This document shows positions 1 through 64,000 of a stretch of DNA of 64,000 nt, piece after piece. Made by a program: the position numbers and the translations under genes. Position 1 is the stretch's first letter. Each line of letters opens with the position of its first letter. The stretch is from Pyrodictiaceae archaeon (lineage in GTDB: Archaea > Thermoproteota > Thermoprotei_A > Sulfolobales > Pyrodictiaceae), in assembly GCA_027036135.1 (NCBI GenBank), contig JALVSY010000007.1:934880-998879 (forward strand), in the 5' to 3' direction. The notes beneath the pieces were generated by a model. It had not been told where the DNA came from. It ran no database searches and worked only from the letters and a program-made list of their open reading frames with translations.

Positions 1-414
1 AACCAGCACTTAGTGCCATTAAAGATATTTGAGCTGGGAGAAGCACTCGAGAAGAAAGAAGCGATCAAGGTGCCTGGCGTAGCCCCAGTCAAGGCTAAGA
101 AACTAATTACACTACTAATGATGGATGAGAAAATAGGATATGAAGACATACAAGCAATAGTATACGGTCTAGTTAAGCTACTTTCAGACAAGATCAGCGA
201 AGTTGATAGAGTTGAGAAGCCGTTCCTCATTAAGGGGCGCTCAGCCCTGATTAAGACAGAAAAAGGTCTACGCATTATCATAGGCGAGGTTAACCCAGCG
301 CTACTAGAACTTCTCGAAATAAAGTATCCAGTGGTAATAGCCGAGATCGATTACAGCAGTCTCTACGACAAGGAGGTAAGTTATCAAGGAGGCGCCGCTG
401 TCCCCCGCCCCTAA
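1..414 (+). CDS. pheT: Phenylalanyl-tRNA synthetase beta subunit, C-terminal fragment (5' end outside window)
   Basis: The frame is open from base 1, so the gene enters from outside the window and only about 137 residues are visible. The segment resembles the end of the archaeal PheRS beta subunit: it opens with a KIFELGE stretch (family form K-x-FEVG) and ends with GEVNPALLELLEIKYPV, matching the family's GE-(I/V)-x-P-x-(V/L)-L-E pattern. PheRS beta recognises tRNA-Phe and forms the alpha2-beta2 enzyme with PheS in the cytoplasm. The last ten residues, ending in AAVPRP, run past the usual end of the family and are encoded by the first arm of a GC-rich inverted repeat. A GTG at 13 is internal and is not a start. 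Identification is by family resemblance only. Confidence 0.8.
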   Translation, partial: NQHLVPLKIFELGEALEKKEAIKVPGVAPVKAKKLITLLMMDEKIGYEDIQAIVYGLVKLLSDKISEVDRVEKPFLIKGRSALIKTEKGLRIIIGEVNPALLELLEIKYPVVIAEIDYSSLYDKEVSYQGGAAVPRP

Positions 415-491
415 CACCCAGCATCATAGCCCCCTTGCTAGGGGCCTCTGCTGGGCTCTCTTAGACGGGAGTAACGGGGCGGCGCGGCGCC
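391..491. ncRNA. Candidate GC-rich structured RNA with a three-way-junction fold
   Basis: Bases 391-398 (GGCGCCGC) pair with 484-491 (GCGGCGCC), and 405-411 (CCGCCCC) pair with 476-482 (GGGGCGG), closing a helix around two hairpins. Hairpin one pairs 417-423 with 449-455 and, inside it, 429-433 with 441-445. Hairpin two pairs 456-460 with 467-471. The segment is much richer in GC than its surroundings, as structured RNAs of hyperthermophiles usually are. It begins inside the last codons of pheT and ends about 165 bp before tyrS. I see no tRNA T-loop, no clear C/D boxes and no 5S rRNA signature. The strand is undecided. It could instead be a transcription-ending or RNA-stabilising structure of pheT. 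Confidence 0.35.
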
Positions 492-658
492 CCCCATCCT
501 AGGAGTATTTTCATGGTTTTCTAGCCTCATTTGTTTTCTCTGGATTATGTTATTGTGTTATATTGAGTATTGAATACTTATAAGTAAGCCGTTATGCGGC
601 CTTGTTATTTGAGGTCGTTAGTGTCGGTGACGAGTGTTTTCAAGGAGGTAGGCAGCTA

Positions 659-1747
659 ATGTCTATCGAGGAGAAAATAAGCCTCGTCACTAGGAATACA
701 GCAGAAGTAATAACGGTTGATGAGCTAAGGAGAGTTTTTGAGACAAAGAATAAGCCTCGCGCCTACTTGGGATTCGAGCCTAGTGGATTATTTCATATAG
801 GTTGGCTAATTTGGGCGTTCAAGGTAAGGGATTTCATCAAGGCTGGCATAGAGTTCTATTTGCTAGCTGCAACGTGGCATGCATGGATAAACGATAAGTT
901 TGGTGGCGATATGGAAACCATAAGAAAGGCTGCTCAGCACGTTCTTGATGTACTTGAGGCAATAGGTATTGAAAGATCCGCTATAAGAATTATTGATGCG
1001 GAGGACCTGGTCTCAGATAAAGATTACTGGGCTATACTCCTCCGCGTAGCAAAACACAATACTCTTGCTCGCATGAAGAGAGCATTAACGATAATGGGCA
1101 GGAAGGCTGAGGAAGCGGAACTTGATTTCTCTAAGCTCATTTACCCAGCCATGCAGGTTACAGATATATTTTATCTTGATGTGGATATAGCTCTGGGTGG
1201 TATGGATCAGAGAAAGGCGCACATGCTTGCGAGAGATACTGCCGAGAAGCTAGGTTACAAAAAGGTAATAGCTGTCCATACTCCCCTATTGACAGGACTT
1301 CAGGGCATTGGTAGAATGAATCCCAGCGAGATAGATGAAACAGTTCACGCAACGGAGCTGAAGATGAGCAAATCAAAACCGGAGACAGCGATCTTCGTGT
1401 ATGATTCACCCGAGGATATCGAGAAGAAGCTGCTAAAGGCTTATTGCCCGGCTAGGCAAGTAGAGTACAATCCTGTTATAGAGATAAACAAATACATACT
1501 CTTTGCCCAGCCCGGATTTAAGCTAGTGGTTGAGAGACCCGAGAAATATGGTGGGACAATAGTGATTGAGAGTTATCAAGAACTCGAACAGCTCTATAGA
1601 GAAGGAAAACTGCATCCTCTAGACCTAAAAAAGGCAACAGCAAAAGCTCTTGCAGAGCTCCTAAAACCAGTGCGCGAGTACTTCGCGAATAATACGAGGG
1701 CTCGTGAGTTACTGGAAGAACTAAAAAAGGCCACCATAACGAGATAG
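659..1747 (+). CDS. tyrS: Tyrosyl-tRNA synthetase
   Basis: This class I aminoacyl-tRNA synthetase charges tRNA-Tyr in the cytoplasm. The HIGH-like signature appears as HIGW near residue 46 (context EPSGLFHIGW), and the second ATP-binding signature KMSKS is present (context ELKMSKSKPE). The archaeal tyrosine-pocket context YPAMQVTDIF is also visible. The 362-residue length fits the short archaeal and eukaryotic form. I place the start at the ATG at 659 because AAGGAGGT lies about 10 bases upstream; an in-frame upstream codon at 602 would add 19 residues that look unlike the family. It probably has its own promoter, because a structured 240-base gap separates it from pheT. Confidence 0.92.
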   Translation: MSIEEKISLVTRNTAEVITVDELRRVFETKNKPRAYLGFEPSGLFHIGWLIWAFKVRDFIKAGIEFYLLAATWHAWINDKFGGDMETIRKAAQHVLDVLEAIGIERSAIRIIDAEDLVSDKDYWAILLRVAKHNTLARMKRALTIMGRKAEEAELDFSKLIYPAMQVTDIFYLDVDIALGGMDQRKAHMLARDTAEKLGYKKVIAVHTPLLTGLQGIGRMNPSEIDETVHATELKMSKSKPETAIFVYDSPEDIEKKLLKAYCPARQVEYNPVIEINKYILFAQPGFKLVVERPEKYGGTIVIESYQELEQLYREGKLHPLDLKKATAKALAELLKPVREYFANNTRARELLEELKKATITR

Positions 1748-1756
1748 TTCTAATTC

Positions 1757-1841
1757 GGGGCTAGGCGCTAGGAAGTATACTGCATAACAATTAAGTACCC
1801 AAGAACACCACGGGGTGTGGAGGAAGAACTCGGCTAGCCCC
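1757..1841. ncRNA. Possible structured RNA between tyrS and dnaG
   Basis: GGGGCTAG at 1757-1764 is the exact reverse complement of CTAGCCCC at 1834-1841. Between them a small hairpin pairs ACACC (1805-1809) with GGTGT (1814-1818). The overall size, about 85 bases, and the 8-bp closing stem suggest a small RNA, but there is no TTCRA T-loop for a tRNA and no clear C/D or ACA box. The rest of the gap (1842-1948) holds a TATA-like CTTATAG at 1851-1857, which could drive dnaG. This is weak evidence; an inverted repeat of this length can also be a protein-binding site. Confidence 0.22.
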
Positions 1842-1948
1842 ATCTTCATACTTATAGTCTCTAGAATCGAATTCACTAAGTCACCATAGCTCTGGGAAGG
1901 TGGTAATAGAACTCAACGATATCGGTGCATAGGAGTAAGAGGGGTTGT

Positions 1949-3193
1949 ATGTTGAAATACTTAATAAAGGCAAAAATAGAAGTAGAAGGACTAGTTAATA
2001 AACATGACATAATCGGGGCGATTTTCGGGCAAACAGAGAACCTATTCGGAGAAGAATTTGATTTACGAGAACTACAAGATAGAGGCCGTATTGGCAGAGT
2101 CCTTGTTGATATTAAGCACCAAAACACTAAGACATATGGCGAGATAACAATACCCTCGAACCTTGATAGAGTAGAGACAGCGCTTCTCGCAGCAATGATA
2201 GAGACTGTTGAGAAAGTGGGACCCTACAAGGCTAGAATAAGGGTCTACGACATAATTGACGTACGTGCAGAGAAAATAAAGAAGATTATTGATAGAGCAA
2301 AGGAAATTCTTAGAATATGGTCCCTGGAGAAAACGCCTGACCTACGCGAGGTTCTCAGAGAGATAAGTGAGGCCGTGAAAAGAGGAGAAGTAATAAGTTA
2401 TGGCCCCGAAGGTTTGCCCGCTGGCCCGGATGTTGATAAGAGCGATGAGATAATCATTGTTGAGGGCAGGGCTGACGTAATAAATCTGCTGAGATATGGA
2501 TATAGGAACGTTATAGCTCTAGAGGGAGCACGCGGCAAGATACCTGAGACCATAATTAAGCTAGCTAAGACAAAAAAGGCAATAGCATTCGTAGACGGTG
2601 ATCACGGCGGAGACTTAATTCTCTGGGAACTTCTACGAGTAGCCGACATCGACTATGTAGCCCGTGCTCCACCTGGAAAGGAAGTAGAAGACCTAACAGG
2701 CAAGGAAATAGCCCGTGCTCTTAGCAATCTCATACCAGCTAGAGAATACTTAGCAATTCTAGAAAAGAAGTTCCGGCCACGAAAAGAGAAGCAAAAGCCT
2801 ATTCAAGAGGTAAAAGAGAAACCAGCTCCTCAGCCACCATCTCCACCTAAGCCACTAGCGCAGCCAGTAATACAGGTAGAGGTTGAGAAAGTAGAGTTAC
2901 CTGAGCCAGTAATTGAGCAAATAAAGCAGCTTAGTGGCACATTAGAGGCGCTAGTTTATGACAAGAACTGGAGTCTTCTTGAAAAAGTAAGTGTACGTGA
3001 TGTCTATAACTTCTTAGAGAGAATAGAGCCGGGCAAAGCCTACGCAGTAATTTACGATGGCATAGTGACTCAGAGAATGCTTGACCTTGCAGCCGAGAAA
3101 CAGATAAAGCTAATTATAGCTAATCGCTTAGGCTCTATAGAGAAGAGGCCTCGGGACGTAATAGTGCTTACATTTAACGATGTTATTTCATAG
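1949..3193 (+). CDS. dnaG: Archaeal DnaG-like Toprim protein
   Basis: The product is about 414 residues and has the archaeal DnaG layout. A conserved N-terminal domain is followed by a Toprim domain with the glutamate motif IIIVEGRADV (around residue 170) and the DxD motif AFVDGDHGGD (around 220). A proline- and lysine-rich linker near 275-315 leads into a C-terminal domain. Archaeal DnaG is known as an RNA-binding subunit of the exosome and also has primase activity reported in crenarchaea; I cannot tell from sequence which role dominates. I prefer the ATG at 1949 (MLKYLIKAKIEVEG matches the family start), preceded by GAGGGG; a GTG at 1925 is the alternative. The gene probably forms its own unit, ending in a T-rich stretch. 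Confidence 0.9.
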   Translation: MLKYLIKAKIEVEGLVNKHDIIGAIFGQTENLFGEEFDLRELQDRGRIGRVLVDIKHQNTKTYGEITIPSNLDRVETALLAAMIETVEKVGPYKARIRVYDIIDVRAEKIKKIIDRAKEILRIWSLEKTPDLREVLREISEAVKRGEVISYGPEGLPAGPDVDKSDEIIIVEGRADVINLLRYGYRNVIALEGARGKIPETIIKLAKTKKAIAFVDGDHGGDLILWELLRVADIDYVARAPPGKEVEDLTGKEIARALSNLIPAREYLAILEKKFRPRKEKQKPIQEVKEKPAPQPPSPPKPLAQPVIQVEVEKVELPEPVIEQIKQLSGTLEALVYDKNWSLLEKVSVRDVYNFLERIEPGKAYAVIYDGIVTQRMLDLAAEKQIKLIIANRLGSIEKRPRDVIVLTFNDVIS

Positions 3194-3204
3194 CATTTTG
3201 ATAC

Positions 3205-3213
3205 CTTTTTTTA
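3205..3213 (+). terminator. T-run terminator after dnaG
   Basis: A run of seven T residues (3206-3212), followed by more A+T, lies about 12 bases after the dnaG stop and before the end of the convergent protease gene. Archaeal RNA polymerase commonly terminates on such T-runs without a strong hairpin. It is inferred from sequence alone. Confidence 0.4.
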
Positions 3214-3244
3214 TATTTTCCGGTTTTCGCCTATCTTATTGAGA

Positions 3245-4429
3245 CTATATTTTTATGTTTGGTATTACAAGTAGGAGCGTTAATAGAGATACTATGTTTG
3301 TTAATATCGTAGCACGTTGTTCGTCTCGTAGTATCCTAGCCAGAGTATCTTGTATGACCCGTGCTCCATCCGTTATAAAGAGCGGGGCAGCATTTATGGC
3401 TGCAAGACCTATATTGATTAGCTCCGTGAACAGTATTATAATGAATAGCGTGTATGCAGTATTAGCGCTTAATCCAATGTCAACAAGGGTCTTAGGTACT
3501 GCTGTAAAGTATATGCCTATTCTATCATAGCGTAGTCTTTCCTTTCCCTGTATATTAGGTGGTGCAGCTTTTTTCACAACTGTTATATTAGTATTGTTTA
3601 TTAACTGAAACACTATTACTAAGGTTATATTTGCTATAGTTCCGCCGTTCTCGTTTCTGAGCTTTATCATGGCTTCCTCAAACTTAGTTATATCCAAGGG
3701 TCCGCTATTGTTTATGTAAATGGCCTTTACGAGAACCCCTCTCTTTAACCCGTACTCTTGAGCGAAAGAGTTGGGGGCGATGTTAACTATGTACATATAA
3801 TAACCGTTAGCCACTAAGGGCTTCATAGCTGCCAGTAATAGTAGCCAGAGTACAACGTTTGCCAAGACACCTGCAGAGTAGACACGGAGCCTCGCTCTAA
3901 GAGGAGCTTTTCTCAGCTCATCTTCGTCTGGTTCAACGAAGGCTGCTGGGAGTAGTCCTAGGAAAATAAGGAATCCCGCATACTTTACGTCAATACCTGA
4001 ATATCTTGCTGCGAGGGCATGCATGACTTCGTGGGTAATAACAGCTATCCCTAGACCTGGTAGTAGGTAGAGAAACGTTCTGATATCTATTGATAAACCA
4101 GGTATTAGGGGGACTATGGGTGCTGCTCCTGCCGGTCTCCCTGAGACCAGTAACAGTATACGTTCGACAAGCATCTTGTAGAACAGGAACATGAGTACAA
4201 AGACCGATAATATGCCGATGTCAAGGAAGAGCCCAATTGCTTTGCTGCCACGTAGCTTATCAAAGCTCTCAAATCTTTTTCTCATCTTAATAGCTATGAC
4301 GAGCGGGCTCGCTTCTATTCTCTCACTCTGCCTCCTGCTAAGAATGATGCCAGCGAGTATCCATGCGGTAACATAGAATAGCAGTAGCTGCGCTGTTGAT
4401 ACCACTGGAGACAACCCCGCGGAGCACAA
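3245..4429 (-). CDS. Membrane zinc metalloprotease, site-2 protease (M50) type with PDZ-like domain
   Basis: This is an integral membrane protease of about 390 residues. The zinc-binding HExxH appears as HEVMH in a hydrophobic segment near residue 130, and the second metal motif appears near the C-terminus as NAAPLFITDG, resembling the family's N-x2-P-x4-DG. Between them lies a soluble stretch that looks PDZ-like. Several hydrophobic spans flank these motifs. Such proteases cut transmembrane substrates inside the bilayer; no substrate can be inferred here. The start is uncertain: a TTG at 4429 gives the full frame and a GTG eight codons later is equally possible. It is convergent with dnaG and divergent from the nucleotidyltransferase at 4520. 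Confidence 0.8.
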   Translation of the reverse strand: MCSAGLSPVVSTAQLLLFYVTAWILAGIILSRRQSERIEASPLVIAIKMRKRFESFDKLRGSKAIGLFLDIGILSVFVLMFLFYKMLVERILLLVSGRPAGAAPIVPLIPGLSIDIRTFLYLLPGLGIAVITHEVMHALAARYSGIDVKYAGFLIFLGLLPAAFVEPDEDELRKAPLRARLRVYSAGVLANVVLWLLLLAAMKPLVANGYYMYIVNIAPNSFAQEYGLKRGVLVKAIYINNSGPLDITKFEEAMIKLRNENGGTIANITLVIVFQLINNTNITVVKKAAPPNIQGKERLRYDRIGIYFTAVPKTLVDIGLSANTAYTLFIIILFTELINIGLAAINAAPLFITDGARVIQDTLARILRDEQRATILTNIVSLLTLLLVIPNIKI

Positions 4430-4519
4430 AACAACAGACTACTGGATAAAAACCACTTAGTCTCTATCATCGTACATTGCGGCGGGTGTGTATGAGACGA
4501 TAACGAGGGGCTTGCTGGC

Positions 4520-5251
4520 ATGGTTAGAGAGAAGATTGAGAGACGGCCGGAGTATAGAGTAGTCGTCTATGACGAGAGACGTTGGTCTCTACTGAGAAAG
4601 CTTAGGGAGGAGGCTACTAGGATAATGAAGTCGCTTATGGAAGCAGGTATAGCCTCCATAGTTCATGGCAGTGTTGCCCGCGGTGATGTCCACGAGGGAA
4701 GCGATATAGACATCTTTGTCCCCTTCACGATACCTTCGTACCGTATAGAACTCGCCCTTGAGAGAGGCGGATTCCACATATCCCATAAACTAATTGTACA
4801 AGCTACTCCTTCTAGTACGCCTAAAGCCTATATAGTCTTAGATCCGGACGAGAAACGGGTAGTTAGCTTTCCGCTAGGAAAACTCGCTAAAAGAGAGTAC
4901 GAGTTCTATTACTTTGGCGGAGCACTAGATCTTCAAGGCTTGCTAAGGAATATCCGCGTACCAGGTGTTGATAAGCGACTGGTACTAATTGAGCCTACTC
5001 AGCAGGGGCATATAGAGTATAGTATCATAGGGCGAGAAGCCGAAGCAGCTAGGAAAATAGGCATAAGTTTAGAAACTGTTCTCGAAAGAGTACGTGTTCT
5101 TACGAGGAGAGACGAGGTAGGTAGAACCGGTGTATTTGTTAAGGTTGAGTTGGAGCCTTGGGACTCTATTGAAGAGGCTGCTAAGCGTGTAGCACGTAAC
5201 AACCCATTGTTTAGGCGTGCATTGCGCGAGCGTGCATCGCCAATAGTATAG
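4520..5251 (+). CDS. Nucleotidyltransferase-fold protein of unknown substrate
   Basis: The nucleotidyltransferase signature GSVARGDVHEGSDIDIF (about residues 49-66) contains the GS motif and the two metal-binding aspartates of the DNA polymerase beta superfamily. At 243 residues it is longer than the minimal MNT antitoxins and has a C-terminal extension with an RxxxxxR-rich helix. I know of similar archaeal proteins annotated only as predicted nucleotidyltransferases, so substrate and pathway are unknown. It starts at ATG 4520 and is followed after 15 bases by the radical SAM gene on the same strand, suggesting co-transcription and perhaps a shared modification pathway. The latter is inference. 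Confidence 0.75.
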   Translation: MVREKIERRPEYRVVVYDERRWSLLRKLREEATRIMKSLMEAGIASIVHGSVARGDVHEGSDIDIFVPFTIPSYRIELALERGGFHISHKLIVQATPSSTPKAYIVLDPDEKRVVSFPLGKLAKREYEFYYFGGALDLQGLLRNIRVPGVDKRLVLIEPTQQGHIEYSIIGREAEAARKIGISLETVLERVRVLTRRDEVGRTGVFVKVELEPWDSIEEAAKRVARNNPLFRRALRERASPIV

Positions 5252-5266
5252 GAAAGGTGGCTATGC

Positions 5267-6298
5267 ATGTATGGAGAGAATGCCCAGAAGCGTTTAGTGA
5301 TTATGCCAGGTGTGTATGCATATGTAGGTGATTTGCCTAAAGGATGCAGACTTTGTATTCAGGGAACAAAAATGGTTATATTCATAACTGGTGTGTGTCA
5401 TGATAAATGCTTCTACTGTCCGGTCTCCAGAGAGCGTTTTGGAAAACTCGTGGCTTACGCTGATGAGGAACCTGTTCATAAACTAGAAGATATTGTTGAC
5501 GAAGCTCTTCGAATAGGCGCTGATGGCGCTAGCATAACTGGGGGTGATCCTCTAGTAGCACTGGATAGGACGATAAGGGCGATAAGGATCTTAAAGGAAC
5601 TATTTGGAGAAACCTTCCATATTCACTTGTATACAAGTGGTCGTTACGCTACAGCTAGTGTGCTAAGGGAGTTAGAGCGCGCTGGACTTGATGAAATACG
5701 TTTTCATCCAACTGCTCAATGGCTCCTAAAAAGAATAGAAACAGCTATAAAAGTTCTGAGACGTGTGCGCGTGGGCGTTGAGGTGCCCGTGCTCCCCGAT
5801 AAAGTTGATGAACTAAAGTCTCTTATAAAGTGGCTAGACGAGATAGGTGCCGAGTTCATAAACCTTAACGAGGCAGAGGTTTCGCCATCAAATATCGCAG
5901 AGCTTATGAAACGTGGCTACAAGGTTCATAGGGATGCTCCAATAGTACTAGGTAGCGAGGAGGCAGCGATAGAGTTAGTGAGATGGGCTCTTGAGAATAC
6001 AAGGAGAATAACGGTTCACTATTGCCCGGCTCGCTATAAGGATAGAGTTCAAATGCGAATACGATTATTGAGAAAGGCTCTAAGGGTTGCAAAACCGTAT
6101 GAGGAGCACGATTCTCAGGGCTTGTTAAGGGCTAAGAGGGGGCCAAGGTCGCCTGAGTACTTGCATCTAGTTGAGGAGGGATATGGCGAGATAATTGACG
6201 GCTATGTTGTATTTACACCACGCTTACCAATTAGGGGAGAGGAGATTAGGAGATATCCGACCAAAATGTATAGTTTGCTTCCCTCAGAAAAGGGATAA
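5267..6298 (+). CDS. Radical SAM protein related to pyruvate formate-lyase activating enzymes
   Basis: The 343-residue product carries the radical SAM cluster motif CHDKCFYC (CxxxCxxC, around residues 44-51) followed by the SAM-binding GGDP element (context ITGGDPLVA). Two extra cysteines lie just upstream in CRLC. It resembles a family of archaeal radical SAM proteins of undefined function that are related to PFL-activating enzymes. There is no glycyl-radical enzyme in the window to be activated. The start ATG at 5267 is preceded by a GGTGG element ten bases upstream. It is probably co-transcribed with the nucleotidyltransferase, and its stop lies 3 bases from the convergent pelota gene. Confidence 0.82.
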   Translation: MYGENAQKRLVIMPGVYAYVGDLPKGCRLCIQGTKMVIFITGVCHDKCFYCPVSRERFGKLVAYADEEPVHKLEDIVDEALRIGADGASITGGDPLVALDRTIRAIRILKELFGETFHIHLYTSGRYATASVLRELERAGLDEIRFHPTAQWLLKRIETAIKVLRRVRVGVEVPVLPDKVDELKSLIKWLDEIGAEFINLNEAEVSPSNIAELMKRGYKVHRDAPIVLGSEEAAIELVRWALENTRRITVHYCPARYKDRVQMRIRLLRKALRVAKPYEEHDSQGLLRAKRGPRSPEYLHLVEEGYGEIIDGYVVFTPRLPIRGEEIRRYPTKMYSLLPSEKG

Positions 6299-6301
6299 AG
6301 C

Positions 6302-7366
6302 CTAGGTAAATGAGTAGCGAAGTATTGCCACTACGCCGCCTAGTGCCTTAACCTTGAGCCCAGCAGGGGTCTCTGCACTAACGAAGCTTATCTTAGCTCT
6401 AGTCTTGTCGGCGTCCCGGAGCAGTTTGTCAACTTTCTCCCGTATAGCGGGGTCCGGGTGGCGAACTAGTTCATCAAGTATTAGTAATTCCTCGATGGCT
6501 CCCGCCTCTGCGGCTCTAATTACTTCGTCAAGTGTGTACGCAACTCTTCCCGGTTCTTTTGCAAGCATTTTCTCGAACTTCTCAATAAATTCCTCTGCAT
6601 AGATGCTAGCAGCTTCTCTTAGAGCATCTCTAAGTGCTCCTCGCCGTATTTCCTCGTAGACGCCGGCGGAGCCTCCCATTGAGGCGTTATCGCGGAGAAT
6701 TCTAGGCAGGCTTGTTATTCTCTCCCTTATTAGGTCTAGTAACATGTCTTTTACTGATCCTGGCCCCGTAACTACGAGAAGTAGTGGTTTTTCCCGCCGG
6801 ATTAGCTCTTCAATAATCTTGGTTATCTCAACCAAGGCTTCATGTAGTCTTTCTTCTCGGTGAGGATCATCTTTACCAGGTAGACGTAGCGAGCCCTCTG
6901 CAACTATCTTAACTCCTTGTCCCTTTACTATGGCTACAGCGTATTCGTCATAGTCGATGGCTGCTATGAGGGCTGTAGGGCCCTTACTTGCCTCTTCTAT
7001 CCGCTTAAGAATAGAATGCGGCCATCCATTGGGCTTTGTAATCTCTATCTCAGTTCCAACGTCGAGGCTTATAGTGTGATATTTCCCGAGCACGCCATAC
7101 TTCTCGGGACCCTCGACGACGACTCCGCGTATCCTAAGCCTAGTAGTAAAGGGCTGAAACTCCGTACTCTCGACCCTTATCTTTAGAACCATAGGGATAC
7201 GGCTACTCCTTCCGCTCCCTCTTTCACCGAAGTGAATCTCGCGAAAAGTCTTTGCTCTAACGTAGTCACCTGGCTGAATAATAGTGTGGAGGAGCCAGAG
7301 ATCGTCCGTTGACTCTGGAATAACCTTGATGACGCCTTGTTTTAAGTCCTTGTAGACTATTCTCAC
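6302..7366 (-). CDS. pelA: Pelota / Dom34 ribosome rescue factor
   Basis: The 354-residue protein matches archaeal pelota over its full length: an Sm-like N-terminal domain with the family's WLLHTIIQPGD stretch, a middle domain including VVTGPGSVKD, and a C-terminal eRF1-like domain ending in FVSAETPAG. Pelota works with the EF1A-like GTPase to release stalled ribosomes during no-go decay. The GGQ motif of true release factors is absent, as expected for this family. The start is GTG at 7366 with GGGGG six bases upstream. It is convergent with the radical SAM gene and is probably transcribed alone. Confidence 0.93.
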   Translation of the reverse strand: MRIVYKDLKQGVIKVIPESTDDLWLLHTIIQPGDYVRAKTFREIHFGERGSGRSSRIPMVLKIRVESTEFQPFTTRLRIRGVVVEGPEKYGVLGKYHTISLDVGTEIEITKPNGWPHSILKRIEEASKGPTALIAAIDYDEYAVAIVKGQGVKIVAEGSLRLPGKDDPHREERLHEALVEITKIIEELIRREKPLLLVVTGPGSVKDMLLDLIRERITSLPRILRDNASMGGSAGVYEEIRRGALRDALREAASIYAEEFIEKFEKMLAKEPGRVAYTLDEVIRAAEAGAIEELLILDELVRHPDPAIREKVDKLLRDADKTRAKISFVSAETPAGLKVKALGGVVAILRYSFT

Positions 7367-7449
7367 TAATTCCCCCTTGCTTGGCTGTACCTATATCCTA
7401 GGGCTCATAAATCCTCGTATCAGCGGGGGTAGGCCTTAGGCAGGGCTAA

Positions 7450-7912
7450 ATGTGGATATATAGTTAGGAGTGCTGAGCGCGAGGACTTAGATCAAGTATT
7501 TCTAATAGAGCTCAAGTCTTTTGATTCCCCTTATCCTAGATGGTATTTCGATATATTATATGAGCTTAGTAATGGCGGTAAGTATTTTCTCGTGTCAGTT
7601 GATGAGAACGGCTATATTGATGGCTACATAGTTGCTCTTCAGCGGAGGGGCGGTATTTGCCACATAGTCTCGATAGCTGTTAGGAAAGATTGTCGCCGGC
7701 AACACGTAGCCTCTATCCTATTACAAAGCCTCTTTGAGCTATGCGATGTATCACAGCCCCGTCTCTATATTCTTGAGGTCGATATTCGAAACATGGGTGC
7801 CCAAGTGCTCTATGCTAAACACGGCTTCGGCTATGCGGGGCTCATACCAAACTATTACGGCAGTGAGCGCCACGCTCTAGTAATGGTCAAGATCCCTGCC
7901 TGGAAATGTTAG
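7450..7912 (+). CDS. GNAT acetyltransferase (RimI-like), probably frameshifted at its 5' end
   Basis: The frame ending at 7912 reads as a GNAT N-acetyltransferase. Its RimI-like N-terminus (SAEREDLDQVFLIE, then FDSPYPRWYF) lies upstream of the first standard start in that frame, the GTG at 7592. The same frame is open back to a stop at 7430 but has no ATG, GTG or TTG before 7592. An ATG at 7450 is one base out of frame and reaches a stop after five codons. Removing one base from the short repeat GATATATAG (7455-7463) would join this ATG to the acetyltransferase frame. The acetyl-CoA loop reads RRQHVAS, with histidine where the family has glycine. This looks like a decaying gene, a sequence error or an unusual start. 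Confidence 0.6.
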
Positions 7913-7958
7913 CGAAAAAAGTCTCTACTCATTACTACTACTAATACGGGCCACCACA

Positions 7959-10379
7959 TTGCCGCAAAAAATAGAGTTCATGCTCCTCGATTCAAGCTAT
8001 GAGATAATAGGCAAAGAACCAGTAATAGTACTCTGGGGCCTACTGCCCAGTGGTGAGCGCGCTGTTCTATTCGATAAGAGGTTTAGGCCTTACTTCTACG
8101 CATTACTAGCTAAGAATGCCACTGACTATGAGAAAGTTATGAGTCGTATTAGGGGGCTAAGTAAGCCCCCAAGCCCAATTATTGATGTAAGACTTCTTGA
8201 TAAAAAGTACTTTGGGAGGCCTCGCAAAGCTATCCGTGTAACAACGGTCATACCGGAGTACGTTAGGACCTATCGTGAGGAAGTCAGGCGTATCAATGAC
8301 GTTGAAGATGTCCTTGAAGCTGATATAAGGTTTGCAATGAGATACCTAATTGATAAACATTTGTTCCCATTTCACGTCTACGAGGTCGAAGTAGAAGAGA
8401 TAAAATCCTTGGCTGGGTATCGTGTACAAAAAGCGTTCAACATAGTATCGGATCCGAGGCCTCGAGAGGACGCGCCTATACAAAGCTACTTATCCATGCT
8501 CCGTGTCCTTGCGTTCGACATCGAGGTTTATAGTAAGCATGGAAGTCCTAACCCTAATACAGACCCAGTAATAATCATAGCTGTGATGGATTCCTCGGGG
8601 CAGAAGAAGCTTTTTGAAGCAGATGGATATGACGATAAAAAAGCTATAAGAGAGTTTATCAACTATGTGAAAAGTTTTGATCCAGACATTATTGTTGGAT
8701 ATAATAATAACGAGTTTGATTGGCCATACTTGCTTAATAGGGCTCATAGACTAGGAATAAAGCTTGACGTAACTAGGCGAGTAGGCGCTGAACCAACTAC
8801 GAGTGTTCACGGCCATATATCGGTTCCTGGTCGCCTGAACGTAGACCTATACGACTATGCTGAGGAAATGCATGAAATAAAGGTTAAGACTCTAGAAGAG
8901 GTAGCTGAGTACCTAGGCGTGATGAAGAAGAGCGAGCGAGTCCTAATAGATTGGTGGCGTATCCCCGAATACTGGGATGATCCCAAGAAACGCGACCTAC
9001 TACGCCAATACGCCTTGGACGATGTCGTCTCGACCTATGGGCTAGCGGAGAAGATGCTGCCGTTCGCTATCCAGTTATCAACAGTTACTGGTGTTCCACT
9101 GGACCAAGTTGGTGCTATGGGAGTAGGCTTTAGGCTAGAATGGTACCTTATTCGTGCAGCATACGACATGAATGAGCTTGTGCCTAATAGAGTAGAACGT
9201 AGAGAGGAGAGTTACCGCGGAGCTATAGTGCTTAAGCCGCTAAGAGGCGTTCACGAAAACATAGCTGTTCTGGACTTTAGCTCAATGTATCCAAACATAA
9301 TGATAAAGTACAATGTAGGCCCCGATACTATAGTTGATGATTCGGCTGAGTGCGAGAAATACGGTGGCTGCTATGTCGCCCCCGAGGTTGGGCATAGATT
9401 TCGCAAGGAGCCTCCAGGCTTCTTCAAAACCGTGCTGGTAAATCTGATATCTCTTAGGAAGAAGGTTAGAGAGGAAATGAAGAAGTATCCAGTTAATTCA
9501 CCGGAGTATCGGCTACTCGATGAGAGACAGAAGGCTCTCAAGGTATTAGCTAATGCTAGCTACGGGTACATGGGATGGACGGGTGCCCGGTGGTATTGTA
9601 GGAGATGCGCTGAAGCTGTAACAGCTTGGGGGAGAAACCTTATCCGCTCAGCTATAGAGTACGCACGTAAGCTAGGACTCAAGGTAATATACGGCGACAC
9701 GGACTCGCTCTTCGTGACATATGATCCCGAGAAGGTCAAGAAGCTTATAGAGTATGTTGAGAAGGAGCTAGGCTTCGAGATAAAAATAGACAAGATATAT
9801 AAGAGGGTATTCTTCACAGAGGCTAAGAAAAGATATGCAGGCATACTTGAGGATGGGCGAATAGATATTGTAGGGTTCGAGGCAGTTCGAGGCGACTGGT
9901 GTGAACTAGCCAAGGAAGTCCAGGCAACAACTGCTGAGATAGTCCTCAAGACGGGGAACGTGGATCAAGCTATAGAGTACGTTAGAAGAGTAATAAAGGA
10001 GCTTAGGGAAAGGAAAATACCTATAGAGAAGCTAATTATATGGAAAACTCTTAGCAAGAAACTAGACGAGTACGAGCATGAGGCCCCGCACGTAGTAGCT
10101 GCCAAGAGGATGCGAGATGCAGGATATGAAGTATCTCCCGGCGATAAAATAGGCTACGTGATAGTAAAAGGTCGAGGAAGCATATCAAGTCGCGCATACC
10201 CATACTTCATGGTAAAGCCCGAGGACATTGATGTAGAATATTACATTGATAGACAGATTATACCAGCAGCCCTAAGGATACTAGGCTACTTCGGGGTCAC
10301 CGAGAACCAGTTAAAGGCAGCTGCTGCGGCAGGCCAGCGGAGTCTATTCGAGTTCTTTACAGCTAAGAGAGGTAAGTGA
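7959..10379 (+). CDS. polB: Family B DNA polymerase
   Basis: This 806-residue replicative-type DNA polymerase carries the exonuclease motif AFDIEVYS (about residue 184) and GYNNNEFDWPYL (exo II region). Polymerase motif A is DFSSMYPNI (about 438), and motif C is YGDTDSLF (about 578). A cysteine pair follows motif A (CEKYGGC). The C-terminus ends with QRSLFEFF, a PCNA-interacting box. No inactivating change is seen in exonuclease or polymerase motifs. The start is probably TTG at 7959; an ATG at 7980 would shorten the protein by seven residues. It opens a replication-rich region and may be read together with the GTPase gene 90 bases downstream. Confidence 0.95.
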   Translation: MPQKIEFMLLDSSYEIIGKEPVIVLWGLLPSGERAVLFDKRFRPYFYALLAKNATDYEKVMSRIRGLSKPPSPIIDVRLLDKKYFGRPRKAIRVTTVIPEYVRTYREEVRRINDVEDVLEADIRFAMRYLIDKHLFPFHVYEVEVEEIKSLAGYRVQKAFNIVSDPRPREDAPIQSYLSMLRVLAFDIEVYSKHGSPNPNTDPVIIIAVMDSSGQKKLFEADGYDDKKAIREFINYVKSFDPDIIVGYNNNEFDWPYLLNRAHRLGIKLDVTRRVGAEPTTSVHGHISVPGRLNVDLYDYAEEMHEIKVKTLEEVAEYLGVMKKSERVLIDWWRIPEYWDDPKKRDLLRQYALDDVVSTYGLAEKMLPFAIQLSTVTGVPLDQVGAMGVGFRLEWYLIRAAYDMNELVPNRVERREESYRGAIVLKPLRGVHENIAVLDFSSMYPNIMIKYNVGPDTIVDDSAECEKYGGCYVAPEVGHRFRKEPPGFFKTVLVNLISLRKKVREEMKKYPVNSPEYRLLDERQKALKVLANASYGYMGWTGARWYCRRCAEAVTAWGRNLIRSAIEYARKLGLKVIYGDTDSLFVTYDPEKVKKLIEYVEKELGFEIKIDKIYKRVFFTEAKKRYAGILEDGRIDIVGFEAVRGDWCELAKEVQATTAEIVLKTGNVDQAIEYVRRVIKELRERKIPIEKLIIWKTLSKKLDEYEHEAPHVVAAKRMRDAGYEVSPGDKIGYVIVKGRGSISSRAYPYFMVKPEDIDVEYYIDRQIIPAALRILGYFGVTENQLKAAAAAGQRSLFEFFTAKRGK

Positions 10380-10467
10380 TCCCTTCTCACAAGGTATATT
10401 AGAGATCAGTGGTTAATTGTATTCCGTCGTAGAAAGGGGTATAGGGACGAGCCAGCGGTGGATAGCA

Positions 10468-11283
10468 ATGATACTAGCCTCGTGGAGATCACTTGTATGG
10501 GTTATACGGAGAGCTGATATAGTCTTAGAAGTAGTTGACGCACGAGATCCAATATCTACTCGTAGTCGCAGACTGGAGCGCCTCGTTGAGAGTATGGGAA
10601 AGAAACTAATAATAGTCATTAATAAAAGCGATCTTGTACCCCGAGATGTTGCCGAGAAATGGAAGAAGCTGTTTGAGAATAGGGGTTACAGAGCCGTTTA
10701 TATTGCTGCGAGAGACCATAAGGGTACAAGAAGGCTCCGTATAGCTATTAGAAGGGCAGCTACAAGCCTTCCCGCAATAGTCGCTGTGACGGGGTTCCCA
10801 AAGACAGGAAAGTCGAGCATCATAAATGCGCTAAAAGGGCGTCATAGCGCCTCTACAAGCCCCATTCCCGGAAGCCCGGGCTACACTACTCATGCTCAGC
10901 TCTATCGAATAGGAGAGAACTTATACATGGTAGATACACCGGGAGTTATTCCCGTTGAGGGCGGGCCTTTGGAAGCCATTATACGTGGTTATCCTCCTGA
11001 ACAGCTAAAGGACCCAGTTAGGCCAGCAGTAATACTTCTTGAAAAGGCTCTACGCTATAACCCTAGAAGCGTTAAGGATGCTTATGGCATTGACGAGAAA
11101 GATCCTTATAAGATACTTGAACTGATTGCCCTAAGACGTGGATGGCGCTATAAGAGTGATGGCGAACCTTTAATAGAAGAGGCTGCCCGTGTAGTTATAA
11201 GAGATTATCATAAAGGAAAGCTTCTCTTCTATGTACCTCCAGAGGAGTATCTAGTACGTGTCTCTAGGCATAGCCGGAGCTAA
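10468..11283 (+). CDS. Circularly permuted GTPase of the YlqF/MMR1-HSR1 type
   Basis: The GTPase motifs occur in permuted order. DARDP is followed by the G4 motif NKSDL (about residue 52 from this start), then the P-loop GFPKTGKSS and the G3 motif DTPG. This order is diagnostic of the YlqF/YawG family, whose members act in large ribosomal subunit assembly. I prefer the ATG at 10468, which has GGTGG eight bases upstream and begins directly before the conserved ADIVLEVVDARDP; a TTG at 10417 would add 17 residues. The gene lies between polB and the THEP1-type NTPase on the same strand, with a gap of 21 bases to the latter. Confidence 0.85.
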   Translation: MILASWRSLVWVIRRADIVLEVVDARDPISTRSRRLERLVESMGKKLIIVINKSDLVPRDVAEKWKKLFENRGYRAVYIAARDHKGTRRLRIAIRRAATSLPAIVAVTGFPKTGKSSIINALKGRHSASTSPIPGSPGYTTHAQLYRIGENLYMVDTPGVIPVEGGPLEAIIRGYPPEQLKDPVRPAVILLEKALRYNPRSVKDAYGIDEKDPYKILELIALRRGWRYKSDGEPLIEEAARVVIRDYHKGKLLFYVPPEEYLVRVSRHSRS

Positions 11284-11304
11284 TGCTGCGAGCGTGATGA
11301 AGCG

Positions 11305-11868
11305 TTGGCAACTAGTAAGCGGTTTGTAGTAATAACAGGGCGTCCGGGTGTTGGGAAGACCACGCTCGTTAAGCGTGTTCTAGAAAGGCTTGCTTCTGAC
11401 GGCATCTCTGTTATCGGTTTCTATTGCCCCGAGGTCCGAGTAGGTGGCAGAAGAATAGGTTTTCGCATCGAGAGCCTTGATGGAAGGGTGTCAGGCTGGC
11501 TTGCCAAGATAAGTGGATGTGATGGTCCCATGGTAGGACGTTATACTACTTGTAGGGAGGCGGAAAAGGTCGCGGAGGATGCTCTAAGAGGTCTAGTCCG
11601 CGCTGACCTAGTTATTATAGACGAGATAGGTCCTATGGAGTTAAGACTTCCCGGAATACGTAGGGTAATTCTCAACGTTATTAAGTCCGAGAAGCCTGGT
11701 GTCTTTGTTGCGCACTATCGCTTGAGGGATCCCGAGATTCTCCCAGTTCTTAAGACAAAGGGGTACTGGTTCGAAGTAACCCCTGAGAACCGTGACAGAC
11801 TTGTTGACGAAGTTTATGCTATTGCTAAAGACCTTGTAAGCAAAGTTAGGGCAAGAGAGTCAAGTTAA
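11305..11868 (+). CDS. THEP1-type nucleoside-triphosphatase
   Basis: The 187-residue product has the P-loop GRPGVGKTTL near the N-terminus and a Walker B element VIIDEIGPMEL, the latter being typical of the THEP1 family of small NTPases. A cysteine-containing middle segment also fits the family. THEP1 proteins hydrolyse NTPs in vitro; their cellular role is not established. The start is TTG at 11305; an ATG a few bases upstream is in another frame. It follows the permuted GTPase closely and is probably co-transcribed with it. Confidence 0.85.
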   Translation: MATSKRFVVITGRPGVGKTTLVKRVLERLASDGISVIGFYCPEVRVGGRRIGFRIESLDGRVSGWLAKISGCDGPMVGRYTTCREAEKVAEDALRGLVRADLVIIDEIGPMELRLPGIRRVILNVIKSEKPGVFVAHYRLRDPEILPVLKTKGYWFEVTPENRDRLVDEVYAIAKDLVSKVRARESS

Positions 11869-11908
11869 TATAGATAGTCGTGTAGCAAGCAAGAGAATCA
11901 TAACTTAT

Positions 11909-11988
11909 GGGGCGGGATGCCCGCGCGTTCCAGCGCTGATAGTATGATGTTGTTGCTATAGTACTTCCGCCCCCGGGTACCGCCCACA
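11909..11988 (+). ncRNA. Candidate small guide RNA with kink-loop-like boxes
   Basis: In the 175-base gap between the NTPase and the next gene, GGGGCGG (11909-11915) can pair with CCGCCCC (11967-11973) or, as GGGCGG, with CCGCCC (11980-11985), which is followed at once by ACA (11986-11988). Inside lie CTGA (11936-11939), five bases, and TGATG (11945-11949). This is the D'-spacer-C' arrangement that forms an L7Ae-binding kink-loop, and it is flanked by CAGCG and TGTTG that can pair with wobble. The combination of kink-loop and stem plus ACA points to an H/ACA RNA, or less likely a degenerate C/D RNA. It rests on manual pairing only. Confidence 0.35.
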
Positions 11989-12043
11989 AGGGATTAGCAT
12001 TAAAAGCTGTAGTCCGGGTGCTAGGGAGTGGGGGTAGGTAGTA

Positions 12044-12328
12044 ATGGCGAACGAGAAGTGTAAAGAATATATAGTGGTCATTGGGGAGAAGCAAATTTTC
12101 ATTACTCCAGAGATACTCAAGGTCATACATGAGTACTTGCACCGTCCTATGAGCCTTGAAGAGCTAGCGAAGAAGCTGGGGCTTGAGACATGGGAGGAGG
12201 CTTATGAGTTCATTAAGAGAGTTCCTGCATGGATTATGTGGATGCCCGTGAACCTATGGAGGCTTCGTTTGGAGAAAGAAGGCTGCCTCGAACTCTTTGA
12301 AGGTGTGGAGCAAAGCGGAGAAGAGTAA
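12044..12328 (+). CDS. Small conserved-looking protein of unknown function
   Basis: I do not recognise this 94-residue protein. It is acidic and mostly helical, with a segment SLEELAKKLGLETWEEA that looks like a helix-turn-helix or winged-helix element, followed by a tryptophan-rich stretch (WIMWMPVNLW). The start ATG at 12044 is preceded by GGGGGTAGG, a plausible ribosome binding site. It lies on the plus strand immediately before the convergent mcm gene, so its stop is 21 bases from the mcm stop. Position in a replication cluster hints at a regulatory or replication-linked role, but nothing in the sequence demonstrates it. Confidence 0.65.
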   Translation: MANEKCKEYIVVIGEKQIFITPEILKVIHEYLHRPMSLEELAKKLGLETWEEAYEFIKRVPAWIMWMPVNLWRLRLEKEGCLELFEGVEQSGEE

Positions 12329-12349
12329 AACTGTATTTACTACTATTCC

Positions 12350-14443
12350 TTAGCGGACTATAGCGTAGCATCCAAGGCTCTTTTCGTAAATTATTCCGTC
12401 GCGTCTCATAGTCTTTATTGCCTCTTCCACTATGTTTGATTCTATACCCTCACTTAGTGCCCTCTTTTGTATGTCTCTGAGCTTTGCGCACCCTTCTTCA
12501 CTCTCGGATTCTAGCTGCTCTATTATCTCCATCACTCTTGTAAACTTCTCTTGCTTGCTTCGCGGCTTCCCAGTCATGATTATGTCTATATCTATCTTGC
12601 CGCTCTCTATGTCAAGACCCGCGCTTTCAAGGAATGCTTTCATGAGTCTTATTGCTGCTTCTGCATCCTCTACTGTTACTTCGTTCCTAAGTGCCATCCT
12701 GGCGTGAGCCTCGGCCAGCCTCACAAGTGCTTCGAGCTGCCTCAACGTAATCGGTATAGCTCCGTCAGCTGACTCTAGGCTCATTCTCCTCATCTGGACA
12801 TAGAAGTCCTCTATTAGCTTGATAGCTTCACTTGTGAGACGTGGCCTCACATAACGCCTAGCATAACTGATGTACTTCTTCAATAGCTCTGGCTCAATTT
12901 CCGGCTTAACTTTCTCAGTCTCTTTATGCACTTGTAGTATGTGATGCGCTACTCTCCTATCCTCCTCCGGGTTCGGTTTATCCTTGAGAATGAATATTAA
13001 ATCAAATCTCGAGAGTATAGTAACCGGTAGGTTTATGTTATCGGCAAGAGTACGATTTGTCAAATATCTCCCAAACTTGGGGTTCCCGGCTGCTATTACT
13101 GTTGTCCTCGCGTTCAGCCTAGCAACTATACCTGCCTTTGCTATGCTGACTGTCTGCTGCTCCATTGCCTCGTGTATGGCGACACGGTCTTCGTCTCTCA
13201 TCTTGTCTATCTCATCTATTGCTGCAACGCCACCATCTGCTAATACAAGCGCACCAGCTTCAAGATAATATTCGCCCGTGGCTTTGTCTCGTATTACTGC
13301 TGCTGTTAGACCAGCTGCTGTTGCTCCTTTACCCGTTGTATATATTCCTCGGGGTGCTATACGTGCAACATATTGGAGTAGCTGGCTCTTAGCAGTTCCA
13401 GGATCACCTACGATCAATACATGTATGTCTCCCCTAATCCGTGTTCCGTCAGGAGTTACTTTCGGTACACCGCCGAAGAGCGCTAATGCAATAGCCTCCT
13501 TTATGTCCCAGTGCCCGTATATTGCGGGCGCGATACTAGCGACAATCTTCTTATGTATCCACGGATCTCTAGCAAGCGTCTTTATTCGTTCCTCGTCTTC
13601 ACGTGTTATTACTACTTCTTCTAGAAGCTTCTGGGATACCTCTAGGTGAATAGCATCTATGTATAAGTCATAAATCGCCTTCTTTTTAGCAGAGTCAGGT
13701 CTAACGCGCACAACTCCAACAATTGTTACCCTATCGCCGGGTCTTGCACTATCAACTAGCTCATCTTGTAATACCACTTCGATGCTTCGCGGTAACTGCC
13801 CTGGGGGGATCTCCTCCGGCCTTTCTTGTAGCACTATTCTTTGCCAATCTATGAGCTTAGACTTCTCGGGTATTAGGCGGAAGGTGCCGCTAGCGCTTCC
13901 ACATACCGGGCACGCTGGGGGCTTCTCCAGGACCTCGCCTACTAGCTCTCCTTCGGGAGGCCATTCAAATTCGTGGCATCCTTGATCCTTTGTACAGTGC
14001 ATGAAGACGGCCTTAGTTATTTTCTCTTTTATCGGTGTTGCTCTTACCAATATGCCTTCAAGCATTACTAGTTTACCTATGTATTCGCTCCGTAGTCTTC
14101 GGAGTGGTAGTGTTCTTGGCAGAGCTCGTACCCTTATATAGAATTTCTCGATAGATTCGGCATACTCTGGAGCTTCTGACTCAATAAACTCCTTTAGGGC
14201 CTCGCTTGCCTGTCTTAGAACCTCGTCGGGGGAATCTATTAGAAGCCTAGCAAGCTTGTTATCAAAGATATATAGGTCGTTGTACTCCACAATTAGGCTT
14301 TTCTGGCCCATTGTTATCATTTGTCTTACTCTCTCTCGGTACTTGTAATTCCCGTTACGATCCCTAAAGCTCCTTAAGAATTCGAAGAATCGCTCCTTGG
14401 CATCTATTATTGATTCCTCGAGGATTCCTGGTATGCTTTGCAC
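12350..14443 (-). CDS. mcm: Replicative helicase MCM
   Basis: The 697-residue protein is the archaeal MCM, the hexameric 3'-5' helicase that unwinds DNA at the fork. The N-terminal domain contains a zinc-binding cluster (HCTKDQGCHEF, later CPVCG). The AAA+ core shows Walker A GDPGTAKSQ, Walker B AIDEIDKM and a sensor-1 asparagine (IAAGNPKFG); the conserved arginine-finger segment LSRFDLIF follows. A C-terminal winged helix completes the usual layout. The start is GTG at 14443. Upstream, in the same direction and 74 bases away, lies gins23, giving the gins23-mcm arrangement known from Sulfolobus. Confidence 0.96.
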   Translation of the reverse strand: MQSIPGILEESIIDAKERFFEFLRSFRDRNGNYKYRERVRQMITMGQKSLIVEYNDLYIFDNKLARLLIDSPDEVLRQASEALKEFIESEAPEYAESIEKFYIRVRALPRTLPLRRLRSEYIGKLVMLEGILVRATPIKEKITKAVFMHCTKDQGCHEFEWPPEGELVGEVLEKPPACPVCGSASGTFRLIPEKSKLIDWQRIVLQERPEEIPPGQLPRSIEVVLQDELVDSARPGDRVTIVGVVRVRPDSAKKKAIYDLYIDAIHLEVSQKLLEEVVITREDEERIKTLARDPWIHKKIVASIAPAIYGHWDIKEAIALALFGGVPKVTPDGTRIRGDIHVLIVGDPGTAKSQLLQYVARIAPRGIYTTGKGATAAGLTAAVIRDKATGEYYLEAGALVLADGGVAAIDEIDKMRDEDRVAIHEAMEQQTVSIAKAGIVARLNARTTVIAAGNPKFGRYLTNRTLADNINLPVTILSRFDLIFILKDKPNPEEDRRVAHHILQVHKETEKVKPEIEPELLKKYISYARRYVRPRLTSEAIKLIEDFYVQMRRMSLESADGAIPITLRQLEALVRLAEAHARMALRNEVTVEDAEAAIRLMKAFLESAGLDIESGKIDIDIIMTGKPRSKQEKFTRVMEIIEQLESESEEGCAKLRDIQKRALSEGIESNIVEEAIKTMRRDGIIYEKSLGCYAIVR

Positions 14444-14517
14444 GGCCCTCTATGCCCCTCTGACTAAGTGTGCATAAATAATACCCTTTATCTCGTTCAC
14501 GGGTCGTTGCTATACCG

Positions 14518-15081
14518 CTATGCTGGCTTGGGCAGTATCTTGTTCTTCCATTCTCGTAGCACTTGGCTGAAATACGTTAATAGAAGAGTCTCTTCTGGCG
14601 CCAGCCTCGAGGACAGCTCAGCTATACTTGTTGGGCTCCTAAGACTCTGCAATATCATCGTCAAGCGCTTATCAACGATATCGACAAGGTACTGTGCCAT
14701 CTTCTGGCTCTCTTCGAAAAGTGCTGGATTAAGCTCTCTTCTAGCTCTCTCCTCTAAGTCTCTTATCACCGTCTTAGCCTCTTGGTAAAAATATTGAGGT
14801 AGTGGCTCGAGATCTGAGGGTGTTTTTGCACTAACTACTGAGAAATGGAGCCGCGCAATATCCTCAAGAGTTATTGGTGTTTCAATGAGCTTTGCCAGTT
14901 CCTTTGCCGCTAGTTGTTTAGCTAGCCAATATGGTAACTCGGTTTCAACTCCTTTTTGTAGCTCGATCTTTTGTCCATCGATTTCAAGCACTCCAGCATC
15001 CTTAAGTATCATTGTACGAACTGGCCTGAGCAGGTACTCGAACTCTAGGATCTCAAGCTCTATGCTAAGCCTTGATTCCAA
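14518..15081 (-). CDS. gins23: GINS complex subunit, Gins23 type
   Basis: The 187-residue product has a short beta-rich N-terminal part followed by a helical domain beginning at about residue 50 (LPYWLAKQLAAKELAKL). This B-then-A domain order marks the archaeal Gins23 (Psf2/Psf3-like) subunit rather than Gins51. GINS links MCM to Cdc45/RecJ-like protein and primase in the replisome. The start is TTG at 15081, preceded by AGGGGCT. It is upstream of mcm in the same direction, a pairing conserved in other crenarchaea, which strongly supports the assignment. Sequence similarity within the GINS family is low, so subunit type rests on domain order and neighbour. Confidence 0.82.
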   Translation of the reverse strand: MESRLSIELEILEFEYLLRPVRTMILKDAGVLEIDGQKIELQKGVETELPYWLAKQLAAKELAKLIETPITLEDIARLHFSVVSAKTPSDLEPLPQYFYQEAKTVIRDLEERARRELNPALFEESQKMAQYLVDIVDKRLTMILQSLRSPTSIAELSSRLAPEETLLLTYFSQVLREWKNKILPKPA

Positions 15082-15168
15082 GTCCTAGCCCCTTACCAGT
15101 GTTTTTCAGGGCTCGTTGCCCTAAAATAGGCGTTAGGTAATATTAGCTGTAATTCGGGCTGGTAACCC

Positions 15169-16152
15169 TTGTCAAGTATTGCTGAACTCCTTTGGGCAGA
15201 GAAATATAGGCCTAGATCCCTTGATGAAATAGTGAATCAAGAGGAAATTGTTAAAAGGCTTAAGAAGTTTGTTGAAGAGAGAAACATGCCTCATCTTTTA
15301 TTCGTAGGCCCGCCGGGCACTGGTAAGACTACTGCAGCGCATGCCCTAGCACATGATCTCTACGGCGAGAACTATCTTCAGTATATGTTGGAGCTTAATG
15401 CAAGCGATGAGAGGGGAATAGATACTATTAGGACAAAGGTAAAGGAATTTGCACGTAGTAGAACACCTCCCGGTGTTCCCTTTAAGATAGTCTTGCTCGA
15501 TGAAGCAGACAATATGACTGCCGATGCTCAACAAGCCTTGCGTCGATTAATGGAAATGTATACTGCCAGTACCAGGTTCATACTTATTGCCAACTTTCCT
15601 AGTAAGATAATAGAGCCTATACAATCGAGGTGTGCATTGTTCCGTTTTACTCCACTGAAGAAAGAAGATGTTATTGCAAGGCTCAAGTGGATATGTGAGC
15701 AAGAGAAGTGTAAGTACACCGAGGAAGGGCTTGAGACCATTTACGAGATAAGCGAGGGCGATATGCGCAGAGCTATTAACGTTCTCCAAGCAGCCGCAGC
15801 TATAGGAACAGTCACGCCCGATATAGTCTACAAGGTAGTTGGGCTAGCTCATCCTCGCGAGATAAGAGAAATGATAAAGTTAGCATTAGATGGCCAGTTC
15901 CAGAGGGCGAGGGATCAGCTACGTCAACTCATGATAAACTATGGCCTCAGTGGTGTTGATGTTATTAAGCAGATTCATAGAGAAATATTTAGCCAAGAGC
16001 TTAAGCTCCCCGAGGAACTAAGGGTTATGATAGCTGATTATGCTGGTGAAATACAGTTCCGCCTCGTGGAGGGCGCGGATGACGAGATACAGCTTAGCGC
16101 TTTCTTAGCATGGCTTACGCTACTCGGCCAAAAGATGCGAGCAACTTCGTAG
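15169..16152 (+). CDS. rfcS: Replication factor C small subunit
   Basis: This 327-residue AAA+ clamp-loader subunit has Walker A GPPGTGKTTA (about residues 46-55), Walker B LLDEADNM and the SRC motif (context PIQSRCALFRF), all standard for RFC small subunits. The heteropentamer of one large and four small subunits loads PCNA onto primed DNA. The start is TTG at 15169. The gene is divergent from gins23 with an 87-base gap that must hold both promoters, and it is followed after 38 bases by rfcL. Confidence 0.96.
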   Translation: MSSIAELLWAEKYRPRSLDEIVNQEEIVKRLKKFVEERNMPHLLFVGPPGTGKTTAAHALAHDLYGENYLQYMLELNASDERGIDTIRTKVKEFARSRTPPGVPFKIVLLDEADNMTADAQQALRRLMEMYTASTRFILIANFPSKIIEPIQSRCALFRFTPLKKEDVIARLKWICEQEKCKYTEEGLETIYEISEGDMRRAINVLQAAAAIGTVTPDIVYKVVGLAHPREIREMIKLALDGQFQRARDQLRQLMINYGLSGVDVIKQIHREIFSQELKLPEELRVMIADYAGEIQFRLVEGADDEIQLSAFLAWLTLLGQKMRATS

Positions 16153-16190
16153 CAATACTCTCTTTATCTCGAGAGCTTAGGTGACATCTT

Positions 16191-17627
16191 TTGAGCCAAA
16201 GAATACCATGGGTTATAAAGTATAGGCCTAAACGTATAGCTGATGTTGCTAATCAAGACCAAGCAAAGGAGAAGTTTATTCCTTGGCTAAGGCAATGGTT
16301 GCAGGGACGCCCTCCGGAAAAGAAAGCAGCTCTCTTCTACGGCCCAGCGGGTGTCGGTAAAACAAGCCTTGTCGAGGCTGCGGCACATGAGTATGGGTTA
16401 GAACTCATAGAGATGAACGCATCAGATTTTAGGAGAAAAGAGGATATTGAACGCATAGCAAAGGTCGCTGCTACTCAGATGAGCTTGTTTGGGCGCCGCA
16501 AGATAATACTACTGGATGAAGTCGATGGTATATCAGGTACAGCTGATAGGGGAGGGCTTGACGCTATACTCGAACTCATCAAGATCACTAAGCACCCAAT
16601 AGTTATGACGGCTAATGATCCCTGGGACCAGAAGCTTCGTCCACTACGTGAGGCCTCATTAATGATACCTTTTAATAGGCTTAGCGAGCGCTACGTTGTC
16701 CAAGTTCTTAAGAGAATATGTGCAGCAGAGAGCATAGAATGCGAAGATGCAGCACTAAAGTATATTGCACAGAGATGTGAGGGAGACCTTAGATCAGCCA
16801 TTAATGATTTACAAGCTATAGCAGAGGGCTACGGCAAAGTAACTCTAGACATAGTAAGGAACCTTGTAGTATCTAGGGATAGACAGTACACGCCGTGGGA
16901 GATGCTCCGGAACCTGTTTATGTCAAAGTATGCTTGGCAAGCAAAACGCGCTGTAACGCACACGGATTTAGACTATGAAACCATTCTCCAATGGATTAAC
17001 GAAAATATACCGAACCAGTATACAGACCCAGAAGATGTATGGAGAGCATTTGAGTCATTGGCGAGAGCCGATATGTATCTCGGCAGGATTAAACGTACTC
17101 TCTCATGGGACTTGTTATCCTACGTCTTTGACTTAGCAGGGCCTGGAGTAGCTCTGGCTAGGAAAAAGAGTAAGTTCCGATGGGCTAAGTACTCTTTTCC
17201 CCAAAAGATAATGCTCCTTGCTAAGACGAAGGAGATGCGTGAAGTAAGAGAGACGTTGGCTGATGCTATTGCAAAACGTATACATACGTCGAGAACCACA
17301 GTAAAGCGAGAGGTATTGCCCTATCTCATGATAATATTCCGGGAGAGACCTGACTATGCTGCGAGGATAGCCATAGGGTATAACCTAACAGATAACATGA
17401 TTAAGTATCTCGCGGGCCCTCTATACTCACGGGTCAAGGAGCATATTAACATGCTATTATTACGTATGGAGAAGCCTGCTACAGCATCAACGAGGGTAGA
17501 GACGAGAGCAACACAGATTCAGACTAAGAGCGAAGAGGCCAGTACTAGTAAGGCTCGGAGAGCTACCAGGAGGTCAAGTAGACGGAGAAGAAAGGGAGGC
17601 GGGACTCAAACCACCCTGCCCTTATGA
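16191..17627 (+). CDS. rfcL: Replication factor C large subunit
   Basis: The 478-residue protein begins with PWVIKYRPK and has Walker [11 protein letters not shown] (about residue 50) and Walker B LLDEVDGI; the SRC motif is absent, as expected for the large subunit. A helical collar domain follows, then a basic tail of arginines and lysines, ending in QTTLPL, a shortened PCNA-interacting box. The start is TTG at 16191, with AGGTGA eight bases upstream. It forms an operon with rfcS. The last 6 bases overlap the end of the convergent moaC. Confidence 0.95.
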
Positions 17628-18074
17628 AGTTAGGGGTTTCTTTATCTTATTTTCTACGATTATATTCTCTATACGTGTATAGGGGTAGAGGCCTTCTTCG
17701 TCTTTCTCGTACTTCTTGACCATGTCCCAAATATTGAGCAAAGCTATGCTTACGGCTGTAAGGGCTTCCATCTCAACTCCTGTTCGCGCTATGGCTTTTA
17801 CCCTTGCTTTGCACCCTATATGTTCCTCGTCTTCTATTGAGCATTCTACTGATACATTGGTTATTTCGATCGGGTGACACATTGGGAGAAGAGTTGGTGT
17901 CTTCTTTGCCGCTAGTATTCCAGCAATAGTAGCTACTTGGAAGGGGTCTCCCTTCTCTATCTTATTTTCCTTGATGAGCTTGATTGTTTCTTTGCGTAAT
18001 TTTATTCTACCATAGGCTATAGCCTCTCTATATATGATATCTTTCTTTGTTATATCTATCATGCTTGGCTGCAA
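17622..18074 (-). CDS. moaC: Molybdenum cofactor biosynthesis protein C (cyclic pyranopterin monophosphate synthase)
   Basis: The 150-residue product has the MoaC signatures LPMCHPI and [12 protein letters not shown]. MoaC converts the MoaA product into cyclic pyranopterin monophosphate, the second half of the first step of molybdopterin synthesis; in hyperthermophiles the cofactor usually carries tungsten or molybdenum. The start codon is ATG at 18074, with an in-frame ATG four codons later (MIDITKKDI) that matches the common family start. No other mo genes are nearby. It converges with rfcL, overlapping by 6 bases. Confidence 0.92.
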
Positions 18075-18119
18075 GTTTGTAAGCCCGTGTAGGAAGAGTT
18101 GTTACTTGGTTGTTCCTAA

Positions 18120-18395
18120 TTATATCTCTTGTAGTGTTCGTAGAAGTTCAAGGATTATTGGAACATGTGGATTATCGAATCTTAGACTAAAATAACGAAC
18201 TCTTCCTAATCTCTCTTCTTCAATAAGTCCCAGGTCTTTGAGCTCACGTAAGTGTTTCTCTAAAAGCTTGTAGTGTAGGCCACTGTACCTTAGGAGACGC
18301 GTTATGTTAAGCTGGCCATATTCTGCTAATAATAGGAGTATTTTGGCTTTTCCTTTGCTGCCTAGTATCTCTTGTACTAGTTCATGTTTTTTCAT
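18120..18395 (-). CDS. Winged-helix transcriptional regulator (ArsR-like), coupled to orc1/cdc6
   Basis: This 91-residue protein is a single winged-helix domain. LGSKGKAKILLLLAEYGQLNITRLLRYSG forms the first helices, LLEKHLRELKDLGLIEEE the recognition part, and GRVRYFSLR the wing. The ATG at 18395 overlaps the stop of the upstream orc1/cdc6 gene by 4 bases (ATGA), and GGAGG lies in the end of that gene at correct spacing, so translation is coupled. It may regulate orc1/cdc6 or bind DNA with its product; that is inference from position only. Confidence 0.8.
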   Translation of the reverse strand: MKKHELVQEILGSKGKAKILLLLAEYGQLNITRLLRYSGLHYKLLEKHLRELKDLGLIEEERLGRVRYFSLRFDNPHVPIILELLRTLQEI

Positions 18396-19630
18396 GTATT
18401 TCCTCCCTTCATGTATTCTATTAGCTCTGTGATGTATCTTTCTAGGTGATCAAGAGGCCCTAGGCTCATGCCTATTAGTGTGCTCTTACCCCTATAGCCT
18501 TTCCCGGAGACCTTTGCTTCTATTATCCCTCGCTTCTTTAGATCCATTATGTACTCGTAGACTTGTGTGTGTCTCCTAGGTGTTTCGCCTAGTTCTTCAC
18601 ATATTCGTTGATACTCTGCTTCTACCTCGCCTATCCTGACATAGGGCTCGTTAGTAGCTCTTAATGTCCTTACTATTGCAAGGAGCAATATCATTTCGTG
18701 AAGTGGTAGGTGTTTAATAATATCATTTACCATTATTGATAGATTGGGATTGGTCTTAGTAAACGCTTTTCTCACATGCTCTATAGTGAGTATTGGTGAC
18801 CCCTCGTTATCTGCTTCGTTTCCTGCAAGCAGAAGTATTTCAAGCGCTAATCTAGCATTTCCGCTGCCCCCGGTATCCGCTCCAACAAGCTCAGCTATGT
18901 ATCGCAGTACTTCGTCGCTAACAGTTCCTTCGTAGAATGCTTCGCTGCTTCTATACTTAAGGATATCGTAAAGCTCATTGCTTGTATAGGGTTTAAAGTG
19001 TATGACGTTTCTAATTAAGTAGCTCTCTGTGGCCGTGTCAAGCCTGCTAAGGCTTGTTAGACCCCTTGTTATAAATGTAAAGCTTATTCGTTTTGTCAAC
19101 TCTGGGTGTTCGTCATAAGTCCTCACAAGGAAATAAACTGCGTCATTACCTGCGACTTCGATAAAGTAGTCAAACTCGTCAAGAGTTATTATCGCGTACA
19201 TATTCTTGTTCTCTAACTGTTTTAGAATTAATTGATACATTTCCTGGGCAGATAGACCTCTTGGCGGTATTGGTATTCTTAACTGCCTAGCTATCTCTTG
19301 TACAACTAAATATAACGTTCTATCCCTATGACAATTAACATGTACATATTCCATTTTAATGCCTCGTTGTCTAGCAAGGAGTTTAAAGTCCTGCCCGAAC
19401 CTCCTCGCCGTAACGCTCTTCCCCGTCCCTATGCTCCCCACTAAAAGAACACGTTGCGAAAGGGAGCCTGGTTCAAGTAATACTGGCCTGAAATATGTTG
19501 CTAGAGACTTTAGTTGCTCCTCGCGATGAGGTAGATAAGGTGGCACGTACTCTGGGTATAGCTTCTCTCTACTCTTAAATACCGAGGGACGCTCTAGGAT
19601 ACTTTCGATTAAGTCTCGTGTAGATGGCAT
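18392..19630 (-). CDS. cdc6: Origin recognition protein Orc1/Cdc6
   Basis: The 412-residue protein is an AAA+ initiator. Walker A is VGSIGTGKSV (about residues 64-73), Walker B is ITLDEFDYF (about 150), and sensor 1 lies in FTFITRG. The C-terminal third (from about residue 310) is a winged helix for origin DNA. Archaeal Orc1/Cdc6 binds origin boxes and loads MCM. The ATG at 19630 begins MPSTRDLIE. I looked for origin-box repeats in the short gaps on either side of the gene and found none, so the origin it serves is probably elsewhere. It is upstream of and coupled to the winged-helix gene. Confidence 0.93.
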   Translation of the reverse strand: MPSTRDLIESILERPSVFKSREKLYPEYVPPYLPHREEQLKSLATYFRPVLLEPGSLSQRVLLVGSIGTGKSVTARRFGQDFKLLARQRGIKMEYVHVNCHRDRTLYLVVQEIARQLRIPIPPRGLSAQEMYQLILKQLENKNMYAIITLDEFDYFIEVAGNDAVYFLVRTYDEHPELTKRISFTFITRGLTSLSRLDTATESYLIRNVIHFKPYTSNELYDILKYRSSEAFYEGTVSDEVLRYIAELVGADTGGSGNARLALEILLLAGNEADNEGSPILTIEHVRKAFTKTNPNLSIMVNDIIKHLPLHEMILLLAIVRTLRATNEPYVRIGEVEAEYQRICEELGETPRRHTQVYEYIMDLKKRGIIEAKVSGKGYRGKSTLIGMSLGPLDHLERYITELIEYMKGGNT

Positions 19631-19664
19631 AGTTTCGGCCTACCCATTGGAAGAGTTCATAGTA

Positions 19665-20264
19665 TTACGTTTTTCTAGTTTCTCCTCCGGAGATGCCTAA
19701 TCCAATCCTACTTTCTCTCCAGAACCTCATACGGTCACTGCCTCGAGGTACTAGCGCTACAACAATGCCTTCACGCGTATCTTCTATTATAAGCGAGTAC
19801 ATAGACTTTCTACTAACTTTGATTCTAAGCATAGAAGCTAGTATATTTTGGAGCCTCTTCTGCGCTTTGCGCCTTGCAACAAGGCCTTTATACACTATGT
19901 ATATATTGCGGGGGTGAACCTCTACATAGCAATAATTAGTACACCTAGGTAAAACAAAGTCTCTAATATCTATTAGTATGGCGTCGTTAATCAATATATT
20001 CTCTCGAGTAAAGCGTATGAATTCTCTGTAGACTCTGTGAACCGGTATAAGTCTCTCAATATATGCGGGTGGTTCTCGTACAATATATTCAAAAGCTTTG
20101 TCAGCCTCCAAGCAAGAGTATACATAAATAAGCGGATATTCGGAATCACTTTTTATCTCTAAACATCCTTTATCGTAGAGGTAAAGTGCGTCACCTATCT
20201 CTTCTTCGGCTTTATCAATATGCCATTTATTAGCTATGGCTACAAGGCGCAAGGATTTCTTCAA
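19665..20264 (-). CDS. THUMP-domain RNA-binding protein
   Basis: The 199-residue product contains the THUMP-type element YIERLIPVHRV (about residues 87-97), resembling the YxxRIxP segment of Tan1-like and other archaeal THUMP proteins, then a beta-alpha stretch with VEVHPRNIYIVYKGLVARRKAQKRL cut by the usual basic helix. THUMP domains bind the tRNA acceptor arm. There is no methyltransferase or thiolation domain, so it may be a partner protein, like Tan1 for tRNA acetylation. Interestingly tmcA, an RNA acetyltransferase for a different tRNA site, lies in the window, but 38 kb away. It is 34 bases upstream of cdc6 on the same strand. Confidence 0.6.
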   Translation of the reverse strand: MKKSLRLVAIANKWHIDKAEEEIGDALYLYDKGCLEIKSDSEYPLIYVYSCLEADKAFEYIVREPPAYIERLIPVHRVYREFIRFTRENILINDAILIDIRDFVLPRCTNYCYVEVHPRNIYIVYKGLVARRKAQKRLQNILASMLRIKVSRKSMYSLIIEDTREGIVVALVPRGSDRMRFWRESRIGLGISGGETRKT

Positions 20265-20347
20265 AATATCACCTATTAATAAAACTTAGAATTATACGAT
20301 TTTTCGCTTAAAGTTAGATATCTAGGTAGTGGTGAGCAGGTTTTTGC

Positions 20348-21682
20348 CTAGTGATAAAATCCTAGGATTTCGTGTAAGCTGCTATATGCGTACTTTCCTG
20401 CATAGATAGCCGAGCCGGCTAGTTCTTCTTCAATACGTATCAGCTCATTATATTTTGCTACACGTTCGCTTCTTGCTGGGGCCCCGGTCTTTATGAGCCC
20501 TGTTCTTAGTGCGACGGCTATGTGTGCTATGGTTGTGTCTTCGGTTTCGCCGCTTCTATGGCTAACAATAACCTTCATTGCGTTCCGGTAAGCAAGGAAT
20601 GCGTAATCGAATGCCTCAGTCAGCGTTCCTATCTGGTTAACTTTTAAAAGAGCAGTATTAGTTGCACCCACGGATATTCCTCTATGCAGTCTTTCGATAT
20701 TCGTGACGTAGAGATCGTCTCCAACTACTAGTACTCTCTTGCCTATCTTTGTCGTCAGCTTAGCGTGACTATCGAAATCCTCTTCGTAAAACGGGTCCTC
20801 TATGCTAGCTATAGGATACTCGTTAACAAGCTCAACATAATAATCGATTAATTCTTCTGAGCTTAGTTCCTTTCCATCAAGCTTATATACCTTTCTCTCT
20901 TCGTCATAGAAATGTGAAGCTGCAGCATCAATACCTAAGTACACGTCCTCGCCAGGCTGCCAGCCAGCCCTCCTTATAGCCTCGACGAGTGCATCAAGAG
21001 CTTCTCGCGTCTCCTTCATAGGTGGCGCAAATCCGCCTTCATCACCAACATTTATAGCGATAGTTCCATACTTCTCTTTTAGATATGATTTGAGCTCGTG
21101 ATATATTTCTGAAGCCATTCGAAGAGCCTCGTGAAACGTATCAGAGTTAACAGGGGCTATCATGAACTCTTGTATAGCTAACTCATTACCAGCATGAGCT
21201 CCTCCATTAATTATGTTCATGAGAGGTACTGGCAGCAGATACGTCCCAGAAGCTCCGCCCAAGTACATATAAAGCGGGAGATCAGCAGTCGCGGCAGCAG
21301 CTTTAGCAACAGCTAATGATACAGATACAATAGCGTTTGCACCGAGTCTGGATTTATTAGGAGTGCCGTCAAGCCTAACCATTACATTGTCTATAAGTCT
21401 TTGCATGCGTGAATCAAGCCCAATAAGGCGTGGCGCAATAATATAGTTCACGTTATATACAGCCCTTTTTACACCCTTACCCTTAAACTCCCTACCACCA
21501 TCTCTAAGCTCAACAGCCTCATGGATACCCTTAGACGCTCCTGCAGGTGCTGCAGCCCTGCCGAATCCACCACCTCTCGTTACAATCTCTGCTTCGACAG
21601 TCGGGTTTCCACGAGAATCAAGTATCATTCTAGCCCGAACAGCCTCAATAATATAGTCCTCACATACATCTGGCGGAAGCAT
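20348..21682 (-). CDS. eno: Enolase (2-phosphoglycerate dehydratase)
   Basis: The 444-residue product shows the enolase hallmarks. SRGNPTVE lies near the N-terminus, NVGDEGGF in the middle, and the metal ligands in LGIDAAAS and SIEDPF; the catalytic lysine segment is LLKVNQIGTLTE and the signature SHRSGETED follows. It converts 2-phosphoglycerate to phosphoenolpyruvate in lower glycolysis; pgk and gap for adjacent steps lie at 48.9-51.3 kb. The ATG start at 21682 is divergent from trkA with only 41 bases between start codons. Confidence 0.97.
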   Translation of the reverse strand: MLPPDVCEDYIIEAVRARMILDSRGNPTVEAEIVTRGGGFGRAAAPAGASKGIHEAVELRDGGREFKGKGVKRAVYNVNYIIAPRLIGLDSRMQRLIDNVMVRLDGTPNKSRLGANAIVSVSLAVAKAAAATADLPLYMYLGGASGTYLLPVPLMNIINGGAHAGNELAIQEFMIAPVNSDTFHEALRMASEIYHELKSYLKEKYGTIAINVGDEGGFAPPMKETREALDALVEAIRRAGWQPGEDVYLGIDAAASHFYDEERKVYKLDGKELSSEELIDYYVELVNEYPIASIEDPFYEEDFDSHAKLTTKIGKRVLVVGDDLYVTNIERLHRGISVGATNTALLKVNQIGTLTEAFDYAFLAYRNAMKVIVSHRSGETEDTTIAHIAVALRTGLIKTGAPARSERVAKYNELIRIEEELAGSAIYAGKYAYSSLHEILGFYH

Positions 21683-21723
21683 TTTCCCTACACCACTTAC
21701 AACTACAGCGACGGGGCAGAAAA

Positions 21724-22383
21724 ATGCGCATATTAGTCATCGGTGCAGGGAAGCTAGGCTCACTCTTGGCCAAGAGATTATCAGAGAAAGGGCACGAGGT
21801 AATCGTTGTTGAAAAGGACGAAAATAGGGCAAGAGAAATAGCAGAACAAGCGGATGTAGAAGCCTTCGTACGAGACGCCACAGACCCCTCTGTCTACGAG
21901 GAGGTAAATATAGCAAGTATTGATGCTGTACTAGCTGTGACAAACAGGGATGAAGTAAACCTCTTTGTCGCGATGATGGCGCGAGAGTATGGAGTGCAGA
22001 GAATAATAGTAAAGGTAAGAGATAGCAGAATAGCCCAAATAGCGTCACGAATAGGTATAGCGGAGTATGTTGTAGTAGAGCCCAAAGTAGTTGGATCAGT
22101 TATCGAGGGAGTATTAGAAGGAAAGTATAGCTCTGTAGACCTTGTGCCAGTATTTGCAGGCAACTTTCGGCTCGTAGCAATAACCATAAACGAGGGAAGC
22201 AGTGTTGAAGGTAGATTACTAGAAGAAGTTAATTACCCGAAGGATGCTGTAAAAATACTAGCTATATTTGACGGAGAAAACTTCTACGACCCAGGCGAGA
22301 TTATAAGGCTACGAGCCGGGTACCAAGTAATAGCACTTGTACGTGAAGATAAGCTGGATGACTTCCTCAAAGCATTTAGGTAA
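21724..22383 (+). CDS. TrkA-type potassium channel/transporter regulator (RCK_N + RCK_C)
   Basis: The protein (219 residues) has the Rossmann-type nucleotide-binding motif GAGKLG near the N-terminus, ending the first strand-helix unit in VVEKDENRA, and a C-terminal RCK_C/TrkA_C domain (from about residue 135). These cytoplasmic gating subunits bind NAD(H) or ATP and control K+ uptake through a membrane partner. No Trk/Ktr pore subunit is in the window; the next gene downstream encodes an MscS-like membrane protein, a possible osmotic partner by position only. Start ATG 21724 is 41 bases from the divergent enolase start. Confidence 0.88.
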   Translation: MRILVIGAGKLGSLLAKRLSEKGHEVIVVEKDENRAREIAEQADVEAFVRDATDPSVYEEVNIASIDAVLAVTNRDEVNLFVAMMAREYGVQRIIVKVRDSRIAQIASRIGIAEYVVVEPKVVGSVIEGVLEGKYSSVDLVPVFAGNFRLVAITINEGSSVEGRLLEEVNYPKDAVKILAIFDGENFYDPGEIIRLRAGYQVIALVREDKLDDFLKAFR

Positions 22384-22479
22384 AAAACTAGTACCTAGCA
22401 AGTGCTCTGAAATCGGTGAGGAATACTGAAACCAGTAGCACTAGCAATAGTTGAGACTAATAGCACAATTATTCGTCAT

Positions 22480-23295
22480 ATGAATGAATGGCTAAGGCAA
22501 GCTCTATCAACCTCGCTGGCCATAAAGCTGTTAGAGTCGCTCATAGTGCTAATAGTGGCATTAATATTCCTTAGGCTTGTAAAAGGCTTGTTAGCTAACC
22601 TTGAGCACAGAAATGTTATCTCAACGATACTCTCTGAACAGATATACAGGCTTACGGCGATATCAGTGTACAGTATTACATTGATAGTCGTAACCTACAT
22701 AATTACTGCTGTAAGCCTCCTACTGTACTTCGTCCTCGCACTAATAATTGTAATATTGGTTGCTAACTGGCACATAATAGCTGATATAGCAGCCTATTAC
22801 CTACTTATAGCGTTCCGCAACGTCTACCAAGCATCATTAATAGAACTACCAAGACTAGGTATAAGAGGAAGAATCGTCGGCTCAACTCTATTTCATACAC
22901 GAATAAGGACACCAAGCGGGAAAATAGTATACGTCCCTAACCACGTAATGATAACAGAACCCGTAATACAATCGATAGCGGTGCAATCAACAATAAAACT
23001 GGAATTAAGCCTAGATGTACCACAAACTGAACAAAAACAACTAGAAATAGATAAAATAGAGAGCAGTATACGTCAATCACTAAGAGAATCCAAGCTAACA
23101 ACACGGCCTCAAGACGTAATAGTGCAAGCGAAGAGCATGCAGGCAAATCGCATACACTTAGTCCTTTACATTCCTGTAGCGGGTAGTGAGCCAAGGCCAA
23201 GTACCATTAATAATATCGTAGCAGCACTTTATCGCAGGCTAAGAGACTTAAATCCAGAAATAAAAGTAGTCTATGAGCCTCCTCCATTAATATAG
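22480..23295 (+). CDS. MscS-like mechanosensitive channel family membrane protein
   Basis: The 271-residue protein has three N-terminal hydrophobic spans (about residues 14-38, 58-78 and 82-104) and then a soluble part with the MscS beta-domain pattern: a short RIVGSTLFHTRIRTPSGKIVYVPNHVM region resembling the family's loop before the conserved PN motif (here VPNHVM). The C-terminal domain is alpha/beta. Such channels release solutes on membrane tension. It lies 96 bases after the TrkA-type gene on the same strand. The MscS pore helix TM3 glycine-alanine pattern is not obvious, so a non-channel role remains possible. Confidence 0.65.
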   Translation: MNEWLRQALSTSLAIKLLESLIVLIVALIFLRLVKGLLANLEHRNVISTILSEQIYRLTAISVYSITLIVVTYIITAVSLLLYFVLALIIVILVANWHIIADIAAYYLLIAFRNVYQASLIELPRLGIRGRIVGSTLFHTRIRTPSGKIVYVPNHVMITEPVIQSIAVQSTIKLELSLDVPQTEQKQLEIDKIESSIRQSLRESKLTTRPQDVIVQAKSMQANRIHLVLYIPVAGSEPRPSTINNIVAALYRRLRDLNPEIKVVYEPPPLI

Positions 23296-23390
23296 CACAA
23301 ACCCGGAATCCTTTTTAACAACTCACATACAACCACCCCATAAACGAGTAATACCGTAAGCAATAGAGGCAAAAAGGAGGTAACCACTTC

Positions 23391-23711
23391 ATGCCAAGGA
23401 GAAAAAGAGATCCCTATGTTTGTCCTCGGTGCGGGACACGAGTTGAACAACCAGTAAAGACATGGCAGTTAGTCTCGCCGCTTCCTGACTCCAAAGGCCG
23501 TGTTACTATCACGATAATGGGTAGCTTTGTATGCCCCAACTGCGGATACAAATGGAGAGCAGTCATATCTAAGATAAAGGTAGGTGGAGAAGAGGTCGAG
23601 CTAGAGACTGGCGGCAAAAAAGCCGAAATAAAATCATCGGCGGACAAGAAGACGGAAGAGAAAAGAGGCGAAGGAGCAGTAATCGAAATAGACCTAGACG
23701 AAATAGAGTAG
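23391..23711 (+). CDS. Zinc-ribbon protein with acidic-basic tail
   Basis: A two-half zinc ribbon, CPRCG near residue 12 and CPNCG near residue 48, makes up the first 60 residues; the rest is a lysine- and glutamate-rich tail that is probably disordered. Fold and size recall small archaeal transcription or translation factors, but I cannot assign a named family. The start ATG at 23391 is strongly supported by GGAGGT eleven bases upstream. It is 40 bases before the signal peptidase gene and may share a transcript with it. Confidence 0.72.
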   Translation: MPRRKRDPYVCPRCGTRVEQPVKTWQLVSPLPDSKGRVTITIMGSFVCPNCGYKWRAVISKIKVGGEEVELETGGKKAEIKSSADKKTEEKRGEGAVIEIDLDEIE

Positions 23712-23751
23712 CCCAAACATTCATGATAACCTAAAGGAGGGTTAATGTTCC

Positions 23752-24240
23752 ATGGCTTCTTTTTCTCGAAAGGAGATGGTTAAGATACTCATACTGCTCT
23801 CGGTAACCGTGGCTACAGTACTTGCCCTAAGAACAGCCATCGTTAAGGCCACGGGGGTCTCCTCGCCAATAGTGGTAGTCAAAGGCACGAGTATGCTTCC
23901 AACTCTCTACTACGGCGACCTCGTTATAGTGCACAAGGTTCCTCCGGACAAGATACATGTAGGCGACATAATAGTCTATAAGAGCGAGTACCACGGAGAG
24001 CTAGTAATCCACAGAGTAATTAAGATAGTTAAGGGGCCTCAGTGCAAGCCACTATGCTATGTAACTAAGGGGGACAATAACTTAGTCAGTGATGCAGGCT
24101 TCCTAGAACCCACGTATGGCATAAGCTATGATAAGGTCATAGGAGTAGTATATAGCATCAATATAAAAGTGGGAGAGATAGAGGTGAAGGCCCCGCTACG
24201 AATACCTTACCTAGGCTTACTAGTCCTACTCATAAGGTAG
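23752..24240 (+). CDS. Signal peptidase I (archaeal/ER Sec11 type)
   Basis: The 162-residue product has an N-terminal transmembrane span (about residues 9-26), the catalytic serine motif VVVKGTSMLPTL (Ser near residue 46), a basic-hydrophobic strand LVIVHKV, and the second catalytic region VIHRV. A histidine replaces the bacterial catalytic lysine there, as in archaeal and ER enzymes. The family aspartate region is GDNN. A second hydrophobic span ends the protein (IPYLGLLVLL). It removes signal peptides of exported proteins. The ATG at 23752 is preceded by GGAGGG. The last 15 bases overlap the convergent topoisomerase gene. Confidence 0.9.
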   Translation: MASFSRKEMVKILILLSVTVATVLALRTAIVKATGVSSPIVVVKGTSMLPTLYYGDLVIVHKVPPDKIHVGDIIVYKSEYHGELVIHRVIKIVKGPQCKPLCYVTKGDNNLVSDAGFLEPTYGISYDKVIGVVYSINIKVGEIEVKAPLRIPYLGLLVLLIR

Positions 24241-26307
24241 CATGGGTTTCAGCCTTCCATCAATAATAGCCCTAGCCACATCCTTAACCCATGAACCAGT
24301 TGAAGCAGACCTAGCTAAGCGCTCAACATAGCTACGAAAAGAGATATTATCTAGTCTACGTCTCCACTCCTCATAGCCTTCAACTAGTGAGCGATATGCA
24401 TCATAATGATACCTGCACAGTCCCTCTTTATAGGCTTCACGGTCACACACGAGGCACTTCTTACTCGGTTTTATGAATCCAAGAGCCTTAGCTAGTTCTG
24501 TGCCAGCCTCATCCATGTACGAGTCGCGGAAATCTCTGAGAATCTTATCAAGGAACTGCTTAGCCTCATCAACCACCTTGCTCCTCTTGGCCCTACCAAG
24601 CCGGATACTATTGAGTAATTGCTCGAAATGCCTAGTAAGCTCAACGCTTACTAACTGCGGGAAATACCTCTCGAGGATCTCCGCGACAGCTAGGCCGAGA
24701 TCAGTTGCATAAACCTTCCTCCTAGCCTCGGCCAAGTAGCCACGATCAAACAGCAACTTAACTATACGTGCACGTGTCGCCTCAGTACCAATACCGCTAG
24801 ACTCCATCCACTTAACGAGGCTCAGCTTGGTATGAAGCTCTGGGGCCTTTTGCAGCGATGAACGAACCTCCGCTCTCAAAACACGTAACCTAGTGCCTTG
24901 CCGTAGGGGAGGCAGCTCCTCAAGCCTAGGCCTAAGAAAGGGATAAGCTCTAAACCAGCCCTCATCCTCTATATAGCCCCCGCTGAGCTCCACGTGGTAC
25001 TTGTTACTAATCAACAAGGTAGCCCTAGTTCTCGAGACAATTGCGCTCTTCATCATGGATGCAAGGAATCTCCTCACAACCAGGTCATAGATTCTCTTCG
25101 CGGGCTTATCGAGCTTCCCCGGCAGGATCCCGGTAGGATGTATAGCTGGGTGAGCAGGGTCATCCTTCACGCCATTCCTTGGCCTAGGTTTGCCGCGGGA
25201 AATCCTGAGTATATGCTCAATAATGGGCGCATAGGGCTCTAGGCGTGCGAGCTGCCTAAGTATAGAGACAGCATCAATTGTAGGCGGTATCTTCTGGCTA
25301 TTAGTCCTAGGATAGCTAATAAGCCCGTCAAGGTACAATTGCTCAGCAATGCTTTGGGTATAGTGAGGATCATAGCCGTAGATGCGCGAAGCCTCGGTCT
25401 GGAGATCACCTAGATTAAACGGGGGAGGCGGGGGCACCTCGCGCCTAGAAGCATCCACACTAACCACAATGGCCTTGGGCCTAGCCCTTATAGCCCTGGC
25501 CACCGAGAGAGCCTCGCCTCGAGTCTTGGTGGTCACTACAGTTACTCTCTTCCTAGCACCCGGTCCAAGCTCCACGAGAACATAAACGGTGAAGTAGGGG
25601 AGCGGGACGAAGAGATTCCTCCGCTTAGTACGCTCAACAGCCTCGCGAAGAGTAGGGGACTGTACACGTCCCGCGCTAAGAACTACTCGTCTCCTACTAG
25701 CCTTCTTAACAGACTCCATCAATGCCCGGCTAACATTAATTCCCCAAAGCCAGTCAAGCTCATGCCTAGCAAGCCCAGCCTCAATCATATCCCAGTCTAG
25801 GGGCCCAAGCGACGAGAAAGCCCTACGAATATCACTCGGAGTCAAAGCACTAAACTTTACCCGACGAGCCCTCCCAGGATCGCCAAGGAAACGGATAACC
25901 AAGAACCCGATAACACTGCCCTCAATATCATAGTCACAAGCATTAACAAACAACACTGCCCCCTTCGCGAGAAACTCAAGGACACTCAAGTACTTCCTAG
26001 TATACTTCGCACCAGGGTCAATCCTCCAGAGAGGAGCCCAGTAATAACTAAACACAGGGAATCCGCGCTCATCCGTAGTGAGCCCATAGAGATGCCCAGC
26101 GGCACTACCAACAACGTAGTAGGCATCACTCCTCCTAAGCACCCAGAAAGGAACACCATTCATAGAGCAACGAAGAGGCCGAGAACCATCAGCAATATAC
26201 TCCGCAATACGCCTAGCAGCCTTAGGCTTCTCAGCAATAACAAGCACATACCTACCCGGAAGCCAACACCTAGCCCGCCTAGACCTACCCACCAACCCTT
26301 CTTCCAA
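24226..26307 (-). CDS. topA: Type IA DNA topoisomerase
   Basis: The 693-residue protein has a Toprim domain (VLVIAEKPKAARR, then the metal motif ACDYDIEG) and the active-site tyrosine at about residue 332 in LISYPRTNS. The rest of the topoisomerase ring follows (GIGTEATRA). The C-terminus ends with a single CLVC ... CRYH zinc-finger-like motif at roughly residues 620-640, unlike the four-cysteine fingers of bacterial TopA. It relaxes negative supercoils or decatenates; whether it is closer to Topo III I cannot settle. The start is TTG at 26307, with GTG five codons later as an alternative. It overlaps the convergent signal peptidase gene by 15 bases. Confidence 0.9.
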   Translation of the reverse strand: MEEGLVGRSRRARCWLPGRYVLVIAEKPKAARRIAEYIADGSRPLRCSMNGVPFWVLRRSDAYYVVGSAAGHLYGLTTDERGFPVFSYYWAPLWRIDPGAKYTRKYLSVLEFLAKGAVLFVNACDYDIEGSVIGFLVIRFLGDPGRARRVKFSALTPSDIRRAFSSLGPLDWDMIEAGLARHELDWLWGINVSRALMESVKKASRRRVVLSAGRVQSPTLREAVERTKRRNLFVPLPYFTVYVLVELGPGARKRVTVVTTKTRGEALSVARAIRARPKAIVVSVDASRREVPPPPPFNLGDLQTEASRIYGYDPHYTQSIAEQLYLDGLISYPRTNSQKIPPTIDAVSILRQLARLEPYAPIIEHILRISRGKPRPRNGVKDDPAHPAIHPTGILPGKLDKPAKRIYDLVVRRFLASMMKSAIVSRTRATLLISNKYHVELSGGYIEDEGWFRAYPFLRPRLEELPPLRQGTRLRVLRAEVRSSLQKAPELHTKLSLVKWMESSGIGTEATRARIVKLLFDRGYLAEARRKVYATDLGLAVAEILERYFPQLVSVELTRHFEQLLNSIRLGRAKRSKVVDEAKQFLDKILRDFRDSYMDEAGTELAKALGFIKPSKKCLVCDREAYKEGLCRYHYDAYRSLVEGYEEWRRRLDNISFRSYVERLARSASTGSWVKDVARAIIDGRLKPMLPYE

Positions 26308-26788
26308 GACAACCTATGCGCGAAACCCCAGGCCTATTAAGCATCACGAGAAGGAAAAAAAGATAGTAGCAGCCCTCCTCTAATACTACGAGAGAAACGG
26401 AAAACAACAGGAAAACAACACAGCATAGCACCCATAACACTAGACCTCCACTGGATGTGGCATATACTAGAAGAAATAGAAAGGATAAGAAACACTGTAA
26501 ACGCGATAAAAAGCAGTAGGGATGGACGCCTACAAGATGTACACCTCACTCCTAGACGCAACAAACTTCAACGAAAACGGACTACTAAGACACGGGGTCA
26601 TCAACAAGCTATACGAGGCGAAAAGAACACTACTGGTGGAGACAAGGTGCACCGGTATAGTGAGCAGCGGCTGATCATCTATTACATCACCTTATTAGTA
26701 GGATGGTAGGTTTCTCTGTTTTGGCATGGTGTTTCCCTGAGCTAAGAGTATTAGCGCTCTCCTAGGTAGGGATAAGCACGGGGAGACG
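26308..26788. other. Gene-poor interval of about 480 bases, possibly a gene remnant
   Basis: No full-size gene is visible here. The plus strand holds a short open frame (26522-26674) and, in another frame just before it, about 27 codons that look protein-like (ILEEIERIRNTVNAIKSS). The two could be pieces of one decayed gene separated by a frameshift. No repeats, IS ends or strong stem-loops were seen. The interval separates the conserved topoisomerase gene from the MNT/HEPN pair, which is typical accessory cargo. Confidence 0.4.
26522..26674 (+). CDS. Short open frame, possible small protein or remnant
   Basis: ATG 26522 to TGA 26674 encodes 50 residues (begins MDAYKMYTSLLDATNF, ends GIVSSG). 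Amino acid composition and codon choice look like nearby genes, with a helical middle part. No family is recognised and no clear ribosome binding site precedes it, although AGTAGGG lies just upstream. A protein-like stretch in another frame ends at the same place, so this may be the downstream part of a frameshifted gene. Confidence 0.28.
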   Translation: MDAYKMYTSLLDATNFNENGLLRHGVINKLYEAKRTLLVETRCTGIVSSG

Positions 26789-27133
26789 GTGCGCAAAACA
26801 ACGACTAAAGATGTCCTAGAATTAATCAAGAGAGTCGTATTGGAGGAGGCTGGGAAGTTAGGAGTCAGAGTGGAGAGGATCATATTGTTTGGTAGTCGTG
26901 CAAGGGGGGATTATCGCGAGGACAGTGACTACGACATACTAGTAGTTGTGAGTGAGAGGCTCGACTGGAGGGTGAAGAGAAGACTATCGTTAATGATTCG
27001 CAGAAGACTGGTAAGGGAACTTGGAATACCCGTAGACCTCGTGATAGTATCGCTTCGCTACTGGGAAGAGTATAAGGATGTCCCTGGAACCGTGTTGTAC
27101 CCGGCAGAGAGAGAGGGAATAGTGATTGCATAG
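26789..27133 (+). CDS. Minimal nucleotidyltransferase (MNT), antitoxin-type
   Basis: The 114-residue protein has the MNT signature ILFGSRARGDYREDSDYDILV (about residues 31-51) with the GS motif and the two aspartates needed for metal and nucleotide binding. Together with the HEPN gene that overlaps its end, it forms the two-gene MNT/HEPN unit common in archaea. In characterised examples the MNT protein nucleotidylates (AMPylates) the HEPN partner and neutralises it. Start is GTG at 26789 following GGGGAGACG. The catalytic motif is intact. Confidence 0.85.
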   Translation: MRKTTTKDVLELIKRVVLEEAGKLGVRVERIILFGSRARGDYREDSDYDILVVVSERLDWRVKRRLSLMIRRRLVRELGIPVDLVIVSLRYWEEYKDVPGTVLYPAEREGIVIA

Positions 27134-27491
27134 AATATCCTGCAACTGGATAGCGAACGCAGAGAAGGATCTCAAATGGGCCGAGAGAATGCTAGGGGAA
27201 GGAGACTACGACTACTCATCCTTTCACTGCCAACAAGCCGCCGAGAAAGCCTTGAAAGCCCTATTAATAGCATTGGGGCGTCAGCCGCCAAAGACACACT
27301 CAATAGAACATCTACTTAACCTTATAGAGAAAGAGGGCATAAGCGTGAGAGAAGTCTGGGAAGCGGCAAGGCTCACAGACTACGCCGTGGAAGCGAGATA
27401 CCCTGACTTCGAAGAACCAGTAACAGAGAAGGAGGCCGAGAAAGCACTACATTTAGCAAAAGCTGTTCTGAAATGGGTAAGGAGAGGCTAA
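27126..27491 (+). CDS. HEPN-domain protein, partner of MNT
   Basis: This helical 121-residue protein has the HEPN family pattern: W near the start (NWIANAEKDLKWAE), then SSFHCQQAAEKALKALLIALG, the THSIEHLL element and ARYPDFEEP. The RNase motif R-x4-6-H of classical HEPN toxins is not visible after ARYPDFEE, so ribonuclease activity is doubtful; it resembles the non-canonical HEPN group found with MNT proteins. Start is TTG at 27126, overlapping the MNT gene by 8 bases, which implies translational coupling. It is followed by the convergent rpoK. Confidence 0.85.
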   Translation: MHRISCNWIANAEKDLKWAERMLGEGDYDYSSFHCQQAAEKALKALLIALGRQPPKTHSIEHLLNLIEKEGISVREVWEAARLTDYAVEARYPDFEEPVTEKEAEKALHLAKAVLKWVRRG

Positions 27492-27543
27492 AGGAGATGG
27501 GAATAGTGTGTTAAGGTACCGAGTTTATATTCTTGGACTTGAT

Positions 27544-27849
27544 CTAGTGTGGTCGTAGTTTGTCTAGTATGAGTAGCCATTTTAGTGGGATTGGCTGTAC
27601 TTTTCCTCCCCTTGTGTACCTCACTATGGTCATTGGTAGTGCTTCTGCCTCGAGCTCCGCCTTTGCTAGGAGTACCGGGTCTTCCCGGACATGCTTGGGC
27701 AGGGAAGACGTGTCTATGAGGACTGGCGCGCCCATGCTTATTTGTAGCGCTCTAGCACCTATTACCCTGGCTCTCTCAAACCTTGTTAGCCAGGGAGGAC
27801 CGATCTCGATTTTCTTCTTGAGCTCCTCAATGCTCAGTTCTTCGCCCAT
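27544..27849 (-). CDS. rpoK: DNA-directed RNA polymerase subunit K (Rpb6 homologue)
   Basis: The product contains the RpoK/Rpb6/omega core [24 protein letters not shown], here split by its usual conserved residues R-x-E-x-A-R-x-x-x-x-R-A, followed by the VRYTRGGK and PIPL segment. RpoK assembles with the largest polymerase subunit. I chose the ATG at 27849, which gives about 101 residues; a TTG at 27909 would add 20 residues that are not conserved. It lies between the MNT/HEPN pair and the thermosome gene. Confidence 0.9.
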
Positions 27850-28042
27850 GCTAGGCGCCCCTGCACCTAGGTCTTTTCCTAGGGAGAAAATAGAACTTGT
27901 CCTAAACAAGCCTACCTATGTAGTGAGTAGTAGTCGAGGAAAAGAACTTCTATGGATGAGGCGGCGAAGCCCTGGTTTAAAAACCCTAGAGGATGTCTTT
28001 AGGGAGATTAGTTTGTTGTTTAGAGAAGAAATCCTTGGCTGT

Positions 28043-29713
28043 TTACTCTTCTTTTCCTCCCTTCTTGCCCTTCTTCTCCTCGGTCTTCGGTGTCGCTGCT
28101 ATTACGTCGTCGATCTTGAGGATCGTTGTTGCTGCCTCGGTTGCGCTCTTTAGTACTTGCTCCTTTACTAGTATTGGCTCGATTACATTGATCTTTGTCA
28201 TATCTTCCTCGATCTTGGATCTTAGTACGTCGATGCCTGCTGTTGTCTTGCCCTCGCTGTGTAGCTTCCTTAGATCCATGAGTGCCTGTAGTGCATCCAT
28301 TCCAGCGCTCTCTGCTAGTATCATTGGTATCTCCTCTAGTGCGTCAGCGTATGCCTCTACTGCTAGCTGCTCCTTGCCGCCTAGGCTCTCTGCGAACTTC
28401 CTTAGTCTGAGGGCTAGCTCTACCTCAACTGCGCCACCGCCTGGTACTATTATTGGCTTCCTTAGCACGTTTCTTAGTACGTGTAGTGCGTCCTGTATGT
28501 TCCTCTCAGCCTCGTCTAGTACCATGTCGTTGGCGCCGCGTAGGAGTATTGTTACTGCCTTGGGGTTGGGGCAGCCCTCGATGAATATCATTTTGTCGTT
28601 GCCTACTTTTCTCTCCTCTACTAGCTTAGCGAAGCCTAGGTCCTCGGGCTTGAGGTCTCTTAGGCTGCTTACTATCTTGCCTCCGGTAGCGTACTCTAGT
28701 TTCTCGAGGTCGCTTCTCTTTACTCTTCTTACTGCCATTATTCCTTTCTTTGCTAGGAAGTGCTGTGCTACCTCATCAATACCCTTCTGAGTAATAACCA
28801 CTATACCAGCCTTGCTCGGGTCAACACCTTCTCTCTTCATACGCTCGACAGCGACCTCGTAGATTCTGTCAACCATCTCTTTTAGTATTCTTGCCTCTTC
28901 GTCTAGGAATGCCTTTATCTGCTCGGGTGAGGTTATGTTGATCTTTGCGGTTATCTCTGGTTTTTCTACTTCTAGTGGTGCGTCTAGTAGTACTATGTAG
29001 GCGTTCTCAACCCTCTTAGGCATACCAGGGTGAACAACCTCCTTATCAAGAACGATGCCCTCTACTAGCCTGCTGTCGAGTATGCTTCCGCCCTTCTTCT
29101 TCTCGATCTTTATTCTGTCAATCTTTACATCGTAGGTCCCGTCGGGCTTCTTGTCTGCTACTCTTAGCACTGCTTCTACTGCCATCTCGGTTAGTTTTTC
29201 TAAGTCAGCGCCGCTTCCAACGTACTTGCTGTAGAGGCTTGTCGCGGCTATTCTTTTCAGTGTGTCGCGGTCTTCTACGTTGACCTTTATGCCTATGTTG
29301 CCTAGCTCTTGTAGTGCGAAGTCTAGGGCCTTCTTGTAGCCCTCGATTATTGTTGTTGGGTGTATGTTCTGGTCTAGTAGGTTCTCGGCTCTGTCTAGGA
29401 GCATGCCTGCTAGTACTACTGCGCTTGTTGTGCCGTCACCTACCTCGGCGTCTTGAGCCTTTGCTACCTCTACTAGTAGCTTTGCTGCTGGGTGCTGGAT
29501 CTCCATCTCCTTTAGTATTGTTGCTCCATCATTGGTTATTGTTACGTCCCCGAAGCTATCTACGAGCATTTTGTCGAGGCCGCGTGGCCCGAGGCTTGTC
29601 TTGAGTACTTCGGCGAGGACCTTCGCCGCGAGTATGTTGCTTCTTAGAGCCTCTCTACCATATACGCGCTGTGTTCCCTCTTTGAGTACAAGTACTGGTA
29701 CGCCAAGCGCCAT
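28043..29713 (-). CDS. Thermosome subunit (group II chaperonin)
   Basis: The 556-residue protein is a CCT/thermosome-type chaperonin. It has the nucleotide-binding motifs LGPRGLDKM and [10 protein letters not shown], the apical domain, and the C-terminal equatorial motif VPGGGAVE. It ends in a lysine- and glutamate-rich tail ([10 protein letters not shown]) rather than the GGM repeats seen in some members. It folds proteins in a built-in-lid double ring and is usually very abundant in hyperthermophiles. A strong TATA box (29777-29785) and GGGGTG before the ATG support high expression. Only one of the two or three subunits usual in crenarchaea is in the window. Confidence 0.96.
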
Positions 29714-29776
29714 TATGTTACACCCCTTACCCGTAACCCTCTCTTAGCCGTGTGTAGGTTGCCTTCCCGGCCGCTT

Positions 29777-29785
29777 CTATATAAG
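29777..29785 (-). promoter_or_regulatory. TATA box for the thermosome gene
   Basis: Reading the minus strand, CTTATATAG lies about 64-72 bases before the ATG at 29713, preceded by an A-rich BRE-like segment. Transcription would start about 25 bases downstream, leaving a leader that ends in the GGGGTG ribosome binding site. Confidence 0.6.
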
Positions 29786-29840
29786 TATTTCGCAGAATAG
29801 TGTGATAGGCGCTACAAGAGAAATAGATACGCAAACTGAG

Positions 29841-30212
29841 CTAGAACCTTAGAGAAATCCCCAGAGAGCGAGGAGTAAGTCCACGCGAACGAAGAGCGTA
29901 TAAGATGCCGCGTCGTATAGCATGTTTATCACTCATAGGATTGAAGAAGAACCCTATCTGTTCCCATATTTGCTCTCCCTTATAGTAGAGCCTAAGCCTT
30001 GGCAAGGTATCGCCCAAGCTAGGACTCCTCTCAGCACTAGCTGCATCTATCTTGACGACGAGTATCGCTGGTTCAACATAGTAAGAGATATCATCAAGCA
30101 ACGAGGAGATGTACCTACCCATGGGGTTCGTGGAGTCAAAGACACCCACTAAGACTATCTTATTCTCACGTATAATCCTCTCAGCATCACTCCATGTCTT
30201 AGCATCTATCAA
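29841..30212 (-). CDS. Thioredoxin-fold protein without the CxxC active site
   Basis: The 123-residue sequence follows a thioredoxin fold: strand KIVLVGVFD, then DSTNPMGRY where thioredoxins have WCxxC, strand VVKIDAASAER, the cis-proline region LPRLRLYYKG, and helix AIRRGILYAL. No cysteine is present at the active-site position, so it cannot act as a dithiol reductase; a structural or binding role is likely. Start is TTG at 30212, overlapping the stop of the upstream gene by 4 bases, so the two are probably translationally coupled. Fold assignment is from pattern reading and is tentative. Confidence 0.6.
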   Translation of the reverse strand: MIDAKTWSDAERIIRENKIVLVGVFDSTNPMGRYISSLLDDISYYVEPAILVVKIDAASAERSPSLGDTLPRLRLYYKGEQIWEQIGFFFNPMSDKHAIRRGILYALRSRGLTPRSLGISLRF

Positions 30213-31057
30213 TACTCACCTGACCCCATTACTTCTTTTTTCTCAACCAAGAGGCTCTTAAGCAAATTACGCTCATCTTTAGATAGGTGTAGAACAACCT
30301 CTCCACGTTCTGGCTGCATACTCGGAGGCTTAATGGATTCACCAACTACTACATACCCTTTCTCGATGGCTTCTTCAACATCTCTCGGCGAATAAAGCTC
30401 CACGAACTCTACGAGCTTCTCCCGGAAGTCTATGGCTTCCTTAATTTCCTTTTCTGAAAGCTCTCTACCGCACACCATGCATACTAGATCCGGAGTTACA
30501 GCGCGGAAACCACAATAAGGACAAGCTATTGGTGTAGGTGAGCCGTATCTCTCCCAGATGGCCCTGAGTAGAGGGATTAGGTCCTCTCTCCCCAGCCTCT
30601 TAGCCTCTCTATAGAGCCTAGGCATATACTTTGCAGCAACCCCTTCTCCATAGCTCGCAACGAACTCCAGCTGCTCCGGAGTAAGTTTATCGAATTTCTC
30701 GAGAAGATACGCAGATACAAGCACGTAAACATGCTTACTGGTGGCTATAATCCTTGAAATTATAGCATCCTTTGAGGGCCTCGATGAGTACCGTTCTAGA
30801 AGCCCCTCAATAACTGGTCGCAGAGCCTCAATGAGCTGCTCCCGTGAAAGCCCGAGAAGATCAAGCCCTAGCCTAGATGCTATATCGTCAACCATGCTCT
30901 CTAGTAGCTTAACGGGATCAATCTTTACAGAGGCTCTCGGACGTACACCTCTATGGCTTGTTCTCTTTTTACTTGACTTGCTAGACTGGGTTGAGGGGGA
31001 TAGGCTAGTGTCAAGAGTCTTTACTCCGCGTGCTCTCCTTCGTCTACCACGAGGCAA
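30209..31057 (-). CDS. Zinc-ribbon protein of unknown function
   Basis: I do not recognise this 282-residue protein. It starts with a serine-, arginine- and lysine-rich segment (first 45 residues, likely disordered and basic), then an all-helical central region, and a zinc ribbon made of CPYCG and CMVCG around residues 178-200. The C-terminal part is charged. The basic tail plus zinc ribbon suggests nucleic acid binding. Start TTG 31057. Its stop overlaps the start of the thioredoxin-like gene, so a joint function is plausible but unproven. Confidence 0.65.
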   Translation of the reverse strand: MPRGRRRRARGVKTLDTSLSPSTQSSKSSKKRTSHRGVRPRASVKIDPVKLLESMVDDIASRLGLDLLGLSREQLIEALRPVIEGLLERYSSRPSKDAIISRIIATSKHVYVLVSAYLLEKFDKLTPEQLEFVASYGEGVAAKYMPRLYREAKRLGREDLIPLLRAIWERYGSPTPIACPYCGFRAVTPDLVCMVCGRELSEKEIKEAIDFREKLVEFVELYSPRDVEEAIEKGYVVVGESIKPPSMQPERGEVVLHLSKDERNLLKSLLVEKKEVMGSGEY

Positions 31058-31289
31058 TCAGCACCAAGCCCGAAGAGAGAAGTGATACAAGTAACCCCTT
31101 TTTAGCATCAAAGCCTGGATAGAGAGCAACATTAATTCTAGGCAAGGAACCCAATGGAGAGCAAGGGGGAGATGTTGTCACTTGCCCCCCGCGACCCTTG
31201 GCAGGGGATGACGACATTACCGCGAACAGAACCCCCACTTTTCTACGAGGCTTCCTCAGCAATAATGGGCAGCGATCTTTGCTTCTTGC

Positions 31290-31607
31290 CTAATAATACT
31301 CGTCGTACCAGTCATGTTCTCGCCTAACATATATTGCGCCATTTTTTGCAGCATAGCGGCTAATTATGTAGCTAAGTACTATTTCTAGTTGCTTCTTCCT
31401 CCTCCTAGCATTGCGAAGAACTCTCTCGAGATCCTCGAACGTAAAGTTTTTACCCTTAAACCAGGCCTTACTGAGCCTTCGATATATGTATCGGAGCAGC
31501 TCCTCGTACTCGTCTTCAAGGTCAACATTATAACGATACTTGTACACTATTTCTTCAATCAAGTCCCCGAGATACTTATCGACAAGCATTAGCGCGTCTT
31601 CTTCCAT
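31290..31607 (-). CDS. Small charged helical protein of unknown function
   Basis: The 105-residue product is almost entirely helical and strongly charged (ELLRYIYRRLSKAW, then LRNARRRKKQLEIVL) with an aromatic C-terminus (HDWYDEYY). No family is recognised. Codon use and the clean ATG start at 31607 make it a likely real gene. It is on the same strand as the two genes downstream, separated from them by 232 bases in which I see no gene. Confidence 0.55.
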   Translation of the reverse strand: MEEDALMLVDKYLGDLIEEIVYKYRYNVDLEDEYEELLRYIYRRLSKAWFKGKNFTFEDLERVLRNARRRKKQLEIVLSYIISRYAAKNGAIYVRREHDWYDEYY

Positions 31608-31980
31608 GGCACTGCACTCCAGTATGGCTACTATCTTCGAGCTACACCCTATAACTTCTTCCCCTCATGGTAGTCCCATGCGTTGTATAGGAGCAAGAAG
31701 GAGAGGCTCAGAGGCTACCATTATCCTCATAGAGCACTGTATCTCGGCTATACCGGGCTCAGCACAGCCCCTTGGAAATATCGGAGTAGCCGGGGATTAA
31801 TGAACATAGTGATAACAAGGTATGCCGGGGAGACAAGGGCTCAGTATGCTCGTGCGTCCTCACATGAGCCTAGTCCTAGGTATCCGGGGAGTCATCACAG
31901 CCCGCTCGGAGTTCGAGACAAGGTAATCAAGGTATAAATAAAATTAGCTAGCTCTCGTATCATTAACGTGGCGAGCTTCT
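31608..31980. other. Interval with two possible small open frames and the promoter of the phosphorylase gene
   Basis: On the plus strand, ATG 31625 to TAA 31800 (58 codons, begins MATIFELHPITSSP) is followed by ATG 31800 to TAA 31937 (45 codons, begins MNIVITRYAGETRA), overlapping by one base as TAATG. Neither has a recognised family or a strong ribosome binding site. The second stop lies in the TATA box at 31933, so the frames, if translated, end where the next promoter begins. They may be chance frames. Confidence 0.25.
31933..31943 (+). promoter_or_regulatory. TATA box for the nucleoside phosphorylase gene
   Basis: TATAAATAAAA at 31933-31943 lies 38-48 bases before the ATG at 31981. A transcript would start near 31960 and carry a short leader of about 20 bases. 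The element is a near-consensus archaeal TATA box in otherwise mixed sequence. Confidence 0.65.
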
Positions 31981-32715
31981 ATGAAGCCCCAGCATATAAG
32001 GATAGAACCTAGCCAATTAGCTGAAAAAGTTGTTGTTGTAGGTGACCCTGCAAGAGCTAAGTACTTAGCAGAGCATTTTCTTGATGACGCTGAGCTAGTT
32101 AATACAGAGCGCTGTTTCAACATATATACTGGCTACTATAGGGGCGAGAGGATAAGCGTAGCTGTTCATGGCATAGGCGCAGCCTCGGCAGCAATAGTAT
32201 TTGAGGAGCTCCGAATGCTCGGGGCCAAGGTAATGATACGCTTAGGGACAGCAGGGGGTCTCATACCACAGCTAGACATAGGTGACGCGGTAGTAGCTAC
32301 TGGTGCAGCCTATATACATGGTGGCACCATAGGATCCTATGTACCAGATGCGTGCATGGTTGCTGCACCGAATCCAATACTAACAGCAAAGCTATACGAG
32401 AAAGCAGAGAACATTCATGGCCGTGTATTCCTCGGCCCTGTCTTTAGTAGTGACGCATTCTATGCAGAGGATAAGGACTTCGTAGCCAAGTGGTCGAGGA
32501 GGGGGATAATAGCTGTTGAAATGGAGGTAGCGGCACTTTACTCCCTAGCAGCTATGAGAGGATTCGATGCCTCAGCCCTCCTAGTAATCTCTGATAACCT
32601 AGCTGTACCAGGCAAAGAGGAACTAAAGCACCATAAAGAGCTAGAACCCTATGTAGAGAAGGCCGCAAAAGCTGTATTTGAGACTCTCCGAGAATACAAG
32701 CCGATAAGCAAGTAG
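31981..32715 (+). CDS. Nucleoside phosphorylase (purine/uridine phosphorylase family)
   Basis: The 244-residue protein belongs to the hexameric NP-I family. The phosphate-binding VVVGDPARAKYLAE lies near the N-terminus, VHGIGAAS in the middle, and the family signature GTAGGL follows; the ribose-contact segment AVEMEVAALY and ISDNL complete the set. These enzymes split nucleosides with phosphate to give ribose 1-phosphate and a base. Archaeal members act on purines, uridine or methylthioadenosine, and I cannot choose among them here; the methylthioribose 1-phosphate isomerase at the end of the window would use the product of the last. It has its own TATA box. Confidence 0.88.
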   Translation: MKPQHIRIEPSQLAEKVVVVGDPARAKYLAEHFLDDAELVNTERCFNIYTGYYRGERISVAVHGIGAASAAIVFEELRMLGAKVMIRLGTAGGLIPQLDIGDAVVATGAAYIHGGTIGSYVPDACMVAAPNPILTAKLYEKAENIHGRVFLGPVFSSDAFYAEDKDFVAKWSRRGIIAVEMEVAALYSLAAMRGFDASALLVISDNLAVPGKEELKHHKELEPYVEKAAKAVFETLREYKPISK

Positions 32716-32786
32716 TACCCCTCACTACTCTCATACTTTTATGGCCGCTGACGACGCCTTGGACGCACTGACTGGTGAGGTAAGCC

Positions 32787-33152
32787 GTGGTCGCTGAGGC
32801 CGATCCCAGGGAATACAAGGACTTACTTAGGTCCAAGGGGCTAAGAGTTGAGGAAAGGAAATCAGCTCAGAAAACCCTCGATGGCAATGTTCTAGGTTAC
32901 CACACGGTTACTGGTTATCGCGAAGGAGCATATAAGATAAGCATACGTCTAAGCCCGGAGCCAAAAACAATACACTTCGTAGTAAATGCGAAAGATAATG
33001 CAGCAGCTAGTAGACTTGCGGACAAACTCGACGACGAACTAGGTATACTAAGTGATGTAGATAACGAAGTTGTACGCGGACAGACACGCCATGTCACTAA
33101 GAACGTAGTGAAAAGAATCGTTGAACTAGCAGAGGAGGCAACACATTCATGA
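32787..33152 (+). CDS. Unrecognised small protein, first of a coupled pair
   Basis: I do not recognise this 121-residue, charged alpha/beta protein. The N-terminal half is basic (RSKGLRVEERKSAQKTL) and the C-terminal half has an acidic helix and KNVVKRIVELAEEA. Start is GTG 32787 with GGTGAGG six bases upstream. Its stop overlaps the next gene's start by 4 bases (ATGA), so the two are translated together. No domain or motif identifies a function. Confidence 0.6.
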   Translation: MVAEADPREYKDLLRSKGLRVEERKSAQKTLDGNVLGYHTVTGYREGAYKISIRLSPEPKTIHFVVNAKDNAAASRLADKLDDELGILSDVDNEVVRGQTRHVTKNVVKRIVELAEEATHS

Positions 33153-34198
33153 ATTACAACCCATGCAATTCTTTGCTAACGGTGCTAAGCGATATAACCG
33201 AGTCATTACCGTATTGCCGCGTCTTGTCAACTATATTATCAGAGCCAAATATCCCCTCAGTACTGAAAGCGCTAGGAATAAAGGAAATAGAGTGCTCAGA
33301 CAAATTATCACAAATCATGCCCCCTTTAAGTATGACAAGAAGCTTGGTCTTAAGAGGGCTTAGCGGCGACGAGATAACACTAAGACAGGGTTCTCAGGGA
33401 GGCGCTCTTATCGCTGACCTACCATTGCTACATCCGCCAAGGATTTATCGCGGCCCGCTCTACAGCTACATGAGAGGCATACTTAGCAAGCTAGCTAATG
33501 AACTAGGTGCGGAGAAACCTCCGCTGGTTGCCGACGCTTTTATTCCGGGCATAAAGCGCCTATGTAGACCCAAGCTTGGATGTATGCCTAGGAGGCAGTA
33601 CAACTACCTTGACGAAAGAATAAGTATTGAGACACTTTATCCACGTATTGTCTGGCCAACGATACTTGGTTGGGCACGAGTTAGGCTAAGAAGCCAAGAG
33701 GAGTTTCTCTCTCCCTTTATCTGTGTGGGGCGCAGGGATCACTATCTTAACGTCTTATGCGTAGAGGAGAGATGTAGATTCAGTATTAGCCAAGAAGGAG
33801 TTATCAGAGTCATAGAGGGTGATGCAATCTATAGCCAGGGGACACGGTGCAACAAAACCAAGCTATACATAGACTATCTCATAGGCAATAGTTATAGTGA
33901 AGAATTCGAGGTCAAGAGGCCAGCCTTATGGTCGCCAACATTAGCTATACCTCTTGGTGCCAGTAAGACGGGGAATATGCTTGAGTTGTGTATATGGAAC
34001 CCTTACACTTTCCCCAAGCTTCACGAAGTGGTGATAGAGGACTACCGTATACAAAACGCATATGTGCACTCTAGTATCGATGAGTGGGAGCAACTAGAGC
34101 CTAACTATAACCGCGTAAACGTTGGAATACCTGGTCTCGGCCTAGCTAGGCTTCGCTTGGTGCTGCGTAAATTACCTCCTCTCCTGCGCAAGCGCTAG
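33149..34198 (+). CDS. Unrecognised protein, second of a coupled pair
   Basis: The 349-residue product has no signature I recognise. It contains many cysteines spread through the chain (for example VCVEERCRF-like segments and RLCRPKLGC), a mixed alpha/beta middle, and a beta-rich C-terminal third. There is no signal peptide or transmembrane span. The ATG at 33149 overlaps the upstream gene by 4 bases. Its stop overlaps the end of the convergent regulator gene by 4 bases, so this stretch is very compact. Confidence 0.55.
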   Translation: MNYNPCNSLLTVLSDITESLPYCRVLSTILSEPNIPSVLKALGIKEIECSDKLSQIMPPLSMTRSLVLRGLSGDEITLRQGSQGGALIADLPLLHPPRIYRGPLYSYMRGILSKLANELGAEKPPLVADAFIPGIKRLCRPKLGCMPRRQYNYLDERISIETLYPRIVWPTILGWARVRLRSQEEFLSPFICVGRRDHYLNVLCVEERCRFSISQEGVIRVIEGDAIYSQGTRCNKTKLYIDYLIGNSYSEEFEVKRPALWSPTLAIPLGASKTGNMLELCIWNPYTFPKLHEVVIEDYRIQNAYVHSSIDEWEQLEPNYNRVNVGIPGLGLARLRLVLRKLPPLLRKR

Positions 34199-34578
34199 TG
34201 GGCAGGTCCACTCACAGCACATTCTTCCTTATTGAAGCCTTGCTCAACCTTAGAGCGCAGTTTTGTACATATTTCGCATAAGTATTTTGATATAGTGTAC
34301 TCCTCTACTGTCCCGCTTATAATCTGCTCTGCTAACTTGCTTACGAGGCCGTAGAGCTCCTTGTCATTCAGTATTATGTCGACATAGTCTCTGCCTCTGC
34401 GTCCCAGTATGTAGTTTGATACAGCTGCAGGTGTTATCCTAAGTAGCTTAGCTGTACGATATATTGATAGCTCGTAGTCCTTTACTAGTACTATTGCTAG
34501 TGATGCTCGGATTGATGGAACATATTTCCTTACTGCTAGCTCGCAGGGCGTTACAAGGATTCCTGCAGACTTATCCAT
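34195..34578 (-). CDS. Predicted helix-turn-helix transcriptional regulator
   Basis: The 127-residue protein has a helix-turn-helix in the first half: RASLAIVLVKDYELSIYRTAKLLRITPAAVSNYI, with the second helix carrying the recognition residues, cut here into its two helices. The C-terminal part is helical with two cysteines (YLCEICTKL), possibly a metal site. It resembles a family of small archaeal regulators with this same layout. Start is ATG 34578. It is divergent from the disulfide oxidoreductase gene, which it might regulate; the 221-base gap between them is A+T-rich but shows no clear operator. Confidence 0.72.
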   Translation of the reverse strand: MDKSAGILVTPCELAVRKYVPSIRASLAIVLVKDYELSIYRTAKLLRITPAAVSNYILGRRGRDYVDIILNDKELYGLVSKLAEQIISGTVEEYTISKYLCEICTKLRSKVEQGFNKEECAVSGPAH

Positions 34579-34799
34579 AGCTAAAAGCCCATATATTCAC
34601 ACGTTAAGGAGTACCCCTTATAATAGCTTACCCCTCTGGATAACGCTTGTACAAGAAGGAACAAAAGTAGTAGAAGTCATATATTCTTCATAAATGATAT
34701 TATTTGTGGTAATACTTTAAGTTCTCCTAGCATTCATTATGGAAAGCCTCTAAAACTATTAGCCAGTAGCATCTCCGGGTAAAGAGGGGTGATTAGAGA
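34579..34799. other. Intergenic region between regulator and disulfide oxidoreductase
   Basis: This 221-base gap is A+T-rich and contains several TATA-like elements in both directions (for example CTTATAATAG near 34617). It must hold the promoters of the two divergent genes. I see no open frame, repeat or structured RNA in it. Confidence 0.4.
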
Positions 34800-35528
34800 G
34801 TGTCCATTGATTTAGTCCGTATGGAGATAGATCAGGAGACTCGAGAGGCCATCCGTGAGGCTTTCCAGGACCTAGAGAAACCAGTAACAATAAACGTGTT
34901 CATTGGACCAAATTGTAAATACTGCGACGAAAGTATAAAGATAGCAAAGGTCCTGGAAGAGGAAGCGCCAGTAAAGAATGGGGAGAAACTGGTAAAGGTA
35001 AGAATATTCGAGAAGGGTAAAGACGATGAAGAATTTAGGAGACAAAAAGTAGAGAGAATACCGACGACAACGCTTCTTGACGGCTCTATAAGGTATACAG
35101 GGACACCTAGCGGAGAGGAAATACGAGGCCTTGTTGAAACCATAATACGTATATCGCAAGAAGATAGTGGTCTTGACCCCTCCACTGTCGAGAAAATAAA
35201 GTCAATAAAGAAGCCCGTTCACATAGAGGTAGTTGTTACTCCGCAGTGTCCTTATTGCCCGTATGCCGCTCTCTTAGCAAACATGTTCGCTTTCGAGGCT
35301 TGGAGAAATGGTAAGAAGGACTTCATAGCAGATACTGTAGAAGCGTACGAGAACCCAGACATAGCTGATAAGTATCACGTGACCTCAGTACCAGCCATAG
35401 CCATTAATGGCATATTAGCATTTGTCGGAGTACCCTATGAGGAGGACTTCATAGAGAGAATCATAGACGCGGTTGAGGGAAGAAAGTTCAAGACAGAAGT
35501 AATAGCAGAAAGCGCAACTAAGATGTAG
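34800..35528 (+). CDS. Protein disulfide oxidoreductase with two thioredoxin domains
   Basis: Two tandem thioredoxin/glutaredoxin folds make up this 242-residue protein. The first has the active site GPNCKYC (Cys39 and Cys42) and the second TPQCPYC (Cys150 and Cys153), both followed by the family's cis-proline segments (RIPTTTL, SVPAIAI). It is the archaeal PDO that forms and isomerises disulfide bonds in the cytoplasm, where many hyperthermophile proteins carry disulfides. Start is GTG at 34800. Divergent from a small HTH regulator. Confidence 0.92.
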   Translation: MSIDLVRMEIDQETREAIREAFQDLEKPVTINVFIGPNCKYCDESIKIAKVLEEEAPVKNGEKLVKVRIFEKGKDDEEFRRQKVERIPTTTLLDGSIRYTGTPSGEEIRGLVETIIRISQEDSGLDPSTVEKIKSIKKPVHIEVVVTPQCPYCPYAALLANMFAFEAWRNGKKDFIADTVEAYENPDIADKYHVTSVPAIAINGILAFVGVPYEEDFIERIIDAVEGRKFKTEVIAESATKM

Positions 35529-35644
35529 AGGACTAAAATAGGGCTCAGCCAAATGCCTTTTCTTCATAACACTTTATATCCGCGTCGGGAGTAATCTTCA
35601 TCGCCCTGCTGCCGCAGTGTTATAGAGAGCACTGGATACTTGTT

Positions 35645-37618
35645 CTAGCCAGTTTTATTCTCATTAATTATTTCCGTTATCTTTCTGCGCACTATTTCTG
35701 CAACCGTTCTTCCATCAACTTTTCCACGTAACTCTGCCATGGCTCTGCCCATCACTTTGTTCATGGCCCTTAAACCTTTTTCTCTTATTTCGTCCTTTAG
35801 CTCATTGACAATTTCGGAGACTATCTTTTCCACTACTTGTTTATCTATAACCGTTATTCCTAGCTCCTTTACCGCGTCCTCAACGTGCTTGTCAGGGTTT
35901 TTCGCTAAGTAGGTTAGTACGTCGGGGACAGCGTCCTTAGGCAACTCTCCCTTAGCTATCGCGGCTACAACTTCTTCTATATGATAATCATGTATGTTCT
36001 CTACATTGATCCCTTCTCTAGATAGGCTCCTTATTATGTTCGTGAATATGGATGCTATGTAGGACGGCGATACCTTGGAGCCATACTTCTCTGCAAGCTC
36101 CTCAAACAAATCAAGTCTTACATCGCGAATTATTTGCTTAGCAAGCTCTGGACTTAGCCTGTATCTCTTTATGAGAGTTTCTAGTTTCTCCTGGGGCTTT
36201 GGCGGAACAAGTTTACGTGCCTCATCCAGGAGCTCGTCCGTGACCTCGATGGGTGGTATATCGGTCTCCGGATACATTCTGGCAGAGCCGGGCTGTGGCC
36301 GCATAAACCTCGTAGTGCCGTCGTCCCTTGCAGCGCGTGTCTCTTTTGGTACGCCGTGGAGGGCACAGGCAGCTCGCTCGAGCACGGCCTTTAGGGCCTT
36401 CCTAGCATTATCCTCTCTATCCGCTACAATTACTATTGCGTCTCTCTCCCTATCGGCGTTAAGTGCTTCATATAGTTTATCGACCTCGTCCTGGGATATG
36501 CCATAATTTGGTAACTCATCCGTATGGAAGAGACCACCAACACCGCCCCAGAATCTTGCATAATCAGCTAGCTCTGTACCGAATCTCCTACCAGGTTGAA
36601 CCTCTACGCCTAGTAAGCCTGCGAAGCCGGGTAGTTTCACTGCTAGTACCTTGCCACCGCTTCTTAGTGCTCTTTTTATTACCTTTGACCTAGTATTCTT
36701 GAATACATGAGTTACATCAACTATTCCTTGGCCTACTATGTCCTCTTCTTTTACCCCCCGGTTCCTTAGCTCATCTCGGATCTCAAGTAGTCTCTTCTGC
36801 CTAATGGCCTCGTAGAGAACAATCTTAGGTAATAGATCTAGTCGTTGTACACCCTTGATTTCGGTCTTTACACCCCCTCTTATAGACACGTTGAGGTCCT
36901 GCCTAATGGTTCCTATTCCACGTTTTACCTTCTTGGTGAGCCGGAGAAGCTGGCCTATGGTCAGAGCTGCCTCGTATGCTTCCTCAGGGGTCTCTATATC
37001 TGGCGCGGTTGAGATCTCTATTAATGGTATTCCAAGCCTGTCAAGCATATAGTGGGTGTATCGGCCTTCTTCGCGTATTTTCCTGGCAGCGTCTTCCTCA
37101 ATGGCTATGGTCTGTATACCTATTTTCTTACCGCTTGGTATTTCTATTTCTCCTCCAAGGCTTATTATGGCTGTTCGCTGGAAGCCAGTCGTATTAGAGC
37201 CGTCAATAACTATCTTTCTCATAACGTAGACTTCGTCAACGGGGGAGGACTTTAGTGCAAGAGCGACTGCTAAGCCAATGAGGAGTGCTTCTCTATTAAG
37301 CTCGTGAGGGGGCTCCTCGTCAGCCTCAACAAGGCAGACAGATTCCCGCGGGGCATGATAATGGTATAACCTCCCTTTGCGCCACTCGAAGAGAGCGGCT
37401 ATATCAACTTCTCCTAGCTCGCTACGAGTCGGCCTAAGCTGCCTTATGAACTCGTCTACCTCGTGCCCTGTCTCCTCGTGTATTAGCTCGGTGGGGCATC
37501 CACAGAAGAGCTTATGCCTTGTGTCGAGTTGCTGGTGTATCTCTAGCCCTACTTTTAGCCCAAGCTCTCGGGGATCATACTTTGCCGGGTCTACTCTCTT
37601 CTCGATCAATGAGGCCAC
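35645..37618 (-). CDS. gatE: Glutamyl-tRNA(Gln) amidotransferase subunit E
   Basis: The 657-residue protein is the archaea-specific GatE. The N-terminal kinase-like core contains LGLKVGLEIHQQLDT and SVRGGVKTEIKGV-type segments. A helical YqeY/tail domain lies at the C-terminus. GatE with GatD converts Glu-tRNA-Gln to Gln-tRNA-Gln, replacing a glutaminyl-tRNA synthetase. Start is GTG 37618, overlapping the end of gatD by 13 bases, so gatD-gatE is one operon read leftwards. Confidence 0.94.
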   Translation of the reverse strand: MASLIEKRVDPAKYDPRELGLKVGLEIHQQLDTRHKLFCGCPTELIHEETGHEVDEFIRQLRPTRSELGEVDIAALFEWRKGRLYHYHAPRESVCLVEADEEPPHELNREALLIGLAVALALKSSPVDEVYVMRKIVIDGSNTTGFQRTAIISLGGEIEIPSGKKIGIQTIAIEEDAARKIREEGRYTHYMLDRLGIPLIEISTAPDIETPEEAYEAALTIGQLLRLTKKVKRGIGTIRQDLNVSIRGGVKTEIKGVQRLDLLPKIVLYEAIRQKRLLEIRDELRNRGVKEEDIVGQGIVDVTHVFKNTRSKVIKRALRSGGKVLAVKLPGFAGLLGVEVQPGRRFGTELADYARFWGGVGGLFHTDELPNYGISQDEVDKLYEALNADRERDAIVIVADREDNARKALKAVLERAACALHGVPKETRAARDDGTTRFMRPQPGSARMYPETDIPPIEVTDELLDEARKLVPPKPQEKLETLIKRYRLSPELAKQIIRDVRLDLFEELAEKYGSKVSPSYIASIFTNIIRSLSREGINVENIHDYHIEEVVAAIAKGELPKDAVPDVLTYLAKNPDKHVEDAVKELGITVIDKQVVEKIVSEIVNELKDEIREKGLRAMNKVMGRAMAELRGKVDGRTVAEIVRRKITEIINENKTG

Positions 37619-38982
37619 CTCGGGTAAAGGTCAATTGTATGCCTATACTCGATCTCACCAGCCAAGTTCTCGCGTACGAGCCTACGAGCTTCTTCAAAAG
37701 AATCCGTGTGAGCAAGTATCCAGGATAGTTTAACAAATGCAGTCTCCGGGAGCATATCGTCCCCGGGAACAACGCCTGCAGCTAATAGCTTCCGCCCAGT
37801 AATGTATACGTTCATGTTTACTCTGCCGAAGAGAGTCTGTGAGGTCATTACTACTACTACTTCATTCTCATAAGCCCTCTTAAGACTTTCTAGGAGCTGC
37901 TCACCTACATGTCCTAAACCAGTACCCTCAAGGACTATTCCTCTATATCCTCTATCAATTAGGAAGTCTATTATCTCAGGATCCATGCCAGGATAATACT
38001 TTATCAGTGCCACTTTTTTCTCGAACCCATTAGCGACGCTTAGTTCCTCCTCGCCGCGCCTGCGCAGCGGTGGGCGCAGTAGCTCTATTTTCCTCTCAAA
38101 CGGATAAACCTTGGCCAGGGGCCGTGCATTAATTGATTGGAACGCGTCCCTCCTACTTGTATGCATCTTCCGAACCTTTGTACCGCGATGCGCCAAGGCA
38201 TAAGTATCGCTAATTGTGCCGTGCATGACAACGGTTACTTCGGCAAAAGGTGCTTGGGCAGCTACCAGTACAGCCGATATGAGATTAAATGCTGCGTCGC
38301 TGCTTGGCCTATCACTGCTCCTCTGCGCGCCTACAAGCGCTACTGGGACTGGCAACCCTCTCAGCGCGAAGCTTAGCGCAGCAGCAGTATATGCCATCGT
38401 ATCAGTTCCGTGGGCTATAACTATGCCGTCAATGCCTTCCTCTATCTTCTCCGCGACAACGTTGACTATTTTCTCCCAGAGCATTGGGTTCATATTCTCG
38501 CTGAGTATATTCATGACGACTTCAGCGTCTATGTCAGCTATGAAACCAACCTCCGGCACGGCATCGAGTATATCACGTGCACTAAAAGCGGGCTTCACAG
38601 CACCAGTCTCATACTCGATACGGCTAGCAATAGTGCCGCCAGTTCCTAGTATCGTTACCTTGGGCCTCTTTCCGGGTGTTGGTTTTTCTTCTAGGAGAGG
38701 AATTACTGCAGGTGCGCCCTGCTTAGCTTCTTCTAGCAAGGCTTCCTTGGTCTTAATAACCTCCACCGCGGTGTTCTCATCGATTTTTACGCCTACGTTA
38801 TACCCGTTATCGAGCTTGACGACGATAATGGGGCGCGAGACAATGCTATAGCGGGGCATTAGGACTCCTTTAAATTCTCGTCCATCACCCCTCCTTATCC
38901 TTATATAATCACCTATTTTTGCACCAGCATTCTCGAGGAGTCTACGTGCAATACCAGTATATCCCTCAAGACCCAAGTTCAT
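37606..38982 (-). CDS. gatD: Glutamyl-tRNA(Gln) amidotransferase subunit D
   Basis: GatD is the asparaginase-like subunit that supplies ammonia for Gln-tRNA-Gln formation. The catalytic motifs are visible: TGGTIASRIEYETGAV (nucleophile threonine) and HGTDTMAYTA; the second site VALVGAQRSSD follows. An N-terminal GatD-specific domain of about 80 residues precedes it. I chose the ATG at 38982, which lies just after a minus-strand TATA element and would give a short-leader or leaderless transcript; TTG 39000 would lie upstream of the expected transcript start. It is upstream of and overlaps gatE. Confidence 0.93.
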   Translation of the reverse strand: MNLGLEGYTGIARRLLENAGAKIGDYIRIRRGDGREFKGVLMPRYSIVSRPIIVVKLDNGYNVGVKIDENTAVEVIKTKEALLEEAKQGAPAVIPLLEEKPTPGKRPKVTILGTGGTIASRIEYETGAVKPAFSARDILDAVPEVGFIADIDAEVVMNILSENMNPMLWEKIVNVVAEKIEEGIDGIVIAHGTDTMAYTAAALSFALRGLPVPVALVGAQRSSDRPSSDAAFNLISAVLVAAQAPFAEVTVVMHGTISDTYALAHRGTKVRKMHTSRRDAFQSINARPLAKVYPFERKIELLRPPLRRRGEEELSVANGFEKKVALIKYYPGMDPEIIDFLIDRGYRGIVLEGTGLGHVGEQLLESLKRAYENEVVVVMTSQTLFGRVNMNVYITGRKLLAAGVVPGDDMLPETAFVKLSWILAHTDSFEEARRLVRENLAGEIEYRHTIDLYPRWPH

Positions 38983-39012
38983 ACGCCCAAGGATAACCAA
39001 TGTAGTAAAAGC

Positions 39013-39021
39013 CTATAAAAG
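39013..39021. promoter_or_regulatory. TATA element shared by gatD and rps30e
   Basis: CTATAAAAG at 39013-39021 is a good TATA box on both strands. On the plus strand it lies 39-47 bases before the rps30e ATG at 39060; on the minus strand (CTTTTATAG) it lies 31-39 bases before the gatD ATG at 38982. It is the only such element in the 77-base gap, so the two genes may share it in opposite directions, or each has an additional unseen promoter. Confidence 0.5.
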
Positions 39022-39059
39022 GCCTAAACAAGCTAGCCTCTTCTCCCGGGGGAGCCTAT

Positions 39060-39224
39060 ATGCCAAGCCACGGATCGCTAACTAAGGCAGGCAAGGTGAG
39101 GAAACAGACACCAAAAATACCCGCAAAGCCAAGGAAGAATCCTGCGCCACGAGTACGCAACAGGAGAGAGTATAGAAGGCTTCTGGAGAAGATGCAGCAA
39201 GGACAAGTACCTATTAGGCGCTAA
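39060..39224 (+). CDS. rps30e: 30S ribosomal protein S30e
   Basis: The 54-residue product is the archaeal S30e (FAU-type without ubiquitin), rich in lysine, arginine and proline. It starts [19 protein letters not shown] and has the family's KVRxQTPK block and the arginine-rich [10 protein letters not shown] block. It is a small, basic subunit protein of the decoding region. ATG 39060 is preceded by GGGGGAG six bases upstream, and a TATA box sits at 39013. It is divergent from gatD. Confidence 0.93.
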
Positions 39225-39296
39225 CAAATAGCTCTTATGAGCTTACTCGTTTTTAATTAAAGCACTGAGTCGTTACAACAACTACTATTTGCTTAG

Positions 39297-39530
39297 TCAC
39301 AACCATCTTTTATTCTGCATTATAAGTTCGTTGTATGTTGCTAGATGCTCGCAAAAAGTAACGACATGTCCCGGTAAACCATCATATACAAGAATTAACA
39401 GTATAAAGGGATGCGCATCTCTATAAGAGAAGTAAGTTGCAGTCATATTTAAGCAGAAGGGAGGATTATGCGCTAGGTCCTGTAGTTTTCTCACGAATGG
39501 TGAGACAGTGGGCTCTTTCTTAAAAACCAT
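39297..39530 (-). CDS. Possible small protein downstream of alba
   Basis: ATG 39530 to stop 39297 encodes 77 residues. It has a basic-hydrophobic N-terminus and a hydrophobic middle segment (HPFILLILVYDGLPG) with three cysteines, but no recognised family. It is 32 bases after the alba stop on the same strand and could be co-transcribed with it. No ribosome binding site is evident. The 338-base stretch around it (39225-39562) contains no other candidate gene. Confidence 0.35.
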   Translation of the reverse strand: MVFKKEPTVSPFVRKLQDLAHNPPFCLNMTATYFSYRDAHPFILLILVYDGLPGHVVTFCEHLATYNELIMQNKRWL

Positions 39531-39562
39531 GTTGAGTCCTTAGGTCGCTCTTACTCTGAGGG

Positions 39563-39862
39563 TTACTCCTCCTTCTTCTCGAGGACTATCTCGATAGTGC
39601 TTACTCTGCTCTGGCGGCCGTCAGGGCTCTGTATTACTTGGCTGTCTATCTTTATGTCTTTTATGTCGATCTTGCCCGGTAGGAATCTCTTCCTCACTAT
39701 CTCTACGGTGTCTACAGCTTTGCTTATTGCGCGGCCTCTGGCCTTTATCACTACTTCCTTGACTCCCTGGTTTAGTAGGGTTAGGGTTGCTAGTACATAG
39801 TTCATTACGGGCTTCTTACCGACTAGGACTACATTGCTTGGGGTTGCACCTGCCTGTGCCAT
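39563..39862 (-). CDS. alba: DNA/RNA-binding chromatin protein Alba
   Basis: The 99-residue product matches Alba (Sso10b-type). [16 protein letters not shown] includes the conserved lysine pair (acetylatable Lys near residue 16), followed by [19 protein letters not shown] with the RGRAI-A motif and the C-terminal beta hairpin RVSTIEIVL. Alba dimers coat DNA and RNA in archaea and take the place of histones in crenarchaea. The ATG at 39862 is preceded by GAGGGAG, and a minus-strand TATA-like CTAAATAC (about 50 bases upstream) is likely its promoter. Confidence 0.95.
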
Positions 39863-40069
39863 TGCCGTCTCCCTCGGCGTTATTCGTCGTGTGGGCAGAG
39901 GAGGGGAGCCTCGTATTTAGGCTTTGCGTTTCCCACGGTAAGGACACTCTTCCGCTAAGTAATACTCCTGAATAGATACCATAAATGGGTGTTACTGAGC
40001 CCTTTCTCTCTAAGACGCGATGCGCCTCCACTTTAGATACTGAAACGTAGGTAGCGGGGAGGATTCTCG

Positions 40070-43000
40070 TTGACGCTGCTGGCGCCAGTATTCCATCATG
40101 CCTGCCCTAACTGTGGCGGCCCCATCGATGCATTGCGCTTAGAGAAAGGACTACCCTGTGAAAAGTGTCTTCCACGGATAGACTACCGTAAGATAGAGGG
40201 GCTTAATTACTATGACCTGGTTACGCTTGTCGGCAAGTTACTAAGCGAGAATGGTAAACTACAAGGGTACTGGTATCTATATAGCTCTATTCAACAACTT
40301 AGAGAGTTCGAAGAGTTCTTCAAGAAGCTAACCGGGGGATCCCTTTGGAGCGCACAGCGCACATGGGCTAAGAGGCTTCTCCAGAACGAAAGCCTTGCAA
40401 TAGTTGCTCCAACAGGGGTTGGAAAAACAACACTGCTAAGCGTCTATGCCCTCTATAAGGCGCTTCAAGGAGAAAAAATATACTACGTGCTACCAACCGG
40501 TAATCTAGTAATCCATTTAGAGAAAAAGCTTACATCACTAGCTAGCAGGATAGGAGATGGCCAAGCACCACGTATCGTAAGTTATCACTCAATGCTCTCT
40601 AAGAAACAACGGGACGCAAGAATATCTACTATACAAAGCAATGAATACGATATACTAGTCACTACTTCTAGCTTTGTTTCTCGTAAATGGGATCTATTAC
40701 ATGGCGCCAAGTTCTCATCCATACTAGTTGATGATGTTGACGCGGTTCTCAGGAACTCTAAGAATATTGACAGACTCCTAATCCTGCTAGGATTTGATGA
40801 AGAGAGCATATCACTCGCCTACCAAGTCATTAAGAAGAAGATAGCAGCTGCTATAGCGAAAGCTAGTGGACATATAAAGCTCTACGAAAAGATACTTGAA
40901 GAACTAGAGGTTCTTGAAGCCAAGCTTGCGTCAAAGCTTGCATCAATTATTCCAGGTCAGCTCGTCATAGCCTCTGCAACGGGCCGAGCATATGGTCTAA
41001 AACCGAAGATATTCAGAGAGCTACTAGGCTTTGATATTGGGCGCGTATATGACTACACGAGGAGTGTTACAAACTTCTACTCTGTCTCCGATAACCCGGT
41101 TAATGAAGCAATCAAGGTAGTTACCAAGCTGGGTCCGAGAGGACTTGTATTTGTAGCAAAGAGGTTCGGTAAGGATGTGGCAAAAGAAGTCGTAGAACTC
41201 CTTAACCACGAAGGAGTTAGGGCTGGACTAGCTCTTGCCGGCACACGTGTACTAGACAAGTTTGCACGAGGCGATTACGATGTATTAGTTGGTGTCGCAT
41301 CATACTATGGCACAATTGTTCGAGGTCTTGATATGCCTGAACGAGTACTTTACACGGTATTCATTGGTGCACCTAGCCAAGCCATAGAAGCACCAAAGGC
41401 GTTATTGTCGCCATACAGAGTTGTAAGGGTTGGAATAGACCTAGGACTCGATGGGATAGACGAATTAGCGAAGAAGATATCTAAGCTTAGTCCAGGCGAG
41501 CAAACTGTTCTCCGCATAGCTCTTCAGCGCAACGAGGCGCTAGAAGGCAAGCTCGGCGAGATACTAGAAGAGATTCTTCATTATCGCAGACTAGTTCTAA
41601 GGAGAATAAGGAAGCTTGTAGCTGAAAAAGAAACAGTGGTGCTAGGTTCAATACTCTTCAGAGTTGAGAGAGGGAAGCTGTTGGCTATAATGCCGGATGC
41701 AGCTACTTATGTACAAGCAAGCGGCAGGGCCAGCCGAATGCTGGGATCACATATGACTCATGGGATAAGCATAGTAATTGATACACAGCCCGAGATAATA
41801 GAGCTTCTAAAATCAAGGCTTAAACGCTTCATAGATAACGTAGACTTCGAGCCACTAGATGAGGAGAAGCTAAGAAAGGAGCTTGATAGAGCAGAAAGAA
41901 GTAGGAAAGGAGTAATAGGGAAGAGAGTAAATATAGAGACTTCGCTGATAATAGTAGAGTCACCCACGAAGGCTAAGACTATAGCCTCCTTCTTCGGGAA
42001 ACCTGTGAGGAGGAGACTAGGCTCAATAGTAGTTTATGAGACAACTTTTTACAATAATGTATCCGGTAAAATACACGTAGCAACAATAGCGGCATCAGCA
42101 GGCCATGTATACGACTTGTCAATAGACGGGGAAGGCATCTACGGTGTAGAATTGGCGCTTGACAAGGTCTCGCCAATATATAAGCCTATTAAGAAATGCC
42201 TTAGCTGCGGGCACCAATTCTCCTCGTCAAGCGATACTTGCCCCAAGTGTGGCTCAACAAACGTGATAAGCAAAGCAGATATCATAGAGGCTCTTCGCCA
42301 GCTAGCAACAGAGACAGAGGTAGTCTACATAGCCACGGACCCCGATATCGAAGGCGAAAAAATCGCTTATGACCTATATCTCCTACTTAGACCATACGCG
42401 CGCAGTATTAAGAGAATAGAACTGCACGAAATAACGCGCCACGAGCTTATGAAGGCCTTAGCAACGCCACGCGGTATTGATAAGAGACTAGCATTTGCAC
42501 AAATCGTTCGAAGAGTAGAGGATCGCTGGATAGGATTCGGACTAAGCCGGCACCTCTGGAACGTCTTCGGAAAGAACTGGCTAGGTGCTGGCAGAGTACA
42601 AACTCCTGTTCTCGGATGGCTAGTAGAAAGGTACAACGAGTGGAAGAGGAACCAAGGATACAATATATACATTAAGTTAGGTGAACATGCACGCCTAAAG
42701 ATGTTTGTAAAGAGCGCTGAGATAGCTAGAGAAATAGCTGAAACAATTACCAAGAAAGGGCTCATAGTAAAAGAAGTAAAGATAAGCATCAATGTTCTCA
42801 ACCCGCCACCGCCATATACTACTGAAACACTTCTATTCGATGCATCAAGAATACTAGGTTACCCTGCCCAAAAAACAATGAGGATTGCCCAAGAATTATT
42901 CGAGGCAGGACTAATCACATACCACAGAACAGACTCAACCCATGTATCATCCACGGGGCAAATGGTAGCAAAACAATACATAGAAAAGACAAACCCTGGG

Positions 43001-43753
43001 AACTATCAGCCAAGAAGCTGGGGGCCACAAGGCCACCATGAAGCTATCAGGCCGACAAGGCCCATAGACGCAGCAGAGCTTAGAAAACTAATAGCCACAG
43101 GTGAAATAAGAGTCCCTATAACTATGAGAGAGAGTCACTACAGGCTCTATGACCTTATATTTCGCCGCTTCATAGCCAGCCAGGCCAAGCCCGCAGAGCT
43201 AGTACAGTCTACGATAAAGTTCGTTATACCTGATATCGAGGAGGAAATAGTAGCCCAATACTATGTGGGTGCAAGGCAAGAAGGCTTCCACGAGTACTAT
43301 CCCTTCCCAAGGTTATACGGCGAGCTAAAAGACCTAAGCCAAGGAGACAGAATAGTGCCTAGGCTTGTAGCCGTGAAGAGAGGCTCAAAAATAACGCTGT
43401 ATAGTCACGGTGAAGTAGTGGCGCTAATGAAGGCTCGTGGCATAGGAAGGCCTAGCACATATGCAAAGACTATCGACACCCTTGAGCGCCACGGGTACGT
43501 GATTGAGAGCAAGTTTAGGAAGAAACTCATACCTACAAAGCTAGGCATAGAGGTATACAATTACTTGTCGGAGAACTATGGTGAACTGGTATCAGAGGAG
43601 CGGACTAGGAAGCTTTACGAAGAAATAGAGAAGATAACTCGAGGCGAAATAGAAGCTACTATAGTGATAAAGGAATTGTACTTAGAGCTCGAGGAGTTGC
43701 TCGAGGAGCCAGTAACACTGATACCTGGTCATAAGGGTGTTATTGGAGCTTAA
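40070..43753 (+). CDS. rgy: Reverse gyrase
   Basis: The 1227-residue enzyme introduces positive supercoils and is the hallmark of hyperthermophiles. The helicase-like half has an N-terminal zinc finger (CPNC, CEKC at about residues 12-33), Walker A APTGVGKTT (about 112-120) and a DDVD box (about 221). The topoisomerase IA half begins near residue 625 (LIIVESPTKAKTIA) and has a second zinc finger CLSCG ... CPKCG (about 710-728) and the active-site tyrosine near residue 951 (LITYHRTDS). No key residue is missing. Start is TTG 40070. The end overlaps the convergent nadE gene by 14 bases. Confidence 0.97.
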   Translation: MTLLAPVFHHACPNCGGPIDALRLEKGLPCEKCLPRIDYRKIEGLNYYDLVTLVGKLLSENGKLQGYWYLYSSIQQLREFEEFFKKLTGGSLWSAQRTWAKRLLQNESLAIVAPTGVGKTTLLSVYALYKALQGEKIYYVLPTGNLVIHLEKKLTSLASRIGDGQAPRIVSYHSMLSKKQRDARISTIQSNEYDILVTTSSFVSRKWDLLHGAKFSSILVDDVDAVLRNSKNIDRLLILLGFDEESISLAYQVIKKKIAAAIAKASGHIKLYEKILEELEVLEAKLASKLASIIPGQLVIASATGRAYGLKPKIFRELLGFDIGRVYDYTRSVTNFYSVSDNPVNEAIKVVTKLGPRGLVFVAKRFGKDVAKEVVELLNHEGVRAGLALAGTRVLDKFARGDYDVLVGVASYYGTIVRGLDMPERVLYTVFIGAPSQAIEAPKALLSPYRVVRVGIDLGLDGIDELAKKISKLSPGEQTVLRIALQRNEALEGKLGEILEEILHYRRLVLRRIRKLVAEKETVVLGSILFRVERGKLLAIMPDAATYVQASGRASRMLGSHMTHGISIVIDTQPEIIELLKSRLKRFIDNVDFEPLDEEKLRKELDRAERSRKGVIGKRVNIETSLIIVESPTKAKTIASFFGKPVRRRLGSIVVYETTFYNNVSGKIHVATIAASAGHVYDLSIDGEGIYGVELALDKVSPIYKPIKKCLSCGHQFSSSSDTCPKCGSTNVISKADIIEALRQLATETEVVYIATDPDIEGEKIAYDLYLLLRPYARSIKRIELHEITRHELMKALATPRGIDKRLAFAQIVRRVEDRWIGFGLSRHLWNVFGKNWLGAGRVQTPVLGWLVERYNEWKRNQGYNIYIKLGEHARLKMFVKSAEIAREIAETITKKGLIVKEVKISINVLNPPPPYTTETLLFDASRILGYPAQKTMRIAQELFEAGLITYHRTDSTHVSSTGQMVAKQYIEKTNPGNYQPRSWGPQGHHEAIRPTRPIDAAELRKLIATGEIRVPITMRESHYRLYDLIFRRFIASQAKPAELVQSTIKFVIPDIEEEIVAQYYVGARQEGFHEYYPFPRLYGELKDLSQGDRIVPRLVAVKRGSKITLYSHGEVVALMKARGIGRPSTYAKTIDTLERHGYVIESKFRKKLIPTKLGIEVYNYLSENYGELVSEERTRKLYEEIEKITRGEIEATIVIKELYLELEELLEEPVTLIPGHKGVIGA

Positions 43754-44567
43754 ACCTCCACACAAAATCTTCGGGGCTCGGCATAGGCGGCATAGAGCGC
43801 TTATGCTTACTAGCCTCATAGAGCTCTAGTACACGCATGACTTTTGATGTGGGAAGCCCTGTGGCCTCTGCTGCCTCTTTTACGCTCATTCCTTCGTCAA
43901 ACAAGGCATAGAGTATAACGTCTATCTCGTCGTACTTCATCCCAAGCTCCTCTTCTGCTAGGTGACCTGGCCATAGCCTAGGGCTGCTAGGCTTCCATGT
44001 TATCTTGACAGGTACGCCTAGGTGTAGTGCTAGTCTCCTCACCTGCGATTTGTAGAGGCACCCTATCGGGAGAAAGTCAACGCCACCATCACCGTACTTG
44101 GTGAAATAGCCTATGAGTAGCTCGCTTCTATCGCCGGTTCCGGCAACTAAGTAGCCAAGGTTATTGGCGTGATAGTAGAGTATGGACATCCTTATACGTG
44201 CTCTAAGATTACCAATGGTTCTCTTATCGGCTTCTCCTAGCTGCGCGACAAAGGAATCAACTATAGGCTTAATATCAATGATGCGGTAACGTACCCCTAG
44301 CCCCTCTATAAGGGCTTTCGCATCCTCGACATCCTCTCTGGGTGTAACGGAGCTATCTGGCAGGATAAGTGCGAGAACCTTGTCCTTTCCGAGCGAACGC
44401 ACTAATAGATTAAGAACAGTAGCTGAATCAACGCCACCGCTTACACCGACTACAGCGCCTTTTGCTTTCGCATCCTCAACGTAGTTCTTGATAAAGTCTT
44501 GCAGGCTCCTCGTGACTCCATCGTAGTCCAGTTTAACAATTTCCTCTAGAGTGATTTTCCTGGGCAT
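43740..44567 (-). CDS. nadE: NAD+ synthetase (ammonia-dependent)
   Basis: The product has the PP-loop motif GVSGGVDSAT (about residues 41-50), the family's LPDSSVTPREDVEDA stretch and GTGDRSELLIGYFTKYGDGGVD, cut here at its conserved asparagine-free turn. It converts deamido-NAD and ammonia to NAD with ATP. I prefer the ATG at 44567, with GGTGAG seven bases upstream, over the ATG at 44582. The C-terminal helix-turn-helix-like segment (AAEATGLPTSKVMRVLELYE) is typical. It is divergent from nnr, which repairs damaged NAD(P)H. Confidence 0.94.
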   Translation of the reverse strand: MPRKITLEEIVKLDYDGVTRSLQDFIKNYVEDAKAKGAVVGVSGGVDSATVLNLLVRSLGKDKVLALILPDSSVTPREDVEDAKALIEGLGVRYRIIDIKPIVDSFVAQLGEADKRTIGNLRARIRMSILYYHANNLGYLVAGTGDRSELLIGYFTKYGDGGVDFLPIGCLYKSQVRRLALHLGVPVKITWKPSSPRLWPGHLAEEELGMKYDEIDVILYALFDEGMSVKEAAEATGLPTSKVMRVLELYEASKHKRSMPPMPSPEDFVWRFKLQ

Positions 44568-44679
44568 AGAGTAGCTCACCATAATACTTCTTGTTCTCCG
44601 AGAAAATAAACTAGTGCCTCTGAGGCGGTGTCAGAGATAATACTAAGCGCTAATACTCTCTAAGATATGGTCCCGCGTC

Positions 44680-46275
44680 ATGGAGATAGAGTTCGGGCTA
44701 GGCCCCGAGATCCTTTCAAAGGATGCCCACGTCATTGACACTAACTCGGAGTGGCTTGGCGTCTCAAGGCTACAGCTCATGGAGAATGCTGGTAGAAGTG
44801 TGGCGGAGATCGTAGCTCAGCGTACACGGAAAGGGGGACGCGTAGTAATATACGCTGGAAGCGGTGGCAACGGAGGAGATGGTCTGACAGCTGCTCGTCA
44901 CCTAGCCTATATGGGGTATATGGTTGAGGTAATACTCCTTGCAAGACCCGAGCAGATACGCTCCGAGGAAACACGCAGAATGTACGAGATATTGTTATCA
45001 ATGGACACGAGTGTCGCGATACATACTGTACGCTCTACAGCCGAGATAGCACCGGTCAATGCGGATGCAGTAATAGACGCTCTTCTCGGCGTAGGTGTTC
45101 ACGGCGCACCACGCTCACCGTACAAAGAAGCCATAGACGCGATAAACAATTCAAGCGGTCTAAAAATAGCGATTGATGTACCATCCGGCCTAGACCCTGA
45201 TACAGGAGAAACGCCCGGGGCATATGTAAGAGCTGACATCACGGTAACCTTTCATAAGCCTAAGCCTGGTCTGAGAAAGAGACCAGATGTTGTAGGGGAA
45301 TTAGTTGTAGCGAGCATAGGTGCGCCGCCGGAGTCAGAGATATACGTAGGCCCTGGCGATATCGAAGCTAGAGTACCTAGGCGTACATGGCTTTTTCACA
45401 AAGGTATGGCTGGCCGCGTACTCGTGATAGGCGGCTCGATAGACTTCGTCGGAGCACCGATTATAGCAGCAATTGCCGCTGAGAGAACGGGTGTGGACCT
45501 AGTCTACTTAGCAGCGCCGAGCAATGTAATAAGAGCAGCCTCAAACCACTTCACTATAATACCAGTAGAGCTACGTGAACATCCATGGCTTCATCCTGAT
45601 CACGTAAAGATACTTGAACCCTTCATAGCGAGAGTCGGCTCAATAGCAATAGGTATGGGTATGGGCCTCCACGACGAAAGCTGGGAAGCCTTTCGCACAG
45701 TAATCGAACTAGCTAAGAAATACGAGAAGCCAGTCATAATCGATGCCGATGGCTTAAAACATTTATCAAGAGACCTCAGCCTCCTCGGTAAAAACATCGT
45801 TATTACTCCCCACGAGGCAGAGTTCGAGAAACTATTCGGCGAAAAACCAGAGTCAATAGACAAAATAGTATCAAGATCGAGAACAGCAGCAAAGAAGGCA
45901 AGAGAACACAAAGCAACGATATTACTCAAAGGAGCCGTAGATGTAATAACGGATGGAAAAAGAGTACGGCTAAACAAGACTGGCGCACCAGCAATGAGTG
46001 TAGGTGGTACAGGAGACGCCCTAGCAGGCATCACCGCCGCGCTACTAGCAAAACACCTAGAACCATTCGATGCAGCATGTATCGCTGCATTCATAAATGG
46101 TGTCGCAGGCGGCCTGGCTTACCTAGACAAAGGTGATTCTATGACTACACAAGACCTCTTAGAGAAAATACCAACGGTCTTAAGCAACCCACCTGAGGCA
46201 GCCAAGAAGGCCACAATATACCGCAGTATCAAGTACAGGGAGAGAATCGGGGCCCCGGGATGGCAGGTATTGTAG
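44680..46275 (+). CDS. nnr: Bifunctional NAD(P)H-hydrate repair enzyme (epimerase + ADP-dependent dehydratase)
   Basis: The 531-residue protein fuses an N-terminal YjeF/NAXE domain (GSGGNGGDGLTAARHL around residue 66) to a C-terminal ribokinase-like NAXD domain. The latter contains GGSIDFVGAP, a DADGLK segment and NKTGAPAMSVGGTGDALAG near residue 445. It repairs hydrated NADH and NADPH, which form faster at high temperature, so such an enzyme is expected in a hyperthermophile. Start is ATG 44680, divergent from nadE. The stop lies inside the left arm of the hairpin at 46251-46323. Confidence 0.94.
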   Translation: MEIEFGLGPEILSKDAHVIDTNSEWLGVSRLQLMENAGRSVAEIVAQRTRKGGRVVIYAGSGGNGGDGLTAARHLAYMGYMVEVILLARPEQIRSEETRRMYEILLSMDTSVAIHTVRSTAEIAPVNADAVIDALLGVGVHGAPRSPYKEAIDAINNSSGLKIAIDVPSGLDPDTGETPGAYVRADITVTFHKPKPGLRKRPDVVGELVVASIGAPPESEIYVGPGDIEARVPRRTWLFHKGMAGRVLVIGGSIDFVGAPIIAAIAAERTGVDLVYLAAPSNVIRAASNHFTIIPVELREHPWLHPDHVKILEPFIARVGSIAIGMGMGLHDESWEAFRTVIELAKKYEKPVIIDADGLKHLSRDLSLLGKNIVITPHEAEFEKLFGEKPESIDKIVSRSRTAAKKAREHKATILLKGAVDVITDGKRVRLNKTGAPAMSVGGTGDALAGITAALLAKHLEPFDAACIAAFINGVAGGLAYLDKGDSMTTQDLLEKIPTVLSNPPEAAKKATIYRSIKYRERIGAPGWQVL

Positions 46276-46323
46276 GTCGTTAAGGGCGTAAAAGCCCAGC
46301 CCTTCAACGGCCCTCCCGGGGCC
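46251..46323. ncRNA. Strong nested hairpin after nnr, candidate ncRNA or terminator-like element
   Basis: GGCCCCGGGA (46251-46260) pairs perfectly with TCCCGGGGCC (46314-46323). Inside, CGTTAAGGGC (46278-46287) pairs with GCCCTTCAACG (46299-46309) with one bulged C. The two helices are joined by internal loops of 17 and 4 bases and capped by an 11-base loop. The left arm overlaps the last codons of nnr. The size and pairing resemble a pocketed H/ACA-like stem, but no ACA box follows on either strand. It may cap or stabilise the nnr transcript. Confidence 0.35.
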
Positions 46324-46377
46324 ATCCATTTTCCGTGAAGCAAATACAGCCCTATCTTATTCTTATCCCTTAATTAT

Positions 46378-46427
46378 GTCTAGGGGTCGGTGTGAGACTA
46401 GGCCAGTCATAGCTTTCGCTCCTAGAC
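46378..46427. repeat. Inverted repeat upstream of tbp
   Basis: GTCTAGG (46378-46384) and CCTAGAC (46421-46427) are exact reverse complements around a 36-base loop that contains a small AGC-TTTC-GCT hairpin (46411-46420; GNRA-like AGCGAAAGCT on the minus strand). It could be an RNA fold or a protein-binding site 90-140 bases before the tbp start. Nothing else decides between the two. Confidence 0.25.
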
Positions 46428-46458
46428 TGCCCGCCTCGCCATCCCCTAAGGATAAAGA

Positions 46459-46490
46459 TTTATAGGAGGCTTTAAATAGGGTTTATATCC
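46459..46490 (+). promoter_or_regulatory. Three tandem TATA-like elements before tbp
   Basis: TTTATAGG (46459-46466), TTTAAATAGG (46471-46480) and TTTATATCC (46482-46490) follow each other at 11-12 base spacing. From the middle one a transcript would start near 46500, just ahead of AGGGTG and the ATG at 46516. Since the gene encodes TBP itself, several TBP sites in a row could allow self-regulation; this is inference. Confidence 0.55.
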
Positions 46491-46515
46491 CCAGCATTAA
46501 AAAGGGTGTTTACGT

Positions 46516-47115
46516 ATGGCTTCTATGGAGCAAAGTAAGCGTCAACAAGGCAAGGATGAGCCAAAGCCCATTGTAAACATAGAGAATATTGTTGCGACTG
46601 TCTCGCTTGACCAGACCCTTGACCTAAGAATGATCGAGAGAAGTATACTAACGGTAGAGTATAACCCTGAGCAATTTCCCGGGCTCGTATACCGCCTTGA
46701 TTCCCCGAAGGTAACTGCACTGATATTCAAGTCCGGTAAAATGGTTGTCACGGGAGCGAAGAGCACAAGGGATCTCATTGAGGCTGTAAAGAAGATTGTC
46801 CGGAATCTAAAGAAACATGGTATCCCTATACATGGGCGCTCCAAGGTACAGATACAAAACATAGTAGCTTCTGCTAACCTAAATGTATGCGTCGACCTAG
46901 AGCGTGCAGCACTGACACTTGAGAACAGCATGTACGAGCCGGAGCAGTTCCCAGGTTTGATTCATCGTATGGACGAGCCGCGTGTTGTACTCCTAATCTT
47001 CGGCTCAGGGAAAATGGTCATAACCGGTGCAAAGAGGGAAGAAGAGGTCTACGAAGCAGTTAAGAGAATCTATGAAAAGCTCAAGCGAGTTCGTGCTATT
47101 AGGCCATGTACCTAG
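46516..47115 (+). CDS. tbp: TATA-box binding protein TBP
   Basis: The 199-residue protein contains the two direct repeats of the TBP saddle. Repeat one has [24 protein letters not shown] and [13 protein letters not shown]; repeat two has [22 protein letters not shown] and [13 protein letters not shown]. The paired phenylalanines and valines that contact the TATA minor groove are present. An N-terminal extension of about 20 charged residues precedes the first repeat. It recruits TFB and RNA polymerase. Start ATG 46516 follows AGGGTG. Confidence 0.97.
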
Positions 47116-47127
47116 GAGACTAGTGCT

Positions 47128-47715
47128 TTATCCTACTTTTTCCCTAAAAACAGTCAGTTCCTCGGCAATGTAGTAATCAAGTACCTTTGTTAGCTTGTTT
47201 AATATTCCCTCTAGTTCCCTGGTACTAAGTCTCGATACTAGGGTCATTATGGCCATAAACCTTGCTAGCGTAGAAAATATGAATTCCTCTAAGAACTCCG
47301 TATCGTAGTTGGTCTCTCCTTTCAAGCTCCTCTCGAGATAATCTATTACTGTTTGGAGCAAGTTAAGCTCGTGTATCGCGTACCTCATAATAGAAGCTGA
47401 TAACTCTGCATACATAAAGTCATTATCAATTCTATCTACGTGTGATGATATAGCCTCAGCGGCTTTATCAAGAAGAACGTCCCTTAGCCTCCTTAGCTGG
47501 TTAAGTAGGAATAATCCATAGAGTTTAGGAGGTACATTATCAAGAGGCTTAGCAGTACCCATCGCGTAGAGATATACCTCGGTAAGAGAAAGTGTATTGT
47601 TATCCCTAATTCTTGATAATAATAACTGGGCTAGGTTCTCAATAAACTTCTCAACACGGACTTGGGCACTACTTCTGCTTCGTGTATTGCTGGTCTCTAT
47701 TTCTGATTCGTTCAA
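47128..47715 (-). CDS. All-helical protein of unknown function
   Basis: The 195-residue product is predicted from composition to be helical throughout, with many leucines and no cysteine-rich or metal motifs. There is no signal peptide or membrane span. No family is recognised. The start is TTG at 47715. It is convergent with tbp (12 bases between stops) and lies downstream of the PIN-like and universal stress genes on the same strand, with an 84-base gap. Confidence 0.5.
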   Translation of the reverse strand: MNESEIETSNTRSRSSAQVRVEKFIENLAQLLLSRIRDNNTLSLTEVYLYAMGTAKPLDNVPPKLYGLFLLNQLRRLRDVLLDKAAEAISSHVDRIDNDFMYAELSASIMRYAIHELNLLQTVIDYLERSLKGETNYDTEFLEEFIFSTLARFMAIMTLVSRLSTRELEGILNKLTKVLDYYIAEELTVFREKVG

Positions 47716-47799
47716 TGCTCAGCAACCTACCCTTCGCTCACCATATCGCACTATCGGGGCAGCTCATCACCGCAGACATGTTTTTGTAAAAATATGCTG

Positions 47800-48408
47800 C
47801 TAGCGGTTCTCTAATTCTTTTACGGCGCTGCTTATTTTTCTTAACATTAACTTGATTGCTGCCTCTTTGCCTGCTACCTCGCTAGGCGGAAGATATTCTA
47901 CGTGTACGTTCTTTATCAGCTTTGCCTGTGCGGCTAGGCGTTTATCACCGGTAAAGAAGATGACATGCATATTTTTCTTAGCTAGATGCTCTAGGAGCTT
48001 CATTACATCGTAATCATCTCTTGCTGGTTGCTGATATAATCGTGCACCGATCTTTACAGTTTTATCTATTCCTCTTCCAAGTATCTCGTGGAACTCTATG
48101 AAAGGCTCTCTGATTTCGCGCTCGAGTATCTCTGCAAATCCCTTAAACATCTGGTCGAATACAATAGCTATTCTATCAATCTTTTTCTCCTTCTGAACAA
48201 GTTCCTTACCAGGAGTAACTTCCTTCTCCTTCATAGTTGTATAGGCTAGTAGCTCCTCTATTTCAGATGGCTCAAGTATTGCTATCGAGGTTGCACGGTA
48301 AATGGTAATAGTTGAAGAGCACTTACTCTTTGCTTCTCTAAGAGCGTTAATTAGAGAAGTTGTCTCGAAAACTTTATTATCACAATGTACTATATAGATT
48401 CTCTTCAT
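47800..48408 (-). CDS. PIN-like domain protein
   Basis: This roughly 202-residue protein appears to have a PIN-type nuclease fold in its second half. The strand IAIVFDQM has an acidic residue (about 85 onwards), and a helix and DDYDVMKLLEHLAKK lead to the diagnostic VIFFTGDKRLAAQAK, similar to the TxDxxL element of PIN ribonucleases. The N-terminal half is not recognised. Active-site acids look present but not complete, so catalysis is uncertain. I chose the ATG at 48408 rather than 48429, which would overlap the stress gene by 11 bases. It is probably in one operon with the universal stress gene upstream. Confidence 0.55.
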   Translation of the reverse strand: MKRIYIVHCDNKVFETTSLINALREAKSKCSSTITIYRATSIAILEPSEIEELLAYTTMKEKEVTPGKELVQKEKKIDRIAIVFDQMFKGFAEILEREIREPFIEFHEILGRGIDKTVKIGARLYQQPARDDYDVMKLLEHLAKKNMHVIFFTGDKRLAAQAKLIKNVHVEYLPPSEVAGKEAAIKLMLRKISSAVKELENR

Positions 48409-48418
48409 TTGTTGTCGC

Positions 48419-48859
48419 CTATCTAACAATCATTACCGATATCGCGGAGTTGACCACAATAGAGAGCGCAACGCTACCAATAATTAGGTCCTCATTGGCT
48501 GTGTTCCCCCTAGCGCCTAGTATAACTAAGTCGTATCCACCTTCTACTATTTCCGATATTATCTCGTTCGCGATGCTGCTTGTGCTTGGCTCATAGCTTC
48601 TTAACTTAATGTTAACCCTGACCCCTCTCCTCTGTACGTGTTGCTCTATTGCCTTCCTTACTCTCTCTGGATCCTCTTTACTATTGTAGACGTAGAGAGC
48701 GGTTACCTTAGATCCGTAGCGTTGGGCGAAGTCAAGAGCGACATCAAGTGCTCTGAGGCTTATCTCGGAGCCATCTATAGGCACCAGTATCCGTCTAAAG
48801 AGATAGCTTATTCGATAAGTTGGCTCAGGTATATACTCTGCCATAGTTGCAGCACCCAT
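48419..48859 (-). CDS. Universal stress protein (UspA family)
   Basis: The 146-residue protein has the USP fold: it begins ILVPIDGSE after a short N-terminal extension, includes the acidic nucleotide-facing strand, and ends with GARGNTANEDLIIGSVALSIV, the ATP-binding G-x2-G-x9-G pattern (here G-x2-G-x8/9-G). ATP-binding Usp proteins act as stress-linked homodimers. Start is ATG 48859 or the in-frame ATG five codons later. It lies just upstream of the PIN-like gene on the same strand and 53 bases from the end of gap. Confidence 0.85.
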   Translation of the reverse strand: MGAATMAEYIPEPTYRISYLFRRILVPIDGSEISLRALDVALDFAQRYGSKVTALYVYNSKEDPERVRKAIEQHVQRRGVRVNIKLRSYEPSTSSIANEIISEIVEGGYDLVILGARGNTANEDLIIGSVALSIVVNSAISVMIVR

Positions 48860-48912
48860 GCCTAATCCTTCTTACGCAGTAGGAATCTCTTGATAAAAAA
48901 CCCAGGCTCCTT

Positions 48913-49944
48913 TTAAGGTATTCTTCCTCGGAGGAGGCCTAGTGTCTCGTCGGTTAGCTTTATGGACTCCTCAGGTGTTTTCGCTGCTTCTGTCAAGGCC
49001 CTTATTGCATCAATGTTCTCTGGGACAACAATCGATTCTTGATGGACCGCTTGCATCCACATTACTTCATCACCTCTTACGGTAATGCTTTCGAGCCATA
49101 TGGCTAGCTCGGGCATATCATACCGCTTCCTACCTATGTCGCGCATGTACTCTACTAGGTCGGCCGTACTCTTTAATCCGAGATCACTACTTACTAGTAT
49201 TATTCGCGGCGCGTTCTCGAATGCATTTAGCACATCGTTGAGAGTTATACTTGTCCCTAGTCTTGCATAGACTATGTGTACGTGCATAAGCGTCGTGGGC
49301 ACGACCACGGCGCTAGTCACTATATCTAACCAGGGTAGCACAGTCTGTACATCGGGGCCGTGGTGGCTTGGCAGCTTGGCTGGGTTAGGTACTATAGCGT
49401 TTACAGGGCCGCGCTTGATTTCCTTGGGGTCAGCGGCTCTGCGCACAATTGTTGCTCTAACGGACTTGACGCGGGCGACCCTGTTAAGCGTACATATGCT
49501 TCGGAGAAGAGCGGTGGTATTACACGACACTACGCGTATGCTTCTTTTGCCTAATGCTTGCTCATAGTTGCAAAGAGTGCTAAAAGACACCTCAGCGACA
49601 TCGGCTTTCTCGCCTCCCTGGAAAATCATCTTGACTCCGGCCTTCTCGTAAACGGGTTTATATGACGCTCCAACACCACCAGGTGTTGCATCAACTATTA
49701 CGTCGATGCTACCCAATAGATCCTCGAGAGTACCTGCTACTTCTATTCCTTTTTCACGGAATTTGTTGATGTTCTCTCTGAGCGTATATAGCTTTATCCC
49801 ATTCCTAGCAGCATATATAGCGCCATAATCGGGCCTCGTCTTAACGACGCCTACTAGCTCCATGTCTGGCTGTAGTCTTACTGCCTCTGCTACCCTCTTC
49901 CCTATAGTACCGAACCCGTTCACACCAACACGTATCCGGGCCAT
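48913..49944 (-). CDS. gap: Glyceraldehyde-3-phosphate dehydrogenase (archaeal type II)
   Basis: The 343-residue protein has the Rossmann motif VNGFGTIGKRV at the N-terminus and the catalytic cysteine C141 in SCNTT, followed by arginine and lysine clusters. It is the archaeal NAD(P)-dependent form that differs strongly from bacterial GAPDH. Start is ATG 49944 with AGGTG upstream. It is the second gene of a pgk-gap pair read leftwards (64 bases between them); in archaea gap and pgk serve mainly gluconeogenesis. Enolase, a later enzyme, lies at 20.3-21.7 kb. Confidence 0.95.
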   Translation of the reverse strand: MARIRVGVNGFGTIGKRVAEAVRLQPDMELVGVVKTRPDYGAIYAARNGIKLYTLRENINKFREKGIEVAGTLEDLLGSIDVIVDATPGGVGASYKPVYEKAGVKMIFQGGEKADVAEVSFSTLCNYEQALGKRSIRVVSCNTTALLRSICTLNRVARVKSVRATIVRRAADPKEIKRGPVNAIVPNPAKLPSHHGPDVQTVLPWLDIVTSAVVVPTTLMHVHIVYARLGTSITLNDVLNAFENAPRIILVSSDLGLKSTADLVEYMRDIGRKRYDMPELAIWLESITVRGDEVMWMQAVHQESIVVPENIDAIRALTEAAKTPEESIKLTDETLGLLRGRIP

Positions 49945-50008
49945 GAGCCTACACCTCTAGAGTCTTCATCCACGTGTATAGTAATGAATTTGTAGAGTAT
50001 ATGAGTGA

Positions 50009-51271
50009 CTAGAGCTCGGGGAAAAACTTCTTCGCAGACATGCTGAGAGCCACGAGTCCAGGTAGATCCTCGCCTGCTAGGAATAGTAGAAGTGCTCCAC
50101 CACCAGTACTTACGTGCAAGTTAGGTCTATTCTGGGCTCCGAGCTCGGCTATGATAGCATTTAAGTGGCCTCCTCCAACTATCACGTATGCATTGCTGCT
50201 AAGCGCGGCCTTTACTAATTCGAGGCTTCCCTCACGGAAGCGTGGATCCTCGATTACACCAGCAGGCCCCCTCATTACTATAAGTCTTGCCTCCTTCATG
50301 AACTCTGTATAGACCCTAATCGTTTGCGGTCCTATGTCTCGTATAATGCCTTGAATATTTCCTAGGCTCTCTACTCGAACCTCGTTGTCAACGAGTGTCT
50401 TGAAGTCTATGGGTGTTTCCACTGGTAGCCCTCTAAGCAGCAGCCTTCTAGCTCTCGGTATGAGTGGTAGTATGCCTTTGGTCTCAAGTATTCTTCTATT
50501 CTTTTCTCCTATATCCAGCCCCTTGGCCACGATGAACAACTCCGCTATGAGCCCTGTTAGAAGTATGCGATCCGCTATCTGGTTTGCGTGCAAGTGCTCC
50601 AAGATACGTAGAGTGTCATGCACCTTTCCACCGCCTAAGACGAATACCCTGGGTCTCTCCTCTCGCCTATACAGCTTGGCTAACGCGCTCAGTTCCTTCT
50701 CCATTACTCTACCAGCAGCAGAGGGTAGGACTAACGGAAATCCTACTATGCTTGGCTGGCTACGATGCGCTGTAGCAAAGGCATCATTTATGTAGTAATT
50801 AAACAGTGGCGCAAGCCTTTGTACAAATATGCTCTTTGCATGCTTCTCAGGAGTAGCCTCAATAATCTCCTCAGAGACCAGCCTTGTGTTATCCAGTAGG
50901 AGTATCTCTCCCGGTCTTAGATCCTTTATCTCCTTTCTTGCAGCAGGGCCGATGACGTCATCGATGAACTTCACTGGCACACCTACATATTTTTCGAGAA
51001 GCTTTGCGTGCTCACCTAGACTTACAAAATCGTCTCCACCAGGCCTACCTTGGTGCGACATTATCACGACTGCGGCTCCGCGCTCAGCTAGCTCCCTAAC
51101 AGTAACACTATGCGCTCTTATCCTGCTATCATCGAGGATTTTCCCCGTCTCCGGCTCAATAGGGCTATTAATGTCTATCCTAAGCAGGATCTTAGCGCCC
51201 TTAATGCCATAGCGTTCATCGAGATCGTCTATTGTTGGTATTTTTTGCCCGTTGCGAAGAATGCACGGCAA
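50009..51271 (-). CDS. pgk: Phosphoglycerate kinase
   Basis: The 420-residue product shows the PGK pattern: the early arginine/lysine site LLRIDINSP, the substrate-loop motif IMSHQGRPGG, and the C-terminal nucleotide domain with STGGGALL near the end. It phosphorylates ADP using 1,3-bisphosphoglycerate, reversibly. Start is TTG 51271; the preceding in-frame codons are not conserved. It is the first gene of the pgk-gap unit. Confidence 0.95.
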   Translation of the reverse strand: MPCILRNGQKIPTIDDLDERYGIKGAKILLRIDINSPIEPETGKILDDSRIRAHSVTVRELAERGAAVVIMSHQGRPGGDDFVSLGEHAKLLEKYVGVPVKFIDDVIGPAARKEIKDLRPGEILLLDNTRLVSEEIIEATPEKHAKSIFVQRLAPLFNYYINDAFATAHRSQPSIVGFPLVLPSAAGRVMEKELSALAKLYRREERPRVFVLGGGKVHDTLRILEHLHANQIADRILLTGLIAELFIVAKGLDIGEKNRRILETKGILPLIPRARRLLLRGLPVETPIDFKTLVDNEVRVESLGNIQGIIRDIGPQTIRVYTEFMKEARLIVMRGPAGVIEDPRFREGSLELVKAALSSNAYVIVGGGHLNAIIAELGAQNRPNLHVSTGGGALLLFLAGEDLPGLVALSMSAKKFFPEL

Positions 51272-51364
51272 GAACGCGCCCCGTGTTCGAATAAGGAGCT
51301 ATAGAAGCGGCAATCGAATAAAAAGTTATGTAAAGCTCTACAAGTCACATGTAATCAAACCCCG

Positions 51365-51435
51365 GAGGGTTGTGAGGACATACCCCGGGAACGAACTGAG
51401 ACCCTTGTGACGAGGTGGTCCTTCGCCGAACCCTC
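51365..51435 (+). ncRNA. Candidate C/D box guide sRNA
   Basis: The segment has all four boxes in order and spacing: C GTGAGGA (51372-51378), guide of 17 bases, D' CTGA (51396-51399), spacer of 7 bases, C' GTGACGA (51407-51413), guide of 12 bases, D CCGA (51426-51429). C and C' keep the TGANGA core and D' is canonical; D differs by one base. A terminal stem GAGGGT (51365-51370) with ACCCTC (51430-51435) closes it. Such RNAs guide 2'-O-methylation; the modified base would pair five bases upstream of D or D'. Targets were not identified. Confidence 0.6.
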
Positions 51436-51442
51436 TTCACTC

Positions 51443-54103
51443 CTATGTATATGCTTCTCTGGGTTTCGCTGCTTGCCTTGCTCGTAGAAGCTCCATTACT
51501 TTAGCGTGTAGCTCCATTAGTAGCTTCTTCCTATCCTCCATGAGTACTATATCGCTATAGCCTCTAGCAACTATATGGTGAGCAAATGGGCTCGGTATAT
51601 GCGTCGGGCCAAAGAATTCTACAACGATATCGCCACTATGTATCCACTCTAGTACTTTTTTCGCGTTATTTATATCCATGTAATCCTCTAGTATCTCTCT
51701 GTAGGCTTCACGTAGGATCGGGAATCTAGGTATTCGTTCAACGGCCTCGAGAAGTGCTTGCGCGTTAAGCTGCAAGCGATGCGGGTCTCGCTTCCTGCCA
51801 TGGTATCGTCTGAGTATCATGAGTGCTCTCTCAGCGCAATGCCTAAACCTTCTCTTTAAGAGCTCTGTGCTACGAAGAACCCTATGCAATATTTCCTCGA
51901 TATTAGTTGGCGAGACGCTGTATACTAGCTCTTCTAGATCGATTTCGCTTCTTAACCCACTAACTGTGAGCATGAAAGCATTATCGGTAATAGTTATCCT
52001 TACATTTGTCCTTAACATATTGGATAACATGTATGCATATGCTCTTGAGAGCGTATCATTTACTCTCCTGCCGAAGAGCGAGTGAAATATTATTGAGGTT
52101 GCCTGGTTCTCCTCGTCAAGGAAATGTTCTACTAGGACCATCTTATCGCTGGGAACAAGTCCGTCGGTGAACAAGTATTGCTCGAGCACATAGTTGTATA
52201 TATTCTCGGCAGCATGCTCCTCAAGCCTATATTCTTTCGCGATGAGTTCCACTGCCCTAGCCTTGGGAATGTCTTGCTCTATTAGATCTTTGACCCAGCG
52301 TCTAAATGCCCCAACAAGTAATGCGGAATCAAAGGCCAGAGGCAGCATCTCTGAATACCAGCTCGGAACAGTTGGTCGTGCACCCTCAGCTCTTTTCACG
52401 ACTATACGCATGCCGTCCGACTTTAGAAACTCGTATGTCCGCCCACCTAGTACAAATATGTCACCGGGTGAAAGTAGCTGCACAAAGCCCTCTTCGAGAT
52501 CCCCAACATATTTCCCGTCAAGTGTGAACACGTGGACCTTTGCCTCGTCTGGTATAGTGCCGCTATTCATATAGTAAATCGATCTCGAGCCCCTCTTTCG
52601 TCCAAAAACGCCCTCGTCCTCATCAAGCCATATCTTGGCATAAACCCGGTAATCTTCTAAGCCGTAGCGCCCGGCTAAGTATCTCAGTACGTCCATGAAC
52701 TCCTCGTAGCTTAGGTCGCGGTATGGGTATGCTCTCTTCACCAGCCTGTATGCTTCCTCTATTTGCCACTTCTTTTCAAGCGACATGCCGACTATGTGCT
52801 GGGCTAGCACGTCGAGCGGCTTCTTAGGAATATGTATCTTGTCTATCTTTCTATCCATCGCTGCCTTTGCTAATACGGTACACTCTACGAGATCGTCTCG
52901 GTCAACTACAATTATTCTTCCCTTACTTACTTGGCGAATATGGTGCCCAGCTCTTCCTATACGTTGCAGGAGCCTTGACACGCTTTTCGGACTACTAAGC
53001 AAAACCACCAAATCTATATAACCAATATCTATACCTAGCTCGAGACTAGTCGAGGACACAACTACTTTGAGTTCTCCCCTCTTTAGCTTCTCCTCAACGC
53101 TTAGCCGGACATCGCGGCTAAGACTGCTATGATGAGCCTCTATCTCATCCATATCAGCTATTCCTTGCTCTTTAAGTATTTTCTTAAGCTTGTAGACAAC
53201 TCGCTCAGTAGCGCTCCTAGTGTTAGTGAATATCAGCGTTGTCCTATGCTCTTGTATGAGCTTCGCCAACAACCTATAAATGGCTTCATTAACCACGTCC
53301 GCGGGGGTGTGGATTAAGTCCCTAACAGGACATAGCACCCTAACATCTATCGGTTTAGCGAATCGAGCATCAACTATTATACAGTCACGTGGTTCCCCGT
53401 CGTCTCTGTAGCCGACAAGAAACTTAGCAACCTCCTCGAGAGGAGCAATTGTAGCAGATAGCCCTATTCTTTGAAGCTGTTCCCCCGCTAGATACGTCAG
53501 TCTCTCAAGGGATAAGCTTAGATGTGTACCCCGCTTACTCGATGCAAGTTCATGTATCTCGTCAACTATGAGCCATCGTGCTGTTGCTAGTCGCTCCCGA
53601 AACTTAGGAGCCGATAGGGCTATCCCTAGGCTCTCCGGTGTTGTGATCAGTATATGTGGTGGATCGCGAAGCATCTTCTGCTTCTCGTGAGGAGGAGTAT
53701 CGCTTGTTCTCACAGCTACCTTTATCTCAGGTAAGTCTCTCTCCTCCTTCGTTTTTGCGTACTCGCGGATTTCTCGGAGTGGTTGGAGAAGGTTGCGTCT
53801 CATATCGTTGTTAAGAGCGCGTAGAGGCGATACATAGATAGCATATATCTTGTCCTCTAGTTCGCCGTTCTCAGCGAGCCTAAAGAACTCATCTATAATT
53901 CCCAGGAATACGGCAAGTGTTTTACCAGTACCAGTAGGCGACGATAATAGTACGTTGTGGCCTTGTTTTATCAATGGTATTGCGCATTTCTGTGGAGTAG
54001 TAAAGGAGCCATATTTGTTCCTAAACCAGCCAGCTACGTAGCTACGCAGCATAGAGTATACTTCTTCGTCGCGCCAGCACTGCTCTAGCCACTTAATCGG
54101 CAT
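51443..54103 (-). CDS. Lhr-family (large helicase-related) SF2 helicase
   Basis: The product (about 886 residues from the preferred start) is a superfamily 2 helicase of the Lhr/ASCC-like group. Motif I is SSPTGTGKTLA, motif II is VDEIHEL, motif III is GLSATI, and motif VI lies in RIGRAGHH. A long C-terminal region with a winged helix follows, including the family's cysteine-free beta barrel. Crenarchaeal Lhr enzymes unwind 3'-tailed DNA and RNA-DNA hybrids and are linked to repair. I prefer the ATG at 54103 after GGAG over the GTG at 54127. It faces the plus-strand nuclease cluster that begins at 54243. Confidence 0.9.
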   Translation of the reverse strand: MPIKWLEQCWRDEEVYSMLRSYVAGWFRNKYGSFTTPQKCAIPLIKQGHNVLLSSPTGTGKTLAVFLGIIDEFFRLAENGELEDKIYAIYVSPLRALNNDMRRNLLQPLREIREYAKTKEERDLPEIKVAVRTSDTPPHEKQKMLRDPPHILITTPESLGIALSAPKFRERLATARWLIVDEIHELASSKRGTHLSLSLERLTYLAGEQLQRIGLSATIAPLEEVAKFLVGYRDDGEPRDCIIVDARFAKPIDVRVLCPVRDLIHTPADVVNEAIYRLLAKLIQEHRTTLIFTNTRSATERVVYKLKKILKEQGIADMDEIEAHHSSLSRDVRLSVEEKLKRGELKVVVSSTSLELGIDIGYIDLVVLLSSPKSVSRLLQRIGRAGHHIRQVSKGRIIVVDRDDLVECTVLAKAAMDRKIDKIHIPKKPLDVLAQHIVGMSLEKKWQIEEAYRLVKRAYPYRDLSYEEFMDVLRYLAGRYGLEDYRVYAKIWLDEDEGVFGRKRGSRSIYYMNSGTIPDEAKVHVFTLDGKYVGDLEEGFVQLLSPGDIFVLGGRTYEFLKSDGMRIVVKRAEGARPTVPSWYSEMLPLAFDSALLVGAFRRWVKDLIEQDIPKARAVELIAKEYRLEEHAAENIYNYVLEQYLFTDGLVPSDKMVLVEHFLDEENQATSIIFHSLFGRRVNDTLSRAYAYMLSNMLRTNVRITITDNAFMLTVSGLRSEIDLEELVYSVSPTNIEEILHRVLRSTELLKRRFRHCAERALMILRRYHGRKRDPHRLQLNAQALLEAVERIPRFPILREAYREILEDYMDINNAKKVLEWIHSGDIVVEFFGPTHIPSPFAHHIVARGYSDIVLMEDRKKLLMELHAKVMELLRARQAAKPREAYT

Positions 54104-54242
54104 TGCTTGTCCCCGCTCCTTTAACACTTGTTTCCTATACTCCTGTACCGGGGCTAAGAGCGTTTAGCTCCTAGGCCCAAAGGCCTTTAATCTCTAAGCA
54201 ATCCAGTGTTACTTATACCATTTTCATAGGGGATGATACCTA

Positions 54243-54452
54243 GTGCCAAAAACCGTCATAATAACTTTCAAGGCCCCAGCAGAGCTGGTAGAGAGACTAG
54301 ACGAGCTAGTAAGTGCCGGGTTCTTCCGAAATAGAAGCGAGGCGCTGCGACACGCGCTCGTCATGCTAATCAATAAGTATGGGGTAGTAGGTCTTGCTAG
54401 TGAAGAAGGCAAAGCTAACGAAGGAGGACTTGGAGACCCTGTACAAGCTTAG
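54243..54452 (+). CDS. Ribbon-helix-helix DNA-binding protein
   Basis: The first 45 residues form a classic ribbon-helix-helix: the strand TVIITFKAP, helix LVERLDELVSAG, the turn with FRNRSEALRHAL. The rest is a short glycine-rich tail. Such small CopG/Arc-like proteins bind operators as dimers. Start is GTG 54243. It overlaps the next gene by more than 50 bases in another frame and is the first gene of the plus-strand cluster leading to the Cas4-like, PHP and NurA-like genes, so it may regulate them. Confidence 0.8.
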   Translation: MPKTVIITFKAPAELVERLDELVSAGFFRNRSEALRHALVMLINKYGVVGLASEEGKANEGGLGDPVQA

Positions 54453-54720
54453 AGAAATGATAACTAATCTATCCTCCGAGGAGCTAACGGTTTTCAGTTA
54501 CGTCTGGGATAATATTTCTGTAGGCGAAATACTGTTCGAGCGAGACCTATACCGAATACACCGTGTACAAAAACCAATACTGGTAGCCAGGAGGCTACGC
54601 GAAAAAGGCCTCATCGAGAGAGGCGAGGGCTGCTACAACTTAGCCCGATGGCTCCGCCCACTGCGAAAAAAGATACAGAGCTTTAACGACCTTAGAACAC
54701 TTATCGATAAGCTTCCATAG
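54400..54720 (+). CDS. Winged-helix-like small protein overlapping the RHH gene
   Basis: The 107-residue product has a helix-rich, winged-helix-like pattern: a first helix, then ELTVFSYVWDNISVGEILF, and LVARRLREKGLIERGEGCYNLAR as the recognition helix and wing. It is probably a DNA-binding or dimerisation module. The GTG at 54400 is the more likely start; TTG at 54394 adds two residues. It overlaps the RHH gene by 53 bases. The tight overlap suggests that the two regulators are translated together. Confidence 0.68.
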   Translation: MKKAKLTKEDLETLYKLREMITNLSSEELTVFSYVWDNISVGEILFERDLYRIHRVQKPILVARRLREKGLIERGEGCYNLARWLRPLRKKIQSFNDLRTLIDKLP

Positions 54721-54764
54721 GCGCTTAGTACACTGCACTAATTGGTAAGCTCAGGCGATAATCC

Positions 54765-55385
54765 ATGAGTGTACTCGAAGAAATCTATAGCATTAAGCAA
54801 AAAGAGTTCACAGAAAAGCTAAAAGAGATGACAGATTCTAGGACAATATATGTAACAGACCTCGTCTCTTGTAGTATGAAGCGTATTATGCGTATTCGTT
54901 ACCCTCTTCTTAGCTTCCGATTCGAGCCACCCATGATTCTTGGAGACTTGGTCCACGCCGGTCTTGAGAAGTTGCTAGAGGAGCAAGGGTGGAGAGCCGA
55001 GGTACAGATCGAGAAGAGAATAAGCATTGATGGCGAGGAATACCTGCTCAAAGGGAGAGCCGACCTGGTTCGGTACGCTAGCGGATCGCAGAATAGAGTA
55101 GAAGAGGTAATTGAGATAAAAACGGGGCGCGACCTACCCTCAAACACGCCTCATGAACACCATGTTCTTCAATTGAAGATATATCTATATCTCCTTGGTG
55201 CGCAGAGAGGCTACTTAGTATACATAACACCTGAAAGACTCGTGGAGTTCCCGGTGGATCCAGAGCCTATAGACTTAGAGATGCTTGTGAGAGAAACAGT
55301 GTATAATGAGAAGACTCCTCGTTATGAGTGGGAGTGCAAGTACTGTCCCTATAGAAGGATTTGTCCCTTTGCCAGAACGAGGTAG
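54765..55385 (+). CDS. Cas4-like PD-(D/E)xK exonuclease with iron-sulfur cysteines, no CRISPR nearby
   Basis: The 206-residue protein has the RecB-type nuclease residues H64 (in LGDLVHAGLE), D100 (in GRADLV), and E117/K119 (VIEIKTG). It also has four cysteines for a 4Fe-4S cluster, C36 and then C191, C194 and C200 in CKYCPYRRICPF. This is the Cas4 layout. Cas4 trims ends during spacer acquisition, but no CRISPR array or cas1/cas2 lies in this window, so this is a standalone member, possibly a repair nuclease. Start is ATG 54765. The PHP gene begins shortly after the stop. Confidence 0.85.
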   Translation: MSVLEEIYSIKQKEFTEKLKEMTDSRTIYVTDLVSCSMKRIMRIRYPLLSFRFEPPMILGDLVHAGLEKLLEEQGWRAEVQIEKRISIDGEEYLLKGRADLVRYASGSQNRVEEVIEIKTGRDLPSNTPHEHHVLQLKIYLYLLGAQRGYLVYITPERLVEFPVDPEPIDLEMLVRETVYNEKTPRYEWECKYCPYRRICPFARTR

Positions 55386-55395
55386 CTTAGGCTTG

Positions 55396-56139
55396 GTGTA
55401 TAGGATTAAAGCAGACCTACATATGCATAGCACTTTCAGCGATGGACGCAACTCGCCGAAGGAGATCATACTCCGGGCTCTTGGCAAGGGGCTAGAAGCA
55501 ATAGCTATTACCGACCATGATACCTTCCAAGGCTCGATACATGCAAAGAGAATAGCCTCCTCGGAGAAACTCGATATAGTCGTAATTATAGGCGCCGAGA
55601 TAAGGACAAAGCAAGGCGACATTCTTGTCTACTGTCCCAGTGACCCTCTTGAAAAGGTACCACAGGACGCATTAGAGCTAGTTGATTATTCACACGAAAA
55701 TAATTGTATGGTTGTCCCGGCTCATCCATTTGATCTGAGAAGAAAAGGTATAGGTGAGCTAGTCTACGAAGCTCGGTGGGACGCCATTGAAGTGTTCAAT
55801 GCAATGAGTGACCCCATTAGTAATAAGCGTGCAGCCGAAGCAGCTCGTGAGCTAGGCTTACCTGGCCTTGCTAATAGCGACGCACATGTAGCTGACGCCG
55901 TAGGGTCAGCCTTCAACATAATAGAGACGAATAGCCTTGATCCGGGAGAAATACTTAGCTCGATTCGTGCCGGGAGAGTAACCCCGGTGCCTGGGCGCCC
56001 AGGTATGAAGGCAATAACCTCAACGCTCATGTGGAGTATTGAGCGTCGGCTCAAGAGGAGACGAAAAGGCCCAAGTCGGCTAGATTATGTAAGCGATGTA
56101 GATGAGGACTACTTCTATGGTGGAAAGTTACATGGATGA
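55396..56139 (+). CDS. PHP-domain phosphoesterase
   Basis: From the GTG at 55396 the product has about 247 residues and the four PHP metal motifs. These are DLHMHSTFSDG (residues 7-17), TDHDT (39-43), HPFD (about 116-119) and NSDAH (about 157-161), all with the expected metal-binding histidines and aspartates. Related proteins are trinuclear-metal phosphoesterases, including 5'-3' RNases and 3',5'-nucleotide phosphatases. I place the start after the Cas4-like stop, following GAGGTAG, because a longer frame would overlap it by 80 bases. It overlaps the NurA-like gene by 8 bases. Confidence 0.82.
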   Translation: MYRIKADLHMHSTFSDGRNSPKEIILRALGKGLEAIAITDHDTFQGSIHAKRIASSEKLDIVVIIGAEIRTKQGDILVYCPSDPLEKVPQDALELVDYSHENNCMVVPAHPFDLRRKGIGELVYEARWDAIEVFNAMSDPISNKRAAEAARELGLPGLANSDAHVADAVGSAFNIIETNSLDPGEILSSIRAGRVTPVPGRPGMKAITSTLMWSIERRLKRRRKGPSRLDYVSDVDEDYFYGGKLHG

Positions 56140-57085
56140 GCGGAGTCTGGAGGTTTTTGAGATAACTGATCCTAGGGCGATAGCTGATAGACTTGCGTCG
56201 AGGATATCGAGGACGAGTAGAGAAATCGTTGAGAGAACACGCTCGGCTCTGGACATAAAGAGTATATGTAGTCCCGTACATTCTCAAATAGTCTATGCAA
56301 TCGACTCGGCCTATCCAAGTAGGCCCCTAGACCTAGTAGGATTATCAATAAGCCTTGTCGCGGTTGTATCAGTGAAATTCAAAGAGGGAGATAGAGTAGA
56401 AACACGTACTAAGAGGAGGCTTCTTGTGAGCTACTTTTCGGAGATAGAACAAGATCGTGTGGCCGCTTTTGCGAGAAAAGAGGAGAGACTAATAGCGCTT
56501 AGAGCCATAGAAGACGCCGACATGTTGCTAATTGATGGCGAGATAGTGCCCTACAAGCGTGCCCAAGGCTATTGGAAGGAGCCAGTAAGCCTAAGTATAG
56601 AGCTACTCGAGAAAGCTCTAAGGAAAGGTACCCCCATAGTGGGTGTTATAAAAAGAAGCTACTCAACCGAGCTAGCACGAGAACTAGGACTCAGTCTTAA
56701 CGATAAATCGATAGCATCACTCGTATTGAGGCGCGGCGAGTTCATAGAGATAAGGCCCGGCTTCGGTGTGCTAAGAGAGCATGGATGTAAGGTTATATAT
56801 TATAAGCCTCTCCGAGGCCTCGGAGAGGCGGTAAAGCTAGAAGCTTGTATACCTAGCGGTGGGCCAGATACATGCGAGATAGTATCATATTTAGCACGCG
56901 AAGCTGGATCCTCGGGGCTTCCCTGGATCATCGATCTTGTTGACTCTCTTTCGAAGAAGGAAGTATCCATGATAGAGGCTATACGGAGCACATTGCTTAA
57001 CAAATTAGCAATTTATGGGGGAGAGAACATTGTAGTGGGTTATCCAACAAATCCCCAGGAGAAGAGAACGGGTTATAGAGAATAG
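56132..57085 (+). CDS. NurA-domain nuclease, without HerA nearby
   Basis: The 317-residue product resembles NurA: the first metal aspartate lies in VYAIDSAYP (D58), the second in LLIDGEIVP (D135), and a C-terminal region ends in KRTGYRE. NurA is a 5'-3' exo/endonuclease that works with HerA helicase in DNA-end resection. No herA, rad50 or mre11 is in the window; instead the gene sits behind Cas4-like and PHP genes. I chose the ATG at 56132, overlapping the PHP gene by 8 bases; ATG at 56117 is an alternative. Confidence 0.75.
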   Translation: MDERSLEVFEITDPRAIADRLASRISRTSREIVERTRSALDIKSICSPVHSQIVYAIDSAYPSRPLDLVGLSISLVAVVSVKFKEGDRVETRTKRRLLVSYFSEIEQDRVAAFARKEERLIALRAIEDADMLLIDGEIVPYKRAQGYWKEPVSLSIELLEKALRKGTPIVGVIKRSYSTELARELGLSLNDKSIASLVLRRGEFIEIRPGFGVLREHGCKVIYYKPLRGLGEAVKLEACIPSGGPDTCEIVSYLAREAGSSGLPWIIDLVDSLSKKEVSMIEAIRSTLLNKLAIYGGENIVVGYPTNPQEKRTGYRE

Positions 57086-57215
57086 TGAGGTATTGTCTGC
57101 CCCCGACCCCCAGCCGCAGAGGGATCCGCTGTTCATCCAGCCCCCAGTTGAGGGGGTGTTGCAGCGGCGAGCTCCGCCCGTATATGTAGTAGGTATTTCC
57201 CGAGTAAGTTATTGG
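57086..57215. other. GC-rich intergenic region with hairpins
   Basis: Between the NurA-like stop and the convergent flavin-barrel gene, a perfect CCCCC-AGTTGA-GGGGG hairpin lies at 57141-57156, nested within GCCGC (57115-57119) and GCGGC (57164-57168), which can close it at a distance. The stretch is markedly richer in GC than its flanks. No tRNA, C/D or ACA signature was found. It may be an end-of-operon structure for two converging transcripts or a small RNA. Confidence 0.3.
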
Positions 57216-57836
57216 TTACGCGCATCCGCTTAAGAGGAGCCACTTTTCGGCTTCCTTGGCAGCGGTTAGTGCTAGTCTATGTACTTCCTCGTCCCATGTG
57301 GCGTGAAGAATGCATTGAATCGAGCCTGTTACGGTATTGAAGAGCTCTACTAGTTTGTTACAAGGTATAGGCCTAGTTGATGTAGCCCAGAATTTTATCC
57401 TAGAGAGGGCTATTAGGAGTTCTATGCTGCATCCATATTCTCTGCTATAGGGTTTTGGTTCACCTTTAATGTATCTCGCTAGTGGAGTTAGTGCTAGTCT
57501 TAGCTTGTTTCCTTTTTTTGCCCTAGCTGTTATTACGGCCTCAACTACTATCCCGTCATACCTGGGGCATGGTGTTGAGATGTTTTGTGCTCTCCGTGTC
57601 TCGATCTTTTTGCCTATGTTGAGCGAGTAGTAGAAAGGTTTCACATCGAAGGGAAAGAGTATACAGGCTTCATAGGCCTCGGGGGCTTTCTGGCTAAGAC
57701 GAGTACCCGGATATACATTTGCATATAAAATTTCATTATTTATATATATGCCTAAGGGTGTTACAAGTATGGACGAATCAGAGAGTCTTAGAACAGTAAC
57801 TGATTCATTAAACCTTCTCGGAGCTGGACAGGGCAC
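57216..57836 (-). CDS. DUF447-type protein (FMN-binding split-barrel fold)
   Basis: The 206-residue protein matches the archaeal DUF447 family: an early strand pair with VTPLGIYINN, then VYPGTRLSQKAPEAYEACILFPFDVKPFYYS (cut at its conserved Pro-Phe), and DEEVHRLALTAAKEAEKWLL as a C-terminal helix. The fold resembles FMN-binding split barrels; no ligand is shown by sequence. Start is GTG 57836, with GAGGG six bases upstream. It overlaps the divergent mptE gene by 68 bases at the 5' ends, which is unusual. DUF447 genes are often found near pterin biosynthesis genes. Confidence 0.72.
   Translation of the reverse strand: MPCPAPRRFNESVTVLRLSDSSILVTPLGIYINNEILYANVYPGTRLSQKAPEAYEACILFPFDVKPFYYSLNIGKKIETRRAQNISTPCPRYDGIVVEAVITARAKKGNKLRLALTPLARYIKGEPKPYSREYGCSIELLIALSRIKFWATSTRPIPCNKLVELFNTVTGSIQCILHATWDEEVHRLALTAAKEAEKWLLLSGCA
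57739..57746 (+). promoter_or_regulatory. TATA box for mptE
   Basis: TTTATATA (57739-57746) lies 23-30 bases before the ATG at 57769, which would give a leaderless or nearly leaderless mRNA. A second TATA-like element (57724-57731) is 15 bases further upstream and would leave a 17-base leader with AGGGTG. Both lie inside the coding region of the divergent gene on the other strand. Confidence 0.55.
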
Positions 57837-58569
57837 AGTAAACCCTCTTTCCCCGCTCTATTGGTGTGAGGTTTACGATGCTATAAGAGGACTTTTGAAA
57901 TTTAGTAGGAGAGATGATTGCTTTGCCGCAAGTGTTGCTGAGTACCTCGCATATAGAGCGCGCCTGGAGGGAAGCTTGCTCTCCTTAGACCAGGTATGTG
58001 CCAGTATCAAGTCCCGTGATGTCTGCATAGCTGGTGGTTCATCAAGTCTAGCCCTATTCTTAGACGAGCTAGCTAGCTGTGATGCCGTGATAAGTGTTGA
58101 TGGTGCAACAAGTATTCTATCTAGGCACGGTATTTTGCCAAGGATTATTGTGAGCGACCTCGATGGGGCATGGAGTTGGTTGATCAATGCTGCTGCCCAG
58201 GGCTCCATCCTCGCGATACATGTACATGGCGATAATTATCCCTATGCTATCCAGTTCTTAATGAGTAACCCTTTGCCCAGGATTATAGTTTCTCATCAAT
58301 GCCCAGGGCATGGCAATTACTCCGTATTTATACCCGGCTTTACTGATGGCGAAAGAGCGCTTGGTCTCGCTCTTTTGTGCTCGCCTCGCAGCATTACCTT
58401 GTATGGTATGAGAACATGGGAGAAGGTAGGCCACTGGTCTAAGCCTTGGTTAAGAATCGACACTAAGCCTTGGCCGTTGAAGGCGCGTAAGCTTAGAATA
58501 GCCGAGTTCATTATAGAGCTATTCATGGTATATGGGTTAAAACAAGGGACAAGGATTAGGAGAAGATGA
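57769..58569 (+). CDS. mptE: 6-hydroxymethyl-7,8-dihydropterin pyrophosphokinase, MptE type (DUF115)
   Basis: The 266-residue product is an archaeal MptE-like enzyme. The phosphoryl-transfer signature SDLDGAW (about residue 128) and the histidine-rich segment HVHGDNY follow the family, and a C-terminal lysine/arginine tail closes it. MptE transfers pyrophosphate to 6-hydroxymethyl-dihydropterin for methanopterin-type or folate-type cofactors. I chose the ATG at 57769 because the TATA box at 57739 would give a leaderless mRNA beginning here; an ATG at 57748 is possible. The start lies inside the antisense DUF447 gene; the stop is 10 bases from the convergent tmcA stop. Confidence 0.8.
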   Translation: MDESESLRTVTDSLNLLGAGQGTVNPLSPLYWCEVYDAIRGLLKFSRRDDCFAASVAEYLAYRARLEGSLLSLDQVCASIKSRDVCIAGGSSSLALFLDELASCDAVISVDGATSILSRHGILPRIIVSDLDGAWSWLINAAAQGSILAIHVHGDNYPYAIQFLMSNPLPRIIVSHQCPGHGNYSVFIPGFTDGERALGLALLCSPRSITLYGMRTWEKVGHWSKPWLRIDTKPWPLKARKLRIAEFIIELFMVYGLKQGTRIRRR

Positions 58570-58579
58570 GGAAGGAATA

Positions 58580-61174
58580 TTATGCTGACGGCTCTTGTGA
58601 TGAATCGGTTCTCAACCGATCACTGCTGCCTCTAAGCTGTAGCGGTCTTACAAAGTATATTCCGCCCCTTAGCATCAACTCGTCCTTGCTAATGCCAACG
58701 GGCGACTCGGAATCCCTCCCATAATAATGCTTAAGAACCTTTCTTGCAATATCCTTTATTGTAACCATTACTGTGTATGGTCTTGTTCTGAGCTCGGATG
58801 CTACTTCCTCCCATGATTTTGCCTGCATCACCTTAGCTATGGACACGTATTCTTCTCGCTTAGTTAACGATAACCCCTTAGTTTTAGGATACGTGAGCCA
58901 ATATGCCTTCACGATTTCGTGGATTATGTCAGCAGCTGCCTCGTAGGTCATAGGGCCATAAGCATATATCCATAGTCTATCGAGCTGTATAGGTGTTAAC
59001 GCTGGATAATAGTTCTCAAGCACTGGTCTTCCCGTCTTTAGTATATGTATTGCGACATCGGTTTCTAGTCCTCGGTACGGGTCATGTAAGCTCTCGAGTA
59101 CTTTTCTCTTAAACTCGCGGTTAGCTATATCAACTATGTCCTTGAACCAGTCCTTGAGTGGCTTGATTACCAGTATTGTGTATTCGCCACTAACGGGGTT
59201 TCTATCAGGAGACATATGTATTGGTAGGAAGTCGTTCTTAGTCCAGAAGCGTAGAAGTTGTTCATTTACACCAAACCCGCTTCCTATCCAGTCCATGTCT
59301 TTCTCAGCAGCTTCCTCGGCTGCCTCTCTAAGCGCGAAGGAGCCTATGCCCCTACCCTGTACCTCGGGGTGCGTTGCTATTCTGACAATTCTCCAGCCTT
59401 TTGCCTTCCCGAATTCTCTTATCCTTATGTGCTTCAGAGCCCTATCAGGTATGATGTTTCCTGGGGTCTTGCCACCTCTCAGTAGTTCCTCTATTAGGTC
59501 ATCGTCTAGTCCTCCCTCCTGTGCTATTTGTAGGGCACATACTATTTTTCCTGAAGGGATCTTAACCGCCCTTATTATATGATGGGGTGCGTCAGCCAGT
59601 ATTCCTAGGTCGTCGGGCTCGTTGCGGTAATGTGCTAGTACATATATTCCGAAGAGTTGTCTGAGCTCCTTCTCGCCGTCGGGGCTAAAGAGGTATTCAG
59701 GGTCGTATTTTACGTAGCTAAATTCTTTTCTCTCTATTGATTCTAGGTCCTCTTTTGTTAGCTCAGCAGGCTCTGCGTCTAGGAGGAGTGCGTCAAAGAG
59801 CCACTTCTCTATCGGGTCGTCTTCGGCGTATCGTATTGGTTCGTGCATTTCGGCTAGTACGAGCTCGGTGTTGGGGTCTTCGCGTAGAGCGGAGAGGAAG
59901 CGTACTGAGAAGCCTCTGCCTGCTCCTTCATAGCCATGGATTGTTGTCGCGAATACGAGTTTCCTATGTGATCTCCATATCTTATGTAGTAATGGTACAT
60001 GAATGCCTGCGGCCTCGTCTACTAGTACTATATCGGCTTTAAGCCTTGGTACGTGAATGGGTTCCCAGTACTCTATGCTAAATCTTGGGCCATGAATCTC
60101 TAGTATATTATCTCCTCTCTTGACAATTCTTGTATCAATGTCTAGTTTTTCTGCGGCTTTTCTGGCAAGCGTGAAGAATGACTGAACATTGAGAAGGCTT
60201 GGTGCGGTCACTATTATTCTTGTACGTGGTCCTCTTTTGAGCCTGAGCGCCATACCTATGGATGCTATTCCCAGGGCGCAGGATTTTCCTCTACCTCTAT
60301 CCGATGTTATTACTATTGCTAGTCTTTTCTTCTTAGGCTTCTCGAGGACTTTTTCCAGCAATTTTATTACATTGACCTGGTCTTGGGTTAATGCTAACTC
60401 ATATAGTTCTCTTGGGAAGAGAGTTTTCTCTGGTATCTCTATTGTTTTCTCTTCGTGGCGCTTTATTGGGTAATCGTCTGCTTTTATCACTTCGTCCTCG
60501 TCGGCGTCGTAGATATAGATGCCTTTATGCTCTATTAATTTCCTCTTAAACCATGATATGAATATGTGTCGTGGCTCGTGGAAGCCTGGGACAACGAGGT
60601 TCTGTTTAAATATTGTTAGCCATTTGTCCCACTTGATCCAAGGCGGAACGGTAAATACTATTAGGCCTCCACCTTCAACAATGCCGACAAGTCTACCAAC
60701 ATCGTTTGGTTTAAGATCGTTTGTCAAATCCATTACTAGTATCTTAAACGTTGTCCCGAGGAAGCGTTCGCTCTCTTCATATCTTGCAATAGTTGATGAT
60801 ATAAGAGATGAATTGGTCTTTATGGTTCGCTTTACGACTTCTTTCCGAATCCTGGCATCCTTGAATTCGTCGTGGAATATGTATAGCAGTGGTAGTTCTT
60901 CTTTTCCCTTTATGCGTTTATAGACTCGTTCGTAGAATAGAAGTGTACGAGCTACTAGGATGCCTACCTTGAAGGGATTTGAGCCACTGATTACTAATAG
61001 TCTCCTATGCCTAGAGACTATTGCTCTCTCTATACCTTTGCTAAGCTTTCTAAGCATTCGGTTAAACGATGAGGGAACATAGTCGCGGAGTCTTTCCGCT
61101 ATTTTCTTCGCAATATCTTCTATGTCCTTCTTAGAGAGTTCATCGATATCAATGCTGGTTATGTCTATGCCCAT
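58580..61174 (-). CDS. tmcA: tRNA(Met) cytidine acetyltransferase
   Basis: The 864-residue protein has the TmcA layout. An N-terminal RecD-like helicase domain carries Walker A SDRGRGKSCALG (about residue 285) and Walker B VDEAAGIHV. A GNAT domain around residue 600 has VQGRGIGSFALREA (acetyl-CoA loop RGxG). A C-terminal tRNA-binding part follows. It makes N4-acetylcytidine at the wobble base of elongator tRNA-Met in archaea and bacteria. It starts at ATG 61174. A 7-bp hairpin just before the start may affect translation. Confidence 0.93.
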   Translation of the reverse strand: MGIDITSIDIDELSKKDIEDIAKKIAERLRDYVPSSFNRMLRKLSKGIERAIVSRHRRLLVISGSNPFKVGILVARTLLFYERVYKRIKGKEELPLLYIFHDEFKDARIRKEVVKRTIKTNSSLISSTIARYEESERFLGTTFKILVMDLTNDLKPNDVGRLVGIVEGGGLIVFTVPPWIKWDKWLTIFKQNLVVPGFHEPRHIFISWFKRKLIEHKGIYIYDADEDEVIKADDYPIKRHEEKTIEIPEKTLFPRELYELALTQDQVNVIKLLEKVLEKPKKKRLAIVITSDRGRGKSCALGIASIGMALRLKRGPRTRIIVTAPSLLNVQSFFTLARKAAEKLDIDTRIVKRGDNILEIHGPRFSIEYWEPIHVPRLKADIVLVDEAAGIHVPLLHKIWRSHRKLVFATTIHGYEGAGRGFSVRFLSALREDPNTELVLAEMHEPIRYAEDDPIEKWLFDALLLDAEPAELTKEDLESIERKEFSYVKYDPEYLFSPDGEKELRQLFGIYVLAHYRNEPDDLGILADAPHHIIRAVKIPSGKIVCALQIAQEGGLDDDLIEELLRGGKTPGNIIPDRALKHIRIREFGKAKGWRIVRIATHPEVQGRGIGSFALREAAEEAAEKDMDWIGSGFGVNEQLLRFWTKNDFLPIHMSPDRNPVSGEYTILVIKPLKDWFKDIVDIANREFKRKVLESLHDPYRGLETDVAIHILKTGRPVLENYYPALTPIQLDRLWIYAYGPMTYEAAADIIHEIVKAYWLTYPKTKGLSLTKREEYVSIAKVMQAKSWEEVASELRTRPYTVMVTIKDIARKVLKHYYGRDSESPVGISKDELMLRGGIYFVRPLQLRGSSDRLRTDSSQEPSA

Positions 61175-61178
61175 TTAT

Positions 61179-61203
61179 AGGACACCTTCCAAGGACGTGT
61201 CCT
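61179..61203 (-). promoter_or_regulatory. Hairpin in the tmcA leader
   Basis: AGGACAC (61179-61185) and GTGTCCT (61197-61203) form a perfect 7-bp stem with an 11-base loop, starting 5 bases before the tmcA ATG on the minus strand. In that strand the sequence reads GGAAGGTGTCC, so a possible ribosome-binding AAGGTG lies partly in the stem. It may be an operator or a translational control hairpin. It is evidence from base pairing alone. Confidence 0.3.
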
Positions 61204-61313
61204 CATAATTGTGATGCATGCTCGTTGCCTAGTACTTAGTCCTATTACGCTTTAGGAATGAGGTCTAACATAAGGCTTTGGTTGTTTAGTTAGGGTAATG
61301 ACAAAGTCTTTAT

Positions 61314-62615
61314 TCAAATCTGCTTTTGCTCAAAAATATTACTTAGTTTTTCTACTTTCTTTAGCCTATCGAGCTGAACGACGACTTGCTTCCTACTTTC
61401 TAAGTTCTTTATTGTTACTTTGTTTTCTTTGGCCTCTTTCTCACCTACTATTATGGCGTATCTTGTTCCTTTCTCGTATATTTTTTGCAAAGTCTTTGAT
61501 ATGCGAGATGAAGTTGTTATATCCGTTACTACGTGTTTGCTTGTCAAGAGTTGCTGAAGCTTTATAGCATAGGAAGTGTATTTCTCATCTATTAGAACTA
61601 TTGTGGCTTTTTCTCTCCTCTCTATCCCTAGGTTTATGCCTTTTTCCTTTAGTGCTGCTAATGTCCTATCTAGTCCTATTGCGAAGCCTACGCCAGGTAC
61701 GTGCTCGTCTCCATATATTTCTATTAGGTTATCGTATCTTCCTCCTCCTGCTATGCTGACAGGAAAGCCTGGAACTTTCACTTCAAATATTATACCTGTG
61801 TAGTAAGCGAGTCCTCGTGCGAACGATATGTCTGGTTCTAGTGCGAGATTGGGGTAAATATCGCGTATTATATTGGTTATTTCGATTAAGTATTCGGCTT
61901 GTTTCTCTGCCTCCTTGTTTATTGTGGATAGTATCTTTGCTGCTTCCTCTATTGTATTAGTAGTCCAGAGTTCTTGTAGCTTGTTTGCAAGTTCATTAAA
62001 GCCTCTTTGTTCTAGATGACTTAGGGCTTCATCGTACATTGACTTATCCATTAGGTGTAGTATGTGGTCTTGCTCTTCGTCTGCTAGGCCAAAGTGCTTA
62101 AACATGCTTCTATAAATCCCTATGTTTCCTATTTTAAGGACTATCTTGTCCAGCATTTTTATCTTTTCATAGTAGTTTATGAGAAGGTTTATTGTCTCTA
62201 TATCAGCTACTTTCCCCTCGGCGCCAAGTAGTTCTATTCCTGCCTGCCAGAACTCTCTATACCTTGCTCTCTGAGGCTCTTCGTAACGGAAGCAATTCAC
62301 TATATAATACAGTCGTAGTGGTTTTGGCTTTGCCCTTAAGTGTTTTAAGTATATGCGTGCTATGCTAGCAGTAGCCTCAGGGCGTAGAGCTACCTCGCGG
62401 CCAGCCTTGTCTCTGAAGACGAACATCGACCTTCTGATCTCTTCCCCTGATTTTATCGCGAATAACTCAAATCTTTCAAGTGTTGGCGGTATGACCTCCT
62501 CATAGCCATAGCTCTCTACGAGTTCCCTAAATAAGCTCATTAAGTGACGAAGCGTAGTCGAATCTGGTGCCAGTATATCTCTAAAGCCTCTTAGAGGCTC
62601 TAGCGGGATTTTCAT
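61314..62615 (-). CDS. hisS: Histidyl-tRNA synthetase
   Basis: The 433-residue class II synthetase starts PLRGFRDILAP, and shows motif 2 FRYEEPQRARYREFWQAG, and motif 3 near GLDRT (AIGLDRTLA). The HisRS-specific histidine-binding blocks are LAYYTGIIFEV and RYDNLI. A short C-terminal anticodon-binding domain follows. It charges tRNA-His. Start is ATG 62615, overlapping the upstream endonuclease subunit gene by 4 bases (ATGA), so they are translationally coupled. Confidence 0.95.
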   Translation of the reverse strand: MKIPLEPLRGFRDILAPDSTTLRHLMSLFRELVESYGYEEVIPPTLERFELFAIKSGEEIRRSMFVFRDKAGREVALRPEATASIARIYLKHLRAKPKPLRLYYIVNCFRYEEPQRARYREFWQAGIELLGAEGKVADIETINLLINYYEKIKMLDKIVLKIGNIGIYRSMFKHFGLADEEQDHILHLMDKSMYDEALSHLEQRGFNELANKLQELWTTNTIEEAAKILSTINKEAEKQAEYLIEITNIIRDIYPNLALEPDISFARGLAYYTGIIFEVKVPGFPVSIAGGGRYDNLIEIYGDEHVPGVGFAIGLDRTLAALKEKGINLGIERREKATIVLIDEKYTSYAIKLQQLLTSKHVVTDITTSSRISKTLQKIYEKGTRYAIIVGEKEAKENKVTIKNLESRKQVVVQLDRLKKVEKLSNIFEQKQI

Positions 62616-63160
62616 AACTTGTTCTCCGCTTCCGTGAGCCTCGTCTCGCCAGGTCTAAATAGTAACGCTTCATAATAGGTTAAGTCACCGTACCTATCTA
62701 CTATTGCTAGTATGGGTTCCCAGCTATTGCTAAATGCCTCTCGTATAAATGAGTAAAGGGTTTCAAGGCTGATGGGCCGGTTCTCTTCTAGTACCAGCAC
62801 ATAGTGGGTATATTTTTGCTCCATTTTCCTTCGGCGTAGGAGGAATGTATGTGGACGAGGACCCGGTATGGGGTGGCGTCCCCGCTTTTTTAGGTCAAGA
62901 TATGTTTCGAACTCTACCCATGCGTAGGGATTATCGATACTATATAGCCTCATGAGTTCCTCGAAACTGATAGGTTCCCCCTCTCTGTTAAATGCATTAG
63001 CTATCCCACGGTATATGAGGTAAAGTGCTTCTATGACGTGGATCTTGTTATTATTAAGCGGTCCTAGTATTTTAGTAACCTCTTCTACTCCTTGCACTAT
63101 AGTTATACTCCATGGTAGCGACTCGATACGCAATACTACGCTTCTTTGCGTGGCCTCCAA
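62612..63160 (-). CDS. tRNA-splicing endonuclease structural (non-catalytic) subunit
   Basis: The 182-residue protein resembles the EndA fold, with YLDLKKRGRHPIPGPRPHTFLLR and then a C-terminal strand-helix LAIVDRYGDLTYYEALLF. The lysine, histidine and tyrosine of the EndA catalytic triad are not all present: the usual VRKxLLLA-type lysine segment is replaced by SNSWEPILAIVD. It is therefore probably the structural subunit of the heteromeric crenarchaeal tRNA-intron endonuclease, whose catalytic partner is elsewhere. Start is TTG 63160. It is the first gene of an operon with hisS. Confidence 0.7.
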   Translation of the reverse strand: MEATQRSVVLRIESLPWSITIVQGVEEVTKILGPLNNNKIHVIEALYLIYRGIANAFNREGEPISFEELMRLYSIDNPYAWVEFETYLDLKKRGRHPIPGPRPHTFLLRRRKMEQKYTHYVLVLEENRPISLETLYSFIREAFSNSWEPILAIVDRYGDLTYYEALLFRPGETRLTEAENKL

Positions 63161-63224
63161 TCAGTAGCCCTCATTAAGCTCTTTTATTCTTCCCTCTTTT
63201 GTTCTTGTCTCCTTGGTGGAGTTT

Positions 63225-64000
63225 TTGTCTGTACTCGAGAAGCTCCGAATAAAGCCTATGGAATGGGTAGAGGATTCTGAAGGCCCTCGTTTTCGATGGC
63301 TAGATACAAGGCTTATTCCTTGGGAAGAAGTCTATAGGGAGACAACAGACTATGAGCGTGTTGCAAGGGCAATAAAAGAGATGGAGATTCGTGGGGCCCC
63401 GGCCATAGGGATAGCAGCAGGCTACGGTATGGCTCTAGCAGCTTACTACTCTAACACAAATGATGTAAACGAACTATTAGCTCATCTCGAGAAGGCCAAG
63501 AAGGTTCTAGCTGCTACTAGGCCAACAGCCTATAACCTCTTCTGGGCTCTTGATAGGGTTATGAAGAAGGCCAAGGATTCTCTAGGTAAAGGTGTTGACG
63601 CTATTATTCGAGCCGTTGTCGAGGAGGCCAAGCGCATCCATGAGGAGGATGTACGCCAGAACATGGAAATGGGTAAGATAGGTTCTAAACTAATAGATGA
63701 TGGCGATGTTGTTCTCACGCATTGTAATACTGGTGCATTGGCTACTGGAGGGTATGGCACTGCTCTAGGCGTTATAAGAGCTGCTGTCGAAGAGGGTAAG
63801 CGTATAAGAGTTATAGCGACTGAAACACGTCCTCTCCTCCAAGGCGCGAGACTAACCATATGGGAACTAGTTAAGGAAGGTATAGATGCAACACTAATAA
63901 CCGATAACATGGTTGGTTATGTTATGTATAAAGGACTTGTCAATAAAGTCTTTGTCGGTGCTGATAGGATAACTCTTGACGGCTATGTAGCTAATAAGAT
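63225..64000 (+). CDS. mtnA: S-methyl-5-thioribose-1-phosphate isomerase, 5' part (continues past window)
   Basis: The gene runs off the right end. About 258 residues are visible. They show the MtnA/eIF2B-alpha-like family motifs: IRGAPAIGIAAGYG, LTHCNTGALATGGYGTALG (cut at the catalytic cysteine C-N-T-G), and the aspartate-containing ATETRPLLQGARL. The enzyme opens methylthioribose 1-phosphate in methionine salvage. The start is TTG 63225, three bases after GGTGGAG; an internal ATG at 63258 is the alternative. It is divergent from the endonuclease subunit gene, with a 64-base gap. Confidence 0.9.
   Translation, partial: MSVLEKLRIKPMEWVEDSEGPRFRWLDTRLIPWEEVYRETTDYERVARAIKEMEIRGAPAIGIAAGYGMALAAYYSNTNDVNELLAHLEKAKKVLAATRPTAYNLFWALDRVMKKAKDSLGKGVDAIIRAVVEEAKRIHEEDVRQNMEMGKIGSKLIDDGDVVLTHCNTGALATGGYGTALGVIRAAVEEGKRIRVIATETRPLLQGARLTIWELVKEGIDATLITDNMVGYVMYKGLVNKVFVGADRITLDGYVANK

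Follow-up and report, generated by a model that had tools for sequence, protein, structure and literature searches.

A C/D box sRNA gene between pgk and lhr in a Pyrodictiaceae archaeon, with predicted pairing to both strands of 16S rRNA helix 23

The window analyzed here is a stretch of 64,000 nt from a Pyrodictiaceae archaeon (GCA_027036135.1, contig JALVSY010000007.1, positions 934,880-998,879, forward strand). This genome is labeled G000, and other genomes (G###), loci (L###) and families (f1, f9, etc.) are numbered likewise. The genes for phosphoglycerate kinase (pgk) and a large helicase-related Lhr protein (lhr), both identified by Pfam and both on the - strand, enclose an intergenic region, and no ORF of at least 60 aa in the program-made list overlaps 51305-51442. 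Direct reading of the + strand at 51365-51435 gives the order stem, C box, 17-nt arm (51379-51395), D' box, 7-nt linker, C' box, 12-nt guide, D box and stem (Table 1). This gene sits between the start of pgk and the end of lhr, divergent from the former and convergent with the latter. An A/T-rich block, readable in either direction, is a candidate TATA element for the sRNA (+), for pgk (-) or for both. ARAGORN found no tRNA within the window, Rfam gave no match to the element at the gathering score or at E-values up to 10, and its folding as a single strand was unremarkable (z -1.39; 20 of 200 shuffles fold equally well).

Table 1. Features of the sRNA gene and its surroundings (positions in the window)
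Feature	Positions	Strand	Observation and basis
5' arm of terminal stem, GAGGGT	51365-51370	+	6 Watson-Crick pairs with 51430-51435; sequence, shuffles
C box, GTGAGGA	51372-51378	+	k-turn partner of the D box; sequence
Pairing segment of D' arm, TACCCCGGGA	51381-51390	+	complements 16S TCCCGGGGTA, E. coli 678-687, 5' strand of h23
ACGAA, from pairing segment to D' box	51391-51395	+	WCGA here in 30/32 f1/f9 rows and 0/7 f2/f3/f4 rows
D' box, CTGA	51396-51399	+	sequence; row counts
C' box, GTGACGA	51407-51413	+	sequence
D guide, GGTGGTCCTTCG	51414-51425	+	pairs 16S 710-720, N+5 = G713 (E. coli numbering); also 23S CGAAGGGCCGCG
D box, CCGA	51426-51429	+	sequence
3' arm of terminal stem, ACCCTC	51430-51435	+	sequence, shuffles
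A/T-rich block, AATAAAAAGTTATGTAAAG	51317-51335	open	by eye; alike in G001, G003 and G004 of the same genus

A preliminary description of this locus had listed boxes in the order C, D', C', D, guides of 17 and 12 bases and a 6-bp stem, all of which the direct reading bore out. It had also taken CCGA for the only box with a one-base deviation, which needs correcting, as C and C' too are each one base off RUGAUGA. The element combines RUGAUGA-like C/C' boxes and CUGA-like D/D' boxes in the right order (with C, C' and D each deviating by one base), a terminal stem with a k-turn, and a 12-nt D guide with a Watson-Crick pair at N+5 on the 16S rRNA of relatives. The genome also carries a fibrillarin gene (E 7.5e-107). 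Conservation among kin and target pairing of the D guide support the earlier reading as a C/D box sRNA and, judged by its sequence, 51365-51435 is almost certainly an archaeal gene of this kind on the + strand.

A DNA search with a 111-base query gave matches in 18 of 39 genomes, and a sequence-only model (R1) built from 18 copies matched 47 of the 214 genomes of the order and 49 of the 229 of the class, the source genome being included in each count. Both approaches confirmed the presence in related genomes on which the preliminary description had laid weight. Of the matches in the order, 41 of 47 lie at E ≤ 3.7e-8, the other six being weak (five of f6, plus G181 of f11). The weak f6 matches (G052, G061, G068, G071 and G072; E 2.2e-4 to 9.2e-4) and that of G223 in the class search (2.4e-4) were excluded from the row counts; by eye, G061, G071 and G223 are unconvincing and G052, G068 and G072 have a similar D guide. 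In G217, which stands outside the order (E 3.2e-9), the layout is identical by eye. R1 found no match in the f1 genomes G010 (75% complete) and G019 (61% complete). A pattern scan of named genomes, in which the source genome was possibly not covered, returned 28 stretches from Pyrodictiaceae, Pyrodictium, Pyrolobus, Desulfurococcales, Desulfurococcaceae, Thermoprotei and Thermoproteota.

For comparison, 42 rows were extracted with a pattern that imposed D guide positions 2-8 and the letters of the D' core. Counts for the stem, k-turn and arm use 39 rows, without G037 (C box not recognizable), G181 (different D' arm) and G138, which was dropped because the parser misplaced its C box and which fits by eye; those for the stem and k-turn also omit G002 (contig end), giving 38 rows, 35 of them distinct. 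Across the distinct rows, the first five stem positions are paired in 125 of 175 cells vs. 93.0 (sd 5.4) when the 3' arms were redealt, a value reached in 0 of 10000 trials, although such tail counts are not probabilities, since shuffles ignore the relatedness of the sequences. The f9 stem is steady in its first two pairs only. The k-turn consists of the stem pair T51370-A51430, three bulged bases, sheared G51374.A51429 and A51375.G51428 pairs (implied by the boxes), and the pairs G51376-C51427 (3b.3n) and G51377-C51426 (4b-4n). The CCGA D box is matched in this way by the G of the GUGAGGA C box, and the pair co-varies in relatives: in 38 rows 3b.3n is G-C in 12, A-U in 11 and something else in 15 (Watson-Crick 23/38), and it is Watson-Crick in 20 of the 35 distinct rows vs. 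11.3 (sd 2.4) in shuffles, 3 of 10000 of which reach 20. The 4b-4n pair is G-C in 38/38 rows, with the G of box C demanded by the extraction pattern. At C'/D', 18 of 36 rows have C.U or C.C at 3b.3n. A Watson-Crick 3b.3n is described in the text of PMC4382518 as marking k-turns that are unfolded in metal ions alone and folded with L7Ae, and the predicted C/D k-turn fits L7Ae binding. At locus L015 (G018:C104, ~4159-4247), the D'-C' linker contains a long G+C-rich inverted repeat (CCCCCGG...CCGGGGG) in place of a short loop.

No 16S rRNA gene was found in the G000 assembly, whose stated completeness is 99.6%; a missing contig or introns may account for this. Pairing was therefore tested on the 16S sequences of relatives. 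Those covering the region came from G004, G007, G011, G014, G037, G106, G181 and G095, with fragments only from G093 and G008. The 23S sequence of G000 starts only at model position 931 (C30:217538 onward). Both paired 16S stretches are identical in six aligned genes from two families, with a one-base difference in the loop between them, and the G181 gene has one base different in the 5' stretch. What is apparently an intron of ~645 bases interrupts the 16S gene of G095 (f9; contig C7, 412 to 1057; L141, L138) within helix 23, directly after E. coli 687, the last position of the D' pairing.

The D guide pairs with 16S GGAGGACCACC through 11 pairs, one of them G-U, placing the fifth base from the D box opposite G713. 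Under the N+5 rule, 14 of 600 shuffled guides equal this match in 16S; against the 16S+23S region the guide is by itself not remarkable (231 of 3000 shuffles as good). Measured on one target string taken from relatives, pairing is kept at A712 in 42 of 42 rows, at G711 in 41 and at G710 in 39, guide position 9 standing opposite A712 and positions 10 and 11, opposite G711 and G710, exchanging C and T. The 42/42 pairing opposite 713-719 is not independent, since the extraction pattern fixed these positions. At its final position the guide has G in 37 of 42 rows, with no pair to G709.

The D' arm segment forms ten Watson-Crick pairs with 16S, equaled by 28 of 3000 shuffles in 16S and by 216 of 3000 in the 16S+23S region, the latter alone not being remarkable. 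In the Rfam structure, helix 23 joins CUCCCGGG (677-684) to CCCGGGAG (706-713), so that G713 is the partner of C677 at the base of the helix. The best 16S matches of both guides fall in this one hairpin, 36 nt apart; none of 20000 paired shuffles reached both scores at sites within 60 nt of each other. In 34 of 39 rows the D' segment occupies positions 3-12 downstream of the C box, and arm positions 3 and 4 (T, A; 38/39 each) have partners on 16S and none on 23S. By eye the arm of G106 has only 8 paired bases, and altered arms occur in G098 (TACTCCGGG) and in the weak match G068 (TACCTCGGG). A C[TCG]GA box follows 16-20 nt past the C box in 36 of 39 rows (at 16 nt in 3, 17 in 22, 18 in 8, 19 in 1 and 20 in 2) and is lacking in 3.

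Counted from CTGA, N+5 of the G000 RNA falls on C677, opposite A and unpaired, so that its D' arm lacks the Watson-Crick N+5 on 16S of a double guide, a feature not required of a C/D sRNA. With CTGA as the D' box, 16S offers no N+5 site better than shuffles do (239/600 for the best), and on the G004 16S+23S stretch one site scores 9.3 with the G000 guide (55/600 shuffles) but lies outside the Rfam rRNA limits. The rRNA pairing that the preliminary description looked for in its guides stands for the D guide, over 11 bases of 16S with N+5 paired, whereas the 10-base 16S match of the D' guide is out of register with CTGA. Because the duplex ends ~4-8 nt short of CUGA, the D' arm on 16S is more likely to be a clamp than a methylation guide, and since CCCGGGA is identical in both, it could replace the 3' strand of helix 23.

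A second C/D sRNA was identified in the same genome near C7:424203-424249 (L121, G000:C7:424133-424319, ~bases 42-118). It shares the last 11 D guide bases (GTGGTCCTTCG), its D' arm reads GCCCCTACAC, and inspection by eye shows a hairpin in the D'-C' interval. Similar copies are found in G001, G002, G003 and G004 (L120, L123, L122 and L126). Its D' arm pairs with 16S GTAGGGGC (685-692) over 8 or 9 bases, the identical 8-mer being found twice in 16S. A further arrangement occurs in f11 (L124, G181:C1:473042-473212), where the D guide core is shared and another D' arm matches 16S 674-682 with N+5 = A676 (by eye).

Several other readings of these pairings have to be weighed. The RNA may be an ordinary 16S double guide in which the WCGA following the 12-nt segment is the D' box, both guides then being 12 nt long and methylating G682 on one strand of helix 23 and G713 on the other. 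Archaeal C/D guides are given as 10-12 nt in the text of PMC7994747, and the D' segment does end exactly 12 nt past the C box in 34 of 39 rows; in the WCGA register N+5 is G682 with 10 pairs, equaled by 2 of 600 shuffles in 16S and by 15 of 600 in 16S+23S. The motif is nearly constant in f1/f9 (Table 1), and in G098 ACGA is present without any C[TCG]GA box. However, all seven f2/f3/f4 rows have CCTC, CCTG, CCCT, TCTT or TAAA in its place, and on inspection WCGA, with A or U first, cannot form the 4b-4n G-C pair with C' that CUGA, CCGA and CGGA can (the box search required the C). As these seven rows mostly keep the pairing segment, a non-methylating D' arm is favored over WCGA as D' box, and the double guide appears quite unlikely. 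An alternative that we regard as unlikely, if worth somewhat more credit, places the targets on 23S as well as or instead of 16S: counted by N+5 from CUGA, the D' arm would methylate the A of CCGAUCCCGGGG and the D guide a G of CGAAGGGCCGCG ~97 nt upstream, and the source genus (ACGA) would have lost the D' methylation through an N+5 mismatch. On this reading, the methyl site of the D' arm in TCGA species such as G011 would be the adenine of CCGAUCCC. The TCGA form of the arm (19 of 39 rows, with ACGA in 11) does pair with 23S CCGATCCCGGGG in G011 and G014, with 11 Watson-Crick pairs and N+5 on A, and 23S accounts for the conservation of C at arm position 14 (37/39) and of G at position 15 (31/39), which 16S does not. 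For G011, 42 of 5000 shuffles reach the D' score, 482 the D score and none both within 120 nt; with the own best scores of G004 these counts are 397, 462 and 1. On CGAAGGGCCGCG the D guide has 11 pairs (9 Watson-Crick, 2 G-U) in G000, G004, G011 and G014, and the guides of G004 and G011 score slightly higher on 23S (9.6) than on 16S (9.3). Against this, the 23S D site, a secondary match of the D guide, lies in a short hairpin without E. coli counterpart and, compared with those four genomes, is altered in G007 and G037 and deleted with its hairpin in G106 (L209), yet all three retain the D guide core. G000, G004 and G007, in which the arm puts A opposite A at N+5, do not differ at the 23S D' site, which shows no compensating change. 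The T and A at arm positions 3-4 have no 23S partner, and the CG of the arm is missing from the seven f2/f3/f4 rows. In G000 itself, the 23S site CCGATCCC is mismatched at N+5 for its own D' arm, the rule being met there in some relatives, and another 23S site (L052:8040) offers 9 pairs including N+5. D' matches come cheaply, since CCCGGGG strings recur in these G+C-rich rRNAs. Double use, on 16S in all and on 23S in some, is quite possible, and the pair of 23S matches lowers our confidence in the readings of the 16S clamp.

The true target of the D' arm could also be a tRNA, an mRNA or another RNA recognized through the full 15-17 nt, in keeping with the conservation of positions 13-17 in f1/f9 beyond the 16S match. 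However, the full 15-base complement YTCGWTCCCGGGGTA has its only exact occurrence at the sRNA itself in six genomes, and matches with up to two mismatches are about as frequent as in the reversed control, so this reading seems very improbable. Still less credible is a cis element of pgk or lhr, such as a leader, terminator or antisense, with only a superficial likeness to C/D boxes. What speaks for it is position, as pgk and lhr flank the element in 15 of 18 f1 loci; of the others, L003 (contig end) has lhr only, L012 (G007) neither gene, and L009 (G012) no lhr and only a pgk fragment ~1.4 kb off at the stretch edge. In the other families, however, none of 13 loci has either gene (≤1.5 kb on each side, less in a few), and these unlinked homologs still keep boxes and guides. 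As the adjacency is confined to one family, the sRNA would act in trans. Two further candidate targets were set aside: among guide matches in and around the 48 tRNA hits of the genome, the top 25 all fall outside the tRNAs themselves, and 23S TTCGTTCCC, with 9 bp to the ACGA form, has N+5 broken in the TCGA form.

The likeness to archaeal C/D double guides as presented in the texts of PMC4644070 and PMC7994747 lies in the order C, D', C', D, the k-turn stem, the length of ~65-70 nt, the 12-nt D guide with N+5 and the nearby rRNA sites; the D' arm, by contrast, is 16-20 nt and not 10-12, with a 16S duplex fixed to box C and out of N+5 register. Table 2 of PMC4644070 predicts 16S G660 and G687, in alignment numbering, for sR41 of Methanopyrus kandleri. 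Those sites differ from the ones found here, the comparison being of predicted sites and not of sequence. They presumably lie in the same hairpin region as the targets of the present sRNA, on an unchecked conversion of the numbering. Chaperone roles have been proposed from predicted pairings in which guides fall on two strands of one helix (main texts of PMC4644070 and PMC7994747). In Nanoarchaeum equitans, sR15 and sR17 are such proposed chaperones, each likewise one sRNA for two strands of one helix, 16S h30 and h28 (PMC4644070); there, widely separated strands are involved and methylation is predicted for both sites, whereas here the hairpin is local and one 16S site obeys N+5. Sulfolobus acidocaldarius sR13 (PMC4644070) similarly has a productive D guide and a D' guide that is paired but defective at N+5, though in one species and through a single mismatch, while the present arrangement recurs across genera with the duplex set back from the D' box. 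In the same main text, a mismatch at one of the two N+5 sites is recorded for 16 of 262 double guides, which are believed to pair with that site but not to methylate it. Neither G713 nor helix 23 is mentioned in the main text of PMC4644070. Our literature search found no published account of this RNA, and the supplements of that paper may include related sRNAs. The class of RNA is well known, and this family is an additional member without an Rfam match.

At the level of sequence, the boxes, the compensatory changes in the stem, the conservation, and the pairing of the D guide and D' arm with 16S 710-720 and 678-687 are established. On balance, these features point to an sRNA that would guide methylation of G713 while its D' arm acts as a clamp opening helix 23. 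In such a scheme, L7Ae, Nop5 and fibrillarin would bind the sRNA, and the D' arm, repeating the CCCGGGA of the 3' strand, would displace that strand on the 5' strand and hold helix 23 open. The D guide could then pair with the freed 3' strand, fibrillarin would methylate the 2'-O of G713, and helix 23 would close upon release of the sRNA. More tentatively, and with considerable doubt, the D' arm may serve as a dedicated clamp that is conserved but does not methylate. Mimicking the 3' strand, and with its distance set from box C and not from D', it would open helix 23 for G713 methylation, in which case the genus would have two such sRNAs with a shared D guide and staggered clamps at 678-687 and 685-692. 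The sRNA family is distributed over several families within a single archaeal order and leads to the prediction of one specific rRNA modification, and its D' arm would offer a natural test of C/D sRNAs as chaperones of rRNA folding apart from methylation.
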